Shown: piece after piece, positions 1 to 64,000 of the stretch
Numbering within the stretch: position 1 is the stretch's first letter
How the letters are laid out: every line of letters begins with the position of its first letter
Assembly: GCA_963205275.1 (NCBI GenBank)
Contig: CAUJIH010000103.1
Coordinates: 62,001 to 126,000 of the forward strand
Source of the DNA: Verrucomicrobiota bacterium
Lineage (GTDB): Bacteria; Verrucomicrobiota; Verrucomicrobiia; Verrucomicrobiales; DEV007
Length of the DNA stretch: 64,000 nucleotides
Direction: 5' to 3'
Position numbers and translations under genes: made by a program
Notes under the pieces: model-generated
Told to the model about the DNA's origin: nothing
Database searches by the model: none
What the model saw: the letters and a program-made list of their open reading frames with translations, nothing else

Positions 1-54
1 GAAATCGAGAGACTGCGCAGTGAGTCAGCGTGAGCTGTTCCGATTCGAACTTCT

Positions 55-987
55 TCACTCCTTGATCGCCAGCGCCAGCAGGGTCTGGAAATAGGGCGGC
101 TCGACCTCGCGGTCGGCAACGGAGATTTCGATGCGGGTGAACCTGCGACCTTTCAGCAAGCGAGAGAGTTCCACCTCGGAGAAACCCAGCCATCGATCTG
201 CATAGAGATCGCGCGCTTCCTCGAATCCGTGTTTCAGAAGATCGAAAATGACGAGGTGACCTCCCGGTTTGAGAATCCGGTGGGCTGCGCTGATCGCCGC
301 TTCAGGGTGCTCTGCGTGGTGCAATGACTGGCTGAAAATCGCCAGATCGACGGAATCCGAATCGACAGGCGGATTCTCCAATTCGCCTAGGCGATACTCG
401 AGATTCTGAAAGCCATTCTCTCGTGCGATATTCGTTCCGTATTCGACCATTTTCGGAGCATTGTCGATAGCGATCACCTTCTCCGCTCGCTGCGCTAGCA
501 ACTGAGACAGCGTTCCTTCGCCCGCTCCAAGATCAGCGATCACCATCGGCGGCATGAGTCGCAGCAGGGCCTCGCTGAGAGCCTTCCACGAGCGACCTGG
601 GCAATAGGTGCGTCCAAATTTGCCCGCCAGATTGTCAAAATAAGCCTGTGCCTTGTTTCGGCGTTTCGCGAGAATCAGAGCCAGAGCTTCTGTATCGTCT
701 TCCGCCTCGGACAGTTCGGCTGCTGCTCGATCCATCATGGCGATCAATTGCGAATCTACAGGCGAATCTTCTCGACCAAAGTGATAGATAATATTCTTCC
801 CCGCCCGACGATCCGTCACCAGTCGCGCTTGACGCAATAAGGACAATTGCGAAGAAATCCGTGACTGACCCATACCGAGCACTTCCTGCAGTTCCACCAC
901 AGAAAGCTCCTCCTGACGCAACAGATGAAGGATCCGAAGACGAGTCGGATCCGCAATCAGCCGCAATAATTTCAGAGTTGACGCCAT
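55..987 (-). CDS. sahR: SahR-type ArsR regulator with methyltransferase-like sensor domain
   Basis: Residues 1-90 form an ArsR-type winged helix (LIADPTRLRILHLL, then GQSRISSQLSLLRQARLV). Residues about 140-300 form a class I methyltransferase fold with the SAM-binding loop IADLGAGEGTLSQLL and the acidic strand end VIAID. In the known SahR family this fold binds S-adenosylhomocysteine and releases the repressor from SAM-cycle genes. The gene is divergent from metK and ahcY, which is exactly the expected target set. I start at ATG 987; a TTG directly upstream (990) is also possible. There is an AGGGG motif before the start. It could instead be an active methyltransferase with an HTH; the synteny favours a sensor. 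The symbol is given by family and context. Confidence 0.85.
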   Translation of the reverse strand: MASTLKLLRLIADPTRLRILHLLRQEELSVVELQEVLGMGQSRISSQLSLLRQARLVTDRRAGKNIIYHFGREDSPVDSQLIAMMDRAAAELSEAEDDTEALALILAKRRNKAQAYFDNLAGKFGRTYCPGRSWKALSEALLRLMPPMVIADLGAGEGTLSQLLAQRAEKVIAIDNAPKMVEYGTNIARENGFQNLEYRLGELENPPVDSDSVDLAIFSQSLHHAEHPEAAISAAHRILKPGGHLVIFDLLKHGFEEARDLYADRWLGFSEVELSRLLKGRRFTRIEISVADREVEPPYFQTLLALAIKE

Positions 988-1005
988 CAATGAAGCCCCT
1001 AGCTT

Positions 1006-1019
1006 ATCAAGCCATCAAG
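1006..1019. promoter_or_regulatory. Candidate SahR operator, direct repeat ATCAAG
   Basis: The 47-base gap between the divergent regulator and metK carries ATCAAG twice (1006-1011 and 1014-1019), one helical turn or less apart. A related GCCATCAA also overlaps the regulator start at 983-990. The position between both start codons suits an operator for both genes. The motif was found by eye and not compared with a published SahR matrix. Confidence 0.3.
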
Positions 1020-1034
1020 ATTTGTAAATAAAAC

Positions 1035-2213
1035 ATGAAAGACAGCTACATTTTCTCCTCCGAGTCCGTGACCGAAGGACATCCTGACAAAGTGTGTGAC
1101 ACCATTTCTGACTCCATTCTGGACGCCTGTTTCGAACAGGATCTAAACTCCCGCGTCGCCTGTGAAACGCTGGTGAAGGATAACATAGTCGTGCTCGGCG
1201 GCGAAGTGACCACGGCTGCGAAATTCGATTATCGTGAAGTGGTGAAGGCTGCGATTAAAGAAATCGGCTATGTGAATGACGATTGCAAATTCAACGCGAA
1301 TAGCTTTTTCTTTCTCAATGCCATCGGACAACAGTCGCCAGACATCGCTCAAGGTGTGGACGCTGCCGCCGCTGACCATAAGGAAACAGCGGAGCAGGGT
1401 GCTGGGGATCAAGGCATCATGTTTGGCTACGCCGTGCGTGAGACTCCCTCACTGATGCCCGCTCCCATCGCTTATGCTCATCAATTGGGGCAGGCGATCA
1501 CCGAACTGCGCAAGAGCGGAAAGCACACTTGGCTGCGCCCCGATTCGAAGACTCAGGTCTCCGTGGAATACGTTGATAATAAGCCAGCACGCATCACTGC
1601 GGTGGTCGTTTCTACACAGCACGCTGCGAGCATTTCAACTCCGGAAATTCGGGAAATTCTGAAAAAGGAACTCGTTGAGGCCATTCTTCCGGCTGAACTC
1701 CTGACGAAGGACACGGAATACCACATCAATCCGACGGGACTTTTCATCGTCGGTGGTCCAGAAGGCGATTGCGGTGTAACAGGGCGCAAGATTATCGTCG
1801 ATTCGTACGGCGGGATGGGGCGTCACGGAGGGGGAGCTTTTTCTGGGAAAGACCCGAGCAAAGTGGACCGCTCTGCCGCTTACATGTGTCGCTATGTAGC
1901 GAAGAACATCGTCGCCGCTGGCCTAGCAGATCGCTGCGAACTGCAACTCGCCTATGCCATCGGCTATCCTGAGCCGGTGAGCATTCACGTCGATACCTTC
2001 GGCACCAATCAGGTCGATAACGCAAAGATCGTAAAGGCGATCCGCGAGATTTTTTCCTTCAAACCAGCCAGCTTTATCCGCGAGTTGAATCTGCTGCGTC
2101 CGATTTATCGAAAGACGACCAACTACGGTCACTTCGGTCGCGAGGACGACACCGAGGCGCTCACTTGGGAGAAAACGGACAAGGCCGATGCACTGCGGAG
2201 CGCCTGCGCCTGA
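1035..2213 (+). CDS. metK: S-adenosylmethionine synthetase
   Basis: Makes SAM from methionine and ATP in the cytoplasm. The 392-residue protein has the full family length and signatures: GHPDK at residues 15-19, the ATP-loop [12 protein letters not shown], and the phosphate-binding [19 protein letters not shown]. It is the first gene of the SAM-cycle pair with ahcY 65 bases downstream, and probably shares a transcript with it. The start codon lies 47 bases from the divergent regulator start. There is no Shine-Dalgarno sequence, only an A-rich leader. Function is secure. Confidence 0.97.
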
Positions 2214-2215
2214 TC

Positions 2216-2228
2216 GGGCTTACAGCCC
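2216..2228 (+). other. Small hairpin between metK and ahcY
   Basis: GGGCT-TAC-AGCCC forms a 5-base-pair hairpin just after the metK stop codon, followed by CTCTGATTATTTT. It could be a weak terminator or processing site that lets only part of the transcript continue into ahcY. The stem is short and the T-tract interrupted, so the call is tentative. Confidence 0.25.
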
Positions 2229-2278
2229 CTCTGATTATTTTCACACATACCCATCCCTAATCCACCACCGTACGACGC

Positions 2279-3706
2279 ATGAGCGCCATTCCTGTCCTTC
2301 AAGGTCCCTACAAAGTAGCCGACATCAACCTAGCCGATTTTGGCCGCAAAGAAATCGAGATCGCCCAGCAGGAAATGCCTGGTCTGATGGCGACACGAGC
2401 CAAATATGCCGTTGAAAAGCCTCTCCAGGGCGTGCGAATCATGGGTTCTCTGCACATGACGATCCAGACGGCCGTGCTCATCGAGACCTTGGCCGATCTC
2501 GGAGCCGACGTGCGCTGGTGCTCATGTAATATTTTTTCCACTCAGGATCACGCCGCCGCTGCCATCGCCGCACGAGGAATTCCGGTTTTCGCATGGAAAG
2601 GTGAAAGTCTCACAGAATATTGGGACTGTACCGAGGCTGCGATGACTTGGCCCGACGGCAAAGGACCGCAGCTCATCGTCGATGACGGCGGAGATGCGAC
2701 TCTGCTGATTCACAAAGGAGCTGATCTAGAAGGCGGGGATCATTCCTTCATCGACAGCCCCTCCGAGAGCGAGGAGGAAGAGGTGATCAAGCAACTGCTG
2801 CGCCGCATCCATGCTCAGGACTCGAAGAAGTTCACCAATTATCTTCAGGACTGGAAGGGCGTTTCCGAGGAAACAACGACCGGCGTCCATCGTCTTTATC
2901 AGATGTTCGAGGCGGGAACACTCCGCGTGCCCGCCGTCAACGTTAACGACTCCGTCACGAAGTCGAAGTTCGACAATCTCTATGGCTGTCGCGAGTCTTT
3001 AGTCGATGGAATCAAGCGAGCCACAGACGTAATGATCGCCGGAAAAGTGGCGGTAGTCTGCGGTTATGGCGACGTCGGGAAAGGTTGCGCCCAGACCTTG
3101 CGCGGATTTGGTGCTCAGGTCGTGGTAACAGAAATCGATCCCATCTGCGCCCTCCAGGCAGCGATGGAAGGTTATCGCGTTCTCACCGTCGAGGATACCC
3201 TCGGCTGGGCGGATATTTACGTGACGACGACTGGAAATAAGGACATCATTCGTCTGGAGCACATGCTCGCGATGAAGGATCAGGCGATCGTGTGCAATAT
3301 TGGACACTTCGACAACGAAATTCAGGTGGCCAAGCTGAACGCTGAACCTGGTGTGACCAAGGTCAACATCAAGCCTCAAGTAGATCGCTACGATCTGCCC
3401 GGCGGGAGACAGCTTTTCATGCTGGCGGAGGGCCGTCTCGTGAATCTCGGCTGTGCGACGGGGCATCCGAGCTTCGTGATGAGCAACAGCTTCACCAATC
3501 AAACTCTGGCTCAAATCGATCTCTGGAAGAATCGTGAGACCTATCAGCCCGGTGTTTACATCCTGCCGAAGAAGCTCGACGAAGAAGTCGCTCGACTGCA
3601 TCTCGATAAGATCGGGGCCAAGCTGACCCGTCTGACCGACGATCAGGCGAAATACATCGGCGTAGCCGTTGAAGGCCCCTACAAGTCCGACTTGTATCGC
3701 TATTGA
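2279..3706 (+). CDS. ahcY: Adenosylhomocysteinase
   Basis: Hydrolyses S-adenosylhomocysteine to adenosine and homocysteine, removing the product inhibitor of methyltransferases. It has the family start ([21 protein letters not shown]), the NAD-binding [11 protein letters not shown] around residues 262-272 and the C-terminal [17 protein letters not shown] and DLYRY tail. At 475 residues it is the long bacterial form, with the extra segment around the [10 protein letters not shown] stretch. It follows metK in the same direction. Probably regulated by the divergent SahR-type protein; no SAH riboswitch was recognised in the short leader. Confidence 0.97.
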
Positions 3707-3841
3707 TTTCGCTTGCGAACGATCCACCCTCCGTCAGGCTGCTCCGGCAGTCTGGCGGTAGAACCCGGGATCGAGGGTGATTCCGAATGGTCCTCGGCAC
3801 CGCCGAAAGGGGTGAAAGTGCGGAATTGTTTCTTCCGACTG

Positions 3842-3870
3842 TGGACAGAATACCCTGTGCCCGGTACAAT
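3842..3870 (+). promoter_or_regulatory. Sigma-70 promoter giving a near-leaderless transcript
   Basis: TGGACA (3842-3847), a 17-base spacer and TACAAT (3865-3870) match the vegetative consensus at 5 of 6 positions each. The ATG at 3880 lies only 9 bases past the -10 box, so transcription should begin within about three bases of the start codon. Confidence 0.6.
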
Positions 3871-3879
3871 CGTGCAGAT

Positions 3880-5127
3880 ATGATACGAATCGGCATTGTC
3901 GGGTGTGGCCGAATTCTGGCGGCTCATCTCAGAGGATACCGTCTTCTACGCGAGGCAGGGGTTATCAACTTCGAGATTACCGCTCTCTGTTCACGGGATT
4001 CGGATCGAGCCCGAAGCTATGTTCGACGAGGTGAAGGGCCAACTCAACCGGCAGCCGTTTCCCGTATCGCCGGTGATCCGCTGGCTGTCGACGATGAGTA
4101 TCTCTCCGACTTCCAACCAGAGACTCCGGTAGAGATTTACACGGATTTTCGGGAGATGATTACTTCCGGAAACATCGATGCCGTGAATGATTTCAGTCTG
4201 CACAGTCTTCATCATCAGGTGGCTGAGACAGCTTTCGCCGCAGGAAAACATCTTCTGTCACAGAAGCCTCTGGCAGTGACGGTCGAAGCTGCGCGGCGCA
4301 TGTGCGAGGGAGCGGAGAAGGCAGGAGTCACCTTCGGGGTCTTCGAGAATCTCCACTTCGTCCCGCGTGTCCGGCATCAGCACTGGGCATTCTCTTCGTC
4401 GGGTCCAGTCGGTGCCATGCAAATGGCTGCGATGGGCTACCTGGGCGTCTGGTGGGCACCCGATCTGGTAGTGGCCGAAACTCCGTGGCGTCACCGTCTC
4501 ATCGAAGGCGGCGGCATCACCCTCGATCTCGCACCGCACTATTTCAATATGCTCCGCGAGATCTCCGGTAGTGGGATTGCCCGCGTCAGCGCACGCACGC
4601 AAGTGCTCGAACCGACGCGTTGGATTCGGTCCGAAGGGACGAGTCCGAGCGCGTTTGACTGCGATGCAGACGACACTTTTCACGCAGTCGCTACGTTTGA
4701 ATCCGGAGCGACTGCTTCCCTGTTCGCGAGCTGGGCGGGCAGTGGCGGAGGGACCTCCGTGGGAGAGGGCGGCACTTTTTATGGGAGACATGGCAAGTCG
4801 TCCGGCAATACTCTCTGTCTCAGCGACGGAACCTGTCAGTCACTATCTGCCGCGTATGAAAAGAACGCGGCCCCTTCTATGCGCGAAAAGCACTTTCCTT
4901 TGGAACTGAATGACGACTTCGCCTTGGCTCAGTTCGACTGGCTACGATCTGTCGAACTGAATCGCCAGCCCGAATGCTCCGGGGAGATCGGCCTGCGTGA
5001 TCTCGCCTGCGCATACGCGGTTCTGGAGTCGAGCCTAGCCCGCCGTGAGGTATCGATTGAAGAGATCGTCTCTGGAACCCTGAAAGAGTATCAAAAGCCG
5101 ATCAACGAGCACTTCGGACTGCTGTGA
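3880..5127 (+). CDS. Gfo/Idh/MocA-family NAD(P)-dependent oxidoreductase
   Basis: A 415-residue dehydrogenase of the sugar/inositol family. The N-terminal Rossmann motif is IRIGIVGCGRILAAH. The C-terminal domain carries GGGITLDLAPHYFNML, the usual active-site helix with its D-x-x-x-H. The family EKP motif reads QKP here (HLLSQKPLAVTVEAA), so the Glu is replaced. The open frame extends 31 codons further upstream, but MIRIGIVG at 3880 is the natural start and lies right behind a good promoter. The substrate is unknown. It is transcribed alone; the next gene is convergent. Confidence 0.85.
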   Translation: MIRIGIVGCGRILAAHLRGYRLLREAGVINFEITALCSRDSDRARSYVRRGEGPTQPAAVSRIAGDPLAVDDEYLSDFQPETPVEIYTDFREMITSGNIDAVNDFSLHSLHHQVAETAFAAGKHLLSQKPLAVTVEAARRMCEGAEKAGVTFGVFENLHFVPRVRHQHWAFSSSGPVGAMQMAAMGYLGVWWAPDLVVAETPWRHRLIEGGGITLDLAPHYFNMLREISGSGIARVSARTQVLEPTRWIRSEGTSPSAFDCDADDTFHAVATFESGATASLFASWAGSGGGTSVGEGGTFYGRHGKSSGNTLCLSDGTCQSLSAAYEKNAAPSMREKHFPLELNDDFALAQFDWLRSVELNRQPECSGEIGLRDLACAYAVLESSLARREVSIEEIVSGTLKEYQKPINEHFGLL

Positions 5128-5170
5128 CGGCCACGAAGCTCAAGATGATCAATGGGTCATCAATGTACGA

Positions 5171-5473
5171 TCACGCGAATCCGAGCTGTGCTTTGCCGTA
5201 ATCGCTGAGCATGTCGGTCGTCCACGGCGGATCGAATACCATATCGACCTGCACTTCCCCTACGTCCTCTAGTGACTGAATCGCCGTTTTCGCCCCTTCG
5301 TAGATCCAAGCACCGGAGGGGCAATTTTCCGTCGTGAGCGTCATAATCACATGGACATTGTTTTCTGCAGTTTCAACGCTGTAGATTAGGCCCATGTCGA
5401 CAATATTGATCCCAAACTCGGGGTCAGGGATCGTTTTTAGGGCACTCCAAACGGATTCGTCAGTCACTTCCAT
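5171..5473 (-). CDS. SufT/PaaD-like metal-sulfur cluster assembly factor (DUF59)
   Basis: A 100-residue DUF59/MIP18-type protein. It shows the family blocks IPDPEFGINIVDMGLIY, a Thr/Cys segment TTENCPSGAW and VFDPPWTTDMLSDYG near the end. Family members help load Fe-S clusters onto target proteins. It is the last gene of a three-gene operon behind the heme-copper oxidase-like gene (17-base gap), so its clients may be respiratory or NO-handling Fe-S proteins. Family assignment is firm; the client is inferred. Confidence 0.85.
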   Translation of the reverse strand: MEVTDESVWSALKTIPDPEFGINIVDMGLIYSVETAENNVHVIMTLTTENCPSGAWIYEGAKTAIQSLEDVGEVQVDMVFDPPWTTDMLSDYGKAQLGFA

Positions 5474-5490
5474 TGTTCGCAGTCTATCAA

Positions 5491-6858
5491 TTAATTCGTA
5501 TTCGCTTTCGCCCCAGGGATCACCAGCGGCGTGGTGTCAGGCTTCCACAGATGACGCAGCACCCGGGCCATATCGATCAGGAACAGGATCACTCCCACCG
5601 TCAGCATCCCGATTCCTGCGATGAGCCAGTATTTCCCGACAATCCAAGCCCCCACGACCATGGGAAGAGCCGAGAACTGTTGCAAGCCGAGGCCCCATAA
5701 TTCGAGCTTCGCATTTGTCATCGTATGAGCCGGAGGAGTGTAGCGTTTCCCCACCCAGGGACCGTAGGCACGCATCCAAGTGAGAAATGGCACGACCTTA
5801 CACATCATTCCCGTCACGCAGGGCAGTAGTCCACCGAAGATCGCGAGGATCGCGTAAGTCATAGCATTGAAGCCACTAAAAGCGTCCGCCCGGGTCGATC
5901 CGTAGATGGCTAGAAAAATGGCGACAATCGCAGCGACACAAATCCCGATGCAGCCGCGCAGAAATACGACAACACCGGGATCAATTCGCTTTTTCCTTCG
6001 ATCCTTCATCGCCTGCTTGATCCCGACGGCAGAAAATCCCAGCCCCACCGCAATCACAGTAGTGGCGATCACTTCTAGGATGGTGTTCTCCATCACCAAA
6101 CCGGGAATCAGCAGCAAAAGTCCGATCTGCGTGCACCAGACGCCCGCCTTCGCCGGTCCCCAGTTTTTCACCTGTCCCATCGTGAACATGGGGACAAGCT
6201 GAAATCCGACTCCCTGGATCAAGGTAAGGAAAAATCCGATCAGCCCCAGATGAGCATGTGCTCGCAGCAGAGCGATGGGATTCAGAGGGACCCAACCCCA
6301 GAGACGATTGGCGATCAGGAATAGACCAGCGAACACCGTAATTAAAAGCCAGATTGCAGCGATCAGAATGCCGATAGCGATCACGTCGCGACGTTTCGAT
6401 CCGAGAACGGTCCGGATCGCGTTGACACTAAATAAGATAACGCCGACGATAACGATTCCTCCGAACCAGCCGACCAGATCATATCGATTGAACCAGAACG
6501 AAATCACCATACCCGGCACTCCCAATCCATGAAGCCAGAAGTGGAGCCACCCGAAGGTCTCGTTCCACAAGGTGGTGCTGAGAGCCACGGGTACGAGCTG
6601 ATAGACGGCACCGCAGGCAACGGTGGCGAAGAAGCCGAGCATCCAGGCGTGTGTCAGTGACACAACTTGGGGCGAAAAGTGAGGCTGAAACAGCATCGTC
6701 GGATGCCCAAGCATCACACCGACAGCGGCGATCAGCCAGAGCATGGCCAGCCCCATGAATAACAGCGGCAGTCTCCCCTGTGAGGCGAGCCAACTCTTGT
6801 TGACCGCGCCTCCACCGGAAGGTGCCGCTGCTGAGGGTTTGGGAAGAGAGTCAGACAC
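5491..6858 (-). CDS. Heme-copper oxidase subunit I-like membrane protein (CcoN/NorB/NnrS superfamily)
   Basis: 455 residues with about 12 predicted membrane helices. Histidines sit in the helices as in heme-binding relatives: LTHAWMLGF, LHFWLHGLG and LLRAHAHLGLIGFF. It is annotated in relatives as cbb3-type subunit I or NnrS-like. The usual catalytic Cu-site histidines cannot be assigned by eye, and no cytochrome c subunit genes are adjacent, so terminal oxidase activity is not shown. It starts with GTG at 6858 and overlaps the end of the DUF2249 gene by 8 bases (translational coupling). A role in NO handling or low-oxygen respiration is inferred from its partners. Confidence 0.7.
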   Translation of the reverse strand: MSDSLPKPSAAAPSGGGAVNKSWLASQGRLPLLFMGLAMLWLIAAVGVMLGHPTMLFQPHFSPQVVSLTHAWMLGFFATVACGAVYQLVPVALSTTLWNETFGWLHFWLHGLGVPGMVISFWFNRYDLVGWFGGIVIVGVILFSVNAIRTVLGSKRRDVIAIGILIAAIWLLITVFAGLFLIANRLWGWVPLNPIALLRAHAHLGLIGFFLTLIQGVGFQLVPMFTMGQVKNWGPAKAGVWCTQIGLLLLIPGLVMENTILEVIATTVIAVGLGFSAVGIKQAMKDRRKKRIDPGVVVFLRGCIGICVAAIVAIFLAIYGSTRADAFSGFNAMTYAILAIFGGLLPCVTGMMCKVVPFLTWMRAYGPWVGKRYTPPAHTMTNAKLELWGLGLQQFSALPMVVGAWIVGKYWLIAGIGMLTVGVILFLIDMARVLRHLWKPDTTPLVIPGAKANTN

Positions 6859-7633
6859 GGGAAAGAATGGTCACCCAGGTCCCGTCGTTTTGCTCCGTGC
6901 AGTCACTGCTAAAGCCGCGCTGCTCTGCCTCTGGGAAGAGATGGCAGGGTTCACGATCCGTGCGAGCTCGAAGTTTCGTATGGGCAGGCAGAGCCTCTAG
7001 CGCTGCCAGAATACGCACGAGCGGCTCCGGCGGCTCCAATCCGGTCGCGTCGATCTCCTGCACTCCTGCTTCAGCCTGCGTTACGGGAGTCGGAGCGGAT
7101 TCTTTTTGCTCAGGAGCCTCGACAGGGGCTAGCTTGGTGATCTTCACTCGATATTCCTCTGGACCGCGCTCCAGATATTCCCAAGAAAATTTACCCGCGA
7201 ACTCACCATCGAACTGATACTTCAGCGGAATGGGATCGTGGTCATTCAAGAGCACGAAGAACTCATTGACCGGCAGATTGAGCCAGCGCTCAAAAATCTG
7301 CTGGTGCTTCACTCGCCCAGGGATGGGACGCACATCAAAAACAACTTTCGGATCGCGGTTCGGATCGTCTGCTGGATCTGTAGAGACGATCTTCGTGATC
7401 TTCACCCGAAACTCTTCCGGCCCCTGCTCCAAGTATTCCCAGGTAAACTTCCCGTCGTATTCAGCGTCGAACTGATACTTCAGCGGAATGGGATCGTGGT
7501 CATTCAGTAGAACGAAGAACTCGTTGACCGGTAGATTTTGCCATCGCAGGAATATTTGCGTGTGCTTGATGCGTCCGGGGATGGGACGTACATCGAACAC
7601 GACGCTTGGATCATTGTCGGGGATTGCACTCAT
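6851..7633 (-). CDS. Triple-domain DUF2249 protein
   Basis: 260 residues built of three DUF2249 units. Units 1 and 2 (about 12-83 and 97-167) are near-identical: FDVRPIPGR, then LPVNEFFVLLNDHDPIPLKYQF, then WEYLEQGPEEFRVKITK. Unit 3 (about 190-260) is diverged and shorter, with VQEIDATGLEPPEPLVRIL and a TWVTILSRV end. DUF2249 proteins are small TusA-like folds that often neighbour NO-stress or denitrification genes. It is first in an operon with a heme-copper oxidase-like gene and a SufT-like gene. Two near-copies in tandem indicate a recent internal duplication. The biochemical role is unknown. Confidence 0.75.
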   Translation of the reverse strand: MSAIPDNDPSVVFDVRPIPGRIKHTQIFLRWQNLPVNEFFVLLNDHDPIPLKYQFDAEYDGKFTWEYLEQGPEEFRVKITKIVSTDPADDPNRDPKVVFDVRPIPGRVKHQQIFERWLNLPVNEFFVLLNDHDPIPLKYQFDGEFAGKFSWEYLERGPEEYRVKITKLAPVEAPEQKESAPTPVTQAEAGVQEIDATGLEPPEPLVRILAALEALPAHTKLRARTDREPCHLFPEAEQRGFSSDCTEQNDGTWVTILSRV

Positions 7634-7925
7634 AGAATTCTGTTATTGGGTTAAAAGATCACGTTTTGGCACCGTCCGTAGAAGCGAGGCTGTTCTATCA
7701 GAACTGCTTCTGATCGAAGGACGATGGAAAAGTTTCAGGCCCGACGAAAGAGAAGTCAATGTCCATTTCAGAACGATCTTTCGTGATCATTCTTCGGCTG
7801 AGAACGCGCCTGAATCCTTCGTGGTTTAGGGATTGTAGGATGAAGTTCTTCTCAGTCAGGTCGTCCCTCTCTGCGACGGATTGGTGAGCGTTTGTCTTTT
7901 GAAAACGATCCCGCATTTTCAACGC
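7634..7925. other. Non-coding gap upstream of the DUF2249 operon
   Basis: 292 bases without a convincing gene. It holds overlapping inverted repeats at 7691-7711 (GTTCT-ATC-AGAAC and CAGAA-CTGC-TTCTG), which could be an operator or hairpin for the DUF2249 operon. No FNR-type TTGAT-N4-ATCAA site was seen. A 74-codon minus-strand frame (7698-7922) has no recognisable product. Confidence 0.35.
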
Positions 7926-8579
7926 TCAAGATTCGCCCAGCTTCTCGATCTTCAGATTTCTGTAATGCACGACTACTTTACCGTTTCCATGGATCTGGAG
8001 GGCGATTCGACCGGAGCGTTCAATGTTTTCATCTGACTCTGTATAATCCACCGTGAGAACTCCGTTGAGCCAGAGACGAATCCGCGCTCCCTCGGCTCGG
8101 ACTCGGTATTGATTCCACTCACCTATGGGGCGCTTAGCTTTCGCTAGAACTTCCTCGGAAGGACGGGCGAGAACTTTCCTCCGGCGACTCTCGTCGTAGA
8201 GCGCTCCGTCAAAGCCTGCTCCGATATCGGCCTGATAGCCGATCATCTCGTGATGATTTGGAATCCGCTTGGAACGAAACTGCACGCCGCCGTTGATAAA
8301 GCCCTCCGTACCTTCAAGTTTCCACTCCAGCGTGAGATCGAAGTCTCCATATTCCGCCGTGGTAGCGATGAAATCGTTCTTTTCCTGCTTCTTATCGAGC
8401 GATCCAGCCACGAGACTCTGTTCTTCGATCCGCCACACTGTGTTGAGATTGCCTTCCCAGCCAGCGAATGTTTTTCCATCGAAGAGAGGAATTGGATCGC
8501 CAGCGACACCGGCAGAGGCGACGACCAACATCGCCGTCAGGACGAAAAACCAAGGGCGGATCGGAGAAATTGAGGACAT
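7926..8579 (-). CDS. Secreted DUF1080 (3-keto-disaccharide hydrolase-type) protein
   Basis: 217 residues with a signal peptide (PWFFVLTAMLVVASAGVAG) and one DUF1080 jelly-roll domain. Signatures: PLFDGKTFAGWEG, a DFDLTLEWKL strand, GGVQFRS, GYQADIG, EWNQYRVRAEGARIRLWLNG and GRIALQIHG. DUF1080 proteins are abundant in planctomycetes and verrucomicrobia; characterised members cleave 3-keto-glycosides or bind sugars. It probably acts in the periplasm. It lies just behind mutS with its own -10 box. The substrate is unknown. Confidence 0.85.
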   Translation of the reverse strand: MSSISPIRPWFFVLTAMLVVASAGVAGDPIPLFDGKTFAGWEGNLNTVWRIEEQSLVAGSLDKKQEKNDFIATTAEYGDFDLTLEWKLEGTEGFINGGVQFRSKRIPNHHEMIGYQADIGAGFDGALYDESRRRKVLARPSEEVLAKAKRPIGEWNQYRVRAEGARIRLWLNGVLTVDYTESDENIERSGRIALQIHGNGKVVVHYRNLKIEKLGES

Positions 8580-8585
8580 GGCAGA

Positions 8586-8591
8586 ATTATA
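8586..8591 (-). promoter_or_regulatory. -10 box TATAAT six bases before the DUF1080 start
   Basis: A perfect TATAAT on the minus strand, only 6 bases from the ATG at 8579. The corresponding -35 region (TTCTTT-like, inside the mutS 3' end) is weak. If used, the transcript would be leaderless. Confidence 0.4.
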
Positions 8592-8600
8592 CAGAGGAAA

Positions 8601-11183
8601 TCAGGGAAAAAGAAGCATTTGTGTGACCTTTGGACCATTATCGTCGTCATCACCATCTTTCCCGCCGCGTTTTCCACGCTTCTTTCGGCTGCCTGCTTCT
8701 CCGGGAATGCCCTTCTTCGGCATGGATTCGTAGGCGATGGGAGGAGAGTCTTCGCCCGAGCTGACTACGGGTGGGACCCCCTGGTCTTCGAGAGTCGCTA
8801 GGATCTCCTTCGCTCTCTTCAGAATGGATTCGGGTAAACCGGCGAGTCGGGCGACTTGGATTCCATAACTCCTGTCGGCAGCACCGGGAACAATCTGACG
8901 GAGGAAGATGATCTCGTCCTTCCACTCCCGCACGGCGATGCTGTAATTGTTCAAGGACGGTCGAGAGGCAGCGAGTTGAGTCAACTCGTGGTAATGAGTG
9001 GCGAAGAGAGTGCGACAGCGGATTTTATCATGGAGATGTTCGGCCACGCTCCACGCGATGGAGAGTCCATCGTAAGTCGCCGTTCCGCGTCCGATTTCAT
9101 CCAGAACAACGAGACTGCGGTCGGTGGCGTGATTCGCGATCAAAGCTGTCTCAGCCATCTCGACCATGAAGGTCGAATGCCCTTTCGCTATGTCGTCACT
9201 GGCTCCTACTCGCGTAAAAATACGATCAACCAGACCGATGCGGGCACTGGTGGCGGGAACGAAACTTCCCATCTGCGCCATCAGAGTGATGAGTGCCACC
9301 TGACGAATGTAAGTCGATTTTCCCGCCATATTCGGTCCAGTGATGATCATGAAGCGATTCGACTGCTCCATGATCTCCGTATCGTTCGGCACGAACTTTT
9401 CTTCTCCGATCTTCTGATCCAGCACTGGATGGCGTCCCTTCTCGATCAGTAGATCGTGCGAATTGTCGAGAAGCGGACGACAGTAGCCGAAAAGCCGCGC
9501 CGTCTCCGCGAATGAAGTCATCACATCGATCTCTGCTAGGGCAGATGCGGTCTGCTGAATTGCGCTCATGTATTCGAGAACGGCCTCTCGGAGATTTGCG
9601 AATTCCTCGAATTCCAAAGCCTTAAGCCGCTCATCAGCCCCTAGAATCTGGCTTTCCATCTGCTTGAGCTCCGGCGTCGTGAAGCGCTCGGCGTTCGCCA
9701 AGGTCTGACGACGAGTATAGTCGTCCGGAGCTTTGTCGAGATGGGCATTCGTGATCTCGATGAAGTAACCAAAGACGGCGTTGTATTTAATCTTCAACGA
9801 CGAAATTCCGGTGCGTTCCTGTTCGCGAGCTTGGAGGTCGGCGATCCACTGCTTACCATCGGTCGTGGCACGACGTAATTCGTCGATACTCGCGCTGTAT
9901 CCTGTGGCAAAAATTCCACCGTCACGCAGCGAGACGGGCGGTTCAGGAACGAGGGCACGGCCGAGAAGATCGACTAAGTCGGTGAATTCACCGAGACGCT
10001 GACAAAGCTCACCACAAAGACGACCACCTCTGAGGGCACTGACATGCTCACGAACGTCAGGAACACGACGCAGCGAAAGTTCCAGCGATTTCAAGTCGCG
10101 AGCATTCCCCGAGCCCTGACTCAAACGGCTCAGGGAGCGCTCAATATCGCGCACCTCGGCGAAATCATCACGCAATGTGTTCAACAAGAACGGATCGAGC
10201 ACGAGAGCCTCTGTGAAGTCCTGGCGAGCGGTTACTGCGGACAGATCCCTGAGAGGGTGAAGTAGCCAGTGACGCAACTTTCGCGCACCCATCGGAGTAC
10301 GAGTGCGATCAAGCCCTCCGAGCAATGAGCTTTTCACCCCGCCCGAACGACTGCTGACGAGATCGAGATTCGCTTGGCTCGCAGCGTCGATCAGGAGATA
10401 AGTTCCATCTTGAAAGACGCTCAGGGTGCGCAGATGGGCGACGCTACGCCGCAGTTGCGTTTCAACATAGTGCAGGACGGCCCCAGCGGCACCGATAGCG
10501 GGGACAAGGCCGGAGCAGCCGTGCCCATCGAGCGTCTGGACGTGAAAGTGCTTCTTCAGCGTGTATTCCGCCTGCTCGATCAGAAAGGGGTAGGCATCGT
10601 AATCCTGCGCAGCAGGGAGGCGGTCAAATTCCGCAGCCTGGTCTTCGGAGAAAAGCAGCTCGCTCGGACGAAGGCGCGTCAGTTCATCCTCCAGCGATGG
10701 GCGATCTGGAAATTCAGCTAGACAGAATTCGCCTGTGCTGTGTTCGATATACGCGAGACCATATCGACCGCGAGCGCGATAAACCGCTGCGAGATAATTC
10801 GACCGCGTCGCGTCGAGCAGACTGAGATTATCTACCGTACCAGCGCTGATGATTTGTGAAATTTTTCGTTCGACCAGTTTGCCCGGCTGCGGCTCTGAGA
10901 CCTGATCGGCGATGGCGACGCGGCGTCCGGCGCGAATCAGTTTCGAAAGGTAGGACTCCGCTGCGTGATGGGGCACGCCGCACATGGGTATGCCGTTGCG
11001 CTTCGTCAGCGCCACATCGAGGATAGGCGAGGCGATCTTCGCATCGTCGAAGAACATCTCATAGAAATCGCCCAGTCGGAAGAGCAGAAGGACATCATCC
11101 GGCAATTCTCGACGCATCGACTGATACTGCTGCATCATCGGCGTGAGTTTTGGGCAGTCGTTGTTCTCAGAAGTGGCGGCCAT
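8601..11183 (-). CDS. mutS: DNA mismatch repair protein MutS
   Basis: 860 residues, full length. The N-terminal mismatch-binding part has TPMMQQYQSMRRELPDDVLLLFRLGDFYEMF (with the conserved F-x-E wedge further along the family pattern). The ATPase has Walker A GPNMAGKST at 616-624, then DDIAKGHSTFMVEM and Walker B LVVLDEIGRGT. The C-terminus is a charged tail (GKRGGKDGDDDDNG) ending in QMLLFP, which resembles a sliding-clamp binding motif. It recognises replication mismatches with MutL (not in this window). No Shine-Dalgarno sequence precedes the ATG. Confidence 0.97.
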   Translation of the reverse strand: MAATSENNDCPKLTPMMQQYQSMRRELPDDVLLLFRLGDFYEMFFDDAKIASPILDVALTKRNGIPMCGVPHHAAESYLSKLIRAGRRVAIADQVSEPQPGKLVERKISQIISAGTVDNLSLLDATRSNYLAAVYRARGRYGLAYIEHSTGEFCLAEFPDRPSLEDELTRLRPSELLFSEDQAAEFDRLPAAQDYDAYPFLIEQAEYTLKKHFHVQTLDGHGCSGLVPAIGAAGAVLHYVETQLRRSVAHLRTLSVFQDGTYLLIDAASQANLDLVSSRSGGVKSSLLGGLDRTRTPMGARKLRHWLLHPLRDLSAVTARQDFTEALVLDPFLLNTLRDDFAEVRDIERSLSRLSQGSGNARDLKSLELSLRRVPDVREHVSALRGGRLCGELCQRLGEFTDLVDLLGRALVPEPPVSLRDGGIFATGYSASIDELRRATTDGKQWIADLQAREQERTGISSLKIKYNAVFGYFIEITNAHLDKAPDDYTRRQTLANAERFTTPELKQMESQILGADERLKALEFEEFANLREAVLEYMSAIQQTASALAEIDVMTSFAETARLFGYCRPLLDNSHDLLIEKGRHPVLDQKIGEEKFVPNDTEIMEQSNRFMIITGPNMAGKSTYIRQVALITLMAQMGSFVPATSARIGLVDRIFTRVGASDDIAKGHSTFMVEMAETALIANHATDRSLVVLDEIGRGTATYDGLSIAWSVAEHLHDKIRCRTLFATHYHELTQLAASRPSLNNYSIAVREWKDEIIFLRQIVPGAADRSYGIQVARLAGLPESILKRAKEILATLEDQGVPPVVSSGEDSPPIAYESMPKKGIPGEAGSRKKRGKRGGKDGDDDDNGPKVTQMLLFP

Positions 11184-11306
11184 GATTCACGGAACGGCGA
11201 ATCTAAGGAATTTCGGGGGAATTGCGAGTCGCTTTCTCGATGATCCATCTCAGGGCAGGCGAGAGCGGAAGAAATATTCCTCTTTCTCAGAAAGATCGCA
11301 TACTCT

Positions 11307-11334
11307 CATACGTCGTATGTCAGAGCCAAGGCTC
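11307..11334. promoter_or_regulatory. Two adjacent palindromes between mutS and thioredoxin gene
   Basis: CATACG-T-CGTATG (11307-11319, perfect) is followed three bases later by GAGCC-AA-GGCTC (11323-11334, perfect). They lie 26-53 bases before the thioredoxin start and in the shared divergent upstream region with mutS. They could be operators or a 5' hairpin; no protein is assigned. Confidence 0.3.
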
Positions 11335-11359
11335 AAAAGCTATCCATTGAATATCCTCT

Positions 11360-11704
11360 ATGAATCATCGCTATACTCGTCTTCTCCTCCTCGCTACTCT
11401 CGCCGTTTTTGGAGCTGTCCTCAGCTTCGGAGCCGAGACCGGTTCGCTGAAAATCATCAAATTCGAGGCCGAATGGTGCGGCCCCTGCAAAGCGATGCGT
11501 CCGGCCTATAATAAAGTCTCGAAATCAGAACCTGGAGTCGAGTTCCAGACGGTCGATATCGATCAGCAACCGAAAATAGCCGACAGCTATAAAGTCGAAG
11601 TCGTACCCACAATAGTGGCGGTAAAAAATGGCCGTGTTGTCGGGAAGTTGATTGGTCTTCAAAGCGAAGCCCAGCTTCGCAAATTCGTAAAAAAGAATCG
11701 CTAA
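11360..11704 (+). CDS. Secreted thioredoxin-family protein
   Basis: 114 residues: an N-terminal signal peptide (hydrophobic LLLLATLAVFGAVLSFGA, residues 8-25) followed by a compact thioredoxin fold. The active site is W-C40-G-P-C43 and the cis-proline is P83 in VVPTIVAVKNG. It should act as a periplasmic thiol-disulfide oxidoreductase. No partner (CcdA/DsbD) gene is adjacent. The canonical CGPC favours a reductase over an oxidase role. Confidence 0.85.
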   Translation: MNHRYTRLLLLATLAVFGAVLSFGAETGSLKIIKFEAEWCGPCKAMRPAYNKVSKSEPGVEFQTVDIDQQPKIADSYKVEVVPTIVAVKNGRVVGKLIGLQSEAQLRKFVKKNR

Positions 11705-11749
11705 GCTTTCACATCGCTAAGCTTTCAATTGCTGGATCGAGTGTTCTGA

Positions 11750-13381
11750 TCAGCCCAGCATTGAACGCTCAATAAAGCCCTGAATCGTTCCTCCGTCGAG
11801 ACCGGGCACGTTGTAGAGATCGTCATAAGTCTCGAAGGGGCGGTGATCGATGATGAGTTGTGCCATGTAGCTGTCGATCCCTGGGAGAGTCTGTAGCTCG
11901 TCCCAAGAGGCGTGATTGAGATCGACCACGGGGCCATCCGGAACGCAGTTCTCAAACTCTGAGTCTGTTCGCGATTCGGATTCGCCGGGATCAAGATTCT
12001 CTAATTCGACGTGATCGCTGTCGAAGGCAGTGTGAGATTCGCTCGTGCTCTCATGCCAGCTTTCGTCGTAATTACTAGATTCTGAATGTGGGGAATCTTC
12101 CTCTGTCGGCTCGCCGTGGAGCGTGTCTCGACTCACGTGATCGCTTTCCTCTGCGATCAAGCCGGGATGATCTTTCTCATATTGCTCAATCTCCGCCCGG
12201 TGAAGCTCTGCTTTTTCCTCTTCCGACAGCTCGGAGGTGGGTTTACGATAGAGGGCTTCCAGACGAAGCTTTTCAGCGGCTTCCTGCGCACGCTCTCGCT
12301 TCTCTCGTGATTTCTCGATGATCGAGGCGACAATGATACAGATCTCGTAAAGCAGAATCAGGGGGACCCCGAGCAGGGCCATCGTGAAGGCATCCGGACT
12401 GGGAGTCAAAATCGCTGCCAGCACTATGATGATGATCCAGGCGTAAGATCGGGTGTTGCGCATCACTCGAGCCGTCAATAGCTGTAGCTTGACCAAGATG
12501 GTGACGACGATAGGCATCTGGAAGCTGATGCCGAAGACGAGCACGAGTTGGGAGACGAAGCTGATGTAATATCCGATCCGATAAACGCTCTTCCCGCCCT
12601 TGGCAGGAACGAGGGCAATCTTGTCACGCACATTATCGTAGCGAAGAGCAAAATTCGACCCCTCCGCCGTGGTCAGCGTCTCGAGGAGATAAGTGCGGAT
12701 TTCATTGCGCATCTCGGGCGAAAGCTTGGAAGTCGATTCAAATTTTTCACCCTTTTTTACCGGAGGAATCCGAGTTCCCTCCACCCCGATCAAAGCGATC
12801 TCGGACGCTGGACGAGCCAGTGCCTCATTCGCTGGATCAGTGGCCGTTAAACGCTCATTCTCGAATTGGTAGAAGTATTTCAGAGCGAAAGGCGTCGCTA
12901 AGAAGAAGGCGAACGATCCACCCAGAAGAAACAGAATGAATCCAGCGGCGACCCCGGGGATGATCGTCCGCTTTTCCACTTGCCGCAGTCCGGGCATCAG
13001 AAATTGGAAGAGGAAAAAGACGACAAAGGGAAACGTGAGGATCAATCCGACGTAGAAGGCCAGCTTAAACATCAGGAAGATCATCTCCGTCGGGGCCAAC
13101 GGAGTCAGCTCGAGCTTGTCATAGAGCGAAACGCCCTCGGCAACATCTGCAAAATGGGACTTCGCTGGGAGCTGCACTAGCTGAAAGATCTCTTTGTTGA
13201 AAATGAAGGCGACACAGGTAGCAATCACTAGCGTCCCGATAATTCTGAACAAGGTGACGCGCAGATCGTCGAGATGATCGAGAAAGGGCTTCTCATGTGG
13301 ATCGAAACCATCGTCCGCGCCGGGACGCATGGCTGCTTGCTCTCTGAGACGGAAGAGTTTTTTGACAACGAACTGGATCAT
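11750..13381 (-). CDS. tatC: TatC translocase subunit with C-terminal helix-hairpin-helix domain
   Basis: Core of the twin-arginine translocase. The first cytoplasmic segment carries FLDHLDDLRVTLFRI (family HLEELR). The last helices carry ILTPSPDAFTMALLGVPLILLYEICI. At 543 residues it is about twice the usual length. About 90 extra residues lie in the periplasmic loop between helices 3 and 4 (roughly 184-275). After helix 6 come a charged, Glu/Ser-rich linker (about 365-480) and a ComEA-like helix-hairpin-helix (about 482-543: VDLNHASWDELQTLPGID, then AQLIIDHRPFETYDDLYNVPGL). That domain would be cytoplasmic. There is a GGAG ribosome site. No tatA/B in the window. Confidence 0.93.
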   Translation of the reverse strand: MIQFVVKKLFRLREQAAMRPGADDGFDPHEKPFLDHLDDLRVTLFRIIGTLVIATCVAFIFNKEIFQLVQLPAKSHFADVAEGVSLYDKLELTPLAPTEMIFLMFKLAFYVGLILTFPFVVFFLFQFLMPGLRQVEKRTIIPGVAAGFILFLLGGSFAFFLATPFALKYFYQFENERLTATDPANEALARPASEIALIGVEGTRIPPVKKGEKFESTSKLSPEMRNEIRTYLLETLTTAEGSNFALRYDNVRDKIALVPAKGGKSVYRIGYYISFVSQLVLVFGISFQMPIVVTILVKLQLLTARVMRNTRSYAWIIIIVLAAILTPSPDAFTMALLGVPLILLYEICIIVASIIEKSREKRERAQEAAEKLRLEALYRKPTSELSEEEKAELHRAEIEQYEKDHPGLIAEESDHVSRDTLHGEPTEEDSPHSESSNYDESWHESTSESHTAFDSDHVELENLDPGESESRTDSEFENCVPDGPVVDLNHASWDELQTLPGIDSYMAQLIIDHRPFETYDDLYNVPGLDGGTIQGFIERSMLG

Positions 13382-13503
13382 GACGACTCCGCAATGAAGC
13401 GAAAGGTGCGAACTCTAACGCGGATTTCCTAATCGGCAAAGGGCGGGTCTATGGGACGCTGATCGCGCCAGAAGATTCTCTGATCACGGGATGCGGTTCC
13501 GCT

Positions 13504-15426
13504 TCACTGCTTCGGAGCAGCGGACGCTTCCTTGTAGGACTGAAGACGCTTGCTGTATTCCTCTTTGTCGGGGGATAGGTTCACCGCTTTTTCGAGGTAC
13601 TCGATTGCTTTGGCCTGATCACCCAATGCGTGAAAGGTCTGGCCGATGTGATCGTAAATGACCGAATCTTCTTCATCGATCAGCGATTCCGCTTTCTGAA
13701 GTGCATCGCGGGCCTCCTCAAAGCGCCCTTTCTTGAAATAAAACCAACCCAGACTGTCGAGAATCGCACCGTTGTCTGGATCTAATTCCGAGGCGGTTTT
13801 GATCAGCTCACCGGCCTCGTCGACCTTCATGTCATTCTCCAGCCACATGTAGCCCAGGTAATTATACACAGTCGCAGAGAATTTCTGATTCCCGTCTCCA
13901 TCTTGCGCATTCCCCAGCATTCCGATCGTTTTGCGGAATAAGTCTTCGGCTTTTCCGAACTCCCCGTTTCTCTCATACGCCGCAGCATAACGGAAATAAA
14001 ATCCCGCATTTAGCGCCTGCGGTAGAGCCTTTTCCGCCAAGGGAATCGTTTTCTGAAACTGAGTGATGGCATCCGCCCATTTTTCCTGTCCAGACAGAGC
14101 GTAAGTCAGGAGTAGCGGGAACTCGGACGACTCTGGGAAAAGGCCACCCGTCTGCTGCAGAAACTCGACGGCAGACCCATACTCCTTCGCTTCGATCATC
14201 ATCCGCCCGAGAGCACTGTATTCCTCCTCGCTCCCCTTCGTGATCGCCAGTGCCGCCCGAAAATGGGGAATCGCCTCTTTATAACGCTCCGCTCGAAGAA
14301 AGATCCCCGCGAGACGACGGTGAACCTCCGCATTTTCGGAGTCAATTTTTGACAATGCTTCCAGAGTCGCGATTTCGTTCTCCGTATCGCCAGCAGCTCC
14401 ATACGCTCGCGCCAGCTTTTCTCTTACTTCCAGACTCGCCGGACTCATTCCGACACATTTTTTGAAAGCGGAAATCGCTTGGTCGATTTGTCCGCTACTG
14501 AGATAGAAGTCGCCTACGCTTTCGATCACTCCCTCATCTTCTCCGGCTCGATCCATCGCCTTGCTGAAGATTCCACCCACCAGCGTCGCATTCGGCCCCG
14601 ATCCGCCCTTTTCGATGGGCCAAGCTCGCACAGCGATCCGCCCGAGATCGAGCCAAAATCGAGGATCGCTATGATCTTGCTTCAGCACTTCAGATACGAT
14701 ACTGCGGGCTTCATCTCGCCTCTGGAGCGAGGAATACAGAGCGATCAAGTGACCATAGACTGCTACCTCATCTGGGAATTTCTTTACCGCTCCCTCCGCG
14801 ATCTCGAGCGCTCTCTTGATCGCATCCGTATCCTGACTCCGATAGGTCGACAGATATTCCGACAGGACGAGGTGAATCAGGTATTGACTAGGATTCTCAG
14901 AGAAGACTTTCTCCAACAGATCCTGCCCTTCCTGCACACGACCGGAATTCGCGAGCAAATGCGCGGTCTTCCGGGCGAGATCGATCTGTCCGGACTGATG
15001 ATCGAGCGAATTTCGGTAGGCCGCGATGGCATCTTCCATCCGCCCCTCATCCTCCAGTAATTGTCCGATGGCATACTGAGCCAGAGCGGCGCTCTTCTTC
15101 TGTCCCTCGGTCGAGAGATTCAGTCTCGCATCCGGTTCGAAGAATTGATCTACGTAGAGCTGCGCGAAGTCGTCGAGCTGCCTCGTCTTGGCAGGCGTGG
15201 ACGGCGTGGACGGCGTGGACGGCGTGGACGGCGTGGACGGCGTGGACGGCGTGGACGGCGTGGACGGCGCGGTCGAAACGGGAGCTTCAGCCCTACCTGT
15301 GGAAATCCACAGAGCCGAGAGCGTAACACCCGCGATGAGAAGACCTCGTAAGAAGGCGCTGTTCCCGAGCATGACGAAACGTTGGTGATCACATCGAGTC
15401 AGGCCACCAGTACGCTTCATTTTCAT
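13504..15426 (-). CDS. Secreted tetratricopeptide-repeat protein
   Basis: 640 residues: an N-terminal signal region (LRGLLIAGVTLSALWIS), a Ser-Thr-Pro low-complexity linker (eight STP units, about residues 54-77), then about 13 TPR units to the C-terminus (for example YAIGQLLEDEGRMEDAIAAYRNSL and YDHIGQTFHALGDQAKAIEYLEKA). TPR proteins scaffold protein complexes; this one should be periplasmic or outer-membrane attached. The true start may be an internal ATG, since MKMKRTGG precedes the hydrophobic core by about 25 residues. Its partners are unknown. Confidence 0.8.
   Translation of the reverse strand: MKMKRTGGLTRCDHQRFVMLGNSAFLRGLLIAGVTLSALWISTGRAEAPVSTAPSTPSTPSTPSTPSTPSTPSTPSTPAKTRQLDDFAQLYVDQFFEPDARLNLSTEGQKKSAALAQYAIGQLLEDEGRMEDAIAAYRNSLDHQSGQIDLARKTAHLLANSGRVQEGQDLLEKVFSENPSQYLIHLVLSEYLSTYRSQDTDAIKRALEIAEGAVKKFPDEVAVYGHLIALYSSLQRRDEARSIVSEVLKQDHSDPRFWLDLGRIAVRAWPIEKGGSGPNATLVGGIFSKAMDRAGEDEGVIESVGDFYLSSGQIDQAISAFKKCVGMSPASLEVREKLARAYGAAGDTENEIATLEALSKIDSENAEVHRRLAGIFLRAERYKEAIPHFRAALAITKGSEEEYSALGRMMIEAKEYGSAVEFLQQTGGLFPESSEFPLLLTYALSGQEKWADAITQFQKTIPLAEKALPQALNAGFYFRYAAAYERNGEFGKAEDLFRKTIGMLGNAQDGDGNQKFSATVYNYLGYMWLENDMKVDEAGELIKTASELDPDNGAILDSLGWFYFKKGRFEEARDALQKAESLIDEEDSVIYDHIGQTFHALGDQAKAIEYLEKAVNLSPDKEEYSKRLQSYKEASAAPKQ
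15194..15265. repeat. Nine-base minisatellite, eight perfect copies
   Basis: GGCGTGGAC is repeated eight times without a mismatch; on the coding strand it encodes (STP)8 in the TPR protein. Perfect identity suggests recent expansion, and unit changes of 9 bases keep the frame, so the linker length can vary between strains. Confidence 0.95.
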
Positions 15427-15443
15427 TACGTCAAGATCAGCGG

Positions 15444-15548
15444 TCAGCTCTTGTAACGCAAACGCTTCTTGTGGCGATTCGCCCTCATGCGCTTGCTTCG
15501 CTTGTGCTTGTTGATCTTGGTCTTCCGCTTTTTCTTCAGAGAGCCCAT
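15444..15548 (-). CDS. AURKAIP1/COX24-type small basic ribosomal protein (bS22-like)
   Basis: A 34-residue, extremely basic protein beginning MGSLKKKRKTKINKHK and ending RANRHKKRLRYKS. Lys, Arg and His make up well over half of it. It matches the short AURKAIP1/COX24 domain of small 30S-associated proteins found in Bacteroidota, Actinomycetota and the PVC group. It lies 17 bases before the TPR gene in the same direction. No other function is plausible for this composition and conserved opening MGS-x-KKKR. Confidence 0.85.
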   Translation of the reverse strand: MGSLKKKRKTKINKHKRSKRMRANRHKKRLRYKS

Positions 15549-15636
15549 ATTTCGTTAATCAATGTTAGTTTATTCCGGCCCGTCGTAATCGCCTCGTGGC
15601 AATTTACCCGAACCGGACGCGGGCGGGAATTATCGG

Positions 15637-16524
15637 TCACTCGATCACTTTGTTCAAGGGATATTCAATGATTCCTTCTGCTCCATGTTCTTTTAGCAGT
15701 GGCACGATCTCGCGGGCCTCGCGCTCAGTCAAAACCGTCTCGAGAGCCACCCAGCCTTGTTGAGCCAAACGTGAAACAGTCGGATTGCGCAGGGAGGGGA
15801 GCAATGTCCCGACCTTCTCAAGCGAAAGCTCTGGCAGATTGAGCTTCAGTCCCACCATGTCGCGGGCCATCAGAGCACCGCGCAGGAGTACGGACAGTCG
15901 CTCGATTTTTGACCGCTTCCACGGATCTGCCCAGGCATCATGATTGGCGATGAGCTGTGGATAGCTCTCCATCAGCACATCGACGATACGAAGATTGTTT
16001 GCCTTCAAGGAAGAGCCAGTTTCGGTAATGTCGACGATGGCGTCGACGAGATCCGGAACCTTCACCTCTGTGGCTCCCCAACTGAATTCGACCTCAGCCT
16101 TCACTCCATTCGCCTCTAGATATCGCTCGACGATCCCTATCGCCTCGGCAGCGATCCGCTTTCCCTCCAGATCCTTTACGGATTGAATCGGTGAGTCATT
16201 CGGTACCACCAGAACCCATCGAGTCGGATTGGACGTGGCACGACTGTACTTCAAATCGCAGACGGCATGGACATTCGCTCTGTTTTCTGCGACCCAGTCT
16301 TTACCTGTGATTCCGCAATCTAGAAAACCATGGTCCACATAACGACCGATTTCCTGAGCGCGAATCAAGCGCAAGTCGAGTTCTGTATCGTCGATTGAGG
16401 GACGATAGGATCGGTCTGCGCCGTGGATGTTGTAGCCCGCCTTTTCAAAGAGATCCATCGTAGGATTGAACAGACTGCCTTTCGGAAGTCCGATTTTGAG
16501 AAGATTCTGGGTTGGTTCGTCCAT
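15637..16524 (-). CDS. hisG: ATP phosphoribosyltransferase, long form
   Basis: First enzyme of histidine synthesis, joining ATP and PRPP. The 295-residue protein is the long, hexameric form. It opens with [23 protein letters not shown], has the catalytic-domain [21 protein letters not shown] block (here [17 protein letters not shown]), and a C-terminal regulatory domain (residues about 220-295) that in the family binds histidine for feedback inhibition. HisZ is therefore not needed. It is transcribed alone; no other his genes are in the window. Confidence 0.95.
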
Positions 16525-16569
16525 AGTTCTATAGGTGTGAGAAAGAGATATGTTCAGGATAAGTCGGCT

Positions 16570-19500
16570 TCACTGATGAAGTTTCGCGAGAAGATCATCC
16601 GTCGCAACCGAATCCCCCTTCTTCACTAAAATCTCCTCCACCACTCCGTCGCTACTCGCTGAGATAGTGGTCAGCATCTTCATCGCCTCGATCGTGAGGA
16701 GAGGATCCCCGGACTTCACCCGAGTGCCGATACCGACCACGACATCCGTGACCATTCCAGGCATGGGCGCTACAGCCTGCATTGGATCATTGATATCACC
16801 TTTTGGCTTCGAGATCGCATCCTTCGCCGCCAGCGAACGATCGAGCACCAGAGCCTCGCGCGGCATCCCGTTGAATTCGAAGAAGATCGTACGATGTCCC
16901 GTGTCATCCGCCTCGCCGATACCGATGAGCTTGATGAAGAGCAGTTTCCCGTCGTCGATCCATACCTCGATCTCTTCACCGACGCTGAGTCCATAAAAGA
17001 AGGCGGTCGTGGGCAGTCCTGTAACCTTTCCATAGGTAGATACGAACTTCTCGAAATCGGGAAAGACCGCAGGATACATCAGATGACTGTAGAGATCGTC
17101 GTCGCTGATCTCCCGTCCATGCGTCTTCACCAGCTCTGCACGCTTCTCCTCCAGATCGACCGGAGTTGCGAGTTCTCCCGGTCGCTTCGTCGTGGGCACG
17201 CGATCCCCCAACACGATGCGCTGCACCTCCGCTGGCCATCCGCCGTCGGGCTGCCCCAGTCCGCCGGAGAGCATGTCGATCACTGACTCCGGAAAGTCCT
17301 GCGATCCAGGGGCCAACTGTGTCACATCCTGGGGACGAATGCCGCGAGTGACCAAATACATGCACATGTCACCCACCACTTTCGAACTGGGAGTCACCTT
17401 GATGATATCTCCGAAGAGCTGGTTCACCTCTGCATAGGTGCGCGCGATATCGCGCCACCGGTCCCCCAGTCCCATCGCGTTCGCTTGCTCCTTCAAATTC
17501 GTGAACTGCCCCCCAGGCATTTCGTGGAAGTACACCTCCGCCGATCCGGAGCGAGGGGCGGTATTGAAGGGTTTGTAAAACTCGAGAACTTCCTCCCAAT
17601 AATCGGACATCTCATTCAGCGCGTCGAAGTTGAGCCCTGGATCGCGTTCGTGACCGGACAGAGCCGCACAGACCGAGTTCAAGTTCGGCTGACTCGTCGA
17701 GCCAGACATCGAGGCCAGCGCCAGATCGACGATATCCACCCCGGCCTCCGCTGCGGACAGGATGGAGGCCGCATTGATCCCCGAACTGTCATGCGTGTGA
17801 AAGTGAATGGGCAGACCGATTTCTTCGCGCAGAGCTGTGAAGAGCTTTCTCGCAGCGAAGGGGCGACAGAGACCCGCCATATCCTTGATACACAGGATAT
17901 GTGCACCCATTTTCTCCAATTCCTTCGCCTTGGCCACGTAGTATTGCAGGGAAAACTTGTCCCGCTTCGGATCATTAATATCTCCAGTGTAACAAATCGC
18001 CGCTTCGCAGACCGCGTAGGGTTGCGCCCGAACCGCTTCCATCGCGACCTTCATGTTCGGGAGGTAGTTCAGCGAGTCGAAAATCCGGAAGATATCCATC
18101 CCTGACTCCGCCGCATGTTTGACGAAGCCAGCCACTACATTGTCCGGATAATTGGAATAGCCCACCGCATTCGATCCACGGAAAAGCATCTGAAAACAGA
18201 TGTTGGGAATCGCCTCTCGCAGGCTGCGCAATCGATCCCAAGGCGACTCTTTGAGAAAGCGCATCGCTGCATCAAAGGTCGCTCCACCCCACATTTCTAG
18301 ACTGAAGAGATTCGGCGTCCGACGGGCGACAGCGGGAGCGACATTGAGCATGTCCGCCGTGCGCATCCGTGTCGCGATCAACGACTGATGGGCATCCCGC
18401 ATGGTGGTATCCGTGATCAGAAGAGGTTTCTTTTCTCGAATCCACGCAGAAAATCGCTCTGGCCCGATCTCTCTCAGCAGATCGCGAGATCCACGCGGAA
18501 GCTCCGTCTTTCGATCATACGTAGGGGCATGAGCACGAGGCAGAACCCCTGAAGGACGATAGCCCTTGGTCGTGGGATTGCCATTCACAGTGACGTCACT
18601 CAGATAATTGAGCAGCTTCGTCGCACGGTCTTTCCGAGGCTTAAACTTAAACAGATCCGGCGTTGTATCGATCAGGCGGGTCGTAGCATCTCCAGCTCGG
18701 AAAGTCGGGTCCACGACAAGATTCTCTAGGAAAGGGATGTTCGTTTTGACTCCACGAATTCGAAACTCCCGCAGAGCGCGATGCAACCTCTGAAGAACGA
18801 TGTCGAAGCGAGAACCATAGGCCGTCAGCTTCACCAGCATCGAGTCGTAGTAGGGAGTAATCACCGACCCCGCATCTCCCGCTCCCGCATCCAGACGGAT
18901 GCCGAATCCTGCAGCGGAACGGTAATTCAGAATTCTGCCATAATCGGGCGCGAACCCGTGCGCCGGATCCTCTGTCGTGATTCGCGCCTGAACTGCGTAG
19001 CCGTTCCGCGGAATCTCTTCCTGCGCGGGAATATCGATTTCATGGCTAAAAAGCGAATGTCCTTGGGCGACTAGAATCTGAGAGCGCACTAGGTCGATGC
19101 CGGTGATGAGTTCCGTCACCGTATGTTCCACCTGAATCCGAGGATTCATTTCGATGAAGAACCAGTCCTTCGTATCGACGTCGTAGAGGAACTCGATCGT
19201 CCCGGCGTTATTATATTCGATCTGCTTCGCCAAAGTGACAGCGGCCTCGCAGAGTTCACGCCTCACATCTTCATCAAGATTTACAGAGGGCGCGATCTCG
19301 ATCACTTTCTGGTGACGACGCTGAACCGAGCAATCGCGCTCGAAGAGATGGACGATATTTCCGTGCTTATCACCTAGGATTTGCACCTCGATATGCTTCG
19401 CACGCGAGACAAATCGTTCAAGAAAAACCGCCGGATTGCCGAAGGCGTTCTCCGCCTCTGTTTGCGCCTGATCCAATAAGCTGTCGAGATCTTCCTCGCG

Positions 19501-20049
19501 CTGAACGACTCGCATCCCGCGACCACCACCACCGTAGGCAGCCTTGACAATCAAAGGAAACCCGATTTCACGCGCAGCCTTCAGCGCCTCCGCTCGATCA
19601 GACACCGGATGCTCCGTACCTGGCAGAGTTGGCACCTTCGCCTTCGCAGCCAATGCCCGAGCGGAAACCTTGTCTCCCATAGCATCCAGCATCTCTGGAT
19701 CGGGACCGACGAATTTGATGCCTGCCTCGCGACAGGCACGAGCGAAATCCGCGTTCTCTGAGAGAAAGCCGTATCCAGGGTGAATCAGCGTGACACCTTT
19801 CTCACGAGCGAGACTGATGATGCCCTCGATGTCGAGGTAAGCACCCACCGGACCTTTTTCCTGCCGGAGACGATATGCCTCATCCGCTTTAAAACGATGA
19901 CGCGAGAAGCGATCCTCCTCTGCATAAATCGCGACCGTGCGCAGTCCTAACTCGGTAGCAGCACGAAAAATCCGGATGGCGATTTCGCCCCGGTTCACAG
20001 CCATCAATTTTTCTGGGCGATCAACTCCCTGGTTCTCGGATTCAGACAT
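16570..20049 (-). CDS. pyc: Pyruvate carboxylase
   Basis: Carboxylates pyruvate to oxaloacetate (anaplerosis). The 1159-residue single chain has all three parts in order: biotin carboxylase (KLMAVNRGEIAIRIFRA, Gly-rich loop GGGGRGMRVV, EMNPRIQVEHTVTE), carboxyltransferase (DTTMRDAHQSLIATRMRT, HFHTHDSSG) and biotin carrier (EAMKM, biotinyl Lys about 1124). The frame is open 23 codons further upstream. ATG 20049 gives the usual family N-terminus and lies 9 bases from a TATAGT box. Confidence 0.95.
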   Translation of the reverse strand: MSESENQGVDRPEKLMAVNRGEIAIRIFRAATELGLRTVAIYAEEDRFSRHRFKADEAYRLRQEKGPVGAYLDIEGIISLAREKGVTLIHPGYGFLSENADFARACREAGIKFVGPDPEMLDAMGDKVSARALAAKAKVPTLPGTEHPVSDRAEALKAAREIGFPLIVKAAYGGGGRGMRVVQREEDLDSLLDQAQTEAENAFGNPAVFLERFVSRAKHIEVQILGDKHGNIVHLFERDCSVQRRHQKVIEIAPSVNLDEDVRRELCEAAVTLAKQIEYNNAGTIEFLYDVDTKDWFFIEMNPRIQVEHTVTELITGIDLVRSQILVAQGHSLFSHEIDIPAQEEIPRNGYAVQARITTEDPAHGFAPDYGRILNYRSAAGFGIRLDAGAGDAGSVITPYYDSMLVKLTAYGSRFDIVLQRLHRALREFRIRGVKTNIPFLENLVVDPTFRAGDATTRLIDTTPDLFKFKPRKDRATKLLNYLSDVTVNGNPTTKGYRPSGVLPRAHAPTYDRKTELPRGSRDLLREIGPERFSAWIREKKPLLITDTTMRDAHQSLIATRMRTADMLNVAPAVARRTPNLFSLEMWGGATFDAAMRFLKESPWDRLRSLREAIPNICFQMLFRGSNAVGYSNYPDNVVAGFVKHAAESGMDIFRIFDSLNYLPNMKVAMEAVRAQPYAVCEAAICYTGDINDPKRDKFSLQYYVAKAKELEKMGAHILCIKDMAGLCRPFAARKLFTALREEIGLPIHFHTHDSSGINAASILSAAEAGVDIVDLALASMSGSTSQPNLNSVCAALSGHERDPGLNFDALNEMSDYWEEVLEFYKPFNTAPRSGSAEVYFHEMPGGQFTNLKEQANAMGLGDRWRDIARTYAEVNQLFGDIIKVTPSSKVVGDMCMYLVTRGIRPQDVTQLAPGSQDFPESVIDMLSGGLGQPDGGWPAEVQRIVLGDRVPTTKRPGELATPVDLEEKRAELVKTHGREISDDDLYSHLMYPAVFPDFEKFVSTYGKVTGLPTTAFFYGLSVGEEIEVWIDDGKLLFIKLIGIGEADDTGHRTIFFEFNGMPREALVLDRSLAAKDAISKPKGDINDPMQAVAPMPGMVTDVVVGIGTRVKSGDPLLTIEAMKMLTTISASSDGVVEEILVKKGDSVATDDLLAKLHQ

Positions 20050-20058
20050 TGGGCGGGA

Positions 20059-20064
20059 ACTATA
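20059..20064 (-). promoter_or_regulatory. -10-like box before pyc
   Basis: TATAGT (5 of 6 consensus) on the minus strand, 9 bases from the chosen ATG at 20049. The -35 region is weak. The position supports the internal start and suggests a leaderless message. Confidence 0.35.
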
Positions 20065-20262
20065 GGGCAGCTTCCACAACCTTGAAGCAAAAATTCGGGA
20101 AATAACGCCGGAAACCAAGAAATCGAATCAAGAGGGCACGAGATTCGCAGACGTGCTTTGTTACAGGGAAACAAATTTCGGGCTGATGAATGCACTTTTC
20201 ACCACCCTGCCGCCTCCACATCCCTGGGAGAGCGACTTCTATTTTGAATTTCCGAGTCGAAA

Positions 20263-20685
20263 TCAGCCAAAAATCTCGCTGTCTGAAAAGAATCGGCGCA
20301 CTTCGATCTCACCATTCTCTGGCGAATCGGAAGCATGACAGACATTGACCATCATATCCTGGCCAAAGTCGCCGCGAATGGTGCCGGGGGCGGCCTCTTT
20401 TGAATTAGTCGGCCCGAGCATCGCACGAACTTTCGTTACCACGTCATCTCCCTCCAGAATCAGCGCCACCACCGGAGAGGACTGCATGAAGGCGACGATC
20501 TCAGGGAAGAAAGGTTTATCGGCCACATGACTGTAGTGCTCGGCAAGTAAGCGATCAGAGAGACACATCATTTTCGCCCCTAGAATCGCGAATCCAGCTT
20601 TTTCGAAGCGTGCGATCACCTCGCCGCAATGGGCGTTCTTGACACAATCGGGTTTGAGAAGAATAAGGGTACGTTCTGTGGACAT
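20263..20685 (-). CDS. ndk: Nucleoside diphosphate kinase
   Basis: Transfers phosphate from ATP to nucleoside diphosphates through a phospho-histidine. At 140 residues it has normal length. It shows RTLILLKPDCVKN at the start, GPTNSKEAAPGTIRGDFG, and the active-site NVCHASDS with H117 as the catalytic histidine. Transcribed alone downstream of the TIGR00266-gene region, with a TATTTT-like box about 22 bases upstream. Confidence 0.96.
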   Translation of the reverse strand: MSTERTLILLKPDCVKNAHCGEVIARFEKAGFAILGAKMMCLSDRLLAEHYSHVADKPFFPEIVAFMQSSPVVALILEGDDVVTKVRAMLGPTNSKEAAPGTIRGDFGQDMMVNVCHASDSPENGEIEVRRFFSDSEIFG

Positions 20686-20830
20686 AACTTGAGGAAGTTT
20701 TTGGTAAAATAGATGCCTACCTGTAGCCAGATCAGCGCCGATGGAAAGGGGAAACTTGGGAATCGTGACAAAACCTGTCTGGACTACTCTTCATCCTGCC
20801 TAGACGTAACAACGGTCCCTATAGTGTGAT

Positions 20831-20843
20831 AGTGCGTCGCACT
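20831..20843. promoter_or_regulatory. Perfect palindrome upstream of the TIGR00266 gene
   Basis: AGTGCG-T-CGCACT is a perfect 13-base palindrome in the 286-base divergent gap between ndk and the TIGR00266-family gene. It could be an operator for either gene. No regulator gene is adjacent. Confidence 0.3.
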
Positions 20844-20971
20844 TGTCAGAATCGTAGGGAATCACATCGGACTTGAAAGAAAAGTATGTTCATCCTTCAC
20901 GCTTTATGCTTTCATTTCTCTCGATTTTCGCATCTCGTATCTGTCTGAATCAATTCATCAATCAATCTCTC

Positions 20972-21976
20972 ATGAAAACGTGGCACTACACAGACGCAGC
21001 CAACCAACCAGTCCAAGTCTCTGAAGAAAGTCTCCCCGATCTGATTCGTGCAGGCACGATTTCTCGACAAACCCGGATTTGGTCAACCGGGATGGCAAAC
21101 TGGATGCCTATCGACCAAGTTTTACCGCAGCTTTTTTCCGGTATGCCGCCGGCTTTCCCTATTCAAGGCGGCGCTCCAGCGGGAGGGCGGTGTCACGAGA
21201 TCAATGTCGAGATCTTCGGTGATGACATGCAGATTGTCGAGGTGGAACTCGATCCCAATGAGACAGTGATCGCGGAAGCGGGCGCGATGAACTACATGGA
21301 GGAGAATATCGCCTTCGTCACCAAGATGGGAGACGGATCGAATCCCAACGAGGGATTCATGGGCAAGTTAATGGCTGTCGGAAAGCGTGTCCTCACGGGA
21401 GAATCGGTTTTTCTGACTCACTTCACCAATACTGCTCCGTCTGGAAAGCGTCGCGTTGCCTTCGCCGCTCCCTTTCCCGGAAAGATCGTAGAGGTCAATT
21501 TGGCTAAGCTGGGGGGGGAAATCACTTGTCAGAGAGACGCCTTTCTTTGTGCTGCCTTCGGTACGCAGGTAACGATCACCTTCACGAAGCGCCTCGGAAG
21601 CGGATTCTTCGGTGGGGAAGGCTTCATTTTGGAAAAGCTGAAGGGTGATGGAATCGTCTGCCTTCATGCCGGCGGAACGATCATTCAGCGCGAACTGAAG
21701 GGCGATGCGCTCTTGGTGGATACGGGCTGTCTTGTCGCCTTTTCTCCTGGGGTTAATTATGACATCCAGCGAGCAGGCAGTCTGAAATCGATGTTCTTCG
21801 GTGGAGAGGGTCTCTTCCTAGCGAAGCTGAGCGGATACGGTCACGTCTGGCTGCAAAGCCTCCCCTTCTCACGTCTCGCAGATCGCATCATCAAAGCGGC
21901 ACCCTCTGCCGGGGGCACTCAGCAAGGGGAGGGCAGCGTGCTCGGGGGAATCGGTCGCATGCTCAGCGGTGACTGA
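20972..21976 (+). CDS. GYF_2 plus TIGR00266 (AIM24-like) protein
   Basis: 334 residues from ATG 20972. Residues 1-50 are a GYF_2/DUF4339 domain ([25 protein letters not shown], then [17 protein letters not shown]). Residues about 65-315 are the TIGR00266/AIM24 double-beta domain, with [20 protein letters not shown] and Gly-rich repeats [17 protein letters not shown] and [17 protein letters not shown]. The biochemical role of this family is not established. The open frame runs 33 codons upstream, but the GYF_2 domain begins precisely at this Met. Confidence 0.85.
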
Positions 21977-21995
21977 TATAGCGCGACCTTACTTT

Positions 21996-23150
21996 TCAGC
22001 GTCCGCCCGCAGTGATCGTCACTCCTGCAGAGCCTGTGGCTCCCAGTGCTCCCAAGCCCTCCTGTACGGCAATGGCTTGGGCTGCGGTGATCAGGACGGC
22101 TTCGGCGTAATCCTCGAGCTTGCTCCAAGGGCTGCGCGGCACCCAGACGATATCTCCGCCCTCTAGTCTCAGATCCGCTTCTTGCCCTTTCAAGATCGAG
22201 CGTAGATTCACCACGGCTACCTGCGGACGCAGGGTTCCTCCGCGCAGGATGAGCACCTTCGTCACGATGGCCTCCATCTGTGGACCTCCGGCGGCAGCAA
22301 CAGCCGAGACGAGAGTGGCTCCTTTCTCAAAATACACCGGACCCGGCTTATTCACATGACCCAGTACGTAGCAGGATCTCGTGGTGAGTGAAGGTAGGAA
22401 AATGTAGTCCCCGCTACGTACATAGACGTTCTGTGACATGTCTCCTTGCTCGACTAGGCGCGAGAAGTCCACGGGAATCAGGTCTCCGTTGCGGATGAGA
22501 ATCGCTCGCTCAAGGTCTGCGGCTTCAGGATTATTCACCTCGTTACTCTCCGTATGTGCGAGAAGACCTCCCCCTTCCGATAGTGCGGCGATCAGAGTAG
22601 TCGGCTTGGTGATCGGGTAGGCACCTGGCTTCTGCACCTGTCCCAACATCCAGAAGCGTTGACTGTCCGCCTTCGCCACATTCACCGTCACGACAGGCTG
22701 AACGTAATCTTTTTCGAGCGCCTTTGAAAGCAGGGTGGAAATCTCAGTGATCGTTTTTCCACGCACATCAATGCCCTTTGCCACGTCATAATAGAGCATC
22801 CCATCTGGCATCACTTTGGTCCGGGTGCGTGTGTCCTTCATCTCAGCGACCTCGATGTCTAACTCATCTCCGGGGCCGACGCGATAGGGACCAGAGGGCG
22901 GCTGTAGAAGGGAGCGATCCAGTTTTTTTCGGACTTTGAGTTTCTCGAATTTTGGATCCTTCGGAATGCGCTGGAGCGCCTCCTCAGCCGTCATGGCTGG
23001 ATTGACTGCATCAAAGTTCGCATTATAGGCGAAATCGTCTGGAGTCCGGAATTCTCGATCCGCCTGCTTCAGATGGATGCATGACGAAAGCATCAGCACT
23101 GCGAACGCAAGCATCGCAGAGCGGAAGCAGTCAGTGAAAAGAGAGCGCAT
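21996..23150 (-). CDS. Polysaccharide export lipoprotein (Wza-like, SLBB)
   Basis: 384 residues: lipoprotein signal with lipobox LSSC (C24), a Poly_export domain (YRVGPGDELDIEVAEMKD), and two SLBB beta-grasp domains (FWMLGQVQKPGAYPI and CYVLGHVNKPGPVYF). The C-terminus has a helix-like segment and a Gly-rich end. It should form the outer-membrane exit for capsule or exopolysaccharide. It is second in an operon with a paralogous SLBB gene 25 bases upstream. No glycosyltransferases, Wzc or polymerase are in the window. Confidence 0.85.
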   Translation of the reverse strand: MRSLFTDCFRSAMLAFAVLMLSSCIHLKQADREFRTPDDFAYNANFDAVNPAMTAEEALQRIPKDPKFEKLKVRKKLDRSLLQPPSGPYRVGPGDELDIEVAEMKDTRTRTKVMPDGMLYYDVAKGIDVRGKTITEISTLLSKALEKDYVQPVVTVNVAKADSQRFWMLGQVQKPGAYPITKPTTLIAALSEGGGLLAHTESNEVNNPEAADLERAILIRNGDLIPVDFSRLVEQGDMSQNVYVRSGDYIFLPSLTTRSCYVLGHVNKPGPVYFEKGATLVSAVAAAGGPQMEAIVTKVLILRGGTLRPQVAVVNLRSILKGQEADLRLEGGDIVWVPRSPWSKLEDYAEAVLITAAQAIAVQEGLGALGATGSAGVTITAGGR

Positions 23151-23175
23151 GGGATGAATCTGGCGGCTGGGATGA

Positions 23176-24255
23176 TCAGTCTTTCTTATTTCCGCCTCCG
23201 CCCAAGATCGGGTTGTAAGATTGGTTCATCGTCTCGGCTGTCACCGTCTGCATGAAGGTGATGATCGCGTTGTCCAAGGCGCGTTCCACTAAATTAAAGG
23301 GGTGTCGACTCACGAAGATAATATCGCGAGTCTGCAGAGGAATGTCTGCCTCTCGGCCTTCCAAGATCGCCTTCACGTTGGCGATCTGAGTCGTGGGATG
23401 GTGAATGCTGCCACGCACGAGCAAGACATGAGTGCGATAGGCAGCATCGGTGAATCCTCCCGCTTCCGCGATGGCCTTGACTAGAGTCAGCTTCACCGGC
23501 ATACGACGGCGTCCCGCCTCCTGCACCTCTCCGATCACATAAATTTCGTTTTCTAGGTTTGAGGCGACATAAATATAGTCATCCGGCTCAAGAAAAGCGT
23601 TTTGACTGAAGTCCCCTTCGTAATACAGACGAGCCAAATCCACGTTCAGCTTGCGCCCCTTCCGTGCGACGAAGGATCGCTCGAAGTCGGCCAACTCGAA
23701 GGCAGAATTTCGGACGGTTCCGATCTGGACGCCCTCGGCCAGAGAAATTGCTTCAAGCACTGTCGTCGGACGGTCTAGTACGTAACTACCTGGCTTGCGC
23801 ACGCGTCCGATGATCGCGAATTCTTTGCTCGCGACGGCAGACGGGGTAATGATCACCTTGACATTCTTCTGATACTTCGAAAGAGCTTCTTCAATCCGTG
23901 ATCGCAACTGATCCAGCGTGAGTCCATCCGCTCGGACTGCGACGGCCTGAAGGTAACTGACCGTACCATCCGGTGCGATCTGGACATTCTCCCGAGCCAG
24001 ATCTGCACGGTCGTAAACAGAGAAATTTAGCGTATCTCCTGGCCCCAAAGTATATCTGGTCTGCCAAGCGGGAGTCTTGACCGGAGTGACTCGCGGTTCC
24101 TCTACTGGGGCCTGAACGGGCGGGACATCCTTCAGTTCGATCCAGTAATCAGTCGCTCGCTCCTTGACTGGCCTCGCCCAAGCACGCGGCTCCTGCCCGC
24201 CTAGAAACAGCGGTAGGGAGACAGTCGCGATGACGACGAGGAGAGCCAAACGCAT
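23176..24255 (-). CDS. Polysaccharide export protein (SLBB), paralogue
   Basis: 359 residues with a cleavable signal (LALLVVIATVSLPLFLGG). It has a Poly_export domain (YTLGPGDTLNFSVYDRADLA) and SLBB domains (FAIIGRVRKPGSYVL and IYVIGEVQEAGRRRM). Unlike its downstream neighbour it has no lipobox Cys. Both end with the QTRDIIFVSRHP or GGDIVWVPRSP motif, so they arose by duplication. They may form a hetero-oligomeric channel or act with different partners. A strong promoter lies about 47 bases upstream. Confidence 0.85.
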   Translation of the reverse strand: MRLALLVVIATVSLPLFLGGQEPRAWARPVKERATDYWIELKDVPPVQAPVEEPRVTPVKTPAWQTRYTLGPGDTLNFSVYDRADLARENVQIAPDGTVSYLQAVAVRADGLTLDQLRSRIEEALSKYQKNVKVIITPSAVASKEFAIIGRVRKPGSYVLDRPTTVLEAISLAEGVQIGTVRNSAFELADFERSFVARKGRKLNVDLARLYYEGDFSQNAFLEPDDYIYVASNLENEIYVIGEVQEAGRRRMPVKLTLVKAIAEAGGFTDAAYRTHVLLVRGSIHHPTTQIANVKAILEGREADIPLQTRDIIFVSRHPFNLVERALDNAIITFMQTVTAETMNQSYNPILGGGGNKKD

Positions 24256-24301
24256 AAATTGAGATAAAAAAGAAAATTGGAAGAAATAGAAATTTCACAT
24301 C

Positions 24302-24331
24302 ATTATAACATTTATAATAAACAAATGTAAA
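24302..24331 (-). promoter_or_regulatory. Strong sigma-70 promoter for the export operon
   Basis: On the minus strand TTTACA (24326-24331), an 18-base AT-rich spacer and a perfect TATAAT (24302-24307). The predicted transcript starts near 24295, giving a leader of about 40 bases before the ATG at 24255. The surrounding 24256-24350 is strikingly AT-rich. Confidence 0.6.
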
Positions 24332-24491
24332 TTATTTTATCTGAAATTTGACCATCGCTTCCTTCTGCTCTCCTGTTGCAACCAATGAATCTGCGTTGAG
24401 TCCATCTGTTCGGAGTCATCTTTTCGGGTGCGATTTTCCTTTTTCTTGGTAAGATCGAATTAGACTGCTCACTAGACAGTCATCATTCCCG

Positions 24492-25904
24492 ATGCCGGAG
24501 CCGAGACTCGATTCATCGCCCTCTTTGCTACATCAGCAATCGCTTACACATCAAATGCAGGAAAGTCTGCATTTGCTTCAGGTGCCCGCTCAGGAACTAC
24601 GGCAACTGATCCGTCAGGAACTAACCCAGAATCCCGCGCTCGAAGAGGATCTATCTCCGTCCTCACTCGAAGAAGTTCTCTCATCCTCCAGCGTGGATGA
24701 GTTCAACCCGGATATCTCCGAATTGTCCCGCATGAATGAGGAGTGGAATGATTACTATGCACAATCTGATCTCGACAATTCCTCTCCCAGCGAGGCGAAC
24801 CGCACTCATCAGTGGGTTTTGGATTCGCTGACAGAACCCGTCACTCTCCGCGAACATCTGATGGAGCAGTTATCATTCGTTGACCTGCCACAGGTTCTGT
24901 CTGAACTCGTAGCAAATCTGATCGACAGTCTGAATGACGATGGATTTCTCACGACGAATCTCGCGTCCCTATGCGAAGAACTCGGAGGCAGCGAAGAGAA
25001 CTGGGAGGCGGCGCTGCAACATCTCCGCAGCTTCGATCCCGCTGGAATCGGAGCGACTGACCTACGCGATTGCCTGCTCCTCCAGCTCAGCCACATGGGG
25101 CAAACTGGTAGCTTGGCATGGCGAATCGTCGATCAATGCCTAGCCGACCTGGGCAGGAGACGCTATCAGCAGATCGCAACAGATCTCGATGTATCCGTCG
25201 CTCAGGTTGCTGTGGCAGCTGAATCCATCTCCAAGCTCGATCCCCATCCAGGCAGGAGCTTCAGTTCCACTCCCGGAGCGGCCTACGTCATCCCGGATGT
25301 GATTGTAGAAAAGGAAGGAGACGCTTGGGCGGTGACGATGAATGATAGGGAAATTCCCCATCTTCGGATCAGTAATTCATGCAAAGACCTGATCGCTGAA
25401 GATATGGGGCGCGAAGAAAAGTCCTACGTACGTGAGAAAATCCGAGGCGGAAAAGCTTTTATTCGCGCGATTCAGCAGCGACAGGAAACAATTCTTCGAA
25501 TTTCCAAGGAGATCGTAGCGCGGCAGGACGCTTTTTTTCGATCCGGCCCTTCCGCTTTGAGGCCACTAAATATGGCAGCAATCGCCCAGGCGATTGGAGT
25601 CCATAAAACCACGGTGAGCCGTGCCGTCTCAGGCAAATTCATTGAAACTCCCCACGGAATATTTGAATTGAAGTATTTTTTTGCTTCGGGATATGAGACC
25701 GCAGAAGGGGGATCCCTCAGCAGCACGAGCGTGAAGAAGCATCTGTTAGAGCTCATTGAATCCGAGGATCCCCAGACACCACTCAGCGATCAGGATTTAG
25801 TAGAAGTATTCGCGAAGAGTGGGATTCCGATTGCACGAAGGACAATTGCAAAGTATCGAGAAGAGTTGCATATTCTTCCCAGTCACCAGCGTCGGAGTCG
25901 GTAA
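24492..25904 (+). CDS. rpoN: RNA polymerase sigma-54 factor
   Basis: 470 residues with all RpoN regions. The N-terminal activator-interacting region is Gln/Leu-rich (LLHQQSLTHQMQESLHLLQVPAQELRQLI). The core-binding middle follows. The DNA-binding part includes an HTH (MAAIAQAIGVHKTTVSRAVSGK) and the diagnostic RpoN box ARRTIAKYRE at 448-457. It directs RNA polymerase to -24/-12 promoters with an AAA+ activator. No activator gene and no clear -24/-12 site were found in the window. Confidence 0.97.
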   Translation: MPEPRLDSSPSLLHQQSLTHQMQESLHLLQVPAQELRQLIRQELTQNPALEEDLSPSSLEEVLSSSSVDEFNPDISELSRMNEEWNDYYAQSDLDNSSPSEANRTHQWVLDSLTEPVTLREHLMEQLSFVDLPQVLSELVANLIDSLNDDGFLTTNLASLCEELGGSEENWEAALQHLRSFDPAGIGATDLRDCLLLQLSHMGQTGSLAWRIVDQCLADLGRRRYQQIATDLDVSVAQVAVAAESISKLDPHPGRSFSSTPGAAYVIPDVIVEKEGDAWAVTMNDREIPHLRISNSCKDLIAEDMGREEKSYVREKIRGGKAFIRAIQQRQETILRISKEIVARQDAFFRSGPSALRPLNMAAIAQAIGVHKTTVSRAVSGKFIETPHGIFELKYFFASGYETAEGGSLSSTSVKKHLLELIESEDPQTPLSDQDLVEVFAKSGIPIARRTIAKYREELHILPSHQRRSR

Positions 25905-25987
25905 CCGCGTGACAGATCCCGAATCTCCTACGCACTGCGTGGCCGCAATTTGACTCATGGAGGAGCGATTCCTGCTTTCTCTATCCT

Positions 25988-26016
25988 TTGAAGAAATTGC
26001 TTCAAAATTCTTAAAT
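25988..26016 (+). promoter_or_regulatory. infA promoter overlapping an inverted repeat
   Basis: TTGAAG (25988-25993), a 17-base spacer and TTAAAT (26011-26016) make a moderate sigma-70 promoter. The -35 box lies in the inverted repeat TTTGAAG-N6-CTTCAAA (25987-26006), a possible operator. The predicted leader to the ATG at 26047 is about 24 bases. Confidence 0.4.
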
Positions 26017-26046
26017 TTGGACGAAAGTCCTCACCTCTCAGCGATT

Positions 26047-26457
26047 ATGGAGAACGACGATACGGTAGAACTCGAAGGCACGATCCACACTGTACTCCCC
26101 GGCACGATGTTCCGGGTAGAGTTGCCAGGCGGACATCTCGTTCTCGCTCACATTTCCGGGAAGATGCGCAAGCGCTTCATTCGTCTAGTGACTGGAGACC
26201 GGGTTAAAATCGAAATGTCTCCCTATGACACGGAGAAGGCTCGTATCGTTTACCGGATGGATTCTCACAGTCCTCGCCCGTTCAACACCGGAAAAAGGCA
26301 GTCTCCGCGCAGTATGGCTCGCCCTGGGCAACCGAAAAAACGTGCGAAACCCAATCCGACGCCTCGCCGAACTTCCGGAGGTGCAGGCGGAGCCGGGAAC
26401 AAAAGCGGTGGTAGTGGTCCAAGGAGCACGGGTCCGAGAACTGGCGGACCGAAGTAA
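26047..26457 (+). CDS. infA: Translation initiation factor IF-1 with basic C-terminal tail
   Basis: Residues 1-72 are a complete IF-1 OB-fold ([66 protein letters not shown]). IF-1 occupies the ribosomal A site during initiation. Here it continues for about 64 more residues rich in Pro, Gly, Arg and Ser. The frame is open 30 codons upstream, but the promoter and the domain start support ATG 26047. The tail may bind rRNA; that is inference. Ordinary IF-1 is about 72 residues. Confidence 0.92.
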
Positions 26458-26577
26458 GCTCCTCGTTTCGCCGTAGGCTGTGTCAATTTCAGGAGCGCAG
26501 GAAGGAGACAGAATTCTTTCTTGTGCTGTGTGTGTTCTTCGCGAGAGTAACCCACTTTTTCGGTTAACCTCTCTCCC

Positions 26578-27822
26578 GTGAACTGGATCTCTCTCGCATT
26601 CCGTAATTTGCTCCGCAATGCACGTCGGTCGATCACCACGATTGCGGCCGTCTCGCTGGGCTATGCAGCAGTCAATATCTTGGCCGGATTTGCTGCCTAC
26701 ATGTTCGCAAGCATTGAGGATGCACACATCTACGAGCAGGCCTACGGCCAGATTCAGATCTGGCGCGTCGGCGCCAGAACCTACGGCGGCTCCGATCCAA
26801 CTGATTATCTGATCTCGGCGAAGGATTATGAAGCGATCCAGGCTGCTGTAAAAGCCGATGAGCGGGTACAGTTCGCCACCGGGATGCTGGAGGTGCAGGG
26901 AAGCGTGGATGCAGATGGAAAGGCCGGTTATTTCGTCGGGCAAGCGATGGTGCCTTCCCTGAAAGAAAAAATTCAAGGCCAATCCACTGCTCTGCGCAGT
27001 CCCGAGGAGACGGGGCCGAAGGGAACTCCGATTACAGATGAGGCAAAGAGTTCCATCGCCATCGCCAGCGGAATGGCGGAAGCGCTCGGACTGGAGGTCG
27101 GCTCTCCCGTGGTTCTGATGGCAGCATCCTTAGCCGGACAGATGAATGCGGTGGATGCTGAAGTTCATCAGATCGTCGAGACGATGGCCGAGAGCCTCGA
27201 CAGTCGTTACATCTTTCTTCCCCTCAGTCTGGCCCAGGAGTTGTACGATACAGACCAGCTAAGCAGCGTCCGGCTCTTGCTGAAGCGTACAGTCGACACA
27301 GATTCCGTCGTCGCCTCTCTGCGAGAAAAATTTCCCGAATCCGAGTGGGAGATCGTCCCCTGGTATCAGGCGTCGAAGCTCTATCTAAGGACCAAGCGCA
27401 TGTTCGACATCATCTTCGGATTGGTCTTCGTCATCATCACGGTGATCGTCACCATGTCTGTGCTCAATACCATCGGCATGGCGGTGATCGAGCGCACGAG
27501 AGAGATCGGTACGCTGCGTGCCCTAGGACTGAAACGTGGCGGAGTCATCCTACTCTTCGGTGTCGAAAGCACTCTGCTGGGCATGATCGGTGCAGTGATC
27601 GGTCTTCTGATCACTGTAACCTTTTCCGGAGTCGTGCTGATGATCGCTCCGACTTGGGAGCCGCCGGTGACAGCGGGACCCATGATCTGGGAGATTCGCA
27701 TCTTGCCCGTCACACTGGTGATTACTCTGGTGCTGCTAGTAATTTTCACCGCTCTCGCAGCGGTAGCACCGGCGCGGCGTGCTGCGAAACAAAGTATTGT
27801 CGATTCTCTGGGACATGTGTAA
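26578..27822 (+). CDS. ABC transporter permease of the LolCE/MacB (FtsX) type
   Basis: 414 residues starting at GTG. One N-terminal membrane helix (FRNLLRNARRSITTIAAVSLGYAAVNILAG) is followed by a large periplasmic MacB-like domain and three C-terminal FtsX helices (residues about 278-405). The ending PARRAAKQSIVDSLGHV is typical of the family. An ATPase partner is not in the window. The next gene is a periplasmic lipoprotein-carrier-like protein, so a role in lipoprotein release or export is likely. Confidence 0.85.
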   Translation: MNWISLAFRNLLRNARRSITTIAAVSLGYAAVNILAGFAAYMFASIEDAHIYEQAYGQIQIWRVGARTYGGSDPTDYLISAKDYEAIQAAVKADERVQFATGMLEVQGSVDADGKAGYFVGQAMVPSLKEKIQGQSTALRSPEETGPKGTPITDEAKSSIAIASGMAEALGLEVGSPVVLMAASLAGQMNAVDAEVHQIVETMAESLDSRYIFLPLSLAQELYDTDQLSSVRLLLKRTVDTDSVVASLREKFPESEWEIVPWYQASKLYLRTKRMFDIIFGLVFVIITVIVTMSVLNTIGMAVIERTREIGTLRALGLKRGGVILLFGVESTLLGMIGAVIGLLITVTFSGVVLMIAPTWEPPVTAGPMIWEIRILPVTLVITLVLLVIFTALAAVAPARRAAKQSIVDSLGHV

Positions 27823-27835
27823 GATGGACCACGTT

Positions 27836-28552
27836 ATGAAGACGTTCTTTCTCGCTTTCGCCCTGTCGTTCTTCGTCGGCTCGCTGTTTTCCCAAGATGC
27901 TGCCCTATTGGCTGCCGAACAGTCACGAGGAATTCTAACCGGAAACGGAGTTCGGTGGACGGTGACTGTTTCTGGTCAAAAGTCGGCGAAGTTCGTCGCC
28001 ATCTCCCAAGGAGGAAAAATTCTTGCGGAAGTCTTGGAACCCGCTGATTCCGCTGGGCGTCGCTATCTGGCCGAGGCTAAAGGTCAGATGTGGTTCTGGA
28101 AACCCGGTCTCAGTCGTCCGGTTTCGGTCTCAAAGCGACAACGACTCTCCGGAAATGCAGCGATTGGTGACATCGCATCGACCAGTTACGTCGATGGCTA
28201 CAAGGTTGCGGGACAAGAAGAGGGAGAGGTGAATGGCGAAGCAGCAGTCATCTATACCATGGTCGCTAATTCCCTAGGCGACACCTATGCGAAGATTCGC
28301 TATTGGGTGACAAAAAAAGAAAACCTGGGTAAGAAAGTCGAGTTTTATGCGAAGTCTGGAGTCGTCGTTCGCTCGGCTACTATGGAATACGGAAATAATG
28401 TGAACGGACGTCCTTTTCTCTCGAAGATGGTAGTTTCCGACGGCGAGGCCCCGATTATCCTGAGTTACAGCGGAGTAACGTTAAAAAATTTCCCAGCCAG
28501 CGCTTTTGTCCGGGATGATCTCGGCTCATCGAAGGATGCCGTGCTACGCTAA
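27836..28552 (+). CDS. LolA-like outer-membrane lipoprotein-sorting protein
   Basis: 238 residues with signal peptide (MKTFFLAFALSFFVGSLFS). The beta-rich mature part fits the 'outer membrane lipoprotein-sorting protein' family: KGQMWFWKPGLSRPVSVSKRQRLSG, then YKVAGQEEGEVNGEAAVIY and KIRYWVTKKENLGKKVEFYAKSG. These proteins carry lipid-anchored or hydrophobic cargo across the periplasm. It lies right behind the permease (2-14 base gap), so the two probably work together. Start could also be ATG 27824. Confidence 0.8.
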   Translation: MKTFFLAFALSFFVGSLFSQDAALLAAEQSRGILTGNGVRWTVTVSGQKSAKFVAISQGGKILAEVLEPADSAGRRYLAEAKGQMWFWKPGLSRPVSVSKRQRLSGNAAIGDIASTSYVDGYKVAGQEEGEVNGEAAVIYTMVANSLGDTYAKIRYWVTKKENLGKKVEFYAKSGVVVRSATMEYGNNVNGRPFLSKMVVSDGEAPIILSYSGVTLKNFPASAFVRDDLGSSKDAVLR

Positions 28553-28578
28553 CAACTCTCCCTGACAGTGAAAAACTG

Positions 28579-29946
28579 ATGGACGGGTGTCGCCTGAGTG
28601 CTGAAGAGCGCGATGAAGCGCTGGCCTTGCTACAGGATCTGATCCGTATTGACACTTCGAATCCGCCCGGCGAGGAGGGCGCATCGATTCAGCTGCTCGA
28701 GCAGCGGTGCCAAGCTTTCGGTCTCGCAACCGAGGTGGTCGGCGCTATCCCGGAGCGTCCGAATCTCGTCGCCACATTTCCTGCCGATCCTGATCGGTGC
28801 ACAGACAGACCGCTCGTTCTGAGCTGTCACGTCGATACTGTCCCGGCAGACCCTGATCGCTGGACTTATTCTCCTTGGTCAGGACACTATGACGGGAATT
28901 ACGTCTGGGGCCGAGGAGCCATCGACATGAAGGGCTTCGCTGCGATGGCCTTTGCTGTAGTAGCTAAATTGAAACGACTCGATATCCCCCTACGTCGTGA
29001 TCTGCTCTTCGTCGCCGTTTCCGATGAAGAGGCCGGGACTCGCCTCGGCTCGCGCTGGCTCGTCGATGAACGTCCTGATCTGCTTCGAAATCCTGAATAC
29101 GTAATCAATGAGGTGGGAGGCTTCACGACTCACCGGGAAGGAAACCGTTTTTATCCGGTTCAGGTAGCGGAGAAGGGTGTCGCCTGGCTGCGACTGGCCG
29201 TCTGCGGGGAATCCGGGCACAGTTCTCTGCCAGGAACAGATAGTGCGGTAGCACGACTGGGTCGTGCCGTGAATCGGATTACTCATACACGTCTTCCTTG
29301 GCATCCTTCGCCAGAGGCACAACGCCTTCTCGAGGGATTCGCGGCACCTCGTGGCTACGTCGGCAGGCAGATTGCCTCGCTCATTTCTCATCCGCGCATT
29401 GGTCCTCACCTGCTGCCGCGGATGGTGAGAGAACCTTCGCGACGGGCGTCGCTAGAAGCAATTTTACGGAACACCGCTACTCCGACGAGTCTCTGTGAGG
29501 GAGGCAATATCAATATGCTACCCGGCGTGGCGCTCGTAGATATCGATGGTCGCCTCGCACCGGGACAAACCACTGACGACCTAATTGCCGAACTGGATGC
29601 GATTTTATTCCCTCTTCTGGGCAAAGATTACGCGCTGACCGTGCTTCACGACTCCGCTCCGATCTCGTTCCCTCTCGATACACCTCTTTATCGGGAAATC
29701 GAGGAGACGATTCTCGCTGCTGATCCTGGTTCCTACGTCGTTCCGTCTGTCATTCCTGGCTTCACAGATAGCCATAATTATGCGCGACTCGGCGCGGTCT
29801 GTTACGGATTCTATCCCCTCCGTTTGCCAGAAGATCTCGATTTCACTTCCCTGTTTCACGGAGAAAACGAGCGTATCCCTCTGGATGGTTTTTACTGGGG
29901 AATCGAAGTTCTGGCGGGTATGCTCGAACGCTTTCTGACTCGCTGA
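28579..29946 (+). CDS. M20-family deacylase (ArgE/DapE-like)
   Basis: 455-residue zinc amidohydrolase. Metal and catalytic motifs: SCHVDTVPADPDRW (H84, D86), GRGAIDMKGFAAM (D116) and the general-base VSDEEAG. A dimerisation domain lies between residues about 195 and 330. It hydrolyses an N-acyl amino acid or dipeptide. Whether it is acetylornithine deacetylase, succinyl-diaminopimelate desuccinylase or a peptidase cannot be told; it is not in an arg or dap cluster. Confidence 0.85.
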   Translation: MDGCRLSAEERDEALALLQDLIRIDTSNPPGEEGASIQLLEQRCQAFGLATEVVGAIPERPNLVATFPADPDRCTDRPLVLSCHVDTVPADPDRWTYSPWSGHYDGNYVWGRGAIDMKGFAAMAFAVVAKLKRLDIPLRRDLLFVAVSDEEAGTRLGSRWLVDERPDLLRNPEYVINEVGGFTTHREGNRFYPVQVAEKGVAWLRLAVCGESGHSSLPGTDSAVARLGRAVNRITHTRLPWHPSPEAQRLLEGFAAPRGYVGRQIASLISHPRIGPHLLPRMVREPSRRASLEAILRNTATPTSLCEGGNINMLPGVALVDIDGRLAPGQTTDDLIAELDAILFPLLGKDYALTVLHDSAPISFPLDTPLYREIEETILAADPGSYVVPSVIPGFTDSHNYARLGAVCYGFYPLRLPEDLDFTSLFHGENERIPLDGFYWGIEVLAGMLERFLTR

Positions 29947-30021
29947 GGAAAGGTGAAAAGAATGCGGCTCGCATTTCTATTCCGTCTGTCCATACGTATC
30001 GTACAGCGGACTGATCCGATA

Positions 30022-31488
30022 ATGAAAACCGATAGACAAGGGAAAAGCAGGCTAATCGCTGCTGTTTGTGCAGTCACTCTGATTCTGTCACCCAAGCTAG
30101 TACAGAGTGGCCCACCCATCGACAGTTCACCCTCCCGAGCCTCTACGGCTCTCGAACCGGGATTACGGCAGATCGCCACTCTGCGACCGAGGAGCACCGA
30201 GGAAATCACCGGATCAAATTGGATGATCGGATGTGAAACTCTGGATCGCGACTTCGCTAACTATCAGGAATACAAGGAATACCTCGTCCCGCTCGGGATC
30301 AAAACGATTCGCTTGCAAGGCGGATGGGCCAAGACGGAGAAGGAAAAGGGAAAATACGAGTTTTCTTGGCTCGATCAAATCATCGACGATGCTAAATCAC
30401 GAGGCTTGAACATCCTCCTCGAGACCGGATATGGGAATTCGATCTACAAAGGCGGCGGAGGCACTGATCTCAGCGGAGGATTCCCGAGTTCCGACGAAGC
30501 TCTGGCCGCTTGGGATCGGTGGGTAGAAGCGATGGCGACACGCTACAAAGACCGCGTAGGAGACTGGGCAATGTGGAATGAGCCAGACATCAACAAGAAG
30601 CACACATACGCGGATATCGTCGCGATCAACATTCGAACTGCTGAAATGATACGGCGCATCATTCCCACAGCTCGGATCGCCGGACTCTCACTGGCGAGTA
30701 AGAGCCCGAAAGTCTTGGCCGGCTGTCTGGAGATCCTGAAAGAACAAGGAAAAATCGAGCTCTTCGACTGGTTTATCTACCACGGATACACCTATAACCC
30801 TGACGAGGCATACCAGAGCGTGGAAGAACTGAAGGCCACTCTGGCAGGATTCTCCACGAAGGCGAAAATGCGTCAGGGAGAAAACGGCTGCCCTTCTGAG
30901 ATGGCCAGAAACTTCGCCTTGCGCGATTATCCCTGGACCGAGACCAGTCAGGCAAAGTGGGATCTCCGCCGAATGCTGGGAGACTTAGGCCACGATGTCG
31001 AATCCTCCGTTTTCACGATCTGCGATTTCAACCACACCGGGCGCGAGATCAATCGGAAAGGGCTTCTTCATGCCACTGCAGACAAGAAGGTAGATGGGAT
31101 CAAGCTGGCCTACTATACAGTACAGAACTGCGCCTCGGTCTTCGACGATCAACTGACGCGTGTGAGCGGACCAGTCGTAGGCGTGATGGACGAGCACGCA
31201 GCCACGAGCTTCGCCTATCGTCATCGAAAGAGTGGTCGAGCACTGATCGTCTTCTGGGATTCCTCTGCGATTCCGAGTGACTCTTTCATCACGCGTCCAG
31301 CGCACGTAATCACGAGCCGACTCGATATCCCCGAACCCGTATGGGTGGATCTGATCTCCGGCCGAGTCTATGAAATCCCAGCGACGAAGCTTGAGAAAGC
31401 GGGAGACTTCACGATTTATCACGACATTCCCTTTTACGACGCTCCTTGTGTGATCGCCGACAAAAGCCTGCTTACACTCGTCGAGTGA
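30022..31488 (+). CDS. Secreted GH39-like clan-A glycoside hydrolase
   Basis: 488 residues from ATG 30022, with a signal peptide (LIAAVCAVTLILSPKLV). It is a TIM-barrel: GIKTIRLQGGWAKTE on strand 1-2, acid/base in WAMWNEPD (E187), and a nucleophile candidate in MRQGENGCPS (E287). Spacing of the two Glu residues fits clan GH-A. A C-terminal beta domain follows (residues about 375-488). The substrate is unknown; GH39 members act on xylosides, iduronides or glycan side chains. It sits beside a sialidase-like gene (convergent). Confidence 0.8.
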   Translation: MKTDRQGKSRLIAAVCAVTLILSPKLVQSGPPIDSSPSRASTALEPGLRQIATLRPRSTEEITGSNWMIGCETLDRDFANYQEYKEYLVPLGIKTIRLQGGWAKTEKEKGKYEFSWLDQIIDDAKSRGLNILLETGYGNSIYKGGGGTDLSGGFPSSDEALAAWDRWVEAMATRYKDRVGDWAMWNEPDINKKHTYADIVAINIRTAEMIRRIIPTARIAGLSLASKSPKVLAGCLEILKEQGKIELFDWFIYHGYTYNPDEAYQSVEELKATLAGFSTKAKMRQGENGCPSEMARNFALRDYPWTETSQAKWDLRRMLGDLGHDVESSVFTICDFNHTGREINRKGLLHATADKKVDGIKLAYYTVQNCASVFDDQLTRVSGPVVGVMDEHAATSFAYRHRKSGRALIVFWDSSAIPSDSFITRPAHVITSRLDIPEPVWVDLISGRVYEIPATKLEKAGDFTIYHDIPFYDAPCVIADKSLLTLVE

Positions 31489-31507
31489 TCCGTAAAATAG
31501 CAGAAGC

Positions 31508-33703
31508 TTACGGCAGCCCGACCGCAGCGATCAGTTCTTTCCAAAGCTCGGAGCCGCTCATGGAGTTGGTCATGATCACGATGCCGGAACCGGTCGTGGG
31601 ATTGAATTCACTGTAACAGCGAAACCCGGTACCGTTCGATCCAGAGTGATAGACGCGATTCTCGGGCTTTCCCGGATCGACGCCCCAGCCGAGGCTACGT
31701 TGAGATGATCCAGTCGATGTCCACCCCGGTCGCTGGATTGGCTCCCGACCGGTAGCCACGATCACAGGTTTCATCATTTCTGCAATAGACCGGGCTGTGA
31801 GTGAGTAGGGAGCAGAACGATCCTCGCGCATCATTTCGATCAGGAACAGAGCATACTCGTGAGGCGTGCAGTAGAGAGAGTATGCGATATTAGGTCGGCG
31901 ATACAGAGAACGGTTTTCCTTGAGTAGCCCTTGCGCATCATGTCCAGCGGCTGCGAGTGCTCCGTAATCATCACGCCAGACGTATCCACCCTGATCGAAT
32001 CCCAGTGGACCGAGAAGTGCTGCGTCGATGAAGGTGTGAAAGGGCTTTTCGGTAATGTGCTCTACCACGCGCTGAAGAAAAGTGAAGCCCTCGCCGGAAT
32101 AAATGTATTTCGTGCCAGGTTCGAAAAGCACTCGCAGCGGCTCCCCTTTCTTTCGCCAATTGGGAAAACCAGTCGTGTGTTCCAGCACCATACGAGCGGT
32201 GATTTTTTCGTGCAGAGGTTCACCGTTCAGATAGGGCTTGTCCAGATAGGAGTTCAGCGGTCGATCCAGATCCAACTTGCCCTGCTCGACCAGTTTCAGG
32301 ATCGCGTAGGCGGCGAGCGGTTTACTCATCGAGCAGGCTTCGAAGAGCGTGTGCGAGTCCACGGGATCGGGCGATCCGGCGGACTTCACGCCATAAGTGC
32401 GCTCGAGGGCGATCTTTCGATCTCGGATACCGATGATACTCACTCCGGGAACGTGATGTTTTTCCATCAGATCCGGCACTAATCGGTCGATGTCAGTGGG
32501 TGCAGGAGAAGGCGATGGCTTCTGAGAGCGAAGCGCATCTGTCTCTGCGATTTTTAGCCGTACGGAGACCACTGAGTGCTTTTCACTCCCTGGAGCGTAT
32601 TTGATGTAAGTGGTGGCTAAGATGGTCCCATCTGGTAAGAGCGCGATCCCGGGATAGCCGCAGTCTGTGACTTTTTCGGCGTAATTGTGGAGCAGCTTGA
32701 TGCGATAGTCGCCACCACGACCGCTGCGAATCGCGTCATAGGTGCCCACCCATGCGACAAAGTGGCTGCGGCTCGGACTGTTCGGAGCCATGTCGCGAAA
32801 GGCGATGAAATAGCGTCCGTCCGGTAACAAAATCTCCTGATGACGATCACCACTCAGCCCCCAAGGTGTATCGACCGGCGTACTCCAAGTCTCTCCCTCG
32901 TCCTGAGAGAACATCATCAGACTGCGCCCACGATGGGAGTTTTCCCGCATCAGACAGCAAAGTTCCTTTCCGTCAGGTGATCGAAACACATCGGGTTCGC
33001 AGGGGCTCTTTCCCTCCACGGAGGCGACAACACGAGGCTGACTCCAACTGAGTCCTCCATCGGCAGTGATCGTCTGAAGAGCCTGAGGCGGCAGCTTCGG
33101 ATTCTGCTTTGGACGGGCGTGATAGAGTCCGAGGGATCGGCCATCCTTCAGTTGGACGATGGAGCTGAACGTCATGGTGCACGGAAAATTGAGTGGTGGC
33201 ATTTCCTCCCAAGTAGCTCCGTCGTCCGCGCTCATGATGGAGGGCATCCCTGGTCCACCTTTCTTCCCTAGCCATGCAGACCAGACCCAGATCCGTGCTT
33301 TTCCCTGCGGATCGATCAGGCGATAGATGCTAGGGCAGTTCTGATGGGTAGAAAATCCCGTAGGTAGAGTCTCGTCGAGTCTCTGCCAAGTCAGCCCACC
33401 ATCCACGCTTTTCGCCATCGGACCGGCGTGCCCGCCGTGGTTGATACTCCACACAGCAAAGAGCGTTTTTCCGTCCGGCATCAGTAGAGTCGTCGGATGT
33501 CCCTGATAGACCTCCTGCGTCCCGGCTGCGATGAGGACGTGACGAGCGCTCTCGTGCGAAAGATCGATCAGTGGCAGGTCGGAACCGTCGTTCAGATCGA
33601 GAGGAGGCAGGTTTTCCGCAGCATCGGATGGCAGGCAGAAAACGCTCAGTAGAGCACCGAGGACGAGAAGGCGACAGATGAGACAGCGCACAGAATCGAT
33701 CAT
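31508..33703 (-). CDS. Fusion of a sialidase domain and a serine beta-lactamase-like hydrolase
   Basis: 731 residues with a signal peptide. Residues about 55-385 form a six-blade sialidase (exo-alpha-sialidase/BNR) with four Asp boxes: SVDGGLTW (99), SADDGATW (158), TADGGLSW (213) and SQDEGETW (266). After a Pro/Ser linker ([12 protein letters not shown], 393-404), residues about 405-731 form a class C beta-lactamase-like hydrolase: SMSK (S458, K461), then YSG in YIYSGEGF and HSG in YHSGSNG. It should act in the periplasm or outside on sialylated or acylated material. Fusion is within one uninterrupted frame. Confidence 0.88.
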
Positions 33704-33757
33704 CCCCCATGGATAGCGAGAGGGGACGCTCTCTGCAAGAGCGCGATTATGGAATCT

Positions 33758-34756
33758 CTACGGACGGCTCATTTCCATGCGAGGATTACTCGATTTCATG
33801 GCCTGAGGGCGGATAATCAGTGTGGGCTGGGGAGCCTCTCCCGTCGTCTGATCGATCGTCGAATCGAATGTCTCAGCGGACGGCGGAATCCGATAAACAC
33901 TGGACCGAGCCAGTTTTGGTCGCAAAGGAAGTCCCACAGAGCCAGCGGGAGCGATAGCTCGAGCCTTAACTGCGGGCGAATTTGCAGACGCCGTACCAGA
34001 TTCAGTGCCGAATTTTGATTCATCGAGGCGGATGGCATCCTGCACCTTTCTGCTATCGTCAATGCGTGCATCGCCCGCTGCCATCTCACGCTCATCGGTG
34101 CGGTCGAGAGGAAGGTGGTTCGTCAGAGTCGATTCGTCGGCATTCCACGACTGTCTGGGAATTCGGACTTCGTCGGATTTATGAGTGCTAGCGATCCGAG
34201 TTTGAACGTGGGGATCGCTTTGAAAATGTCCTCGGATCTTCGCTTCCACTCGGTCAATGGCTTCTTGAATTTCCTTATCCATGAGTTGATCCTGGCTGAG
34301 GGAATCATTCTGAGCATCGACAGCCTTAGATGCATTCGATTCATCCAGATGCACTAAGCTGGCGATGTGCGAGGACATCTCATCATCGCTGGCGAGAAAT
34401 GCAGCACGAATTTCCACCGCGCGATCCGGTATCACAGAAAGTGCGAGTTCCGCAAACTCTGAGTCACGATCTGGAAATTCCAGACGGACCATCGAGAGAA
34501 TCGCGACGAGGGAGTTAGAATCGAGATTCGGAAGCGCAAGCGCTACTTGCAAGACTTCTCGGCTATGGTCGGGATTCGTCTGAAGGGAATCCTGAAACAG
34601 GGGGACAAGCTGGTCGGGATGCGATTCAATTCCTGCTCGAAAGACCACGACTGCGGAATCTGCGCTCGCCGCTGCTTCTGACGCCGTCACTTCTGTGGTC
34701 GAGGGCAGAACAGCGTAAGCAGCAAACAGATAGGGCAGAAGAAAAGTGAACCTCAT
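33758..34756 (-). CDS. Hypothetical secreted protein
   Basis: 332 residues from ATG 34756, chosen because a longer frame would run into the tRNA gene. It has a signal peptide (FTFLLPYLFAAYAVL). Residues about 30-135 look helical, with Ala/Leu-rich repeats (VALALPNLDSNSLVAIL, FAELALSVIPDRAVEIRAAF). Residues about 150-332 are charged and low in predicted structure, with many Ser, Asp and Arg. I recognise no domain. It lies 15 bases behind the tRNA gene in the same direction. Confidence 0.6.
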   Translation of the reverse strand: MRFTFLLPYLFAAYAVLPSTTEVTASEAAASADSAVVVFRAGIESHPDQLVPLFQDSLQTNPDHSREVLQVALALPNLDSNSLVAILSMVRLEFPDRDSEFAELALSVIPDRAVEIRAAFLASDDEMSSHIASLVHLDESNASKAVDAQNDSLSQDQLMDKEIQEAIDRVEAKIRGHFQSDPHVQTRIASTHKSDEVRIPRQSWNADESTLTNHLPLDRTDEREMAAGDARIDDSRKVQDAIRLDESKFGTESGTASANSPAVKARAIAPAGSVGLPLRPKLARSSVYRIPPSAETFDSTIDQTTGEAPQPTLIIRPQAMKSSNPRMEMSRP

Positions 34757-34770
34757 AGCAACCAACAGAA

Positions 34771-34844
34771 TGGAGCGGGTAGTGGGAATCGAACCCACAT
34801 AACTAGCTTGGAAGGCTAGGGCTTTACCACTAAGCTATACCCGC
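34771..34844 (-). tRNA. tRNA-Gly (anticodon UCC)
   Basis: A complete 74-base tRNA: acceptor GCGGGTA pairs with TACCCGC, discriminator U, encoded CCA; D arm GCTTAGTGGTAAAGC; anticodon stem CTAGC/GCTAG with loop CTTCCAA (TCC); T arm GTGGG-TTCGATT-CCCAC. It reads GGA and GGG glycine codons. The region behind it (34845-35003) is AT-rich and has no gene. Confidence 0.97.
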
Positions 34845-35003
34845 ATCGTCTAAACATTCTTAAAGATTCCAAATATTCTTGTAATTTCAATTAAATTTTA
34901 GAAATCTTAAGAGTTGCTGGAGTTCTTTTTGTTGGTTCAGCTTGCGCTGCGCTGAGAATCGTTCTGGAATCGTTCTCTTGCAAGCCTATTTTTTAAATTT
35001 GTG

Positions 35004-37424
35004 ATGTCCGGCAACTCCGACACAGCATCAGAAACGCGCAGGAGTGCTTCACAAAAAGCACATAGAGAGCGCTTCGGCGATGAACTGCGGAAATCGCCAA
35101 TGCTGCTTGCTGCTGTCAGTGGAATTGTTGGGATCGTTCTGATTGATCAGGGTCGCCTTAGTTGGTTCGTCGCTCTGATGGTACTGCTCGCTTGTCTGAG
35201 CGTTATCCTGTGGGGAAAATCTCGTGGGCTGGCACTGGTAATCATTGGATCAGCGATGAGTCTCATCTTCCTCGGCTGGCGACAGCATTCCCGACTCGGA
35301 GAGATCTCACGCTTTCCCTTGTCGGTCGCACTGTCACGAGGAATCTCGACAGAGATTCAGGGCGAAGGCTGGGTCTCGGCACCTGTTCGCCCTAGCGATG
35401 CTTCGTGGCGTTCCGCAGCAGTGATTCTCCGTCTAGCCTCGATTTCGATTGGAGGACATTCATTCCCCTGCGATCAGGATTTTCCCTGTCGGATCGACAA
35501 CCCACCCCCTGATCTTGCCTACGGTTCTCGATTGAAATTTTCAGCACATCTCGAGCCACTGGGATCAGCGGTGGTGCCAGGTGCCTTCGATGCTCGCTCA
35601 TTTTATTTTCGTCGCCTAGGTGCCATGGGGCGTCTGACGATCAGCGATGCCCACGAGCGCGAGGTTTTGCCTGAGCGCGAGGGTTCGATCCTGATTTCCT
35701 TCGCCATCGCATCTCGAGCTAACATGGAGCGAGCACTATATGTCGGAGTCCCGGAATCGCTACAACCTTATGCTAGTCTGGTCGCAGCGATGGTTCTGGG
35801 AGCACGGGAAAATTCGCCTGAGGAATTACAGCAGGACTTCCGTAACAGCGGCACCATGCATCTATTCGCCGTCTCTGGGCTGCACGTGGCTCTGGTAACG
35901 GGGATTCTCGCCTGTATCCTATCTCTGATGAATGTACCTAAGACTAAGGCAGTTCTGATCATGGTACCCGCAGTATTTTTTTATGCCGTCCTCACCGGTC
36001 TGAGTCCTTCCGCTCTGCGTGCGGCGATCATGGCGGCAGTTTTCTTGCTCGGCTATGCGATACGAGAGAAACCTCGTCTGCTCAACAGTCTGGGATTGGC
36101 GGCCATTCTTCTGCTGGCTTTTGATCCACAGCAGATTTTTCAGCCAGGCTTTCAGCTTTCCTTCGCTGCGGTACTCTCGATTGCACTCCTCACTCCCGCT
36201 TTGACTCACCTCCTTTCCCATCCCTTTCTCACTGATCCCTTTCTTCCGAAGAGTCTGATCGGCCCGTGGAGGCGATTCGCCGACCGTACTGCGATGACTT
36301 TAGCGGCTCTGCTAGCGGTGTCTGTCGCATCATGGATCGGATCAGCCACTCCGCTGGCCGTGCATTTTCAGAGTCTGGCTCTGGTAGGAGTTCTGGCGAA
36401 TCTCATAATGGTGCCTCTGGCGGGTATCGTGATGTCCATCGGGACTGTTTCCCTGCTCGCATCTGCTCTCCGTCTGGCGTGGATCGTCGCGGTGTCGAAC
36501 CATGTAAACGCGGTGGTCACTCTGGGATTAGCAACCCTAGCCCACTTTTTCGCCAATCTCCCTGGGGCGACTCTCTACACCGGCGTTGCCCCCTCCCCGA
36601 TAGCGGAGGGGGCAAGCTTAGCGCTAGATGTCGTCGGAGAACGCGGGGAATCGGCGGCATTGATCGATCTTCCGACGCTGAGCGGGCGAGACTCTTTCCG
36701 AATGCTCATCGACAGCGGTGGTGAGCGGACTTACTCGGGACGACTGCTACCATTGTTCCGCAGTCGCCGGATTCATCAGCTCGATGTGCTGACGATTACC
36801 CATGGCGACATCGGGCATATCGGAGCGGCGAAGTCTGTACTCAGCGATTTTCGCCCCACTCTGATTCTGGAATCAGCGCCCGAGAATCGATCACATGTCT
36901 ATTCAGAAATTGTCACCAGTGCGGAACAACTGGGCACTGAGCGGCGACAAGTGAATCGTGGAGACATCCTGCGTTTTTCGTCGGGACTCTCGCTGACCGT
37001 GCTCTACCCTGATAAAAAAATGCAGGGGCGTATCGCGGATGACCGTACCCTAGTGGCGAAGCTGGAACACGCGGGCTGGAAGTTTCTCTTTACGTCAGAC
37101 GGTGGCTTTGCCATGGAAAAAGACTTGCTCGAATCCGGGGTTAATCTGCGTGCCGATGTGTGGCTGCGCGGTCAGCATCTCGAGAATCCGTCTGGATCGA
37201 TGGAATTCGTGCAGGCGATCTCTCCTCGAGCAGTGATCTCCAGTCACAGCGACTTTCCGTTATCCGAACGTATTCCAGAGACTCTCAGAGTTTTGCTTCA
37301 GCAAAAGGAAATTCCACTTTTTGAAACTGAGTCAGATGGCCTAGTCCAGATTCGAGTCATGGAAGACCGCTTGATCGTTCGTGCCTACGCTCGACCGGAT
37401 GAAACGGTCGAATTTCGCAAATAA
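35004..37424 (+). CDS. comEC: ComEC/Rec2-family DNA internalisation protein
   Basis: 806 residues. Order: two N-terminal membrane helices, the DUF4131-like beta domain (residues about 80-230), the Competence domain with 7-8 helices (EELQQDFRNSGTMHLFAVSGLHVALVTGI and YAVLTGLSPSALRAAIMA), then a C-terminal MBL-fold part (about 545-800, ITHGDIGHIGA). It forms the inner-membrane channel for single-stranded DNA uptake. Its metal motif is altered (H-x-D-x-x-H), so nuclease activity is uncertain. A GTG directly before the ATG is an alternative start. Confidence 0.9.
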   Translation: MSGNSDTASETRRSASQKAHRERFGDELRKSPMLLAAVSGIVGIVLIDQGRLSWFVALMVLLACLSVILWGKSRGLALVIIGSAMSLIFLGWRQHSRLGEISRFPLSVALSRGISTEIQGEGWVSAPVRPSDASWRSAAVILRLASISIGGHSFPCDQDFPCRIDNPPPDLAYGSRLKFSAHLEPLGSAVVPGAFDARSFYFRRLGAMGRLTISDAHEREVLPEREGSILISFAIASRANMERALYVGVPESLQPYASLVAAMVLGARENSPEELQQDFRNSGTMHLFAVSGLHVALVTGILACILSLMNVPKTKAVLIMVPAVFFYAVLTGLSPSALRAAIMAAVFLLGYAIREKPRLLNSLGLAAILLLAFDPQQIFQPGFQLSFAAVLSIALLTPALTHLLSHPFLTDPFLPKSLIGPWRRFADRTAMTLAALLAVSVASWIGSATPLAVHFQSLALVGVLANLIMVPLAGIVMSIGTVSLLASALRLAWIVAVSNHVNAVVTLGLATLAHFFANLPGATLYTGVAPSPIAEGASLALDVVGERGESAALIDLPTLSGRDSFRMLIDSGGERTYSGRLLPLFRSRRIHQLDVLTITHGDIGHIGAAKSVLSDFRPTLILESAPENRSHVYSEIVTSAEQLGTERRQVNRGDILRFSSGLSLTVLYPDKKMQGRIADDRTLVAKLEHAGWKFLFTSDGGFAMEKDLLESGVNLRADVWLRGQHLENPSGSMEFVQAISPRAVISSHSDFPLSERIPETLRVLLQQKEIPLFETESDGLVQIRVMEDRLIVRAYARPDETVEFRK

Positions 37425-37501
37425 GGCTGATGCGAGAGGCAACCGAACATGGTGCAGTCTCTAATTCGACCCTGTTGGATCCGTGCAAATCCCGCTGAAC
37501 A

Positions 37502-37528
37502 CTTGGCAAGAAGCAATTTTGTGCCAAG
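37502..37528. promoter_or_regulatory. Inverted repeat upstream of purD
   Basis: CTTGGCA (37502-37508) and TGCCAAG (37522-37528) are a perfect inverted pair with 13 bases between, ending 14 bases before the purD ATG. It could be an operator or a 5' hairpin. It does not resemble the PurR box of enteric bacteria. Confidence 0.35.
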
Positions 37529-37542
37529 CTCCTCGCTGAATC

Positions 37543-38808
37543 ATGAAAATTCTCGTCGTCGGTAAAGGAGGTCGTGAACACGCGCTCATCTCCGCTCTTT
37601 CAGCATCCCCCGGAAATGTCTCAATCTACTCATTTCCAGGATCAGATGCGATTTTTGATCTGGCGCAGCCACTCCCGAGCGAGGACGGTCCATTGGGCAG
37701 TGTCTCGTCGCTGGTGTCCGCGATGCAACGCGAGGGGATCGATCTCTGTGTCGCAGGGGAAGAAAGTTATCTCGTCCGGGAAGAAGGTCTCGCCAATGCC
37801 TGCCAGATCGCAGGAATCCCCTGTTGGGGTCCGCCAAAGGAGGCCGCCCAGCTCGAAGCGAGCAAGGAATTCGCCAAGGAATTCATGCTGCGTCATGCGA
37901 TCCCCACAGGCGGCTATCATGCGGTGGATACGGTTGAGGCGGCGCTCAACGCAATCGGCGAACAGTATCCGACGGTACTCAAGTTCGATGGCTTGGCCGC
38001 TGGAAAAGGCGTAGCGATCTGTCCCGACCGCGAATCGGCAGAAGAATTTCTGAACGAAGTTCTGGAAGAGAGAAAATTCGGAGACGGTCGCCTACTCGTG
38101 GAGGAATATCTCGAAGGTCCTGAGATCTCGATTTTCGTCTCTGTCGTCGATCATGATTTCCAGATCCTAGCACCAGCACGCGATTACAAACGAATCTTCA
38201 ACGACGATCAAGGACCGAATACAGGGGGCATGGGTGCCGTTAGTTCCTGGGAAATGATCGCTCCCGACCTGATGAAGGTCATCGAGGAAACCATCGTTCG
38301 TCCAACCGTCGCTGGACTGGTGAACGATGGTCTGCCGTATCGCGGATTCCTTTACTTCGGATTAATGCTGACGCAGAGCGGCCCGAAAGTGCTGGAATAC
38401 AACTGTCGCTTCGGTGATCCCGAGGCGGAAGTTGTGCTGCCGATGATTCGCGGTGACTTCGCCGCTTATCTGTACGAAGCTGCCCGCGGCTCTCTGCGTC
38501 CCGATCTGATTTCAATTGCGGATGGCTGGGGAGTCTGTGTTGTTTCTGCCTCCGCAGGCTATCCTGCATCGTCTCGGACTGGCGACCTGATCTCCGGTAT
38601 GGAAACCGTCGCAGGAGCTCAAGTGTTTCATGCCGGGACGCGACGAAATGCTCAGGGAGATTTCGAAACCGCAGGCGGTCGAGTCTTGGTGGTCTCCGCT
38701 ACAGATTCCAGTCGGGAAAAGGCAGTCGCTCGCGTGTATGCAGAATGCGAGAAAATTCACTTCGATGGGATGCAGAGACGCTCGGACATCGGAGTGAAGA
38801 ATTTCTAG
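37543..38808 (+). CDS. purD: Phosphoribosylamine-glycine ligase
   Basis: Second enzyme of purine synthesis (GAR synthetase), ATP-grasp family, 421 residues. N-terminal MKILVVGKGGREHALISALS; ATP-grasp core with LKFDGLAAGKGVAIC, VEEYLEGPEISIFV, and DQGPNTGGMGAVS; C-terminal LEYNCRFGDPEAEVVLP. It is transcribed alone in front of the pyr operon with an 83-base gap. Function is secure. Confidence 0.97.
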   Translation: MKILVVGKGGREHALISALSASPGNVSIYSFPGSDAIFDLAQPLPSEDGPLGSVSSLVSAMQREGIDLCVAGEESYLVREEGLANACQIAGIPCWGPPKEAAQLEASKEFAKEFMLRHAIPTGGYHAVDTVEAALNAIGEQYPTVLKFDGLAAGKGVAICPDRESAEEFLNEVLEERKFGDGRLLVEEYLEGPEISIFVSVVDHDFQILAPARDYKRIFNDDQGPNTGGMGAVSSWEMIAPDLMKVIEETIVRPTVAGLVNDGLPYRGFLYFGLMLTQSGPKVLEYNCRFGDPEAEVVLPMIRGDFAAYLYEAARGSLRPDLISIADGWGVCVVSASAGYPASSRTGDLISGMETVAGAQVFHAGTRRNAQGDFETAGGRVLVVSATDSSREKAVARVYAECEKIHFDGMQRRSDIGVKNF

Positions 38809-38891
38809 AGTTGAGTCTTCGACGCGAGATCGCAGATTTTTGATGCAAGCGGGCGAATGATGCGACAATATGGACTGCTCAGCACGAGCAA

Positions 38892-39473
38892 TTGTTTCCC
38901 TTGAAAAATCCGCAAGACATCGTGGTGAAAGAGATCTTCGGTCCGCAAGAGATCGAGGATGGGATAGAGGAATTGGCTCAGAGCATTATCGCGAATTTTC
39001 CCGACGAGGATGTCGTGTTCGTCGGCCTCCGCACGCGGGGCGTGACTTTAGCGAAGCGGGTGGCGGCAACTTTGCAGAAGAATCGCCACACAGATTATCC
39101 CGTGGGGACACTGGATATTTCGCTCTATCGCGATGATTTCGGACACCGTGGGCGCGAATTTCCCTCGCTCGAAACCTCGGAGCTGCCCTTCGAAATCGAC
39201 GGAAAGAGAGTTGTTTTGTTCGACGAGGTGATCTACACCGGGCGTACGATTCGTGCGGCTCTTGAGGGCTTGATCGATTATGGTCGTCCTGCGCGGATCG
39301 AACTAGCCGTGCTGGTGGATCGCGGGCTGAGGGAGATCCCCATTCAGCCAGATTACTTCGTCCTCCGACTGGATACGACGGCATTGGAATATGTGAAAGT
39401 ACGCTTTCGCGAGGACGATGATCAGGAGGACAGCGTAGTTCTAGAAAGTTCGAAGAGTGAACTCGAAGCATGA
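38892..39473 (+). CDS. pyrR: PyrR-type uracil phosphoribosyltransferase / regulator
   Basis: 193 residues with the PRPP-binding loop VVLFDEVIYTGRTIRAALEGLIDYGRP around residues 110-136 and LRTRGVTLA earlier. PyrR proteins convert uracil and PRPP to UMP; in Firmicutes they also bind pyr mRNA. It leads the pyrR-pyrB-pyrC operon, which favours a regulatory role. No in-frame ATG is available near the domain start, so TTG 38892 (or TTG 38901) is used. No PyrR-type anti-terminator hairpin is evident in the 83-base leader. Confidence 0.9.
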   Translation: MFPLKNPQDIVVKEIFGPQEIEDGIEELAQSIIANFPDEDVVFVGLRTRGVTLAKRVAATLQKNRHTDYPVGTLDISLYRDDFGHRGREFPSLETSELPFEIDGKRVVLFDEVIYTGRTIRAALEGLIDYGRPARIELAVLVDRGLREIPIQPDYFVLRLDTTALEYVKVRFREDDDQEDSVVLESSKSELEA

Positions 39474-40411
39474 GTGAACTGAAACCGAGAAAAGACTTAT
39501 TGGACATCGAGAGCCTCGACTTGTCGGAGATCGAATACGTGCTTTCCAATGCGGTTCCTTTTAAACAACTCTTTCAGCGATCCGTCAAAAAGGTTCCCAC
39601 TCTTCGCGGCAAGACAGTGCTGAACCTATTTTACGAACCCTCGACCCGGACCAGTAGCTCCTTTGAAGTAGCAGCTCATCGCCTATCGGCTGATGTGACG
39701 AATTTCACCGTGTCCAGTTCCTCCGTGGTGAAAGGCGAATCCCTACTCGATACTATCGAGACCCTGCAGGCCATGCGATCCGATTATATCGTGATTCGGC
39801 ACAAGGCCGCCGGAGTGCCAGGGATCGTCGCTCAACACACGAAGGCCTCTGTCGTCAATGCTGGTGATGGGTTTCACGCTCATCCCACGCAGGCCCTGCT
39901 CGACGCCATGACGGTGCGCGAGGTATTTCCTGAGCATCAGGGACGGCGAGTCGTGATCGTAGGCGATATTCTACACTCACGAGTGGCACGATCCACCAGC
40001 ACACTTTTCCACAAGCTGGGAATCGAAGTGGCATACTTCGGACCCGGCACTCTGGTCCCGGCGGAGAGACATGATTTTCTGAGACGACTGATGTCGTGGG
40101 AAGAGGTCTTCGACTGGAAGCCAGATGTCATCTATCTCCTGCGCGTACAGCTCGAACGACAAGAAGGAGCATTCTTCCCCAGCATCGCAGAGTATCATAA
40201 AATGTATGGGCTGAACTCGCTGCGACTCGACAGACTGCGGCAAATGGGTTCCTGGCTGATGCACCCTGGGCCAGTCAATCGAGGAGTCGAAATCACCGAC
40301 GAAGCGATGCGCTACGAGCGCAGTCTCATCAGCACGCAGGTTGAAAATGGCATCGCTGTGAGGATGGCGGTGCTGCATTGGCTCAAACCGGAAAATGGAG
40401 TGGATTCATGA
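39470..40411 (+). CDS. pyrB: Aspartate carbamoyltransferase catalytic chain
   Basis: Joins carbamoyl phosphate and aspartate, the committed step of pyrimidine synthesis. 313 residues with the signature LFYEPSTRTSSSFEVAAHRL and carbamoyl-phosphate and aspartate loops (HPTQALLDAMTVRE, ILHSRVARS). It overlaps pyrR by four bases (ATGA) and is itself overlapped by pyrC in the same way. No pyrI regulatory chain is present. Confidence 0.97.
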   Translation: MSELKPRKDLLDIESLDLSEIEYVLSNAVPFKQLFQRSVKKVPTLRGKTVLNLFYEPSTRTSSSFEVAAHRLSADVTNFTVSSSSVVKGESLLDTIETLQAMRSDYIVIRHKAAGVPGIVAQHTKASVVNAGDGFHAHPTQALLDAMTVREVFPEHQGRRVVIVGDILHSRVARSTSTLFHKLGIEVAYFGPGTLVPAERHDFLRRLMSWEEVFDWKPDVIYLLRVQLERQEGAFFPSIAEYHKMYGLNSLRLDRLRQMGSWLMHPGPVNRGVEITDEAMRYERSLISTQVENGIAVRMAVLHWLKPENGVDS

Positions 40412-41700
40412 GTGTCGAAAAATCCAGACTTTTTCGTGGCGGAAGAATCGCATCGGCTGTGGCGACCGAGTTCGTTCCGGAAGATGTGCTCGTCGATGGC
40501 TCAGGAATGATCATCGCTCGTGGAAAGGGATTCGAAGTCCCGACTGAGGCGGAGGTGATCGACTGCACTGGGTGTATTCTCGTTCCCGGCATGTTCGATG
40601 TTCACGTTCACGCTCGCGAACCTGGTCAGGAGCACAAGGAGACGCTTGCGACCTGCTCACGGGCTGCCCTCGCCGGAGGAGTCACGGGCTGTGTCCTGAT
40701 GCCCGACACGTCGCCTCCGGTCGATACGGGGAATCTGGTGAAAAGCGTGATGGACTTGGTTTCTGAGCAGTCTTTAATCCCTATGTATCAGGCGGGCTGT
40801 CTTACGAAAGGACGCGAAGGGAAGGAAATGGCTGGATATTCGGGAATGGCCGCCCGGAGAGTCCCCATGCTCACCGACGCCGATCATACCGTACCGTGTC
40901 CGTATCTCATGCGTCGCTGCATGGAGTACGCGAAAGATTTCGGAGTGCTGGTCACAAGTCACTGCGATACGCCGCCGCTGAGCAAAGGGGGCGCGATTCA
41001 CGAGGGACTCACTTCTTACCGCCTCGGCTTGCCTGGGATTCCCGCGATGAGTCAGGAAATCGGGATTGATCGTGATATTCGCATCGCCCAGCATACGGCG
41101 GGACAACTGCATATTTCCCAGATTTCCACGGCCCACGGACTGAAGTCTGTTCAGATCGCGAAAGAAGAAGGAGCTGCGATTACATGCGAAGTCTCTCCTC
41201 ACCATCTGGTGCTGACGGATGCCTCGATCCACGATTACAATACGCACTTCAAATTTGATCCCCCACTTCGTCCTGCGGCGGATGTCGAGGCGTTAGTGCA
41301 AGGTTTTATTGACGGCAGCATTGACGTGCTGGCCTGTGATCACGCTCCGCACACAGAGTTCGAGAAGTCGAGCGAGTTTATCTCCGCTCCCTTCGGGGCA
41401 GCAGGTTTGGAAACTGCGGTGCTGCTGATATTCGATCAATTCATTCGGCGAGGCGTTTTCGGATGGAATCTTTTAATCGAGCGCTATTCCAATGCCCCGC
41501 GCAAGTTGATCGGACAACAGCCGACTGCGATTCGAGAGGGTGAAAAAGCGGAGTTTTTCGTTTTTGACGAAGAAGGGCAGACGCGAATCTCGTCGGATTG
41601 CATGCACACGAAAGGGCCTGTCAGCCCCTTCCTTGGCGAAACCCTGTCTGGACAAATACGAGGCACGACGCTCGGGTCACGCTGGTATCCCGTAGGATAA
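40408..41700 (+). CDS. pyrC: Dihydroorotase, class I
   Basis: Closes carbamoyl-aspartate to dihydroorotate. 430 residues starting at ATG 40408, which overlaps the pyrB stop by four bases; a longer frame from TTG 40378 is disfavoured. Metal ligands are present: DVHVHAREPGQEHKET (H-x-H), later His residues (SHCDTP, EVSPHHLVLTD) and the catalytic DHAPHT. Because these are intact it should be a working enzyme and not an inactive partner of PyrB. Confidence 0.95.
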   Translation: MSVEKSRLFRGGRIASAVATEFVPEDVLVDGSGMIIARGKGFEVPTEAEVIDCTGCILVPGMFDVHVHAREPGQEHKETLATCSRAALAGGVTGCVLMPDTSPPVDTGNLVKSVMDLVSEQSLIPMYQAGCLTKGREGKEMAGYSGMAARRVPMLTDADHTVPCPYLMRRCMEYAKDFGVLVTSHCDTPPLSKGGAIHEGLTSYRLGLPGIPAMSQEIGIDRDIRIAQHTAGQLHISQISTAHGLKSVQIAKEEGAAITCEVSPHHLVLTDASIHDYNTHFKFDPPLRPAADVEALVQGFIDGSIDVLACDHAPHTEFEKSSEFISAPFGAAGLETAVLLIFDQFIRRGVFGWNLLIERYSNAPRKLIGQQPTAIREGEKAEFFVFDEEGQTRISSDCMHTKGPVSPFLGETLSGQIRGTTLGSRWYPVG

Positions 41701-41786
41701 GCGGAAAAGAAAATCACTGTCCCTTTTACAGCAGAGGGCGCAGAGGTAGCGGGCAGTCAGAAGCAGCGGGTGCCGCTCCCTCCCCC

Positions 41787-43016
41787 TTATTTCCCCGTGT
41801 CTTTGTCCAACAGTGCCTTCACCTCAGCTTCGACTTCGGCGTAAAGCTTTTCGTCTGTTTTCAATACTTCCTTGGCTGCATCGCGCCCCTGCGCGACTTG
41901 AGTTCCCTTATAGCTAATCCAAGAACCACGCTTCTGCAGGATTTCATGCTCCAGCGCGAGATCGAGGAGCGAACCGACGGCGGAAATGCCCTCGTTGAAC
42001 ATGATGTCGAACTCCGCCTCGCCGTAGGGTGGGGCCACCTTGTTCTTCACGATCTTCAGCTTAGTGCGATTGCCGACGACCGTTCCATCGGCACCCTTAA
42101 TGCTGCCGGTGCGACGAATATCACAGCGAACGGAGCTATAGAACTTGAGCGCACGTCCGCCGGGCTGAGTTTCTGGATTACCGAACATGATACCGACTTT
42201 CTCCCGGATCTGATTGGTGAAGATCACGACAGTGCGAGCTTTGGAAATAATGGCCGTCAGCTTGCGGAGGGCCGCACTCATCAGGCGTGCCTGGGCACCG
42301 ACAGTGGCGTCGCCTATCTCTCCGTCCAACTCCTGCTTCGTGACCAGAGCCGCTACGGAGTCGAGCACGATCACGTCGAGGGCATTCGAGCGGACGAGAG
42401 TTTCTACGATTCGCAGCGCCTCTTCACCTGAACTAGGTTGAGAGAGAAGAAGATTGTCCAGATCCACCCCGAGACGTCGAGCGTACTGGGGATCGAGCGC
42501 ATGTTCGACATCGACGAAGGCAGCCAGCCCGCCTAGTTTCTGCGCTTGGGCAATGACGGTGAGGGTCAGAGTCGTTTTTCCTGAAGACTCTGGGCCATAC
42601 ACCTCAATAATACGGCCACGAGGAAAACCACCCGCGCCGAGTGCGCGATCAATCAGTAGATTACCGGTAGGGATCACCTCGACTTCGACGCGATTATCGC
42701 TGCCGAGCCGCATGATGGCGGACTCACCGAAGTCCTTTTGAATTTGCGAGATCGCCAGATCGAGATTCCTAGCCCGTGCGTCGGCGACGGGATTCTGTGC
42801 CTTTTCGGTATTCTTGGATGCAGCCATGGGAGAAGAGAGTGAGGGTGAGATTCTTGGTTGTGATGAAGACTTTAATGAAAAATCGAAAGGCAGCATATCC
42901 GCTTCAGGCTCTTTCGAGGATTCTAATGCAGGCGCTGACGAAAATTCTTCACATGATTCGAGATCAGGTTTCCGTTCGAGATCGAACTCTGAATCGGGTT
43001 CGATCCGCTCGTTACT
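41787..43016 (-). CDS. recA: Recombinase RecA, probably with acidic N-terminal extension
   Basis: Binds single-stranded DNA, drives homologous recombination and triggers LexA self-cleavage. The core (MAASKNTEK start at 42827, 346 residues) has Walker [29 protein letters not shown], and the DNA-binding loop [21 protein letters not shown]. The same frame stays open 81 codons upstream with an acidic, Ser-rich sequence ([20 protein letters not shown]). I use ATG 43016. The inverted repeat at 43077-43105 lies upstream of the long frame, not of the short one. The alternative starts are 43070, 43037 and 42827. Confidence 0.93.
42974..42987. other. Palindrome GTTCGA-GA-TCGAAC near the recA start
   Basis: A 14-base palindrome with a two-base centre. 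If recA starts at 43016 it lies inside the coding extension and would be a coincidence of codons; if recA starts at 42827 it would be upstream regulatory DNA. Its half-sites are in the opposite order to the Firmicutes LexA box CGAAC-N4-GTTCG. Confidence 0.3.
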
Positions 43017-43076
43017 CATGGGAGATAGCAGCTTGCTCATTAGAAAACAAATCTTTCTTAACAGATGCACGAAAAA

Positions 43077-43105
43077 TGTTCACGAGTCCAGTGAAAAAAT
43101 GAACA
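43077..43105. promoter_or_regulatory. Candidate SOS-type operator upstream of recA
   Basis: TGTTCA (43077-43082) and TGAACA (43100-43105) form a perfect inverted pair 17 bases apart. Nested in it is TTCAC-N7-GTGAA (43079-43095). It sits in the divergent gap between recA and trpS. TGTTC half-sites recall LexA boxes, but the spacing is wider than in the usual sites. Confidence 0.35.
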
Positions 43106-43221
43106 GTGATACAAGTTTTTCTTTGGAGTCTAAAATACGCCCTTAGTTGCAATTCTCGCTGATTGTCGGAATCTCTTCTTCCGGTGGATTCTTCGAGACT
43201 CCGGAGTTTTGAATTATCATC

Positions 43222-44196
43222 ATGCGAATTCTTTCAGGCATTCAACCGAGCGGTCGGCTGCACATCGGCAATTATTTTGGGATGATGGAACCGTCAATCC
43301 AGCTTCAGAACGAAGGGGATGCGTTTTATTTCATCGCAGATTACCACGCTCTGACTTCGACGCACGATCCCGCTGTGCTGCGTGAGAACGTGCGCAATCT
43401 GGCCATTGACTTCTTAGCCTGTGGACTCGATCCCGAGAAAGCAGTTTTCTGGAGACAATCCGATGTCCCCGAGGTGACGGAGTTGACTTGGCTTCTGAGC
43501 TGCGTGACGCCCATGGGGCTTCTGGAGCGCTGCGTATCCTATAAAGACAAAACCTCGCAGGGCTTTTCACCTTCGCACGGACTGTTCGCCTATCCCGTAT
43601 TGCAGGCAGCGGACATCCTGATCTTTGACTCAAATGTCGTTCCTGTCGGTCGTGATCAGAAGCAACACCTAGAGGTCACTCGCGACATCGCCCAGAAATT
43701 CAATGATCGCTACGGTGAGGGTCTTCTGGTCATTCCCGATGCTCGGATTCGGGAAGAGACAGCGACCGTGCCAGGATTGGATGGCCGAAAGATGAGCAAG
43801 AGCTACGACAACGCGATCGACATTTTCGAGCCCACTGAAAAAGCGCTGCGAAAGAAAATCATGCGCCTCGTGACTGACTCGACTCCTGTAGAGGAGCCGA
43901 AAGATCCGACCAATAACCCCATCGTGCTACTCTATCGCCTGTTCGCCAGCAGTGACGAGGTAGCGGAAATGGAAGCCTCATTCCGAGCGGGAGGGGTCGG
44001 CTACGGAGCTTACAAGGAGCAGCTTTTTCAACGCATCCGCGATTACTACGCTCCGATGCGAGAGCGACGTGAGCAGTTGGCGGCGGACATCGCCTATGTC
44101 GAAGATATTCTGGAAGAAGGAGCGAAAAAGTCTCGTGTCAAAGCGCGGGAAGTGATCAATCGCGTTCGGGAAGCTGTGGGAATGCGAGCGATGTGA
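43222..44196 (+). CDS. trpS: Tryptophanyl-tRNA synthetase
   Basis: Charges tRNA-Trp. 324 residues, class I synthetase: MRILSGIQPSGRLHIGNYFG contains the HIGH-equivalent, and DGRKMSKSYDN the KMSKS loop. Normal length for the bacterial enzyme. It is divergent from recA and convergent with the OB-fold operon (5-base gap). No Shine-Dalgarno sequence; the leader is AT-rich (TTGAATTATCATC). Confidence 0.97.
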   Translation: MRILSGIQPSGRLHIGNYFGMMEPSIQLQNEGDAFYFIADYHALTSTHDPAVLRENVRNLAIDFLACGLDPEKAVFWRQSDVPEVTELTWLLSCVTPMGLLERCVSYKDKTSQGFSPSHGLFAYPVLQAADILIFDSNVVPVGRDQKQHLEVTRDIAQKFNDRYGEGLLVIPDARIREETATVPGLDGRKMSKSYDNAIDIFEPTEKALRKKIMRLVTDSTPVEEPKDPTNNPIVLLYRLFASSDEVAEMEASFRAGGVGYGAYKEQLFQRIRDYYAPMRERREQLAADIAYVEDILEEGAKKSRVKAREVINRVREAVGMRAM

Positions 44197-44201
44197 GGGT
44201 T

Positions 44202-44753
44202 CTATTCACTCACTGGTTTTGGCTTCTTGAAATACTCTGACGCAGAAACAGGAGGCTTTCTTTTCTCCGGCTCAGGAGTCTGCTGAGCGTCCGATGCAGC
44301 AGGTTGAGCCTTCTCGGCGCTCTGGTCCTTCGCCTTTGCATCCGCTGGTGGAGCTGTCACCGGGGGGAAAACATCCTCTGCGGCCAATACTGTCACCTGA
44401 GCTGGATCGGTCACCTTGATCTGCGGTTTCCCTCGAAACATCGAGACGGTTCCTCGGACTGCGAGTCTTTTCCCCGCATAGAGATCCGCAGGCTCTCCTT
44501 CCGGAAACTGTTTGAGATCGCTCTTAAACGTGACCAATGAGATCGTGCCCTCCCGGAAGGAGAGATAATTCGTCCCGGCGGCAGACTTTTTCGTTTCGCC
44601 AATCCAACCGTGGATGATGACTCGGTGTCCCTCCTGAGCGAGGATCGCCTCTGTTTCATTGACGCTGAAATAGAGAGCTTCTTCCTCTCCAAAAAGTGTC
44701 AGTAGGTCAGCGACGATCAGCAGGAGAAGGACAGAAACTCTGAGTGGGTTCAT
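44202..44753 (-). CDS. Secreted OB-fold protein
   Basis: 183 residues with a signal peptide (LRVSVLLLLIVADLLTLF). Residues about 28-125 read as an OB-fold of the type GHRVIIHGWIGETKKS, TNYLSFREGTISLVTF and AGKRLAVRGTVSMFRGKPQIKVTDPAQVTVL. The last 55 residues are a Pro/Ala/Lys-rich tail. Ligand unknown. It is last in a three-gene operon and overlaps the preceding membrane-protein gene by four bases. Confidence 0.65.
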   Translation of the reverse strand: MNPLRVSVLLLLIVADLLTLFGEEEALYFSVNETEAILAQEGHRVIIHGWIGETKKSAAGTNYLSFREGTISLVTFKSDLKQFPEGEPADLYAGKRLAVRGTVSMFRGKPQIKVTDPAQVTVLAAEDVFPPVTAPPADAKAKDQSAEKAQPAASDAQQTPEPEKRKPPVSASEYFKKPKPVSE

Positions 44754-45415
44754 GGCTTGCGTTCGTAATCGGGATTGCTTTGGAATTCGATCTCTCCGTC
44801 CGCATAGACGAGGACGATTTTCGGAATCTGTGGCGGAGCCTGCTCCTCGATTACCACGGTCGAAGCTTTCGCGGCAGCGAGAACCGGACGACGATGGGGC
44901 ACTAACTTAAAGGCAATCTCCGCTCCCTGAGGATAGGGACTCCTGAGCACCGTGACCAGCTTATCCGACGGGATGAATCGCTCTGCGAGATCTTCCCAAT
45001 CGACCGGATATCTGTCATCGTGAGTTCGGGCATAAGACTCACAAGCGATGAACAGTTGAAACGCTCGCTCACGACTGGCTGTAGTGGAGTATTCCACCTC
45101 TTTCGATTGCCATTGATTGAACACCGGGTAAGCGATCACTGCTGTGATGAGGAGGATGGGAAAGAGAACCATCCCGCCATAGCCGAGACACAGATCGAAC
45201 GTTGCTAAAAACCTCCCGCGACGGCGATTTGATTCGGTTTCATAGCGAGCGACATGCCCACAGATCGCCGCTCCGGCGACTAAAATCAGCCCGAAGCCCA
45301 GCCACAGTGTTGCCATCCCGACAATCCCGAGTCCCAAGCCTATCACCGCCACTTTCGACCAAGTGACGGACTTCGATTCTGAAAGAGGCTGAGGCGTATT
45401 ACTCGACATCGTCAC
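44750..45415 (-). CDS. Hypothetical membrane protein
   Basis: 221 residues with three predicted membrane helices (about 20-40, 41-56 and 78-97), of the DUF4190-like two-to-three helix type with a charged NRRRGR loop. A periplasmic C-terminal part contains REРAFQLF-like helix (residues about 110-135) and a beta-rich end. It overlaps the MFS gene (GTG at 45415 over TGA) and the OB-fold gene (four bases). ATG 45409 is an alternative start. Function unknown; it is conserved in context only by these overlaps. Confidence 0.6.
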   Translation of the reverse strand: MTMSSNTPQPLSESKSVTWSKVAVIGLGLGIVGMATLWLGFGLILVAGAAICGHVARYETESNRRRGRFLATFDLCLGYGGMVLFPILLITAVIAYPVFNQWQSKEVEYSTTASRERAFQLFIACESYARTHDDRYPVDWEDLAERFIPSDKLVTVLRSPYPQGAEIAFKLVPHRRPVLAAAKASTVVIEEQAPPQIPKIVLVYADGEIEFQSNPDYERKP

Positions 45416-46653
45416 GGAGTCTCAGGCTGCACTGGTGAGTCAACTAGCTGCTCTTCCGGTCTCGGGATGCGAGAGAACAGAAGGGCGATGATGAGAAAGC
45501 CGAAAATCCCCAGCACTCCACCGATGAGAAAATTCGCTTTCATCCCGAAGTGTCCTGCCACAAAAGCCGCCAAAAGGCAACCAGAGACTCGGGCAGTGCC
45601 ACTGACAGACATGCTAAAGACTCCCTGAATCGAATTGCGGAAGGAGTTCGAGGCCAGTCGATTCAGAAACATGACCGGACTGACATAGAGAGCGAGCACT
45701 TCAAATCCATGCCCGAGCTGCGTGAGCACGGCGGTCAGCGGGGTCGGAAACCAGGCCAGTAGAAGCATTCGTCCAGCCATGCAGCAGAAGCCGATCAAAA
45801 TAATGCCCTTCAGGCGAAACCACTTCTGCAACCAAGGCATGGAGAGTGTACAGAAAACTTCGATCAGGACACCGAAGACGATGATGAGTCCGATATAAGG
45901 TTTCGGAATCCGCACGACCTCATCCAGATAGTTCCCGATGAAGGTGTAGTAGTTCATGGCTGCAAAGTAGGCAAAGAACAGGCCGATGGCGAGCCAGCGA
46001 ACATTCGGACCGTAGAGCATACGTAGTGCTTCCCCGGATGGTACACGGGATTTGATCACTTTCTTCACAGCCCGCGAAGCAGTTGACGGCAGAGTGAAAC
46101 TATTGATCAGAGTGAGGAGGCAGAAAAAAACAGCACAGGGGAGAATGGCTCGAACCTCCGCTCCTCTGAGAAGCGGGTAGTAGAGAAGCAGACTGGGGAC
46201 AATGTAACCTAGAGTGCCCCAGATGCGGACGGTGGGATACTCCACAGTTGCTTCACCGCGCTGTCGCCGCTCCTCTGCTAGGGAGAAAAAATAACCATCC
46301 TGCAGGGGGATCATCGCGACGGCGGCGAGGCCGTGAAAGAAGAAGAGAACCAGAGTCAGAGGAAAGTTCTGCGTGAAAAACATCGTCGTGAGCACAATCG
46401 CGCTGCACACCGCAGCCCCACCGAGAAGGCGTCGTGGGTCGATATTTCGGTCCGCAAGGAGCGTGAGCAGAGGAGGCGAAGTCAGCGTCGGAATCCCCAT
46501 CAGCGCGAGAGCGATTCCTATCTCGAAAAATGAGAAACCACCTTCATCACGCAGAAATACGGTCAGAAGAGGAGTGACGCTGCCGATCGCAGCATAGCTA
46601 AGGAAATACTGCCGACGCAGGGCGATCATGGGAGAAGCCGAAAGCTCACGCAA
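45412..46653 (-). CDS. Major facilitator superfamily transporter (HcaT-like)
   Basis: 413 residues, about 12 membrane helices. The first half has FLSYAAIGSVTPLLTVFLRDEGGFSFFEIGIALAL and the cytoplasmic loop LADRNIDPRRLLGG between helices 2 and 3, as in MFS_1-like permeases related to the phenylpropionate and nucleoside transporters. Substrate unknown. It is the first gene of a tightly overlapping operon with a membrane and an OB-fold protein. ATG 46629 is an alternative start. Confidence 0.8.
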   Translation of the reverse strand: MRELSASPMIALRRQYFLSYAAIGSVTPLLTVFLRDEGGFSFFEIGIALALMGIPTLTSPPLLTLLADRNIDPRRLLGGAAVCSAIVLTTMFFTQNFPLTLVLFFFHGLAAVAMIPLQDGYFFSLAEERRQRGEATVEYPTVRIWGTLGYIVPSLLLYYPLLRGAEVRAILPCAVFFCLLTLINSFTLPSTASRAVKKVIKSRVPSGEALRMLYGPNVRWLAIGLFFAYFAAMNYYTFIGNYLDEVVRIPKPYIGLIIVFGVLIEVFCTLSMPWLQKWFRLKGIILIGFCCMAGRMLLLAWFPTPLTAVLTQLGHGFEVLALYVSPVMFLNRLASNSFRNSIQGVFSMSVSGTARVSGCLLAAFVAGHFGMKANFLIGGVLGIFGFLIIALLFSRIPRPEEQLVDSPVQPETP

Positions 46654-46691
46654 TATTCAAATTCTCCCAACTGAATTCGCAAGCGAGTGAA

Positions 46692-46731
46692 GAAACAAAA
46701 AGGCCCGGCTCGGAGAGACCGAACCGGGCTG
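46692..46731 (-). terminator. Rho-independent terminator after the prepilin gene
   Basis: A strong hairpin with an 11-base stem (one mismatch), GCCCGGTTCGG / CCGAGCCGGGC on the minus strand, followed by TTTTTGTTT. It lies 38 bases after the prepilin stop codon and prevents read-through into the MFS operon. Confidence 0.85.
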
Positions 46732-46768
46732 GATTGTTTAGGGATTTAGCCTCTGATCAAATTATACC

Positions 46769-47488
46769 TCACTTCGGCAGAAGCAGATTGTCCTTCTTGG
46801 TATCGAGCCATCCGCCGGAGGCCGATCCGTCATCTCCCGTGACTTGGCGCTCCTCGAAGATGTCCTTCACCTTTCCATCCTTGCTACGGATCGTGGCTCC
46901 CGGCTGATTCGTCGTGAGCATTTCTTCTTGCACGTCACCGCCGCAATAGCCAACGATCGCCTTCCGCGACTTCAGCCACGGGTGATACTGGTTGTACGAC
47001 CCAGGACCTTCCATCAGACCATCAGCGACGAGCGGAGAGCGGCTGAAGCTGGTATTACTCAGTCCGGAGACATAAGCGTAAGTATTTTCTCTCGCCTCGA
47101 TTTTTCCAGATTCGGTGGGCGGTCTCATCTTTTCCGGATCTTTGGTCGCAATCCAGAAGATCACTTTACTGTCCACATACTGAGGATAAAGAACATTAAA
47201 CGCGTCGGTAGAAGACGAGAATTTCGAGTCTTCTCCCCCTCCCTGTTGCGCATTTTCGTCATCAGGATCGAAGGAAGGATAGAGTCCGTCCCAGTCCGCA
47301 GCGAAGGAGTTGCAGGCCAGAAGGATCTGACCCACGTTACTGGAATCCCTCTTGCGTTTCGCTCGCTCTAGGATGCCGTTATATGCAGGCATGGCGCTGC
47401 CTGCCAAGATGCCGATGATCGCGATCACGATCAGTAGCTCGATCAGGGTGAAGGCACCCTGCGGATTTTGTTTCTTGTTCACTTTCAT
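46769..47488 (-). CDS. Type II secretion/pilin-like prepilin (G-type)
   Basis: 239 residues from ATG 47488. It has the class III signal: KKQNPQG|AFTLIELLIVIAIIGILAG, with cleavage after G11 and E at mature position 6 (residue E17... AFTLIE). Next comes a helix (AYNGILERAKRKRDSSNVGQIL) and a beta-rich globular end. It resembles the many verrucomicrobial and planctomycete prepilin-type proteins. Alone, with its own terminator; no pilus or secretion genes are adjacent. Confidence 0.9.
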   Translation of the reverse strand: MKVNKKQNPQGAFTLIELLIVIAIIGILAGSAMPAYNGILERAKRKRDSSNVGQILLACNSFAADWDGLYPSFDPDDENAQQGGGEDSKFSSSTDAFNVLYPQYVDSKVIFWIATKDPEKMRPPTESGKIEARENTYAYVSGLSNTSFSRSPLVADGLMEGPGSYNQYHPWLKSRKAIVGYCGGDVQEEMLTTNQPGATIRSKDGKVKDIFEERQVTGDDGSASGGWLDTKKDNLLLPK

Positions 47489-47495
47489 GATGTTT

Positions 47496-47501
47496 ATTTT
47501 A
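47496..47501 (-). promoter_or_regulatory. -10-like box before the prepilin start
   Basis: TAAAAT on the minus strand, 7 bases from the ATG, with a weak -35 (TTCGGG) at 17-base spacing. The transcript would be leaderless. Confidence 0.35.
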
Positions 47502-47652
47502 TGTAGGCTTATGATGTGCCCGAAGGCGTATTTAGTGCTGGAGACGACACTCCGGGTGCCAAACTCCATCACGAGAATGACAGTTTTTAAAAAATATAAC
47601 AAGCAAATTCCGCCCTTTTGCATCGATTTTCGCACTTTCACGATTTCGCTCG

Positions 47653-48486
47653 ATGAGTTCATTGATTCCATTGGAAGATGAATATGCTGACATCCTCCTC
47701 AAGGCGATGAGGGGGCGTCGTATCGCGGAGTCCGAACTGTCAGCCCGGACGGGACTTCCACTCGAGCTCCTCTCCCGTCTTTGTCGCGGAGAGTTCTGCG
47801 ATGAACCTGCACTGTTGAAAATCGCGCCTGTGCTCTCGCTCGATCCGCAATCTCTCACCATTGCTGCGGCGCGTGCCTGGCGTCCACGACTCCATCGGGT
47901 GGCGGGCTTGGAGATGTTCCGCCTCGGCTGGCGCAGGCTGTGGGTGAATGCGTATCTGATATATGACTCATCCAGTGGTGAAGCCGCATTCTTCGACACG
48001 GGTACGGACAGCGTGCCGCTGGTGAAACGGGTGGAACAGCTCGGACTCACCGTGCGCTACGTTTTTCTCACGCACACACACAGCGATCACGTCGCAGCCC
48101 TTGGAGAATTGCGTGCTGCTTTTCCTCAGGCGCGGGTTCTTTGCAATCACGCCGAGCCGTGGCCGAATACCGAACTCTTCACAGATGAGGACAGCTTTTC
48201 ACTCGGTTCGCTGTCGGTCACGCCACGAACAACTTCTGGTCATTCCGTCGGAGGCACGACTTATGTCGTCGATGGTCTGTCGACACCGCTTGCGATGGTG
48301 GGTGATGCGCTTTTCGCAGGATCGATGGGCGGCGGGCTAATTTCTTTCGAAGATGCTTGGCGCAACAATCGAGAAAAAATACTCACCCTCTCCGACGAGA
48401 CCGTAATCTGTCCCGGCCATGGTCCGCTGACTTCTGTCGGAGAAGAAAAGAGACACAATCCATTTTTTGCCGGAGAGTTTCGCTAA
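47653..48486 (+). CDS. Metallo-beta-lactamase-fold hydrolase with N-terminal helical domain
   Basis: 277 residues. Residues about 80-277 form a GloB-like MBL fold with THTHSDHVAAL, the further ligands GHSVGG, GDALF and CPGHG. Residues 1-70 are helical and resemble an XRE-type helix-turn-helix (ESELSARTGLPLELLSRLCRGE). It may hydrolyse a thioester or glutathione-type substrate; the HTH could be a regulatory or dimerisation part. It is divergent from the prepilin and 3 bases in front of maf. Confidence 0.75.
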   Translation: MSSLIPLEDEYADILLKAMRGRRIAESELSARTGLPLELLSRLCRGEFCDEPALLKIAPVLSLDPQSLTIAAARAWRPRLHRVAGLEMFRLGWRRLWVNAYLIYDSSSGEAAFFDTGTDSVPLVKRVEQLGLTVRYVFLTHTHSDHVAALGELRAAFPQARVLCNHAEPWPNTELFTDEDSFSLGSLSVTPRTTSGHSVGGTTYVVDGLSTPLAMVGDALFAGSMGGGLISFEDAWRNNREKILTLSDETVICPGHGPLTSVGEEKRHNPFFAGEFR

Positions 48487-48489
48487 TCA

Positions 48490-49092
48490 ATGGAATCTGA
48501 ATCCCCAAGAGAACTCGTCCTCGCATCCAGCTCACCGCGCCGTCGCGATCTGCTGCGAGAAGCGGGCTATCACTTTCGAGTCGAAGCTCCAGGCGTGGAG
48601 GAAAATGAGGATACCCGTCTGCCGATTCGTCTTCTGACATCATCGAATGCGTCGCTGAAAGCCGATGCAGTCGCCCAGAATCATCCCGATGCGGTGGTGG
48701 TCGCTGCCGATACTCTGGTGCTGCTGGGGGAGAAGGTTTTTTCCAAACCTACGGATCGAGCCGAGGCCACTCGAATGCTGACGGAGCTGAATGGACAGAA
48801 GCACGAGGTATTCACGGCCGTCGCGATTCGCGATGCGAGAGCAGGGAAAAGCACTGACTTCACTGTGACGACGCAAGTCTATTTTCGCCACCTCGATCCA
48901 GGAGAGCTCACCGCCTATCATGCTCTGGTCGATCCTATGGATAAAGCCGGAGCTTATGCTGCGCAGGAGCATGGCGAGATGGTGATAGCCCGCATCGAGG
49001 GAGCGATGAGCAACGTAATCGGTCTGCCGATGGAGGAACTCACTATCGTGCTGCGAGATCAGTTCGGGATCAGTCCCGCGACTACGCATTGA
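48490..49092 (+). CDS. maf: Maf-like nucleotide pyrophosphatase
   Basis: 200 residues opening with ELVLASSSPRRRDLLREAGY, the family signature, then DAVVVAADTLVLLGEKVF and KPTDRAEATRMLTELNGQKHEV. Maf proteins hydrolyse dTTP, UTP or modified pyrimidine nucleotides and can delay septation. It follows the MBL gene with a 3-base gap. Its end overlaps the convergent tilS end by 11 bases. Confidence 0.9.
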   Translation: MESESPRELVLASSSPRRRDLLREAGYHFRVEAPGVEENEDTRLPIRLLTSSNASLKADAVAQNHPDAVVVAADTLVLLGEKVFSKPTDRAEATRMLTELNGQKHEVFTAVAIRDARAGKSTDFTVTTQVYFRHLDPGELTAYHALVDPMDKAGAYAAQEHGEMVIARIEGAMSNVIGLPMEELTIVLRDQFGISPATTH

Positions 49093-50074
49093 CCCGCTCG
49101 AGAAAGAGAACTCCGGCACGACGCCGGATCTGATAGTTTCCTGGCAGGCTGGCTTTCGCCGGGCGACCGTCGGAGACTAGCACCTGAGCAGAGCGTTCCA
49201 CCTCGTCCCAGCCACAATCAGGAACGCCAGACTTGCGTAGCCAAGAGAGTAGAAGACGATTCCTCCGCGCTTCCGGCAGCGACCGCAGTGCGCCGACGTC
49301 GAGTCCTTCTCCACGGATCGGTATCTCTCCCAGAGCAGAGCGGCTCCAGGCCTCATCCAACGATGCGAGTTTCGCTGCCCGCAAAATCGCCTGTTTTGCA
49401 TCGCGACCGAAAGTCTCTTCAATCTCAGGCATGAGCCGATTCCGGATTCGATTACGCAAGGCGAAAGAGGACGCATTACTCTCGTCCTCACGCCAAGAAA
49501 TTGCATGAGTCTCAGCATACCTGCGAATGAGGGCACGCGACGTGTCGAGCAGTGGGCGGAGGAATGTGAGGGAAATGCCGTCGATCTCCCGACTAGACTC
49601 CCTCTGCATTCCGGACAGCCCTCGCGATCCGCTGCCGCGGAAAAGATTCATCAGGATCGTCTCGACCTGATCATCCGCATGATGCGCGAGAAATACCTGC
49701 TGTCGTCCAGTGTCGCGAGCGACTTCGGCGATGGCTCGATAGCGCAGCTCTCGTGCGGCTGCCTCCAGTGAAAGTCCTTGTGCGCCCGCATGAGAACGTA
49801 CATCGACGCAACGAATCTCACAGGCAGTCTGCGTTTTCTCCGCCTCCCGTCGAACGAACTCCTGATCGCCAGTCGATGCTTCTCCGCGTAGTCCATGGTC
49901 GATATGGACCAGCATCAGATCATTGTATCCTGACGAATGCAGCAGATGCCAGATTACCATCGAATCCAGCCCGCCCGACACCGCCACTAGGTAAGCGCGA
50001 TCCCGAGGCCACTGGATCGACCAAGATTCGGTGGGAATGTCTGATTTAGGCAGAACTGTCTTTCGAAGAGGCAT
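49082..50074 (-). CDS. tilS: tRNA(Ile)-lysidine synthetase
   Basis: Makes lysidine at the wobble position of tRNA-Ile(CAU), so AUA is read as Ile. The N-terminal PP-loop AVSGGLDSMVIWHLL and the motifs VHIDHGLRGEAS and LAHHADDQVETILMNLFRGSGSRGLSGM are clear. 330 residues from ATG 50074; a longer frame from 50113 exists. The C-terminal domain is short. Confidence 0.92.
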   Translation of the reverse strand: MPLRKTVLPKSDIPTESWSIQWPRDRAYLVAVSGGLDSMVIWHLLHSSGYNDLMLVHIDHGLRGEASTGDQEFVRREAEKTQTACEIRCVDVRSHAGAQGLSLEAAARELRYRAIAEVARDTGRQQVFLAHHADDQVETILMNLFRGSGSRGLSGMQRESSREIDGISLTFLRPLLDTSRALIRRYAETHAISWREDESNASSFALRNRIRNRLMPEIEETFGRDAKQAILRAAKLASLDEAWSRSALGEIPIRGEGLDVGALRSLPEARRNRLLLSWLRKSGVPDCGWDEVERSAQVLVSDGRPAKASLPGNYQIRRRAGVLFLERVNA

Positions 50075-50202
50075 GAAGAACCGTATCCCTGTCCAGCCGG
50101 ATGAAAAGATCAAAGGATTCCTCGAATGCGATGGCTGAATTCCGCTCTTGTCGATTCAGGTGAAAACATGGAAAATGAGCACTTCCAAATCCGGATACAC
50201 CC

Positions 50203-51621
50203 TTGGTATTCAGTTCCCACATCTTCTTGTTCTGGTTCCTGCCGCTGGCGATGCTCATCTATTACGCGTCGCCGAGAAGGGCGCGCTCGTTGGTGCTGAC
50301 GGCGGAGAGTTACGTTTTCTACGGCTGGTGGAATCCCTGGTTCACGCTGCTTATGCTCTTCACTACGACTCTGGATTATATCTGCGGAGCCTGGATCGTC
50401 CGCGAGGAAGCGAGTCGCCTAGAACGCAAGATCGCGCTGTCGATTTCCGTTGCATCGAGCCTGAGCCTGCTCGGTTTCTTCAAATACGCGCTGTTTTTCT
50501 CCGAGAGTCTCGGAACGGTTTCGAGCTGGATGGGATGGCCGACGCTGGAGCCGCCGACCTTCCTCAGCAGCATCGTCCTGCCCGTAGGGATCTCCTTTTA
50601 CACCTTTCAGTCGATGAGCTATGCCATCGATCTCTATCGGGGGGATGCGCAGCGAGCACGGAGTTTTATTGATTTCGCCTGTTATGTGTCGATGTATCCG
50701 CAGCTAGTGGCCGGCCCCATCGTTCGCTACTCGGACGTCGCTGAGCAATTACGACAGAGGGCGCACACGCTGGAGAACTTCGTGGCTGGCTTTACACGAT
50801 TTAACTACGGCTTCGCCAAGAAAATCCTCCTCGCGAATCCCGCAGGAAGCATCGCAGATGCTGTCTTCGAGGCAGGGTCACTGGATGCACCGCTGGCATG
50901 GGCAGGCGTGCTGGGCTATGCGTTTCAGATATATTTCGACTTTTCTGCATATTCGGACATGGCTCTCGGGCTGGGGCGCATGATGGGATTCCACTTTCCT
51001 GAGAACTTTAACTCGCCCTACCAATCGAAGAGCCTCGCGGAATTCTGGAGGCGCTGGCATATCTCGCTCTCGACGTTTTTGCGAGATTATCTCTACATCC
51101 CTCTGGGGGGAAACCGGAAGGGTGCAGGACGAACCTACGCGAATCTGCTCTTCGTGATGCTGGTGGGGGGACTCTGGCACGGGGCACAGTGGACTTTCGT
51201 CGCCTGGGGCGGGCTGCACGGGCTGGTGCTGGCAGCAGAGCGATGGTCGAAGGGATACTTCGCTCCTCGCGGACTGACTCTGCCACGACCCTTGGCCTGG
51301 GCTGTGACGATGACGGTGGTGCTGGCGGGGTGGGTGCTGTTCCGCGCTCCGGACTTTGGCTCGGCGATGGACATTTTCCGAGCATTGATCGGAGGAGGAG
51401 AAAAGGGTGTAGCCACTGAGGTACTGACGGCGACCGTACTCACCTCGCGCGGTCTGGCCATACTCGGTCTCTGCAGTGTGATGATTTTTCTCCCGAATTC
51501 CGCCACCTGGCTGCGCCGCCTCAACGGGTGGAAAGTAGCCTCAGGGCTGCTACTCCTATTTGTCAGCGTCCGTGTGATGGGCCTGCAGGGACACAACCCT
51601 TTCCTTTACTTCCAGTTCTGA
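50203..51621 (+). CDS. MBOAT-family O-acyltransferase (AlgI-like)
   Basis: 472 residues, about 10-12 membrane helices. Signatures: GFAKKILLANPAG, FWRRWHISLSTFLRDYLYIPLGGN and the catalytic His in GGLWHGAQWTF (H326). AlgI-like proteins pass acetyl groups across the inner membrane for polysaccharide O-acetylation. The start is TTG (MVFSSHIF). An AlgJ/AlgX-like gene follows directly, so the two form an acetylation pair. No polymer biosynthesis genes are adjacent. Confidence 0.9.
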   Translation: MVFSSHIFLFWFLPLAMLIYYASPRRARSLVLTAESYVFYGWWNPWFTLLMLFTTTLDYICGAWIVREEASRLERKIALSISVASSLSLLGFFKYALFFSESLGTVSSWMGWPTLEPPTFLSSIVLPVGISFYTFQSMSYAIDLYRGDAQRARSFIDFACYVSMYPQLVAGPIVRYSDVAEQLRQRAHTLENFVAGFTRFNYGFAKKILLANPAGSIADAVFEAGSLDAPLAWAGVLGYAFQIYFDFSAYSDMALGLGRMMGFHFPENFNSPYQSKSLAEFWRRWHISLSTFLRDYLYIPLGGNRKGAGRTYANLLFVMLVGGLWHGAQWTFVAWGGLHGLVLAAERWSKGYFAPRGLTLPRPLAWAVTMTVVLAGWVLFRAPDFGSAMDIFRALIGGGEKGVATEVLTATVLTSRGLAILGLCSVMIFLPNSATWLRRLNGWKVASGLLLLFVSVRVMGLQGHNPFLYFQF

Positions 51622-53211
51622 ATGAATAGCACCCAAGAGACCCTGTGGCCAGAAGACGATCTACAGATCGGGCGCAGCGGACTGCGGATCGCTGTCGCGG
51701 TGTTTTGTGTCTTCGTGCTACTTCCGGCGGTCTCGTTGCTACTTCCCAGTCTGCGACCTGAAACCGTCGGGGAAAAATCACCTGCTTCGCTGGGCGAGCG
51801 ACTCTCTCGATGGGAAAATTCCGCGAAATCCCTGCCACTGTTCGAAGACTGGCGGCGGACGGATCAGGCGATCCTGACTCAATGGATAGGAGCAGGAAAT
51901 CGACGCGTGTTCGTCGGGAAAGGCGGCTGGCTCTACTATCGTCCCGATCTAGAAAGCATCACAGGCAAAGGCCCCTACCATGTGGAGCCGAAATCCGTGA
52001 CTCGCGCCCGTCCAGATCGTGACTGGCAGCCTCCCGTGCCTGTAGTGAAGGCTTTCTCCTCTGATCTGGCAAATCGCGGGGTAAGACTGATCTTCGTACC
52101 TGTACCGACCAAACCCATGATCTGTCGCGACGGTCTGGGACTCGATAGCGGACTGGGAGCACCCACTTTTTGGGAAACAGCGAAGCGGGATTTACAATCG
52201 TCCGGTGTCGAGTTCGTCGATCTCTTGCCTACCATCTCTGCTGCCTCTATCACTGGGACTGACGATGGGAAATTTCTGAAACAAGACACACACTGGACTC
52301 CGTCGATGATGGAAACAGTCGCTCGCAAAATCGCGCAAATCTCACAGACGAAGTCCGGATCTGCTCCGGATGATCGAACAGGGGATGATTCGCGATCATA
52401 CCCTGTAGAGTCTTTGCATCGATCTGCCTCAGGCGATCTAGTGGGGATGCTCGATTTCGGGAAGGCGCAGGAATCAATCTTCCCGCCTGAATCTGCCGAA
52501 CTTCTTCGTCCGGTCAAAACGGAAGCCAGATCCGAATCACCCGATCTCTGCTTAATCGGCGACAGTTTTGCAAACATTTTCGACGATCCCTCACTCGGCT
52601 TTTCTGAGGCAGGGGAGGGCTCCATCGGGGCTGGCTTTGTCGCCCACCTTTCTGCCGCTCTGGGACGCCCCATTGAATCGATCACGATCAATGGCGGCGG
52701 AGCGACGGCCGTACGCGAATCCTTCGCTACTTTACCAGCAACACGTCGTGACGAGATTCGCACTGTCGTCTGGCTGATTTCTGCCCGTGATTTGCTCCTA
52801 CCCGAACTACCTGCCCGGCGCGCCGGGATCGAGTGGCGTCAGGTCGTTCTGCCGGAAGTGAGCACTCCCGGAACTTCCTCGATGCCCACTGCTCCAGCCG
52901 CCTCCGACGAAATTCTCGCCACTCTGCGTGAACTTTCTCCCATCGGCGATCCCACCCAGACTCCGTACGCCTCAGCGATATACTCCGCCCTATTCACTAC
53001 AGAAGACGGAAAAGAGCGAATCGTCTTCTTATGGGCCTTCCGCGACCGAAAACTTGATCCTGCCGCCTCGTTGCAGAAGGGACATCGCTACCGCCTACAC
53101 CTGATTCCGCTGGAACGGAGCACCAACGCCTCGCGTGCGACTCGCATCGACGATCTCTTCCGCATCGATCTCGACCCCTGGTTCGCAGAAACGTGGGAAT
53201 TGGCTGATTGA
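51622..53211 (+). CDS. AlgJ/AlgX-like periplasmic O-acetyltransferase
   Basis: 529 residues: an N-terminal membrane anchor (residues about 24-46, FCVFVLLPAVSLLLP) and a periplasmic SGNH-type domain. Catalytic candidates: D222 and H224 in QDTHWTP, and S315 in CLIGDSFANIF. The last third is extra beta-rich sequence. It starts directly after the MBOAT stop codon. It should transfer acetyl groups to an exported polysaccharide, possibly the one exported by the SLBB proteins. The exact substrate is unknown. Confidence 0.85.
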   Translation: MNSTQETLWPEDDLQIGRSGLRIAVAVFCVFVLLPAVSLLLPSLRPETVGEKSPASLGERLSRWENSAKSLPLFEDWRRTDQAILTQWIGAGNRRVFVGKGGWLYYRPDLESITGKGPYHVEPKSVTRARPDRDWQPPVPVVKAFSSDLANRGVRLIFVPVPTKPMICRDGLGLDSGLGAPTFWETAKRDLQSSGVEFVDLLPTISAASITGTDDGKFLKQDTHWTPSMMETVARKIAQISQTKSGSAPDDRTGDDSRSYPVESLHRSASGDLVGMLDFGKAQESIFPPESAELLRPVKTEARSESPDLCLIGDSFANIFDDPSLGFSEAGEGSIGAGFVAHLSAALGRPIESITINGGGATAVRESFATLPATRRDEIRTVVWLISARDLLLPELPARRAGIEWRQVVLPEVSTPGTSSMPTAPAASDEILATLRELSPIGDPTQTPYASAIYSALFTTEDGKERIVFLWAFRDRKLDPAASLQKGHRYRLHLIPLERSTNASRATRIDDLFRIDLDPWFAETWELAD

Positions 53212-53271
53212 TTACTCCTGAACAGTTGCAAGCAGGCGGTTTTCGCGCTAACTCCGTGACGCAAAAGAAAT

Positions 53272-53865
53272 ATGAAACTCCGTCTCCCCTCCCTCGCCTT
53301 CCTGCTGACTTGTGCGATCCTCTCCGCTCCTCTCATTTATTCCGACGATGCCGTCGATGCGAAATTCCAGCTAAAAGACCTCACCGGAGCCGAGGTCGCT
53401 CCTCTCGATCCTGCCGGAAAAAAGGCGAGCGTGCTCTTCTTCATCTCCCCCTACTGTCCCACGTCCAATACCTTCGCCCCGGAGATGGTTGCGATCGCGA
53501 AAGATTTTCACGCAGACTTCGCCTTTCGCTACATCCACGCTGATCCGAGTGTGAGCGAGGCAGATCGGAAGCAACATGCGTCGATGATGGAACTGGCGGA
53601 CCCGGTATTCGAAGATACGAAGCAGGTGTTGGCGAAACATTTCGGAGCCAAAACAACTCCCGAAGCCGTGGTCGTCTCGCCCGAGGGAAAAGTCCTCTAT
53701 CAGGGACGGATCAACGACCTCTACCTCGGCCCCACCAAACGTCAGCGCGAGGTGAAAACGCACGATCTGCGGGATGCACTATCCGCCATCCGAGACGGAA
53801 GGCCGGTCGCTCATCCCTCAGTCGAGGCCGTCGGATGTAAAATTCCCTACCCTGCAGCACAGTGA
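53272..53865 (+). CDS. Secreted redoxin-type thiol protein
   Basis: 197 residues with a signal peptide (LAFLLTCAILSAPLIYS). Peroxiredoxin/redoxin-like fold: KDLTGAEVAPLDPAGKKASVLFF, then SPYCPTSNTFAPEM (the peroxidatic Cys position), and TTPEAVVVSPEGKVLYQGRINDLYL. The C-terminal SVEAVGCKIPY motif is typical of planctomycete and verrucomicrobial relatives. It overlaps the GTG-start option of dgt. Substrate unknown. Confidence 0.8.
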   Translation: MKLRLPSLAFLLTCAILSAPLIYSDDAVDAKFQLKDLTGAEVAPLDPAGKKASVLFFISPYCPTSNTFAPEMVAIAKDFHADFAFRYIHADPSVSEADRKQHASMMELADPVFEDTKQVLAKHFGAKTTPEAVVVSPEGKVLYQGRINDLYLGPTKRQREVKTHDLRDALSAIRDGRPVAHPSVEAVGCKIPYPAAQ

Positions 53866-53888
53866 TCCCCTCCCGAGGCGGAGACGAC

Positions 53889-55169
53889 ATGGCGAATCAC
53901 TTTTATCAGGCAGCTGACTCCGAGCGCGCCATTCAAGATGGCATTTCCCAGCCTGGCGAGCACCGCAGTGCGTTCCAGATGGATCGCGACCGCATTATTC
54001 ACTCGGGTTCCTTTCGTCATCTCCAGAACAAAACTCAGGTATTCTTCAGCGGCGAATACGATTTCTATCGCACCCGACTGACTCATTCGATCGAAGTAGC
54101 CCAGATCGGGCGCAGCTTGTGCGACTACCTCAACCGCAGCTCGGAGCTGCTCGGACCAGAGTTTTTTATCGATTCCGACCTCGTGGAGGCCTGCTGTCTC
54201 GCTCACGATATCGGGCACCCACCCTTCGGTCATACGGGCGAGCGGGCACTTCACCGTCTGATGTCGTCGTGGGGTGGATTCGAAGGCAATGCACAGACGC
54301 TGCGCATTCTGGTGAAATTCCACTTTCACTCAAATCGGGGCATGAACCCCACTCGTGCTCTGATCGGAGGAATCCTGAAATACAAAACCCTGTACGGAGA
54401 AGTGCAGAACCAGAAAAATCACTTTCTCTACCCGGACCAGGCTTCCTTGCTAGATTTCGCGCTCATGGAGCAGGAATTCCCCGACTCGCTCCCTCCGGGA
54501 AAAGAGCGCAACAGCTTCCGCTCCATCGAATGCCAGATCATGGACTGGGCGGATGATACAGCCTACTCACTGCACGACATCACTGACGGAGTCGAGGCTG
54601 GCTTCATCAATACTGATCGCCTGTCGCGATGGGCGGAGGCCACCGAACTCACTCCGCATCAAGAAAAGAAATTTTCCGACCTGTGTGCCGCCATTCGGGA
54701 AAGGCGCGTCGAGCCAATCATTGGACGGAAAATCGGAGAGTTCATCCGGGCAGCCCAGCTCCATCCGGTTCCTCACGGAGCCTTCCTCTCTGACCTCACT
54801 TCCCGCCACGCTTTCTATCTGGCGATTGATCCAGCGATCCGAGAGGAATGCGATCTCTATAAGAAAATCGCCTTCGATCTGGTATTCCAAAGTCAGCAGC
54901 TCCAGCAACTCGATTGGAAATATGAGCATATCCTGAATCGTCTCTTCGAAGTGCTGGCTGATCTCTACATCTACGGAAGCCATCCCGGTGAAGTCAATTT
55001 TCACCTGCTCTCACAGGAAGACGAAGCTCGCTTAGAATTCTGCTCTACCGAGGCGGATCGCGCTCGCATCATATGTGACACACTCGCGAGAATGACCGAC
55101 GGAGTCGCCACGCGCACCTACCGCCGCCTCTTCGATGCAAACTTTGGATCGATTCTCGATTTCGTGTGA
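53889..55169 (+). CDS. dgt: Deoxyguanosinetriphosphate triphosphohydrolase-like protein
   Basis: 426 residues, HD-domain dGTPase family. Motifs: RTRLTHSIEVAQIGRSLC, LAHDIGHPPFGHTGERALHRL, and MDWADDTAYSLHDITDG. It hydrolyses dNTPs to nucleosides and triphosphate, regulating dNTP pools or acting in phage defence in some bacteria. The start is ATG 53889 with a GGAG ribosome site; GTG 53862 overlaps the previous stop and is an alternative. Confidence 0.88.
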   Translation: MANHFYQAADSERAIQDGISQPGEHRSAFQMDRDRIIHSGSFRHLQNKTQVFFSGEYDFYRTRLTHSIEVAQIGRSLCDYLNRSSELLGPEFFIDSDLVEACCLAHDIGHPPFGHTGERALHRLMSSWGGFEGNAQTLRILVKFHFHSNRGMNPTRALIGGILKYKTLYGEVQNQKNHFLYPDQASLLDFALMEQEFPDSLPPGKERNSFRSIECQIMDWADDTAYSLHDITDGVEAGFINTDRLSRWAEATELTPHQEKKFSDLCAAIRERRVEPIIGRKIGEFIRAAQLHPVPHGAFLSDLTSRHAFYLAIDPAIREECDLYKKIAFDLVFQSQQLQQLDWKYEHILNRLFEVLADLYIYGSHPGEVNFHLLSQEDEARLEFCSTEADRARIICDTLARMTDGVATRTYRRLFDANFGSILDFV

Positions 55170-55238
55170 ACGGATGGGCATGACCATTTCGGCGTAGTTG
55201 CGTCGATTCCGCCTCTATCCATTTTTGTCCGGATACGT

Positions 55239-55244
55239 TATAAA
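55239..55244 (+). promoter_or_regulatory. -10-like box before the secreted hydrolase
   Basis: TATAAA ends 6 bases before the ATG at 55251; the -35 region is weak (TATCCA at 17 bases). The message may be leaderless. Confidence 0.4.
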
Positions 55245-55250
55245 AGAAGA

Positions 55251-56399
55251 ATGCGCTTCCGATGCTCTCGTTTTTCTCTGTTTCTCGCTTCACTTTTTCT
55301 GCTCGGCTCTTTGACACCCCGACAAGCCGCAGCAAATGACCTTCCCGAAACTCTACGCCCGTACTTTTCTCCTCCGACAGAGTATCGGGATCAACTCGGT
55401 AGCTTTCGCAGCCCCCTGAAATTTCTCGATGGATCGACCGTAAAGAACGAAGACGACTGGACGAGGCGACGGAAGGAAATTCTCGATCAGTGGACCGGGC
55501 TGATGGGGCAATGGCCTCCGCTGATTACAGAACCCAAGGTCGAAACTCTCGACAGCGTGACACTGGAGGGTGGACTCGTCCGCCAGCACGTGCGCTTCCT
55601 CTGGACGCCAAAGGAAATGACTAACGGCTATCTTTTCATCCCGGCCAACACGACGGCCCCGCGCCCGGCAGTCCTGACTGTCTTTTACGATCCGGAAACA
55701 GCAGCGGGGATGAATGATAAGCAAAACCGCGACTTCGCCATTCAGCTGGCACGACGAGGTTTTATCACTCTGTCCATCGGCACCACGGAGGCGAGCGAGC
55801 GCAAGGAATACTCACTCTACTGGCCTTCGATTGAAAATGCGGAAGTGCAGCCACTCTCCATGCTAGGCTACGCGGCGGCGAACGCTTGGTATGTGCTGGC
55901 TTCACGACCCGAGGTGGATTCCACCCGCATCGGAGTGATGGGACACTCCTTCGGCGGGAAATGGGCCATGTTTGCCTCGTGTCTATTTGATCGCTTCGCG
56001 TGCGCTGTGTGGAGCGATCCCGGCATCGTGTTTGATGTGCGTCCCAGCGTGAACTACTGGGAACCTTGGTATCTCGGCTACTATCCCAAGCCTTGGCGGC
56101 AGCGGGGAGTTCCCACGGCTGAAAACCCGGCGCATGGCCTCTATCCCAAGCTGCTCGCCGAAGGCCGTGACTTACATGAACTGCATGCACTGATGGCACC
56201 GCGTCCATTTCTGGTATCCGGCGGCTCTGAGGATACGGCCGCTCGCTGGCCTGCGCTCAATCATGCAATCGCCGTAACCCGCGTGCTGGGGTATGAAAAT
56301 CGCGTGGCCATGCAGAATCGCCCCGACCACTCGCCGACCCCGGAATCGAATGAGATCGCCTACCAGTTTCTTGAACACTTCCTGCAACCCGCGAAATAA
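55251..56399 (+). CDS. Secreted alpha/beta hydrolase
   Basis: 382 residues with a signal peptide (FSLFLASLFLLGSLTPRQAA). The hydrolase core has the nucleophile elbow GHSFGG (S233) and a late catalytic His in RPDHSPTP. It resembles acetyl xylan esterase or prolyl-peptidase-type enzymes of the Verrucomicrobia. The N-terminal part (YRDQLGSFRSPLKFLDG) is an extra segment. Substrate unknown; probably esterifed polysaccharide or peptide. Confidence 0.82.
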   Translation: MRFRCSRFSLFLASLFLLGSLTPRQAAANDLPETLRPYFSPPTEYRDQLGSFRSPLKFLDGSTVKNEDDWTRRRKEILDQWTGLMGQWPPLITEPKVETLDSVTLEGGLVRQHVRFLWTPKEMTNGYLFIPANTTAPRPAVLTVFYDPETAAGMNDKQNRDFAIQLARRGFITLSIGTTEASERKEYSLYWPSIENAEVQPLSMLGYAAANAWYVLASRPEVDSTRIGVMGHSFGGKWAMFASCLFDRFACAVWSDPGIVFDVRPSVNYWEPWYLGYYPKPWRQRGVPTAENPAHGLYPKLLAEGRDLHELHALMAPRPFLVSGGSEDTAARWPALNHAIAVTRVLGYENRVAMQNRPDHSPTPESNEIAYQFLEHFLQPAK

Positions 56400-56515
56400 A
56401 TCAAGCACACCGTCTAGCTTCCCATCTCTTCCCCGTTTTTTCAAGACTAGCGCGAAGTGAGTGGAGCAGGATGCCTATCAAAGCTTTACCCTAGCTCCAC
56501 TTTCAGAACTGACGC

Positions 56516-56644
56516 TTATTTTCGTTCGCAAGGCCCGTACTTACGTTCTTTTTGACAAAAGGTCTCCACCACACTTCCGCAGTAGGATTCGCCGCCGAAA
56601 ACTTTCTGTCTGCACTTCGGGCAGGATATCTCGATAATCGCCAT
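56516..56644 (-). CDS. Small Cys-rich protein, possible zinc ribbon
   Basis: A 42-residue frame, MAIIEISCPKCRQKVFGG to KYGPCERK, with Cys at 8, 11, 22, 30 and 39. The C-P-K-C motif at the start and the later cysteines suggest a metal-binding mini-domain. Size, composition and the absence of overlap favour a real gene. No Shine-Dalgarno sequence is seen. The function is unknown. Confidence 0.45.
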   Translation of the reverse strand: MAIIEISCPKCRQKVFGGESYCGSVVETFCQKERKYGPCERK

Positions 56645-56693
56645 GATCTAATCGGAAGTCCGCAATTCTTATCTTGAACGAAAGCCGCGAAGC

Positions 56694-56699
56694 TATAAT
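56694..56699 (+). promoter_or_regulatory. -10 box TATAAT before the FAD oxidoreductase
   Basis: A perfect TATAAT, 16 bases before the ATG at 56716. The -35 is weak: TTGAAC would be only 14 bases away. It makes the upstream TTG start at 56674 unlikely. Confidence 0.4.
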
Positions 56700-56715
56700 A
56701 AAGATCGATGATTCA

Positions 56716-57717
56716 ATGAAGAGAATTGCTTCTATACGATCAGTTCCAAGAAAGTTCGTGTTGAGATCACCTAACAACACTTTCATTCTCGCTCTCATTT
56801 TCGGTATTTTTCCCATTCTGTGCGATGCGGAGCCTGTTGATCTGGTGGTGTATGGGGGAACTCCCGCCGGGATTGCATCAGCCGTCGTCGCCGCTCGCGA
56901 AGGACTCTCCGTCACTCTGATCGAGCCGACGAAATGGGTTGGCGGGATGGTGGCGAGCGGTCTGAGCAGGACAGATAAAGGACGGGAAGAGACAATCGGA
57001 GGCTTCGCCCAAGAGTTTTTAATGCGTGCCGCTGCGATAAAACCGGACACTCCCTTGTGGTATGCCGAGCCGCATGTGAACCTAGAGACCTTTCAGACGA
57101 TGCTTCAGAGCGCCGGAGTTCGTGTGATCACGGATCAGGCTCTAAAATGCGTGGAAAAGCGGCGACCCCGCATTGTGTCTATCACTACAGTCGATGAAAT
57201 CCTCCATCAGGCTCGCGTTTTTATCGATGCCAGCTATGAGGGCGACCTGATGGCGGCAGCCAAGGTTAGCTACACCGTCGAGCGAGAAAGTCGAGAGCAA
57301 TACGGAGAATCGCTCGCCGGATATCACCCCATGCCTATCCGCCCTCGCACCGCCGAGGTGATTGCATCCCTCAGCCCCAGCCTCGACGGCAGTGGACCGT
57401 CCTACATCCACGGGACTCCGATCTCGATTCCCGGTCGGGATGAAGACGGGAATCCACTGTACGGCGTTTTTGCCAATCCCGGCCTGGAACTAGGAGCCGC
57501 CGATCACCGGACGCAGTCCTACAACTTCCGGCTCTGCGTCACGCGACGTCCGGGCCGTTTCCCACGCTTCCGAATCTCCGACCCCTTGTCCCGACGCCCA
57601 TGGGCATTTTGCCCGTGCGACAGCCAGCCTGCCGCAGCGTTCAGGCGATGCCAAGGACAGCCGTTGAATCCCATAGGTACTGCTAACGATCATCCCAACT
57701 CGTCTAGAACCCCATGA
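56716..57717 (+). pseudogene. Truncated FAD-dependent oxidoreductase
   Basis: The frame starts at ATG 56716 with a signal-like helix (FILALIFGIFPILCDA) and the FAD-binding VDLVVYGGTPAGIASAVVAAREG, then GGMVASGLSRTD and FIDASYEGDLMAAAKVSYTVERES. Relatives of this FAD_oxidored family are about 550 residues. The recognisable sequence stops near residue 276 (QSYNFRLCVT, about 57543). From there the frame continues with Arg/Pro-rich, non-family sequence to 57717. Loss of the second half by insertion or deletion is likely. A palindromic element lies at the break. Confidence 0.7.
57596..57614. repeat. Overlapping palindromes at the FAD oxidoreductase break
   Basis: GCCCATGGGC (57596-57605) and GGGCA-TTT-TGCCC (57602-57614) overlap. 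A GACAGCC motif occurs twice nearby (57619 and 57656). The segment 57590-57665 looks like a dispersed palindromic repeat, and it sits where family homology ends. Genome copies must be counted to confirm. Confidence 0.4.
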
Positions 57718-60700
57718 ATGCGACCACAAACCTGTATGCGAGAGCGATCCGCTCTTTAACCGCCGTTTTTCTCACGGCTTGCTTCGCCTTCGGGCTAATA
57801 GCTGATGCGGACGGCTTTGATCCCGAGAAAAAGGCGTATGGGTTTCCCAATCCATACGCCTTGGATTGGGTCGAGGACTTTCAGCCGGGACCATATGTCA
57901 GCTCTCGATGGGGAGTTTGGGAGAGTTCCGAGTATCCCACGGTGGCACCGCTATGGAGCAATGGACTTTCCTACGAGACCATGATGTTCTACACCAATTG
58001 GAACAAGAATCCGAGCGAATCGATTCTAATTCGAGATATGAAGAATCCAGTATACTTGCGGCTGGGTTCCATCTCGTACCGAGGGTCGCAAATGCAGTCT
58101 CAAAAACAAATATATTTGGACTACAATCCAGGAGAACCGGTTAAAGGCTACAACCTCTTTCGACAGTTGAATTTCTGGAAGCTCCAAAATGGGACCAATT
58201 ATCCCTTGCGAGCGCTGAACAAGACGACCTATACCACTGGCTCTTTGATCGATGCTGAGAAAATTGTAATTCTTGTTCATGGATGGAACCCGGGGTCGGA
58301 GAACGATCCCTACGGCGCATCCAATGAATGGAAATCGTTGACGTCCGCATTGAGAGATCTCCAGGACTCAAGTGACTGGAAGTTTTTCTGCTACTATTGG
58401 GAAGACGATGCGGACACCGGAGGGAGGATTCTAGGGGATCGGGAATTCTATCGCGAAGGCTTCGTCAACGGGATCGAAGCGGCTGAGAATGCCCTGCAGC
58501 ATGGAGTACATCTCGGTTCCGAAATTTTCAAGAATCATCCAAACCTCCAACGCGTTCACTTTGTGTGTCATAGCGCCGGGACGTGGGTCGCCCGTGCTGC
58601 AGCCGGGTATCTCCGCAATAAGGACCGACCTGCGAAATCAGCAGGGATTTCAACCCCGCTAACCGTTCAAGTTACTTTGTTGGACCCGTTCATACCAGGA
58701 GTTGAAAACGATCAGTATATAGATGATTCGAACTTGGAAAAATCGGAAATTGACAAGCTGAGCGACTTCGCCGCCGATAACAATGATATCTTCAGGATCT
58801 TTCGCCTTGAGAATTTCCACATCTCTGGGGACATCACGGATCGAGAGCATAACGCTACAAGTCAAAATTTCTCGTGGCCGTTCTCAAATTCGATCAATCT
58901 CGATGTCAATCAGTTTTTCGATATTCAGAAAATATATCTTTACGGGCATAGCATGCCAATTCAATTTTTCGCGAATTCGGTTCGAAATTCATCGGGAGTG
59001 GCGGGATGGAAGGACAGCATGTTCATGCGAGAACCTTTCATTGCTCGTGTCACTCAGTCTCATTCGGGTCCCGTCGGTGTCGGGCAGCGAGTCGAATTCA
59101 CGGTGGAGGCAACCACCCGGCGAGCCGATGCCTTGGGCGAAACGCCGTCGATCAGCTACCAGTGGTTTAAATCCGGCAGCCCGATTCCCGGCGCGACGAG
59201 CAGGACGCACGTCATTTCTTCGGTCCAGGCCGCTGACGCCGGAGCATACGTGTGTCGCGTAAGGTCTTTCAATCTTGATGCTTACACGAAGAAGGAACAG
59301 GGGCTTCTCACCATCGTCGGCCAGACCAACGTGCCCCGCATCACGAGCATCTCGCCCTCCCCCTTGCAGGCCCTGCCGGGTTCGCAGACCCAGGAGATGA
59401 CCATCACGGGCACCGGTTTCTCCGGCAGCAGCACGCTCGTCTTCACCAGCCCGTCTGGCGAGGAGATTCCCAGCAACGCGTCGCGCTTCGTCAGCCGCAG
59501 CGCCACACAGATCCGCTACAACATCGCCGTGGCAGGCGATGCGGGTCCATGGCAGGTCAGGGTCGTGGAGGGTGCCATCCCCTCGCCTCCCCACACCTTC
59601 CTCGTGGGATCCTCGACGCAGCTCGCCACGGGCACCTTGCAGTCACTCGAGATCTCGGGGGCGGCGTACGTGAACGAGGGGACAACGTCCCTCTACAGCG
59701 CCATCGCCAGCTACACGAACGGAGCTACTAAGGCGGTGAACGCCACTTGGTCGCGGGTCGCCGGCACGGCGGCCACCATCTCCGCTGGGCAACTCACGGC
59801 GGGCTCGGTGAGCGGTACCTCGACCGTCGTCATTCGCGCCGCCTACACCGAGGGCGGTGTCGCGAAAGAGGCGCAGATGACGGTCGCCATCCTCGACACC
59901 ACAACGCAGCCCCAGCAGCAGACGACTGCGGCGGAGTTGCTCCGCAACGGCGACTTCGAGGCGGGCAACGACTACTGGAGCCTCTCCAATGCGGTCGTCT
60001 CCAGCGGCGTGTTCCCCTATGCGGGTCAGCGCTACGCCGTCCTCGGGGAAACGCACAACGCCAACGACACCCTCGCGCAAACCGTAGCCATCCCGTCCGG
60101 CAGCGGAACCGTGAGTCTGAGCTTCGCGCTGAACATCACCTCGGAGGACCAGGGGACGGTGGCTAACGATACCTTCACCGTATCGCTGAGGAATCCGAAC
60201 ACGGGCGCACCGCTGTCCACCCTGTTCATCGCCTCGAACCGCGACCGGAATCCCGGGGCGGGAAGGAACTTCTACCAGACCCGTCGCTTCGACCTCGGCG
60301 CGTTCAAGGGGCAGACCGTCCGCCTCCAGTTCGCGGCGACGACGAACGCCACCCTCTCCACTTCGTTCCGCGTCGATCAGGTCTCGATCTCCCGCGAGAC
60401 GACCTCCACCGTCACGCCCACTGTCGACTCCCTCACCATTGAGGGACCGGCCATCGTCGACGAGAGCAGCGAGACGGTCTACTCGGCCTACTCGATCCAG
60501 TCCGACGGTCGGAAGGTGCGCGTCACTCCGACCTGGTCCGAGGATTCCTCGAAGGCGAGCATCGACGCAAACGGGAAGCTGAAGACCTTCTCGGTCAGCG
60601 GCGACCAGCAGGTGCAGGTGCAGGCTGAATACCGCTCGGGCAGCGAGTGGCGCACTGCCACCAAATCGGTGACGATACGGGACCTGGACCTGAACACGAC

Positions 60701-63700
60701 GCAGCAGTACACGCTCAACGTCATTCCAGCCGCGAATGGATCGGTGAAGGTCTCTCCACCCCAGTCCTTCTTCTCGGAGGGAACGAGAGTCACGCTGACC
60801 GCCGTCCCTGACTCGGGCTACGAATTCATGGAGTGGAGCCGAGATCTCGGCGGGGTTGGCATCACTTCGTATCTCAAGATGAACGGTAACAAGGTGGTCG
60901 AGGCCCACTTCCGCCCTCTCCCCGTGGGCACGGGATCGGTGCGGGTCGAGATCCTCCCACAGGCGGCGGCGGAGATGGGCGCACGATGGCGCCTGGAGGG
61001 TTCTAGCGCATGGCAGGCATCGGGCACCACGCTGTCGGCCCTGCCACTCGGCCCGGCTCAGATTGAGTTCTCCTACCTCGACGGCTGGATCACACCGCCC
61101 GCTCGAAGTATCACCGTGCTGGAGGGGCGCGGCCTCGGCTTGATCGGCGAATACGGCGCGAACAGCAGCGCTCCCTTCGTCGAGTCGATTTCACCCTCCA
61201 GCGGCCCGGTCGAGGGGGGAACCCAGGTCGTCATCACCGGGGGCGGTCTCGACCGGATCTCCTCGGTTCGCTTCGGCTCCGCTCCCGCAGCCCGTATCGA
61301 TGTGATCAACCCGTCCCGGGTTCTCGCCGTGACGCCTCCCGGCCCTGGCTACGGGACCGTCTCCGTCACTGTCGAGGCGGGCGGACAGGTCTTCGAACGG
61401 CGGAACGGGTTCACCTACGCAACCGCCCAGGGCGAAAACATGGAGCTGCTGGGGCAGGTCGGTGGCGGGGTGGGAGCCATCGATGTGAAGGGAGACTACG
61501 CCTATCTCAGCTTGGGGCCTTCGTTGGTCGTCGTCGATGTTCGGAACAAGGCGGCCCTCGCCGAAGTCGGGCGCATCCCAATGGCGTCGAATATCCGCGA
61601 TCTTGCCCTGCACGGCAGCCACGTCTTCGCTGTGCCCTACGAAGGCGGGATTCAGGCCGTGGACGTCGCCGACGTCCGGTCCCCCCGTCTCGTCGCCGCC
61701 ATTCCCACGACGGGCGAAGCTCTCTCGGTTACAAGCGTCGGAGGCTACGTTCTCATCGGCGACAGCGCGGAGGGTCTGATCGTGATCGATGCGCAAAATC
61801 CCGCCTCCCCGAGAATCGTCCACCGCGTGCCCCTGCCTGGGCGGCCCAACGACCTCGAAATCGTCCAGCAAGGCGGCAGGACCCTCTGCCTCGTCGCCGC
61901 AGAGTCGGCGGGCCTAATGATTCTGGACGTGACCAATCCGGCGGCGGCCACCATACTGGGGAACTCCTCGGTAGGGGCGGACGCCTATGGGGTCACCTCG
62001 GATGGGACCTACGCCTACGTCGGCTGCTTTTGGTCGAACGGCGGTCTTCATGTGGTGCGGATTTCCAATCCGGCGGCGCCGGTCCACATCGCCAATTTTC
62101 CCCCCAATTTCATGACGGATGTCGCCCGGTCTGGATCGACGGTCTGGGGAGTAGACAGTCAGCTTTGTTCGGTCAATGTCACCAATCCGGCGAATCCGGT
62201 GAGAGAGTCGGTTCTGGATCTCAGTGGAAACACCAGTGGTAAAAGATGCCGCTACGAATCCGGCTTCCTTTATGTCGCATCGGGGATGGGAGGGTTGGAG
62301 GTCTTCGACACTTCCAATCCCCTTCTGCCGGTGCTCCGAGGCCGCTTTCGTGCCCCCTTCGGATGGGCTCAGCAAGTCCGCGTGTCCGGCGATCACGCCT
62401 ACGTCGCTGCCGACTTCGAGGGCCTTCAAGTGGTCGATGTGCGGGACTCGATTCGGCCCGTTGTGGTCGGTCAGGCCGCTTCCGACGGTCAGGCCGAAAC
62501 CGTTGAGGTATCGGGAAACCATGCCTTCGTCACAAATGCCGGTGGAAATGTCGACCTATTTTCCGTCACAGTTCCTTCGGCACCGTCGAAACTCGTTACT
62601 CACAAGGGTTTTTGGGCTTTGGGAACGCTGGTTTCCTCAAATCGCTTCTATCTGTATGGGAGTGACTACAATCAGAATGGATCACCATCCATACCAATGA
62701 TCGGAATCTACGATCTTGCCAATCCGGTGAGCTTCTCCCGCGTCGGCGGACTCGCACTCTCCACCTCCTACATTTGGAGGGGCTCTTATTCGAATTCGAA
62801 AATATTCGGAGCCCATTCGACGACGGGACAATTCTCCTTTATCGACGTTGCGACCGACAGCTCTCCAAGCGTCGTCCACACCGGAATTCATGGGACCACC
62901 GTAACGAGAGACATTGTAACGCATGGGAACTTCGCATACTTGGCACTGGACATGGGAGGTGTGAAAGTCCTCGACATCTCCAACCTTTCGAATCCAACGG
63001 AGGTCCGCACCTTTGCCGACGAGACCCTCCAAGCATTCAGCCTCCATGTCGACGCAGAAACTCTCTACGTCGCCGCCTGGGGTATGGGTATGGGAGTCCA
63101 CGCCTACGATCTGGGCGATCCTTCCGATCCGAAGCTGGAAGCCTTCTACAGAACGCCAAGCCTACCGCGTCACATCGATACGGCGGGCGACAAGGTCTAT
63201 GTCGCCGATTCGAACGCCGGGCTGCTGATATTGCGTCATCACGACGTCCGTCCCCCGACGCTGACAATCACTTCGCCGGCGACGGGTGGGGCGATCACGT
63301 CCTTGGAACCCACGATCTCCTTGGCCGGAAGCGCATCCGACAATCGCGGCGTCTCCAAGGTCTACTGGACTAGCGACCGGGGTAGGAGCGGCGTAGCCAT
63401 CGGGACGGAGACGTGGCAGATCCCGGGGATCGAGCTCGAGGACGGCGTCAACGAGATCATCGTTACGGCGATCGATGCTGCGGGGAACGTCGCCACGGGA
63501 ACGCTCGAAGTTGCCTTCGAGGAGCGCCGTCCCACGCTCACTAGCCCGTCCGAGGTATCCCTGAGCGTCGGCACCGAAACGTCCTTCGCCCTCACTGCAT
63601 CGCAAAACCCGACGCGATTCTTCGCCGAGGGTCTGCCGGAGGGCCTCGTCTTGGACGAGGAGACCGGCGTGATTTCCGGCGTCCCTCTCGATGACGGCTC

Positions 63701-64000
63701 CATGGAGATCGTCGTCTTCCTCACCAACGACCAAGGGACGAAGGCGAGCCGCTTCACGTTGACCGTCGAGCATCCGAACACGATGGTGGGGAATCCGATC
63801 ATGCGGGGCGATTGGCGTCCCGACCTCCTCGTCGGCACCTCCCTGAAGCGGATGCGCGGAAACAATGTCTACAACCGGACCGGGGCCAGGCAAACGGCCA
63901 CCCAGACGGTCCGCCGGAAAAGTTCGCTTCATTTCTTCTTTAGGATCGAGAACGACGGGAGGACCGACGATGTGATCCGCGCCCAATCCGGGAAAGGGAG
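57714..64000 (+). CDS. Giant secreted multidomain lipase-like protein (partial, no stop in window)
   Basis: The frame has no stop from ATG 57714 to the window end (about 2096 codons). A signal peptide (SLTAVFLTACFAFGLIADA) is followed by an alpha/beta hydrolase: HGWNPG (H189), CHSAG (S287), LLDP (D324) and YGHSMP (H412) make a candidate triad. Then in order: Ig-like (446-533), IPT/TIG-like (539-633), Big_2-like (644-730), jelly-roll carbohydrate-binding-like (745-893), Big-like (903-993), InlB-type repeat (999-1071), PEGA-like (1075-1150), IPT/TIG (1151-1236), LVIVD beta-propeller (1242-1844), Ig-like (1845-1936), He_PIG-like (1940-2022), and an unknown end (2022 onward, RIENDGRTDDVIR). It is probably an exported surface protein. 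Boundaries are by eye. Confidence 0.85.
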   Translation, partial: MNATTNLYARAIRSLTAVFLTACFAFGLIADADGFDPEKKAYGFPNPYALDWVEDFQPGPYVSSRWGVWESSEYPTVAPLWSNGLSYETMMFYTNWNKNPSESILIRDMKNPVYLRLGSISYRGSQMQSQKQIYLDYNPGEPVKGYNLFRQLNFWKLQNGTNYPLRALNKTTYTTGSLIDAEKIVILVHGWNPGSENDPYGASNEWKSLTSALRDLQDSSDWKFFCYYWEDDADTGGRILGDREFYREGFVNGIEAAENALQHGVHLGSEIFKNHPNLQRVHFVCHSAGTWVARAAAGYLRNKDRPAKSAGISTPLTVQVTLLDPFIPGVENDQYIDDSNLEKSEIDKLSDFAADNNDIFRIFRLENFHISGDITDREHNATSQNFSWPFSNSINLDVNQFFDIQKIYLYGHSMPIQFFANSVRNSSGVAGWKDSMFMREPFIARVTQSHSGPVGVGQRVEFTVEATTRRADALGETPSISYQWFKSGSPIPGATSRTHVISSVQAADAGAYVCRVRSFNLDAYTKKEQGLLTIVGQTNVPRITSISPSPLQALPGSQTQEMTITGTGFSGSSTLVFTSPSGEEIPSNASRFVSRSATQIRYNIAVAGDAGPWQVRVVEGAIPSPPHTFLVGSSTQLATGTLQSLEISGAAYVNEGTTSLYSAIASYTNGATKAVNATWSRVAGTAATISAGQLTAGSVSGTSTVVIRAAYTEGGVAKEAQMTVAILDTTTQPQQQTTAAELLRNGDFEAGNDYWSLSNAVVSSGVFPYAGQRYAVLGETHNANDTLAQTVAIPSGSGTVSLSFALNITSEDQGTVANDTFTVSLRNPNTGAPLSTLFIASNRDRNPGAGRNFYQTRRFDLGAFKGQTVRLQFAATTNATLSTSFRVDQVSISRETTSTVTPTVDSLTIEGPAIVDESSETVYSAYSIQSDGRKVRVTPTWSEDSSKASIDANGKLKTFSVSGDQQVQVQAEYRSGSEWRTATKSVTIRDLDLNTTQQYTLNVIPAANGSVKVSPPQSFFSEGTRVTLTAVPDSGYEFMEWSRDLGGVGITSYLKMNGNKVVEAHFRPLPVGTGSVRVEILPQAAAEMGARWRLEGSSAWQASGTTLSALPLGPAQIEFSYLDGWITPPARSITVLEGRGLGLIGEYGANSSAPFVESISPSSGPVEGGTQVVITGGGLDRISSVRFGSAPAARIDVINPSRVLAVTPPGPGYGTVSVTVEAGGQVFERRNGFTYATAQGENMELLGQVGGGVGAIDVKGDYAYLSLGPSLVVVDVRNKAALAEVGRIPMASNIRDLALHGSHVFAVPYEGGIQAVDVADVRSPRLVAAIPTTGEALSVTSVGGYVLIGDSAEGLIVIDAQNPASPRIVHRVPLPGRPNDLEIVQQGGRTLCLVAAESAGLMILDVTNPAAATILGNSSVGADAYGVTSDGTYAYVGCFWSNGGLHVVRISNPAAPVHIANFPPNFMTDVARSGSTVWGVDSQLCSVNVTNPANPVRESVLDLSGNTSGKRCRYESGFLYVASGMGGLEVFDTSNPLLPVLRGRFRAPFGWAQQVRVSGDHAYVAADFEGLQVVDVRDSIRPVVVGQAASDGQAETVEVSGNHAFVTNAGGNVDLFSVTVPSAPSKLVTHKGFWALGTLVSSNRFYLYGSDYNQNGSPSIPMIGIYDLANPVSFSRVGGLALSTSYIWRGSYSNSKIFGAHSTTGQFSFIDVATDSSPSVVHTGIHGTTVTRDIVTHGNFAYLALDMGGVKVLDISNLSNPTEVRTFADETLQAFSLHVDAETLYVAAWGMGMGVHAYDLGDPSDPKLEAFYRTPSLPRHIDTAGDKVYVADSNAGLLILRHHDVRPPTLTITSPATGGAITSLEPTISLAGSASDNRGVSKVYWTSDRGRSGVAIGTETWQIPGIELEDGVNEIIVTAIDAAGNVATGTLEVAFEERRPTLTSPSEVSLSVGTETSFALTASQNPTRFFAEGLPEGLVLDEETGVISGVPLDDGSMEIVVFLTNDQGTKASRFTLTVEHPNTMVGNPIMRGDWRPDLLVGTSLKRMRGNNVYNRTGARQTATQTVRRKSSLHFFFRIENDGRTDDVIRAQSGKG

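Follow-up and report, generated by a model that had tools for sequence, protein, structure and literature searches.

TatC usually consists of six helices and little else, with an N-in/C-in topology, and it is, to our knowledge, still an open question by what means Tat receptors recruit TatA, substrates or chaperones. Helix-hairpin-helix domains of the (HhH)2 type carry a GhG motif in both hairpins, and the HhH domain of PsbU acts in photosystem II through contacts with protein. In the available part of PMC13323110, solved Tat cores are described as trimers, (TatBC)3, and the TatC proteins of Myxococcus xanthus and Nitratifractor salsuginis are described as having a large extra segment in a periplasmic loop. 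In nuclease-HhH fusions, as presented in the available part of PMC4777378, a ComEA-type HhH is grafted onto the C-terminus of another protein, where it gives the enzyme affinity for DNA. TatC, the ComEA-type HhH, HhH grafts and periplasmic inserts in TatC are thus known individually. A literature search at the level of titles and abstract openings, in which subscription journals were thinly covered, found no published TatC-HhH fusion, no His-rich TatC tail, and no description of the TatC and HhH combination, of a family in much of which it is fixed or of an alternative module in a sister clade.

Within the window (by which we mean the whole 64,000-nucleotide stretch that was analysed), which comes from an uncultured Verrucomicrobiales bacterium, positions 11750-13381 on the minus strand form a single open reading frame with an ATG start that encodes a TatC of 543 residues with a C-terminal HhH (Table 1). 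This is the sole TatC detected across the 4.08 Mb assembly, which rules out a set of several TatC copies with only one of them fused. The TatC identity of the protein is clear from matches above the curated cut-offs to Pfam TatC (PF00902; two blocks, E 3.8e-52, 177.6 bits against a cut-off of 25.1) and to the NCBIfam tatC equivalog (TIGR00945; 1.8e-46, 158.8 bits against 132.7), and a comparison of the whole model with 4b4a (Foldseek E 1.2e-9, TM 0.88 by target) indicates that the TatC core fold is present. Beyond what PF00902 describes, the protein has an insert between TM3 and TM4 and about 180 residues after TM6 that end in the HhH. Because residues 2-141 and 146-240 of 4b4a align with residues 32-181 and 269-365 of the window protein, the insert amounts to about 89 residues (176-264), close to the roughly 90 extra periplasmic residues of the original prediction. 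It is predicted to contain helices and strands, with a pLDDT of about 64-84 in ten-residue blocks (AlphaFold). What the protein shares with those of M. xanthus and N. salsuginis is the presence of a large extra segment in a periplasmic loop; the available part of PMC13323110 does not mention an HhH tail in those proteins. Among relatives, the insert varies independently of the HhH, and genus g214 has the HhH without the insert.

Table 1. Parts of the TatC-HhH protein, with their positions in the window.
Feature (residues)	Position	Strand	Basis
TatC core, block 1 (31-175, TM1-TM3)	12857..13291	-	Pfam TatC 35-175; 4b4a alignment; predicted helices
TM3-TM4 periplasmic-loop insert, ~89 residues (176-264)	12590..12856	-	Gap between Pfam blocks; 4b4a gap
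TatC core, block 2 (265-362, TM4-TM6)	12296..12589	-	Pfam; 4b4a alignment; AlphaFold
Charged helical segment after TM6 (363-414)	12140..12295	-	AlphaFold; conserved residues
Disordered acidic, His-containing tether (415-477)	11951..12139	-	pLDDT; conserved (Y/H)DESWH motif; composition in relatives
(HhH)2 domain (478-543), C.P.GP through C-terminal glycine	11753..11950	-	HHH_3; alignments; AlphaFold; fold matches

Around the end of TM6, AlphaFold predicts helices at residues 331-379, 387-404 and 406-414; the charged segment that follows the membrane core is first Lys/Arg-rich and then Glu-rich, and carries a conserved EQYE.(E/D)H motif. The long acidic linker that had been claimed for this protein is evident both in a net charge of -26 across residues 384-475 and in a pLDDT below 50 at residues 415-478 (31-46). 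Since TatC proteins are N-in/C-in and a Lys/Arg-rich stretch follows TM6, the C-terminal tail is predicted to be cytosolic, in agreement with the side on which the original prediction had placed the HhH.

The terminal domain itself matched Pfam HHH_3 at residues 485-532 (E 2.4e-11, 44 bits against a cut-off of 27) and PsbU (PF06514; E 3.4e-6), together with NCBIfam comE (TIGR01259; 1.9e-6), for which its 27.8 bits lie below a whole-protein cut-off of 152.35. It was modelled with a pLDDT of about 86-95 in the AlphaFold model and a mean of 86.3 when folded alone, with short strands predicted at its N- and C-terminal ends. The closest solved folds, by Foldseek and VIA-align, were 2duy (a ComEA-related protein of T. 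thermophilus, Z 11.3) and ComEA itself (8dss, Z 11.1), with identities of 32-36%, followed by Tex (Z 9.6-9.8) and PsbU (Z 5.2-6.7), although the best Foldseek E-values for the 68-residue model were modest (2e-3). Judged by the HHH_3 profile and the modelled fold, the end of this TatC is a ComEA-type (HhH)2 (PF12836), so that the claimed fusion with a ComEA-like HhH is borne out and its hairpin fold is confidently predicted. PsbU shares a related HhH fold, but is a free lumenal protein.

The fusion is widespread among close relatives. TatC was detected in 52 of the 56 genomes searched (own and related). For the same genus, window included, it was detected in 29 of 33 genomes; the four without it are 63-86% complete. 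All 29 of these same-genus TatC proteins end in the HhH. Among family genomes of other genera, 37 of 40 yielded a TatC, and the ends of these proteins differ: the HhH is in frame with TatC in 13, a Lys/Glu/Leu-rich, probably amphipathic helix follows YYSGP or a close variant in 15, an acidic tail stands alone in 6 and a weakly SAP-like stretch is found in 1, while in the remaining 2 (G454, G481) contig ends separate TatC from a fragment of an HhH and the join is not seen. Every named record with the fusion is titled as a metagenome-assembled member of Verrucomicrobiales or Verrucomicrobia, 'Akkermansiaceae bacterium UBA5020' being one. The presence of the fusion in many independent assemblies rules out a sequencing or single-strain artefact, the outcome that the original prediction had named as fatal to it. 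Across 387 genomes of the phylum, a model of the tail found nothing outside the family near the 117 bits of the window protein (best other, 64). Among the matches listed from 288 genomes of the order, eight long-frame HhH loci from other families contained no TatC, and their frames look like secreted nucleases by a motif that we take to be a nuclease signature.

In a tree of the TatC core (55 rows), the HhH-bearing rows and one fragment form a single clade (support 98/96, starred), the rows with the amphipathic helix form a clade of their own (100/99), and these clades are joined as sisters at an unstarred node (94/81). A single graft of the HhH onto TatC, in an ancestor shared by about eight genera, is probable, and module replacement appears in this tree as one change between two clades, with no repeated swapping.

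Conservation was examined in an alignment of 36 sequences (A3: the window and 35 of 47 loci, leaving out L151 and L154-L164, which have no HhH or are incomplete); a further alignment (A1) has 27 of the 29 genus rows, without L042 and L045, whose frames showed no clear start. For the 15 closest same-genus pairs, the pooled pN/pS of the HhH was 0.121, compared with 0.068 and 0.076 for the two TatC core blocks, 0.105 for the segment after TM6, 0.197 for the linker and 0.220 for the insert. The HhH is under purifying selection, and because its mean pairwise identity also exceeds that of the linker (0.63 versus 0.50), it is retained as a functional part. Although TatC tails differ greatly in length and content within the order, as might be expected if such additions were functionless leftovers of a neutral fusion, this low pN/pS and the retention of the domain across about eight genera make that explanation highly improbable. 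In the 36 sequences, E402 and H405 of the EQYE.(E/D)H motif are invariant and D439 and W442 of the (Y/H)DESWH motif nearly so; outside the hairpins, Cys479, Gly483, Asn489, Arg514 and Arg539 of the HhH are invariant. Given the short strands modelled at both ends of the domain, its invariant end residues may be merely structural.

An HhH of ComEA type could in principle bind chromosomal DNA non-specifically and so keep the Tat receptor near the nucleoid, one of two roles originally proposed. Its nearest relatives in sequence and fold are ComEA domains, and a ComEA-type (HhH)2 fused to a nuclease acts as a DNA-binding domain in the available part of PMC4777378, where the host is an enzyme and not, as here, a membrane translocase. 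We compared the HhH cores of 42 TatC proteins with 14 short ComEA-like HhH proteins and 7 longer HhH proteins from genomes of the same family; these 21 controls were hand-chosen, 20 of them among the matches listed from the order-genome search, plus L072, and all 21 were kept in the charge comparison. L072, encoded in the window's own genome (C82), has an HhH of this type at its C-terminus; it is probably a secreted nuclease and a possible source of the domain. The mean net charge of the TatC domains is -5.14, against +1.57 for the short ComEA-like proteins (p 3e-7, with related sequences treated as independent) and -2.29 for the longer ones (p 0.036, kinship ignored), which are probably secreted nucleases and are mildly acidic.

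The hairpins have changed as well. In the window protein they read GID and GLD, both second glycines being Asp, and so depart from the GhG pattern. Hairpin 1 retains its second glycine in 34 of 42 TatC copies and hairpin 2 in 19 of 42, as opposed to 14/14 short and 7/7 longer controls for each, and hairpin 2 is shortened in two relatives. The Lys before Arg is also lost from the TatC domains; since all seven longer controls lack it too (Glu), its loss alone does not mean that DNA binding was lost. Compared with described ComEA-type domains, which it resembles in fold, the window HhH is thus acidic, eroded in its hairpin glycines, fused to TatC and predicted to be cytosolic. At the level of sequence, these features favour the view that many TatC copies, the window protein among them, no longer contact DNA, although the full first hairpin in 34/42 copies and the second in 19/42 weigh against a purely docking role, and some of the copies with kept hairpins could still touch DNA. 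With a tether that is itself acidic and a sister clade that has an amphipathic helix in the position of the HhH, we consider a DNA tether improbable. Of the roles first suggested, docking of a partner is the one now favoured, and anchoring to DNA has lost ground because the domain is acidic, its hairpins are eroded and another module replaces it in the sister clade.

The sister-clade proteins end in YYSGP.EELK-type helices where the HhH sits in the window protein, and these helices sit on a similar His/Asp/Tyr-rich tether. Such helices, rich in Lys, Glu and Leu, probably amphipathic and variable in length, follow YYSGP in six genera (L165-L185, L210-L212). In genus g2, L061 has a basic, SAP-like C-terminal stretch where the HhH would be, the SAP identity of which is weak (Pfam SAP_new25 17.6 bits, below the cut-off of 26.3). 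Disordered tails rich in His, Asp and Tyr, with repeated DPYH-like words, follow the last TatC helix in families f1 and f3 of the order (L033-L060, L165-L185, L193-L212, L013-L018) and are largely missing from f2, f4 and f6. Most tails of family f1, whatever the terminal module, and also tails of family f3 contain His-rich stretches, in which a 40-residue segment can hold as many as 15 His. The tether itself might thus be the functional part, as a metal- or pH-responsive (metal-ligand or condensate-forming) stretch that the terminal module caps or anchors, and His/Asp/Tyr-rich tails of f1 and f3 are possible metal ligands. In the window protein, however, the richest 40-residue segment has only 5 His, with 2-4 in genus g3 and mostly no His-rich stretches in the tails of families f2, f4 and f6; as the HhH is also better conserved than the linker, we think this explanation has a low probability.

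A different role for the tail is suggested by the composition of the host Tat system, in which a single TatA-family protein was detected, and by the one or two such proteins, mostly short frames, in each of 26 family genomes. The available part of a 2013 survey likewise lists Verrucomicrobia as lacking TatB (0 in 4 genomes; PMC3827258), and PMC9436932, in its available part, claims that TatB acts in a chaperone-like way. The tail might therefore stand in for the long cytosolic region of TatB in substrate handling or folding control, with the HhH contacting TatA or substrate. That Akkermansia-size relatives (family f2) have a nearly tailless TatC argues that the tail is dispensable in some such systems of the order, and we regard this possibility as unlikely, if worth keeping in view.

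The analysis brought up neither a partner nor a co-varying gene. A small thioredoxin-like protein is encoded at 11360-11704, convergent with tatC, and adjoins it in many same-genus genomes, and in a large part of the genus mutS is found close to tatC; as the convergent thioredoxin gene and mutS suggest no partner, we dropped the attempt to infer one from neighbouring genes. On the other side, positions 13504-15426 encode a TPR protein that has a stretch of STP repeats close to its N-terminus and was not found beside tatC in the other same-genus loci. Elsewhere in the window, the protein encoded at 6851-7633 contains an internal segment of about 75 residues that is repeated almost exactly, as noted by eye (VVFDVRPIPGR... 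twice).

On balance, we give about even odds to the reading in which the HhH serves the TatC complex, at its cytosolic face, as a grafted, exchangeable module for protein docking (or self-association). The replacement of the HhH by an amphipathic helix on a similar tether in the sister clade fits such a role. In this docking model, a Tat system with one TatC and one detected TatA-family protein would have had a ComEA-type (HhH)2 grafted onto the end of a disordered acidic tether at the cytosolic C-terminus of TatC, with the domain turned from contacting nucleic acid to contacting protein. If this TatC is trimeric like the TatC of solved Tat complexes, each Tat receptor would have three tethered HhH modules below it, which could either bring in a cytosolic partner or link adjacent receptors to one another; the amphipathic helix would occupy their place in the sister clade. 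More tentatively, we suggest that this may be a Tat receptor with a tethered, trivalent and exchangeable cytosolic docking arm that recruits or clusters Tat components or a partner, an undescribed accessory layer whose variants would be the HhH in one clade, the amphipathic helix in its sister and perhaps the SAP-like stretch in one genus. A module fixed on the cytosolic face of the sole TatC would offer a handle for fishing out binders in a system with no obvious TatB, and the family appears to preserve, among its members, intermediates of a ComEA-type fold that is apparently shifting from DNA to protein contact.

Follow-up and report, generated by a model that had tools for sequence, protein, structure and literature searches.

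The stretch of verrucomicrobial DNA analysed here (64,000 nucleotides, referred to as the window) ends inside a single giant open reading frame (ORF), and the question that this locus raises is what kind of protein such a frame encodes and which function could unite its many parts. On the + strand the frame is stop-free from position 57714 to 63998 and on to the window edge (57714..64000), which places residues 1-2095 of the protein inside the window. The window derives from contig C103 of a 4.08-Mb genome assembled in 109 contigs, and the two sequences are identical where they overlap. The initial annotation had described an uninterrupted frame up to the edge that a stop codon or a frameshift would discredit; no stop occurs in the window, and the frame stays open past position 64000 until a stop codon 250 bases beyond the edge, giving a full protein of 2,178 amino acids. 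Judged by sequence comparison, this frame is not a chance ORF, because relatives in other phyla align with the protein co-linearly over 850-913 columns.

The first part of the protein is consistent with an exported enzyme. Residues 1-34 (57714..57815; this and all following coordinates of the giant gene are on the + strand) were read by eye as a putative Sec signal peptide (MNATTNLYARAIRSLTAVFLTACFAFGLIADADG). They are followed by an N-terminal region (residues 35-147; 57816..58154) that the AlphaFold2 (AF2) model predicts with a pLDDT under 50, and N-terminal extensions of similar length occur in some relatives (e.g., L021, L030, L018, L029, L026 and L019). From about residue 148 the AF2 model adopts an alpha/beta hydrolase fold, and the resulting head (residues 148-440; 58155..59033) is supported by AF2, Foldseek, VIA-align and profile searches. 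The pLDDT is mostly 85-96 in the core strands and the nucleophile helix, with a mean of only 67 for the head model overall. A hydrolase fold within residues 150-430, on which the earlier reading of a lipase-like head hinged, is thus what the model predicts, its core at good confidence, and the profile and the conserved triad speak for the same assignment. The triad proposed in the initial annotation proved to be numbered exactly: Ser287 (58572..58574; motif CHSAG) would be the nucleophile, Asp324 (58683..58685; LLDPFIP) the acid and His412 (58947..58949; YGHSMPIQFF) the catalytic histidine. All three are invariant in an alignment of 28 head relatives (28/28) from several phyla that share 18-34% identity and in which only ten columns, those of the triad included, are invariant. 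The nucleophile elbow, CHSAG in this protein, is mostly AHSAG in the relatives. In the model, the nucleophile strand (251-258) is followed next by strand 288-296, at whose end Asp324 is located. This beta6 position of the acid is not specific for one family, since it is reported for many alpha/beta-hydrolase clusters (PMC11878206).

The affiliation of the head within the alpha/beta hydrolases emerged from structural and profile comparisons. The three best Foldseek matches are hornet phospholipase A1, pancreatic lipase-related protein 2 and pancreatic lipase, and in VIA-align sixteen entries of the pancreatic-lipase group reach Z-scores of 14.9-17.6, with all others at 12.1 or lower. Searches of solved structures with the single head sequence returned chance antibody matches only, and a seven-row head profile found nothing useful; a 28-row profile was needed, which, without recourse to structure, finds in the PDB sequences pancreatic lipase-related protein 1 (1rp1) with E = 3.3e-7 over the region from the oxyanion segment to the elbow, together with others of the same group. 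As far as profiles and the predicted structure can tell, the nearest solved relatives of the head are therefore those of the animal pancreatic-lipase group, which includes lipoprotein lipase. In pancreatic lipase, the catalytic acid is carried by the strand that follows the nucleophile strand immediately. The head shares with the group this placement of the acid in a Ser-Asp-His triad, the fold itself, an HGW/HGF oxyanion segment, and a His region that is followed by an aromatic helix. It differs in its elbow, which is [C/A]HSAG and not of the GxSxG type (GHSLG in the animal enzymes), in its bacterial origin and its place in a giant modular protein, and in being followed by an Ig domain and not by the C2-like/PLAT domain. 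This last domain is optional in the group, because hornet phospholipase A1 (4qnn), with 297 residues, has no room for a second domain. No Pfam model scores above its cut-off in the head. The Pfam family of these lipases, PF00151, has no match in the protein and matches one of seven relatives at E = 0.22; because of the different elbow and because the PF00151 cut-off is not reached, the head is a relative of the pancreatic-lipase group and not a member of PF00151. Six of the seven relatives have weak matches to DUF676/DUF900 (PF05057, PF05990) that span the oxyanion segment and the elbow, but the giant protein remains below the curated cut-off and the best structural and profile matches are to the pancreatic-lipase group.

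Relatives of the head were sought in 387 genomes across the phylum and in a profile scan of 84,980 species genomes. In the latter, the alignment-based scan yielded 59 loci and the scan with a single protein none. The relatives belong to Verrucomicrobiota, Kiritimatiellae, Lentisphaerae, Brocadia, Sumerlaeota, Elusimicrobia and a few proteobacterial MAGs, and about 20 bacterial loci, mostly of Verrucomicrobiota and allied phyla, carry the head, in most cases on an Ig-type stalk. An Ig match directly after the head is found in most relatives, and several also contain a beta-propeller, of the RCC1 (L018), NHL (L025, L027) or LVIVD type (L031, L032); an SBBP match in L020 is sub-threshold. The giant protein is co-linear with L020, L022, L028 and L024 (the last from Brocadia) over the 850-913 columns mentioned above, at 29-33% identity, and matches L031 and L032 piecewise up to residues ~2021 and ~1946, respectively. 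Branching within the core family is not resolved in the head tree. Bacteria thus carry an overlooked pancreatic-lipase-like family that usually heads multi-module proteins of the surface type. Few obvious relatives of the animal pancreatic lipases are known from bacteria, and the head family is for this reason a concrete group in which the origin and spread of the pancreatic-lipase fold could be tested. Short planctomycete hydrolases (~350 amino acids; L042-L076) with the same triad, secreted-looking and DUF676/DUF900-like, form a separate, strongly supported clade that is sister to the long family.

Behind the head, the protein is built from non-catalytic repeat modules, which account for most of its length (residues 441-2178). 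The initial annotation had counted at least ten beta modules, and ten are indeed present when the head, the propellers and the C-terminal module are set aside, a count that takes in three modules without a curated match (the one formerly labelled PEGA and two Big-like modules). The Ig domain (residues 441-535; 59034..59318) matches Pfam Ig_3 at 452-517 just below the cut-off (E = 5.3e-6), and is followed by a first TIG-like domain (541-637; 59334..59624), which alone scores 18.4 bits against a cut-off of 20.9 for PF01833. Big-like module A (641-730; 59634..59903) has no Pfam match; it is related as an internal repeat to Big-like module B (903-990; 60420..60683), likewise without a curated Pfam match, and is also repeated in relatives. 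Between the two lies a MAM/jelly-roll-like module (735-895; 59916..60398) with a match below cut-off to PF20773 (E = 6.5e-5). Next come an InlB-type repeat domain (999-1067; 60708..60914; PF18998, Flg_new_2, E = 5.2e-15), the module at residues 1072-1150 (60927..61163), and a second TIG domain (1154-1235; 61173..61418; PF01833, E = 3e-14). Of the module names given earlier, InlB, TIG and LVIVD are backed by Pfam matches above cut-off and Ig by the match just below it, but the PEGA identity was dropped, as a Pfam search with residues 1071-1150 gave nothing at E <= 5. Beyond the propellers follow a Big_7 domain (1848-1934; 63255..63515; PF17957, above cut-off) and a He_PIG domain (1940-2018; 63531..63767; PF05345, E = 2.2e-8). 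The complete set of Pfam matches above cut-off comprises LVIVD, Flg_new_2, two TIG stretches, He_PIG and Big_7.

The long LVIVD propeller announced in the initial annotation is confirmed by PF08309 (148.3 bits against a cut-off of 20.2, E = 3.5e-44, in six repeat stretches) and can be refined to two predicted tandem propellers. The AF2 model shows about 14 four-stranded blades, seven in propeller 1 (1244-1532; 61443..62309) and seven in propeller 2 (1538-1841; 62325..63236), the first predicted with good confidence and the second, which is weaker in parts, with patchy confidence. Tandem double propellers, e.g., Elp2 and AIP1, are among the best Foldseek matches of the region. The choice-of-anchor B family (TIGR04312) is not reached, with 51.3 bits against the curated 100 bits. 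LVIVD repeats are known from cell-surface proteins of archaea and bacteria (Adindla et al., 2004; PMC2447325); the giant protein differs in having two predicted tandem propellers inside an enzyme. The domain order as a whole, for which the initial annotation knew of no characterised protein, is not unique, because L031 and L032, two other Verrucomicrobia proteins, likewise carry Ig, InlB, TIG and LVIVD after the head (head-Ig-InlB-TIG-LVIVD) in nearly the same arrangement; the part of the claim that stands is that no characterised example was found.

The sequence past position 64000, which was to be checked for a sorting signal such as a PEP-CTERM or T9SS-like tail, contains neither a PEP-CTERM nor a recognised T9SS tail and ends instead in a shared module of ~150 residues (2030-2178; 63801..64000 for the start, which alone is in the window), identified by profile and by its copies in other ORFs and located at L002:8760-9248 of contig C103, mostly outside the window. 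Five secreted-looking and otherwise unrelated ORFs of the same genome match residues ~2030-2178 in their own C-terminal parts; among them are a CAP-domain protein, a glucose/sorbosone-dehydrogenase-like protein and beta-helix-like proteins. By profile, the module has eight copies in this genome and is present in 15 genomes of the genus, with at least 61 copies each in the sister genomes G005 and G026, where all 61 candidates scored were matches. The profile found none in 23 relatives outside the genus, and a single weak match elsewhere in the 387-genome sample of the phylum. When 40 sister-genome regions and the five own-genome ORFs (L100-L104, L135-L174) were compared, 49 ORFs matched, two of them being pieces of one broken-frame copy; in all 47 full-length ORFs the module is C-terminal, mostly ending within 10 residues of the stop, and the final residue is Lys or Arg in 39 of 48 sequences (the 47 ORFs and the giant protein). 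The consensus reads QPDLxIG...G..xYN..G.GQ...NDG...D...NVTAA...G...S..D...DxV...K/R. The N-terminal parts to which the module is attached are diverse (GSDH, NHL, CAP, FG-GAP, fn3, CBM_4_9, PhoX, MauG and others).

Since it is shared, strictly C-terminal, lineage-restricted and present on diverse exported proteins, the module is a candidate sorting or anchoring signal. In its extreme C-terminal position on many unrelated exported proteins and its often basic end it resembles the PEP-CTERM (PMC1569441), GlyGly-CTERM (PMC3237569) and T9SS type A tails, but it differs from them in its length of ~150 residues without a visible transmembrane segment, in its almost complete restriction to one genus, and in having no NCBIfam or Pfam match in the tail of the giant protein and only chance-looking NCBIfam matches in the tails of the other proteins. 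SprA (PF14349), the translocon protein of type IX secretion, was found neither in 12 genomes of the genus nor in the controls. None of the head relatives carries the module. The module may mark an undescribed, genus-restricted sorting or anchoring route in Verrucomicrobiales that serves dozens of exported proteins per genome, and in the present gene the module would have been added to a lipase-headed giant with relatives in other phyla that have different C-terminal sequences; we give this proposal somewhat less than even chances. If the module is a true sorting signal, it would open an export route in a phylum in which such routes are poorly known. Hydrolase-headed modular surface proteins are already known, and what surprises more in the giant protein is its C-terminal module. 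The C-termini of seven head relatives (L018, L020, L021, L028, L030, L031 and L038) differ from it and contain a ...F[YFL]R[LVI]... motif, which may belong to a further module shared at this end.

To the features computed for this gene, namely an intact ORF, a hydrolase fold, a conserved triad, a recurring module order and the C-terminal position of the last module, the reading that we favour adds a catalytic and a binding role at the cell surface: with a probability slightly above even, the product of the gene is a secreted serine carboxylester hydrolase of the lipase or phospholipase type that is held at the surface. The protein would be exported via its Sec signal peptide, and the pancreatic-lipase-like head would cleave an ester bond through Ser287-Asp324-His412, most likely that of a lipid or of some other acyl ester insoluble in water, encountered at a surface or interface. 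Projection of the head would fall to the stalk of Ig, TIG, Big, InlB and MAM-like modules and to the two LVIVD propellers, and the InlB, MAM-like and propeller modules may bind a partner, a glycan or a particle. The C-terminal module, which many unrelated secreted proteins of the genus also carry, would sort or anchor the protein. Surface attachment is deduced from this shared module because the giant protein showed no recognisable membrane anchor, lipobox or known sorting motif. Counting against this reading are the unclassical elbow, a PF00151 score short of its cut-off, and the low pLDDT of residues 35-147 and of the head model as a whole. The evidence agrees with the earlier suggestion of an enzyme at the surface, carried by an adhesin-like stalk, with the surface location and the binding of a partner or polymer as presumed parts of it.

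The strongest competitor, although an unlikely one, is that the head acts as an esterase on polysaccharides, from which it would strip acyl or other ester groups in the manner of acetyl- or feruloyl-esterases, with a polymer-binding stalk in which the propeller, InlB and MAM-like modules would be the glycan-binding part. This would suit a lineage that lives on polysaccharides, the CBM_4_9 domains in some of the other proteins with the C-terminal module, and a nearby secreted hydrolase gene (55251-56399) with prolyl-oligopeptidase, dienelactone-hydrolase and glucuronyl-esterase matches. However, the nearest folds of the head are lipases and phospholipases, well apart from carbohydrate esterases, and an insertion of lid length between the acid and the His appears to resemble that of interfacial lipases. 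Still less probable is that the protein acts mainly as an adhesin or scaffold, in which the head has been kept as a binding part and catalyses little or nothing. The dominance of non-catalytic repeat modules from residue 441 onwards is in line with this, but a pseudo-enzyme would be expected to lose its triad and elbow residues, and these are invariant over the 28 divergent sequences, the short stand-alone planctomycete hydrolases included. Interbacterial conflict often involves effectors of the lipase and phospholipase type, and Tle3 is matched weakly (best E = 0.13) by two of seven head relatives; nevertheless, a contact-dependent, polymorphic-toxin-like effector with the hydrolase as its toxic part is very improbable, given that polymorphic toxins have their enzyme at the C-terminus and not at the N-terminus of a giant protein, and that no immunity gene was recognised next to the gene and no delivery domain was found. 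The reading as a surface-held lipase or phospholipase is the one retained here.

The composition and surroundings of the gene bear on its history, and on the equally remote chance that it is a chimera produced by misassembly or binning. GC3 is 0.54 in the head and climbs to 0.85-0.88 over the stalk's first half, while the other genes of the window stay at about 0.6 (range 0.52-0.70), and the gene lies between a truncated FAD-dependent oxidoreductase gene and an IS3-type transposase; yet its 2,178 codons form a single open frame, the order from head to propeller recurs in L031 and L032, of which L032 has a similar GC3 pattern, and the C-terminal module is typical of the genus. The oxidoreductase gene directly upstream (56674..57717, + strand) covers profile positions 1-206 of 416 only, is interrupted after about residue 299 and overlaps the giant gene by four bases (ATGA); its missing half was not found elsewhere in the genome. 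The head is present in two of the 34 genomes of the genus searched, its own included. The GC mosaic, this patchy distribution and the broken neighbouring gene favour lateral gain, and suggest that module exchange and lateral movement of the giant gene are probable though not proven, since the similar GC3 pattern in the distant relative L032 means that composition alone is no proof of horizontal gain. The IS3-type transposase frame, with an HTH_21 domain and an integrase core (L002:10267-10947), lies ~1.0 kb after the stop codon of the giant gene, beyond the window and at the contig end. Further upstream in the window (50203-53211), the genes for an MBOAT O-acyltransferase and an AlgX-like SGNH acetyltransferase adjoin each other and are probably a polysaccharide O-acetylation pair.
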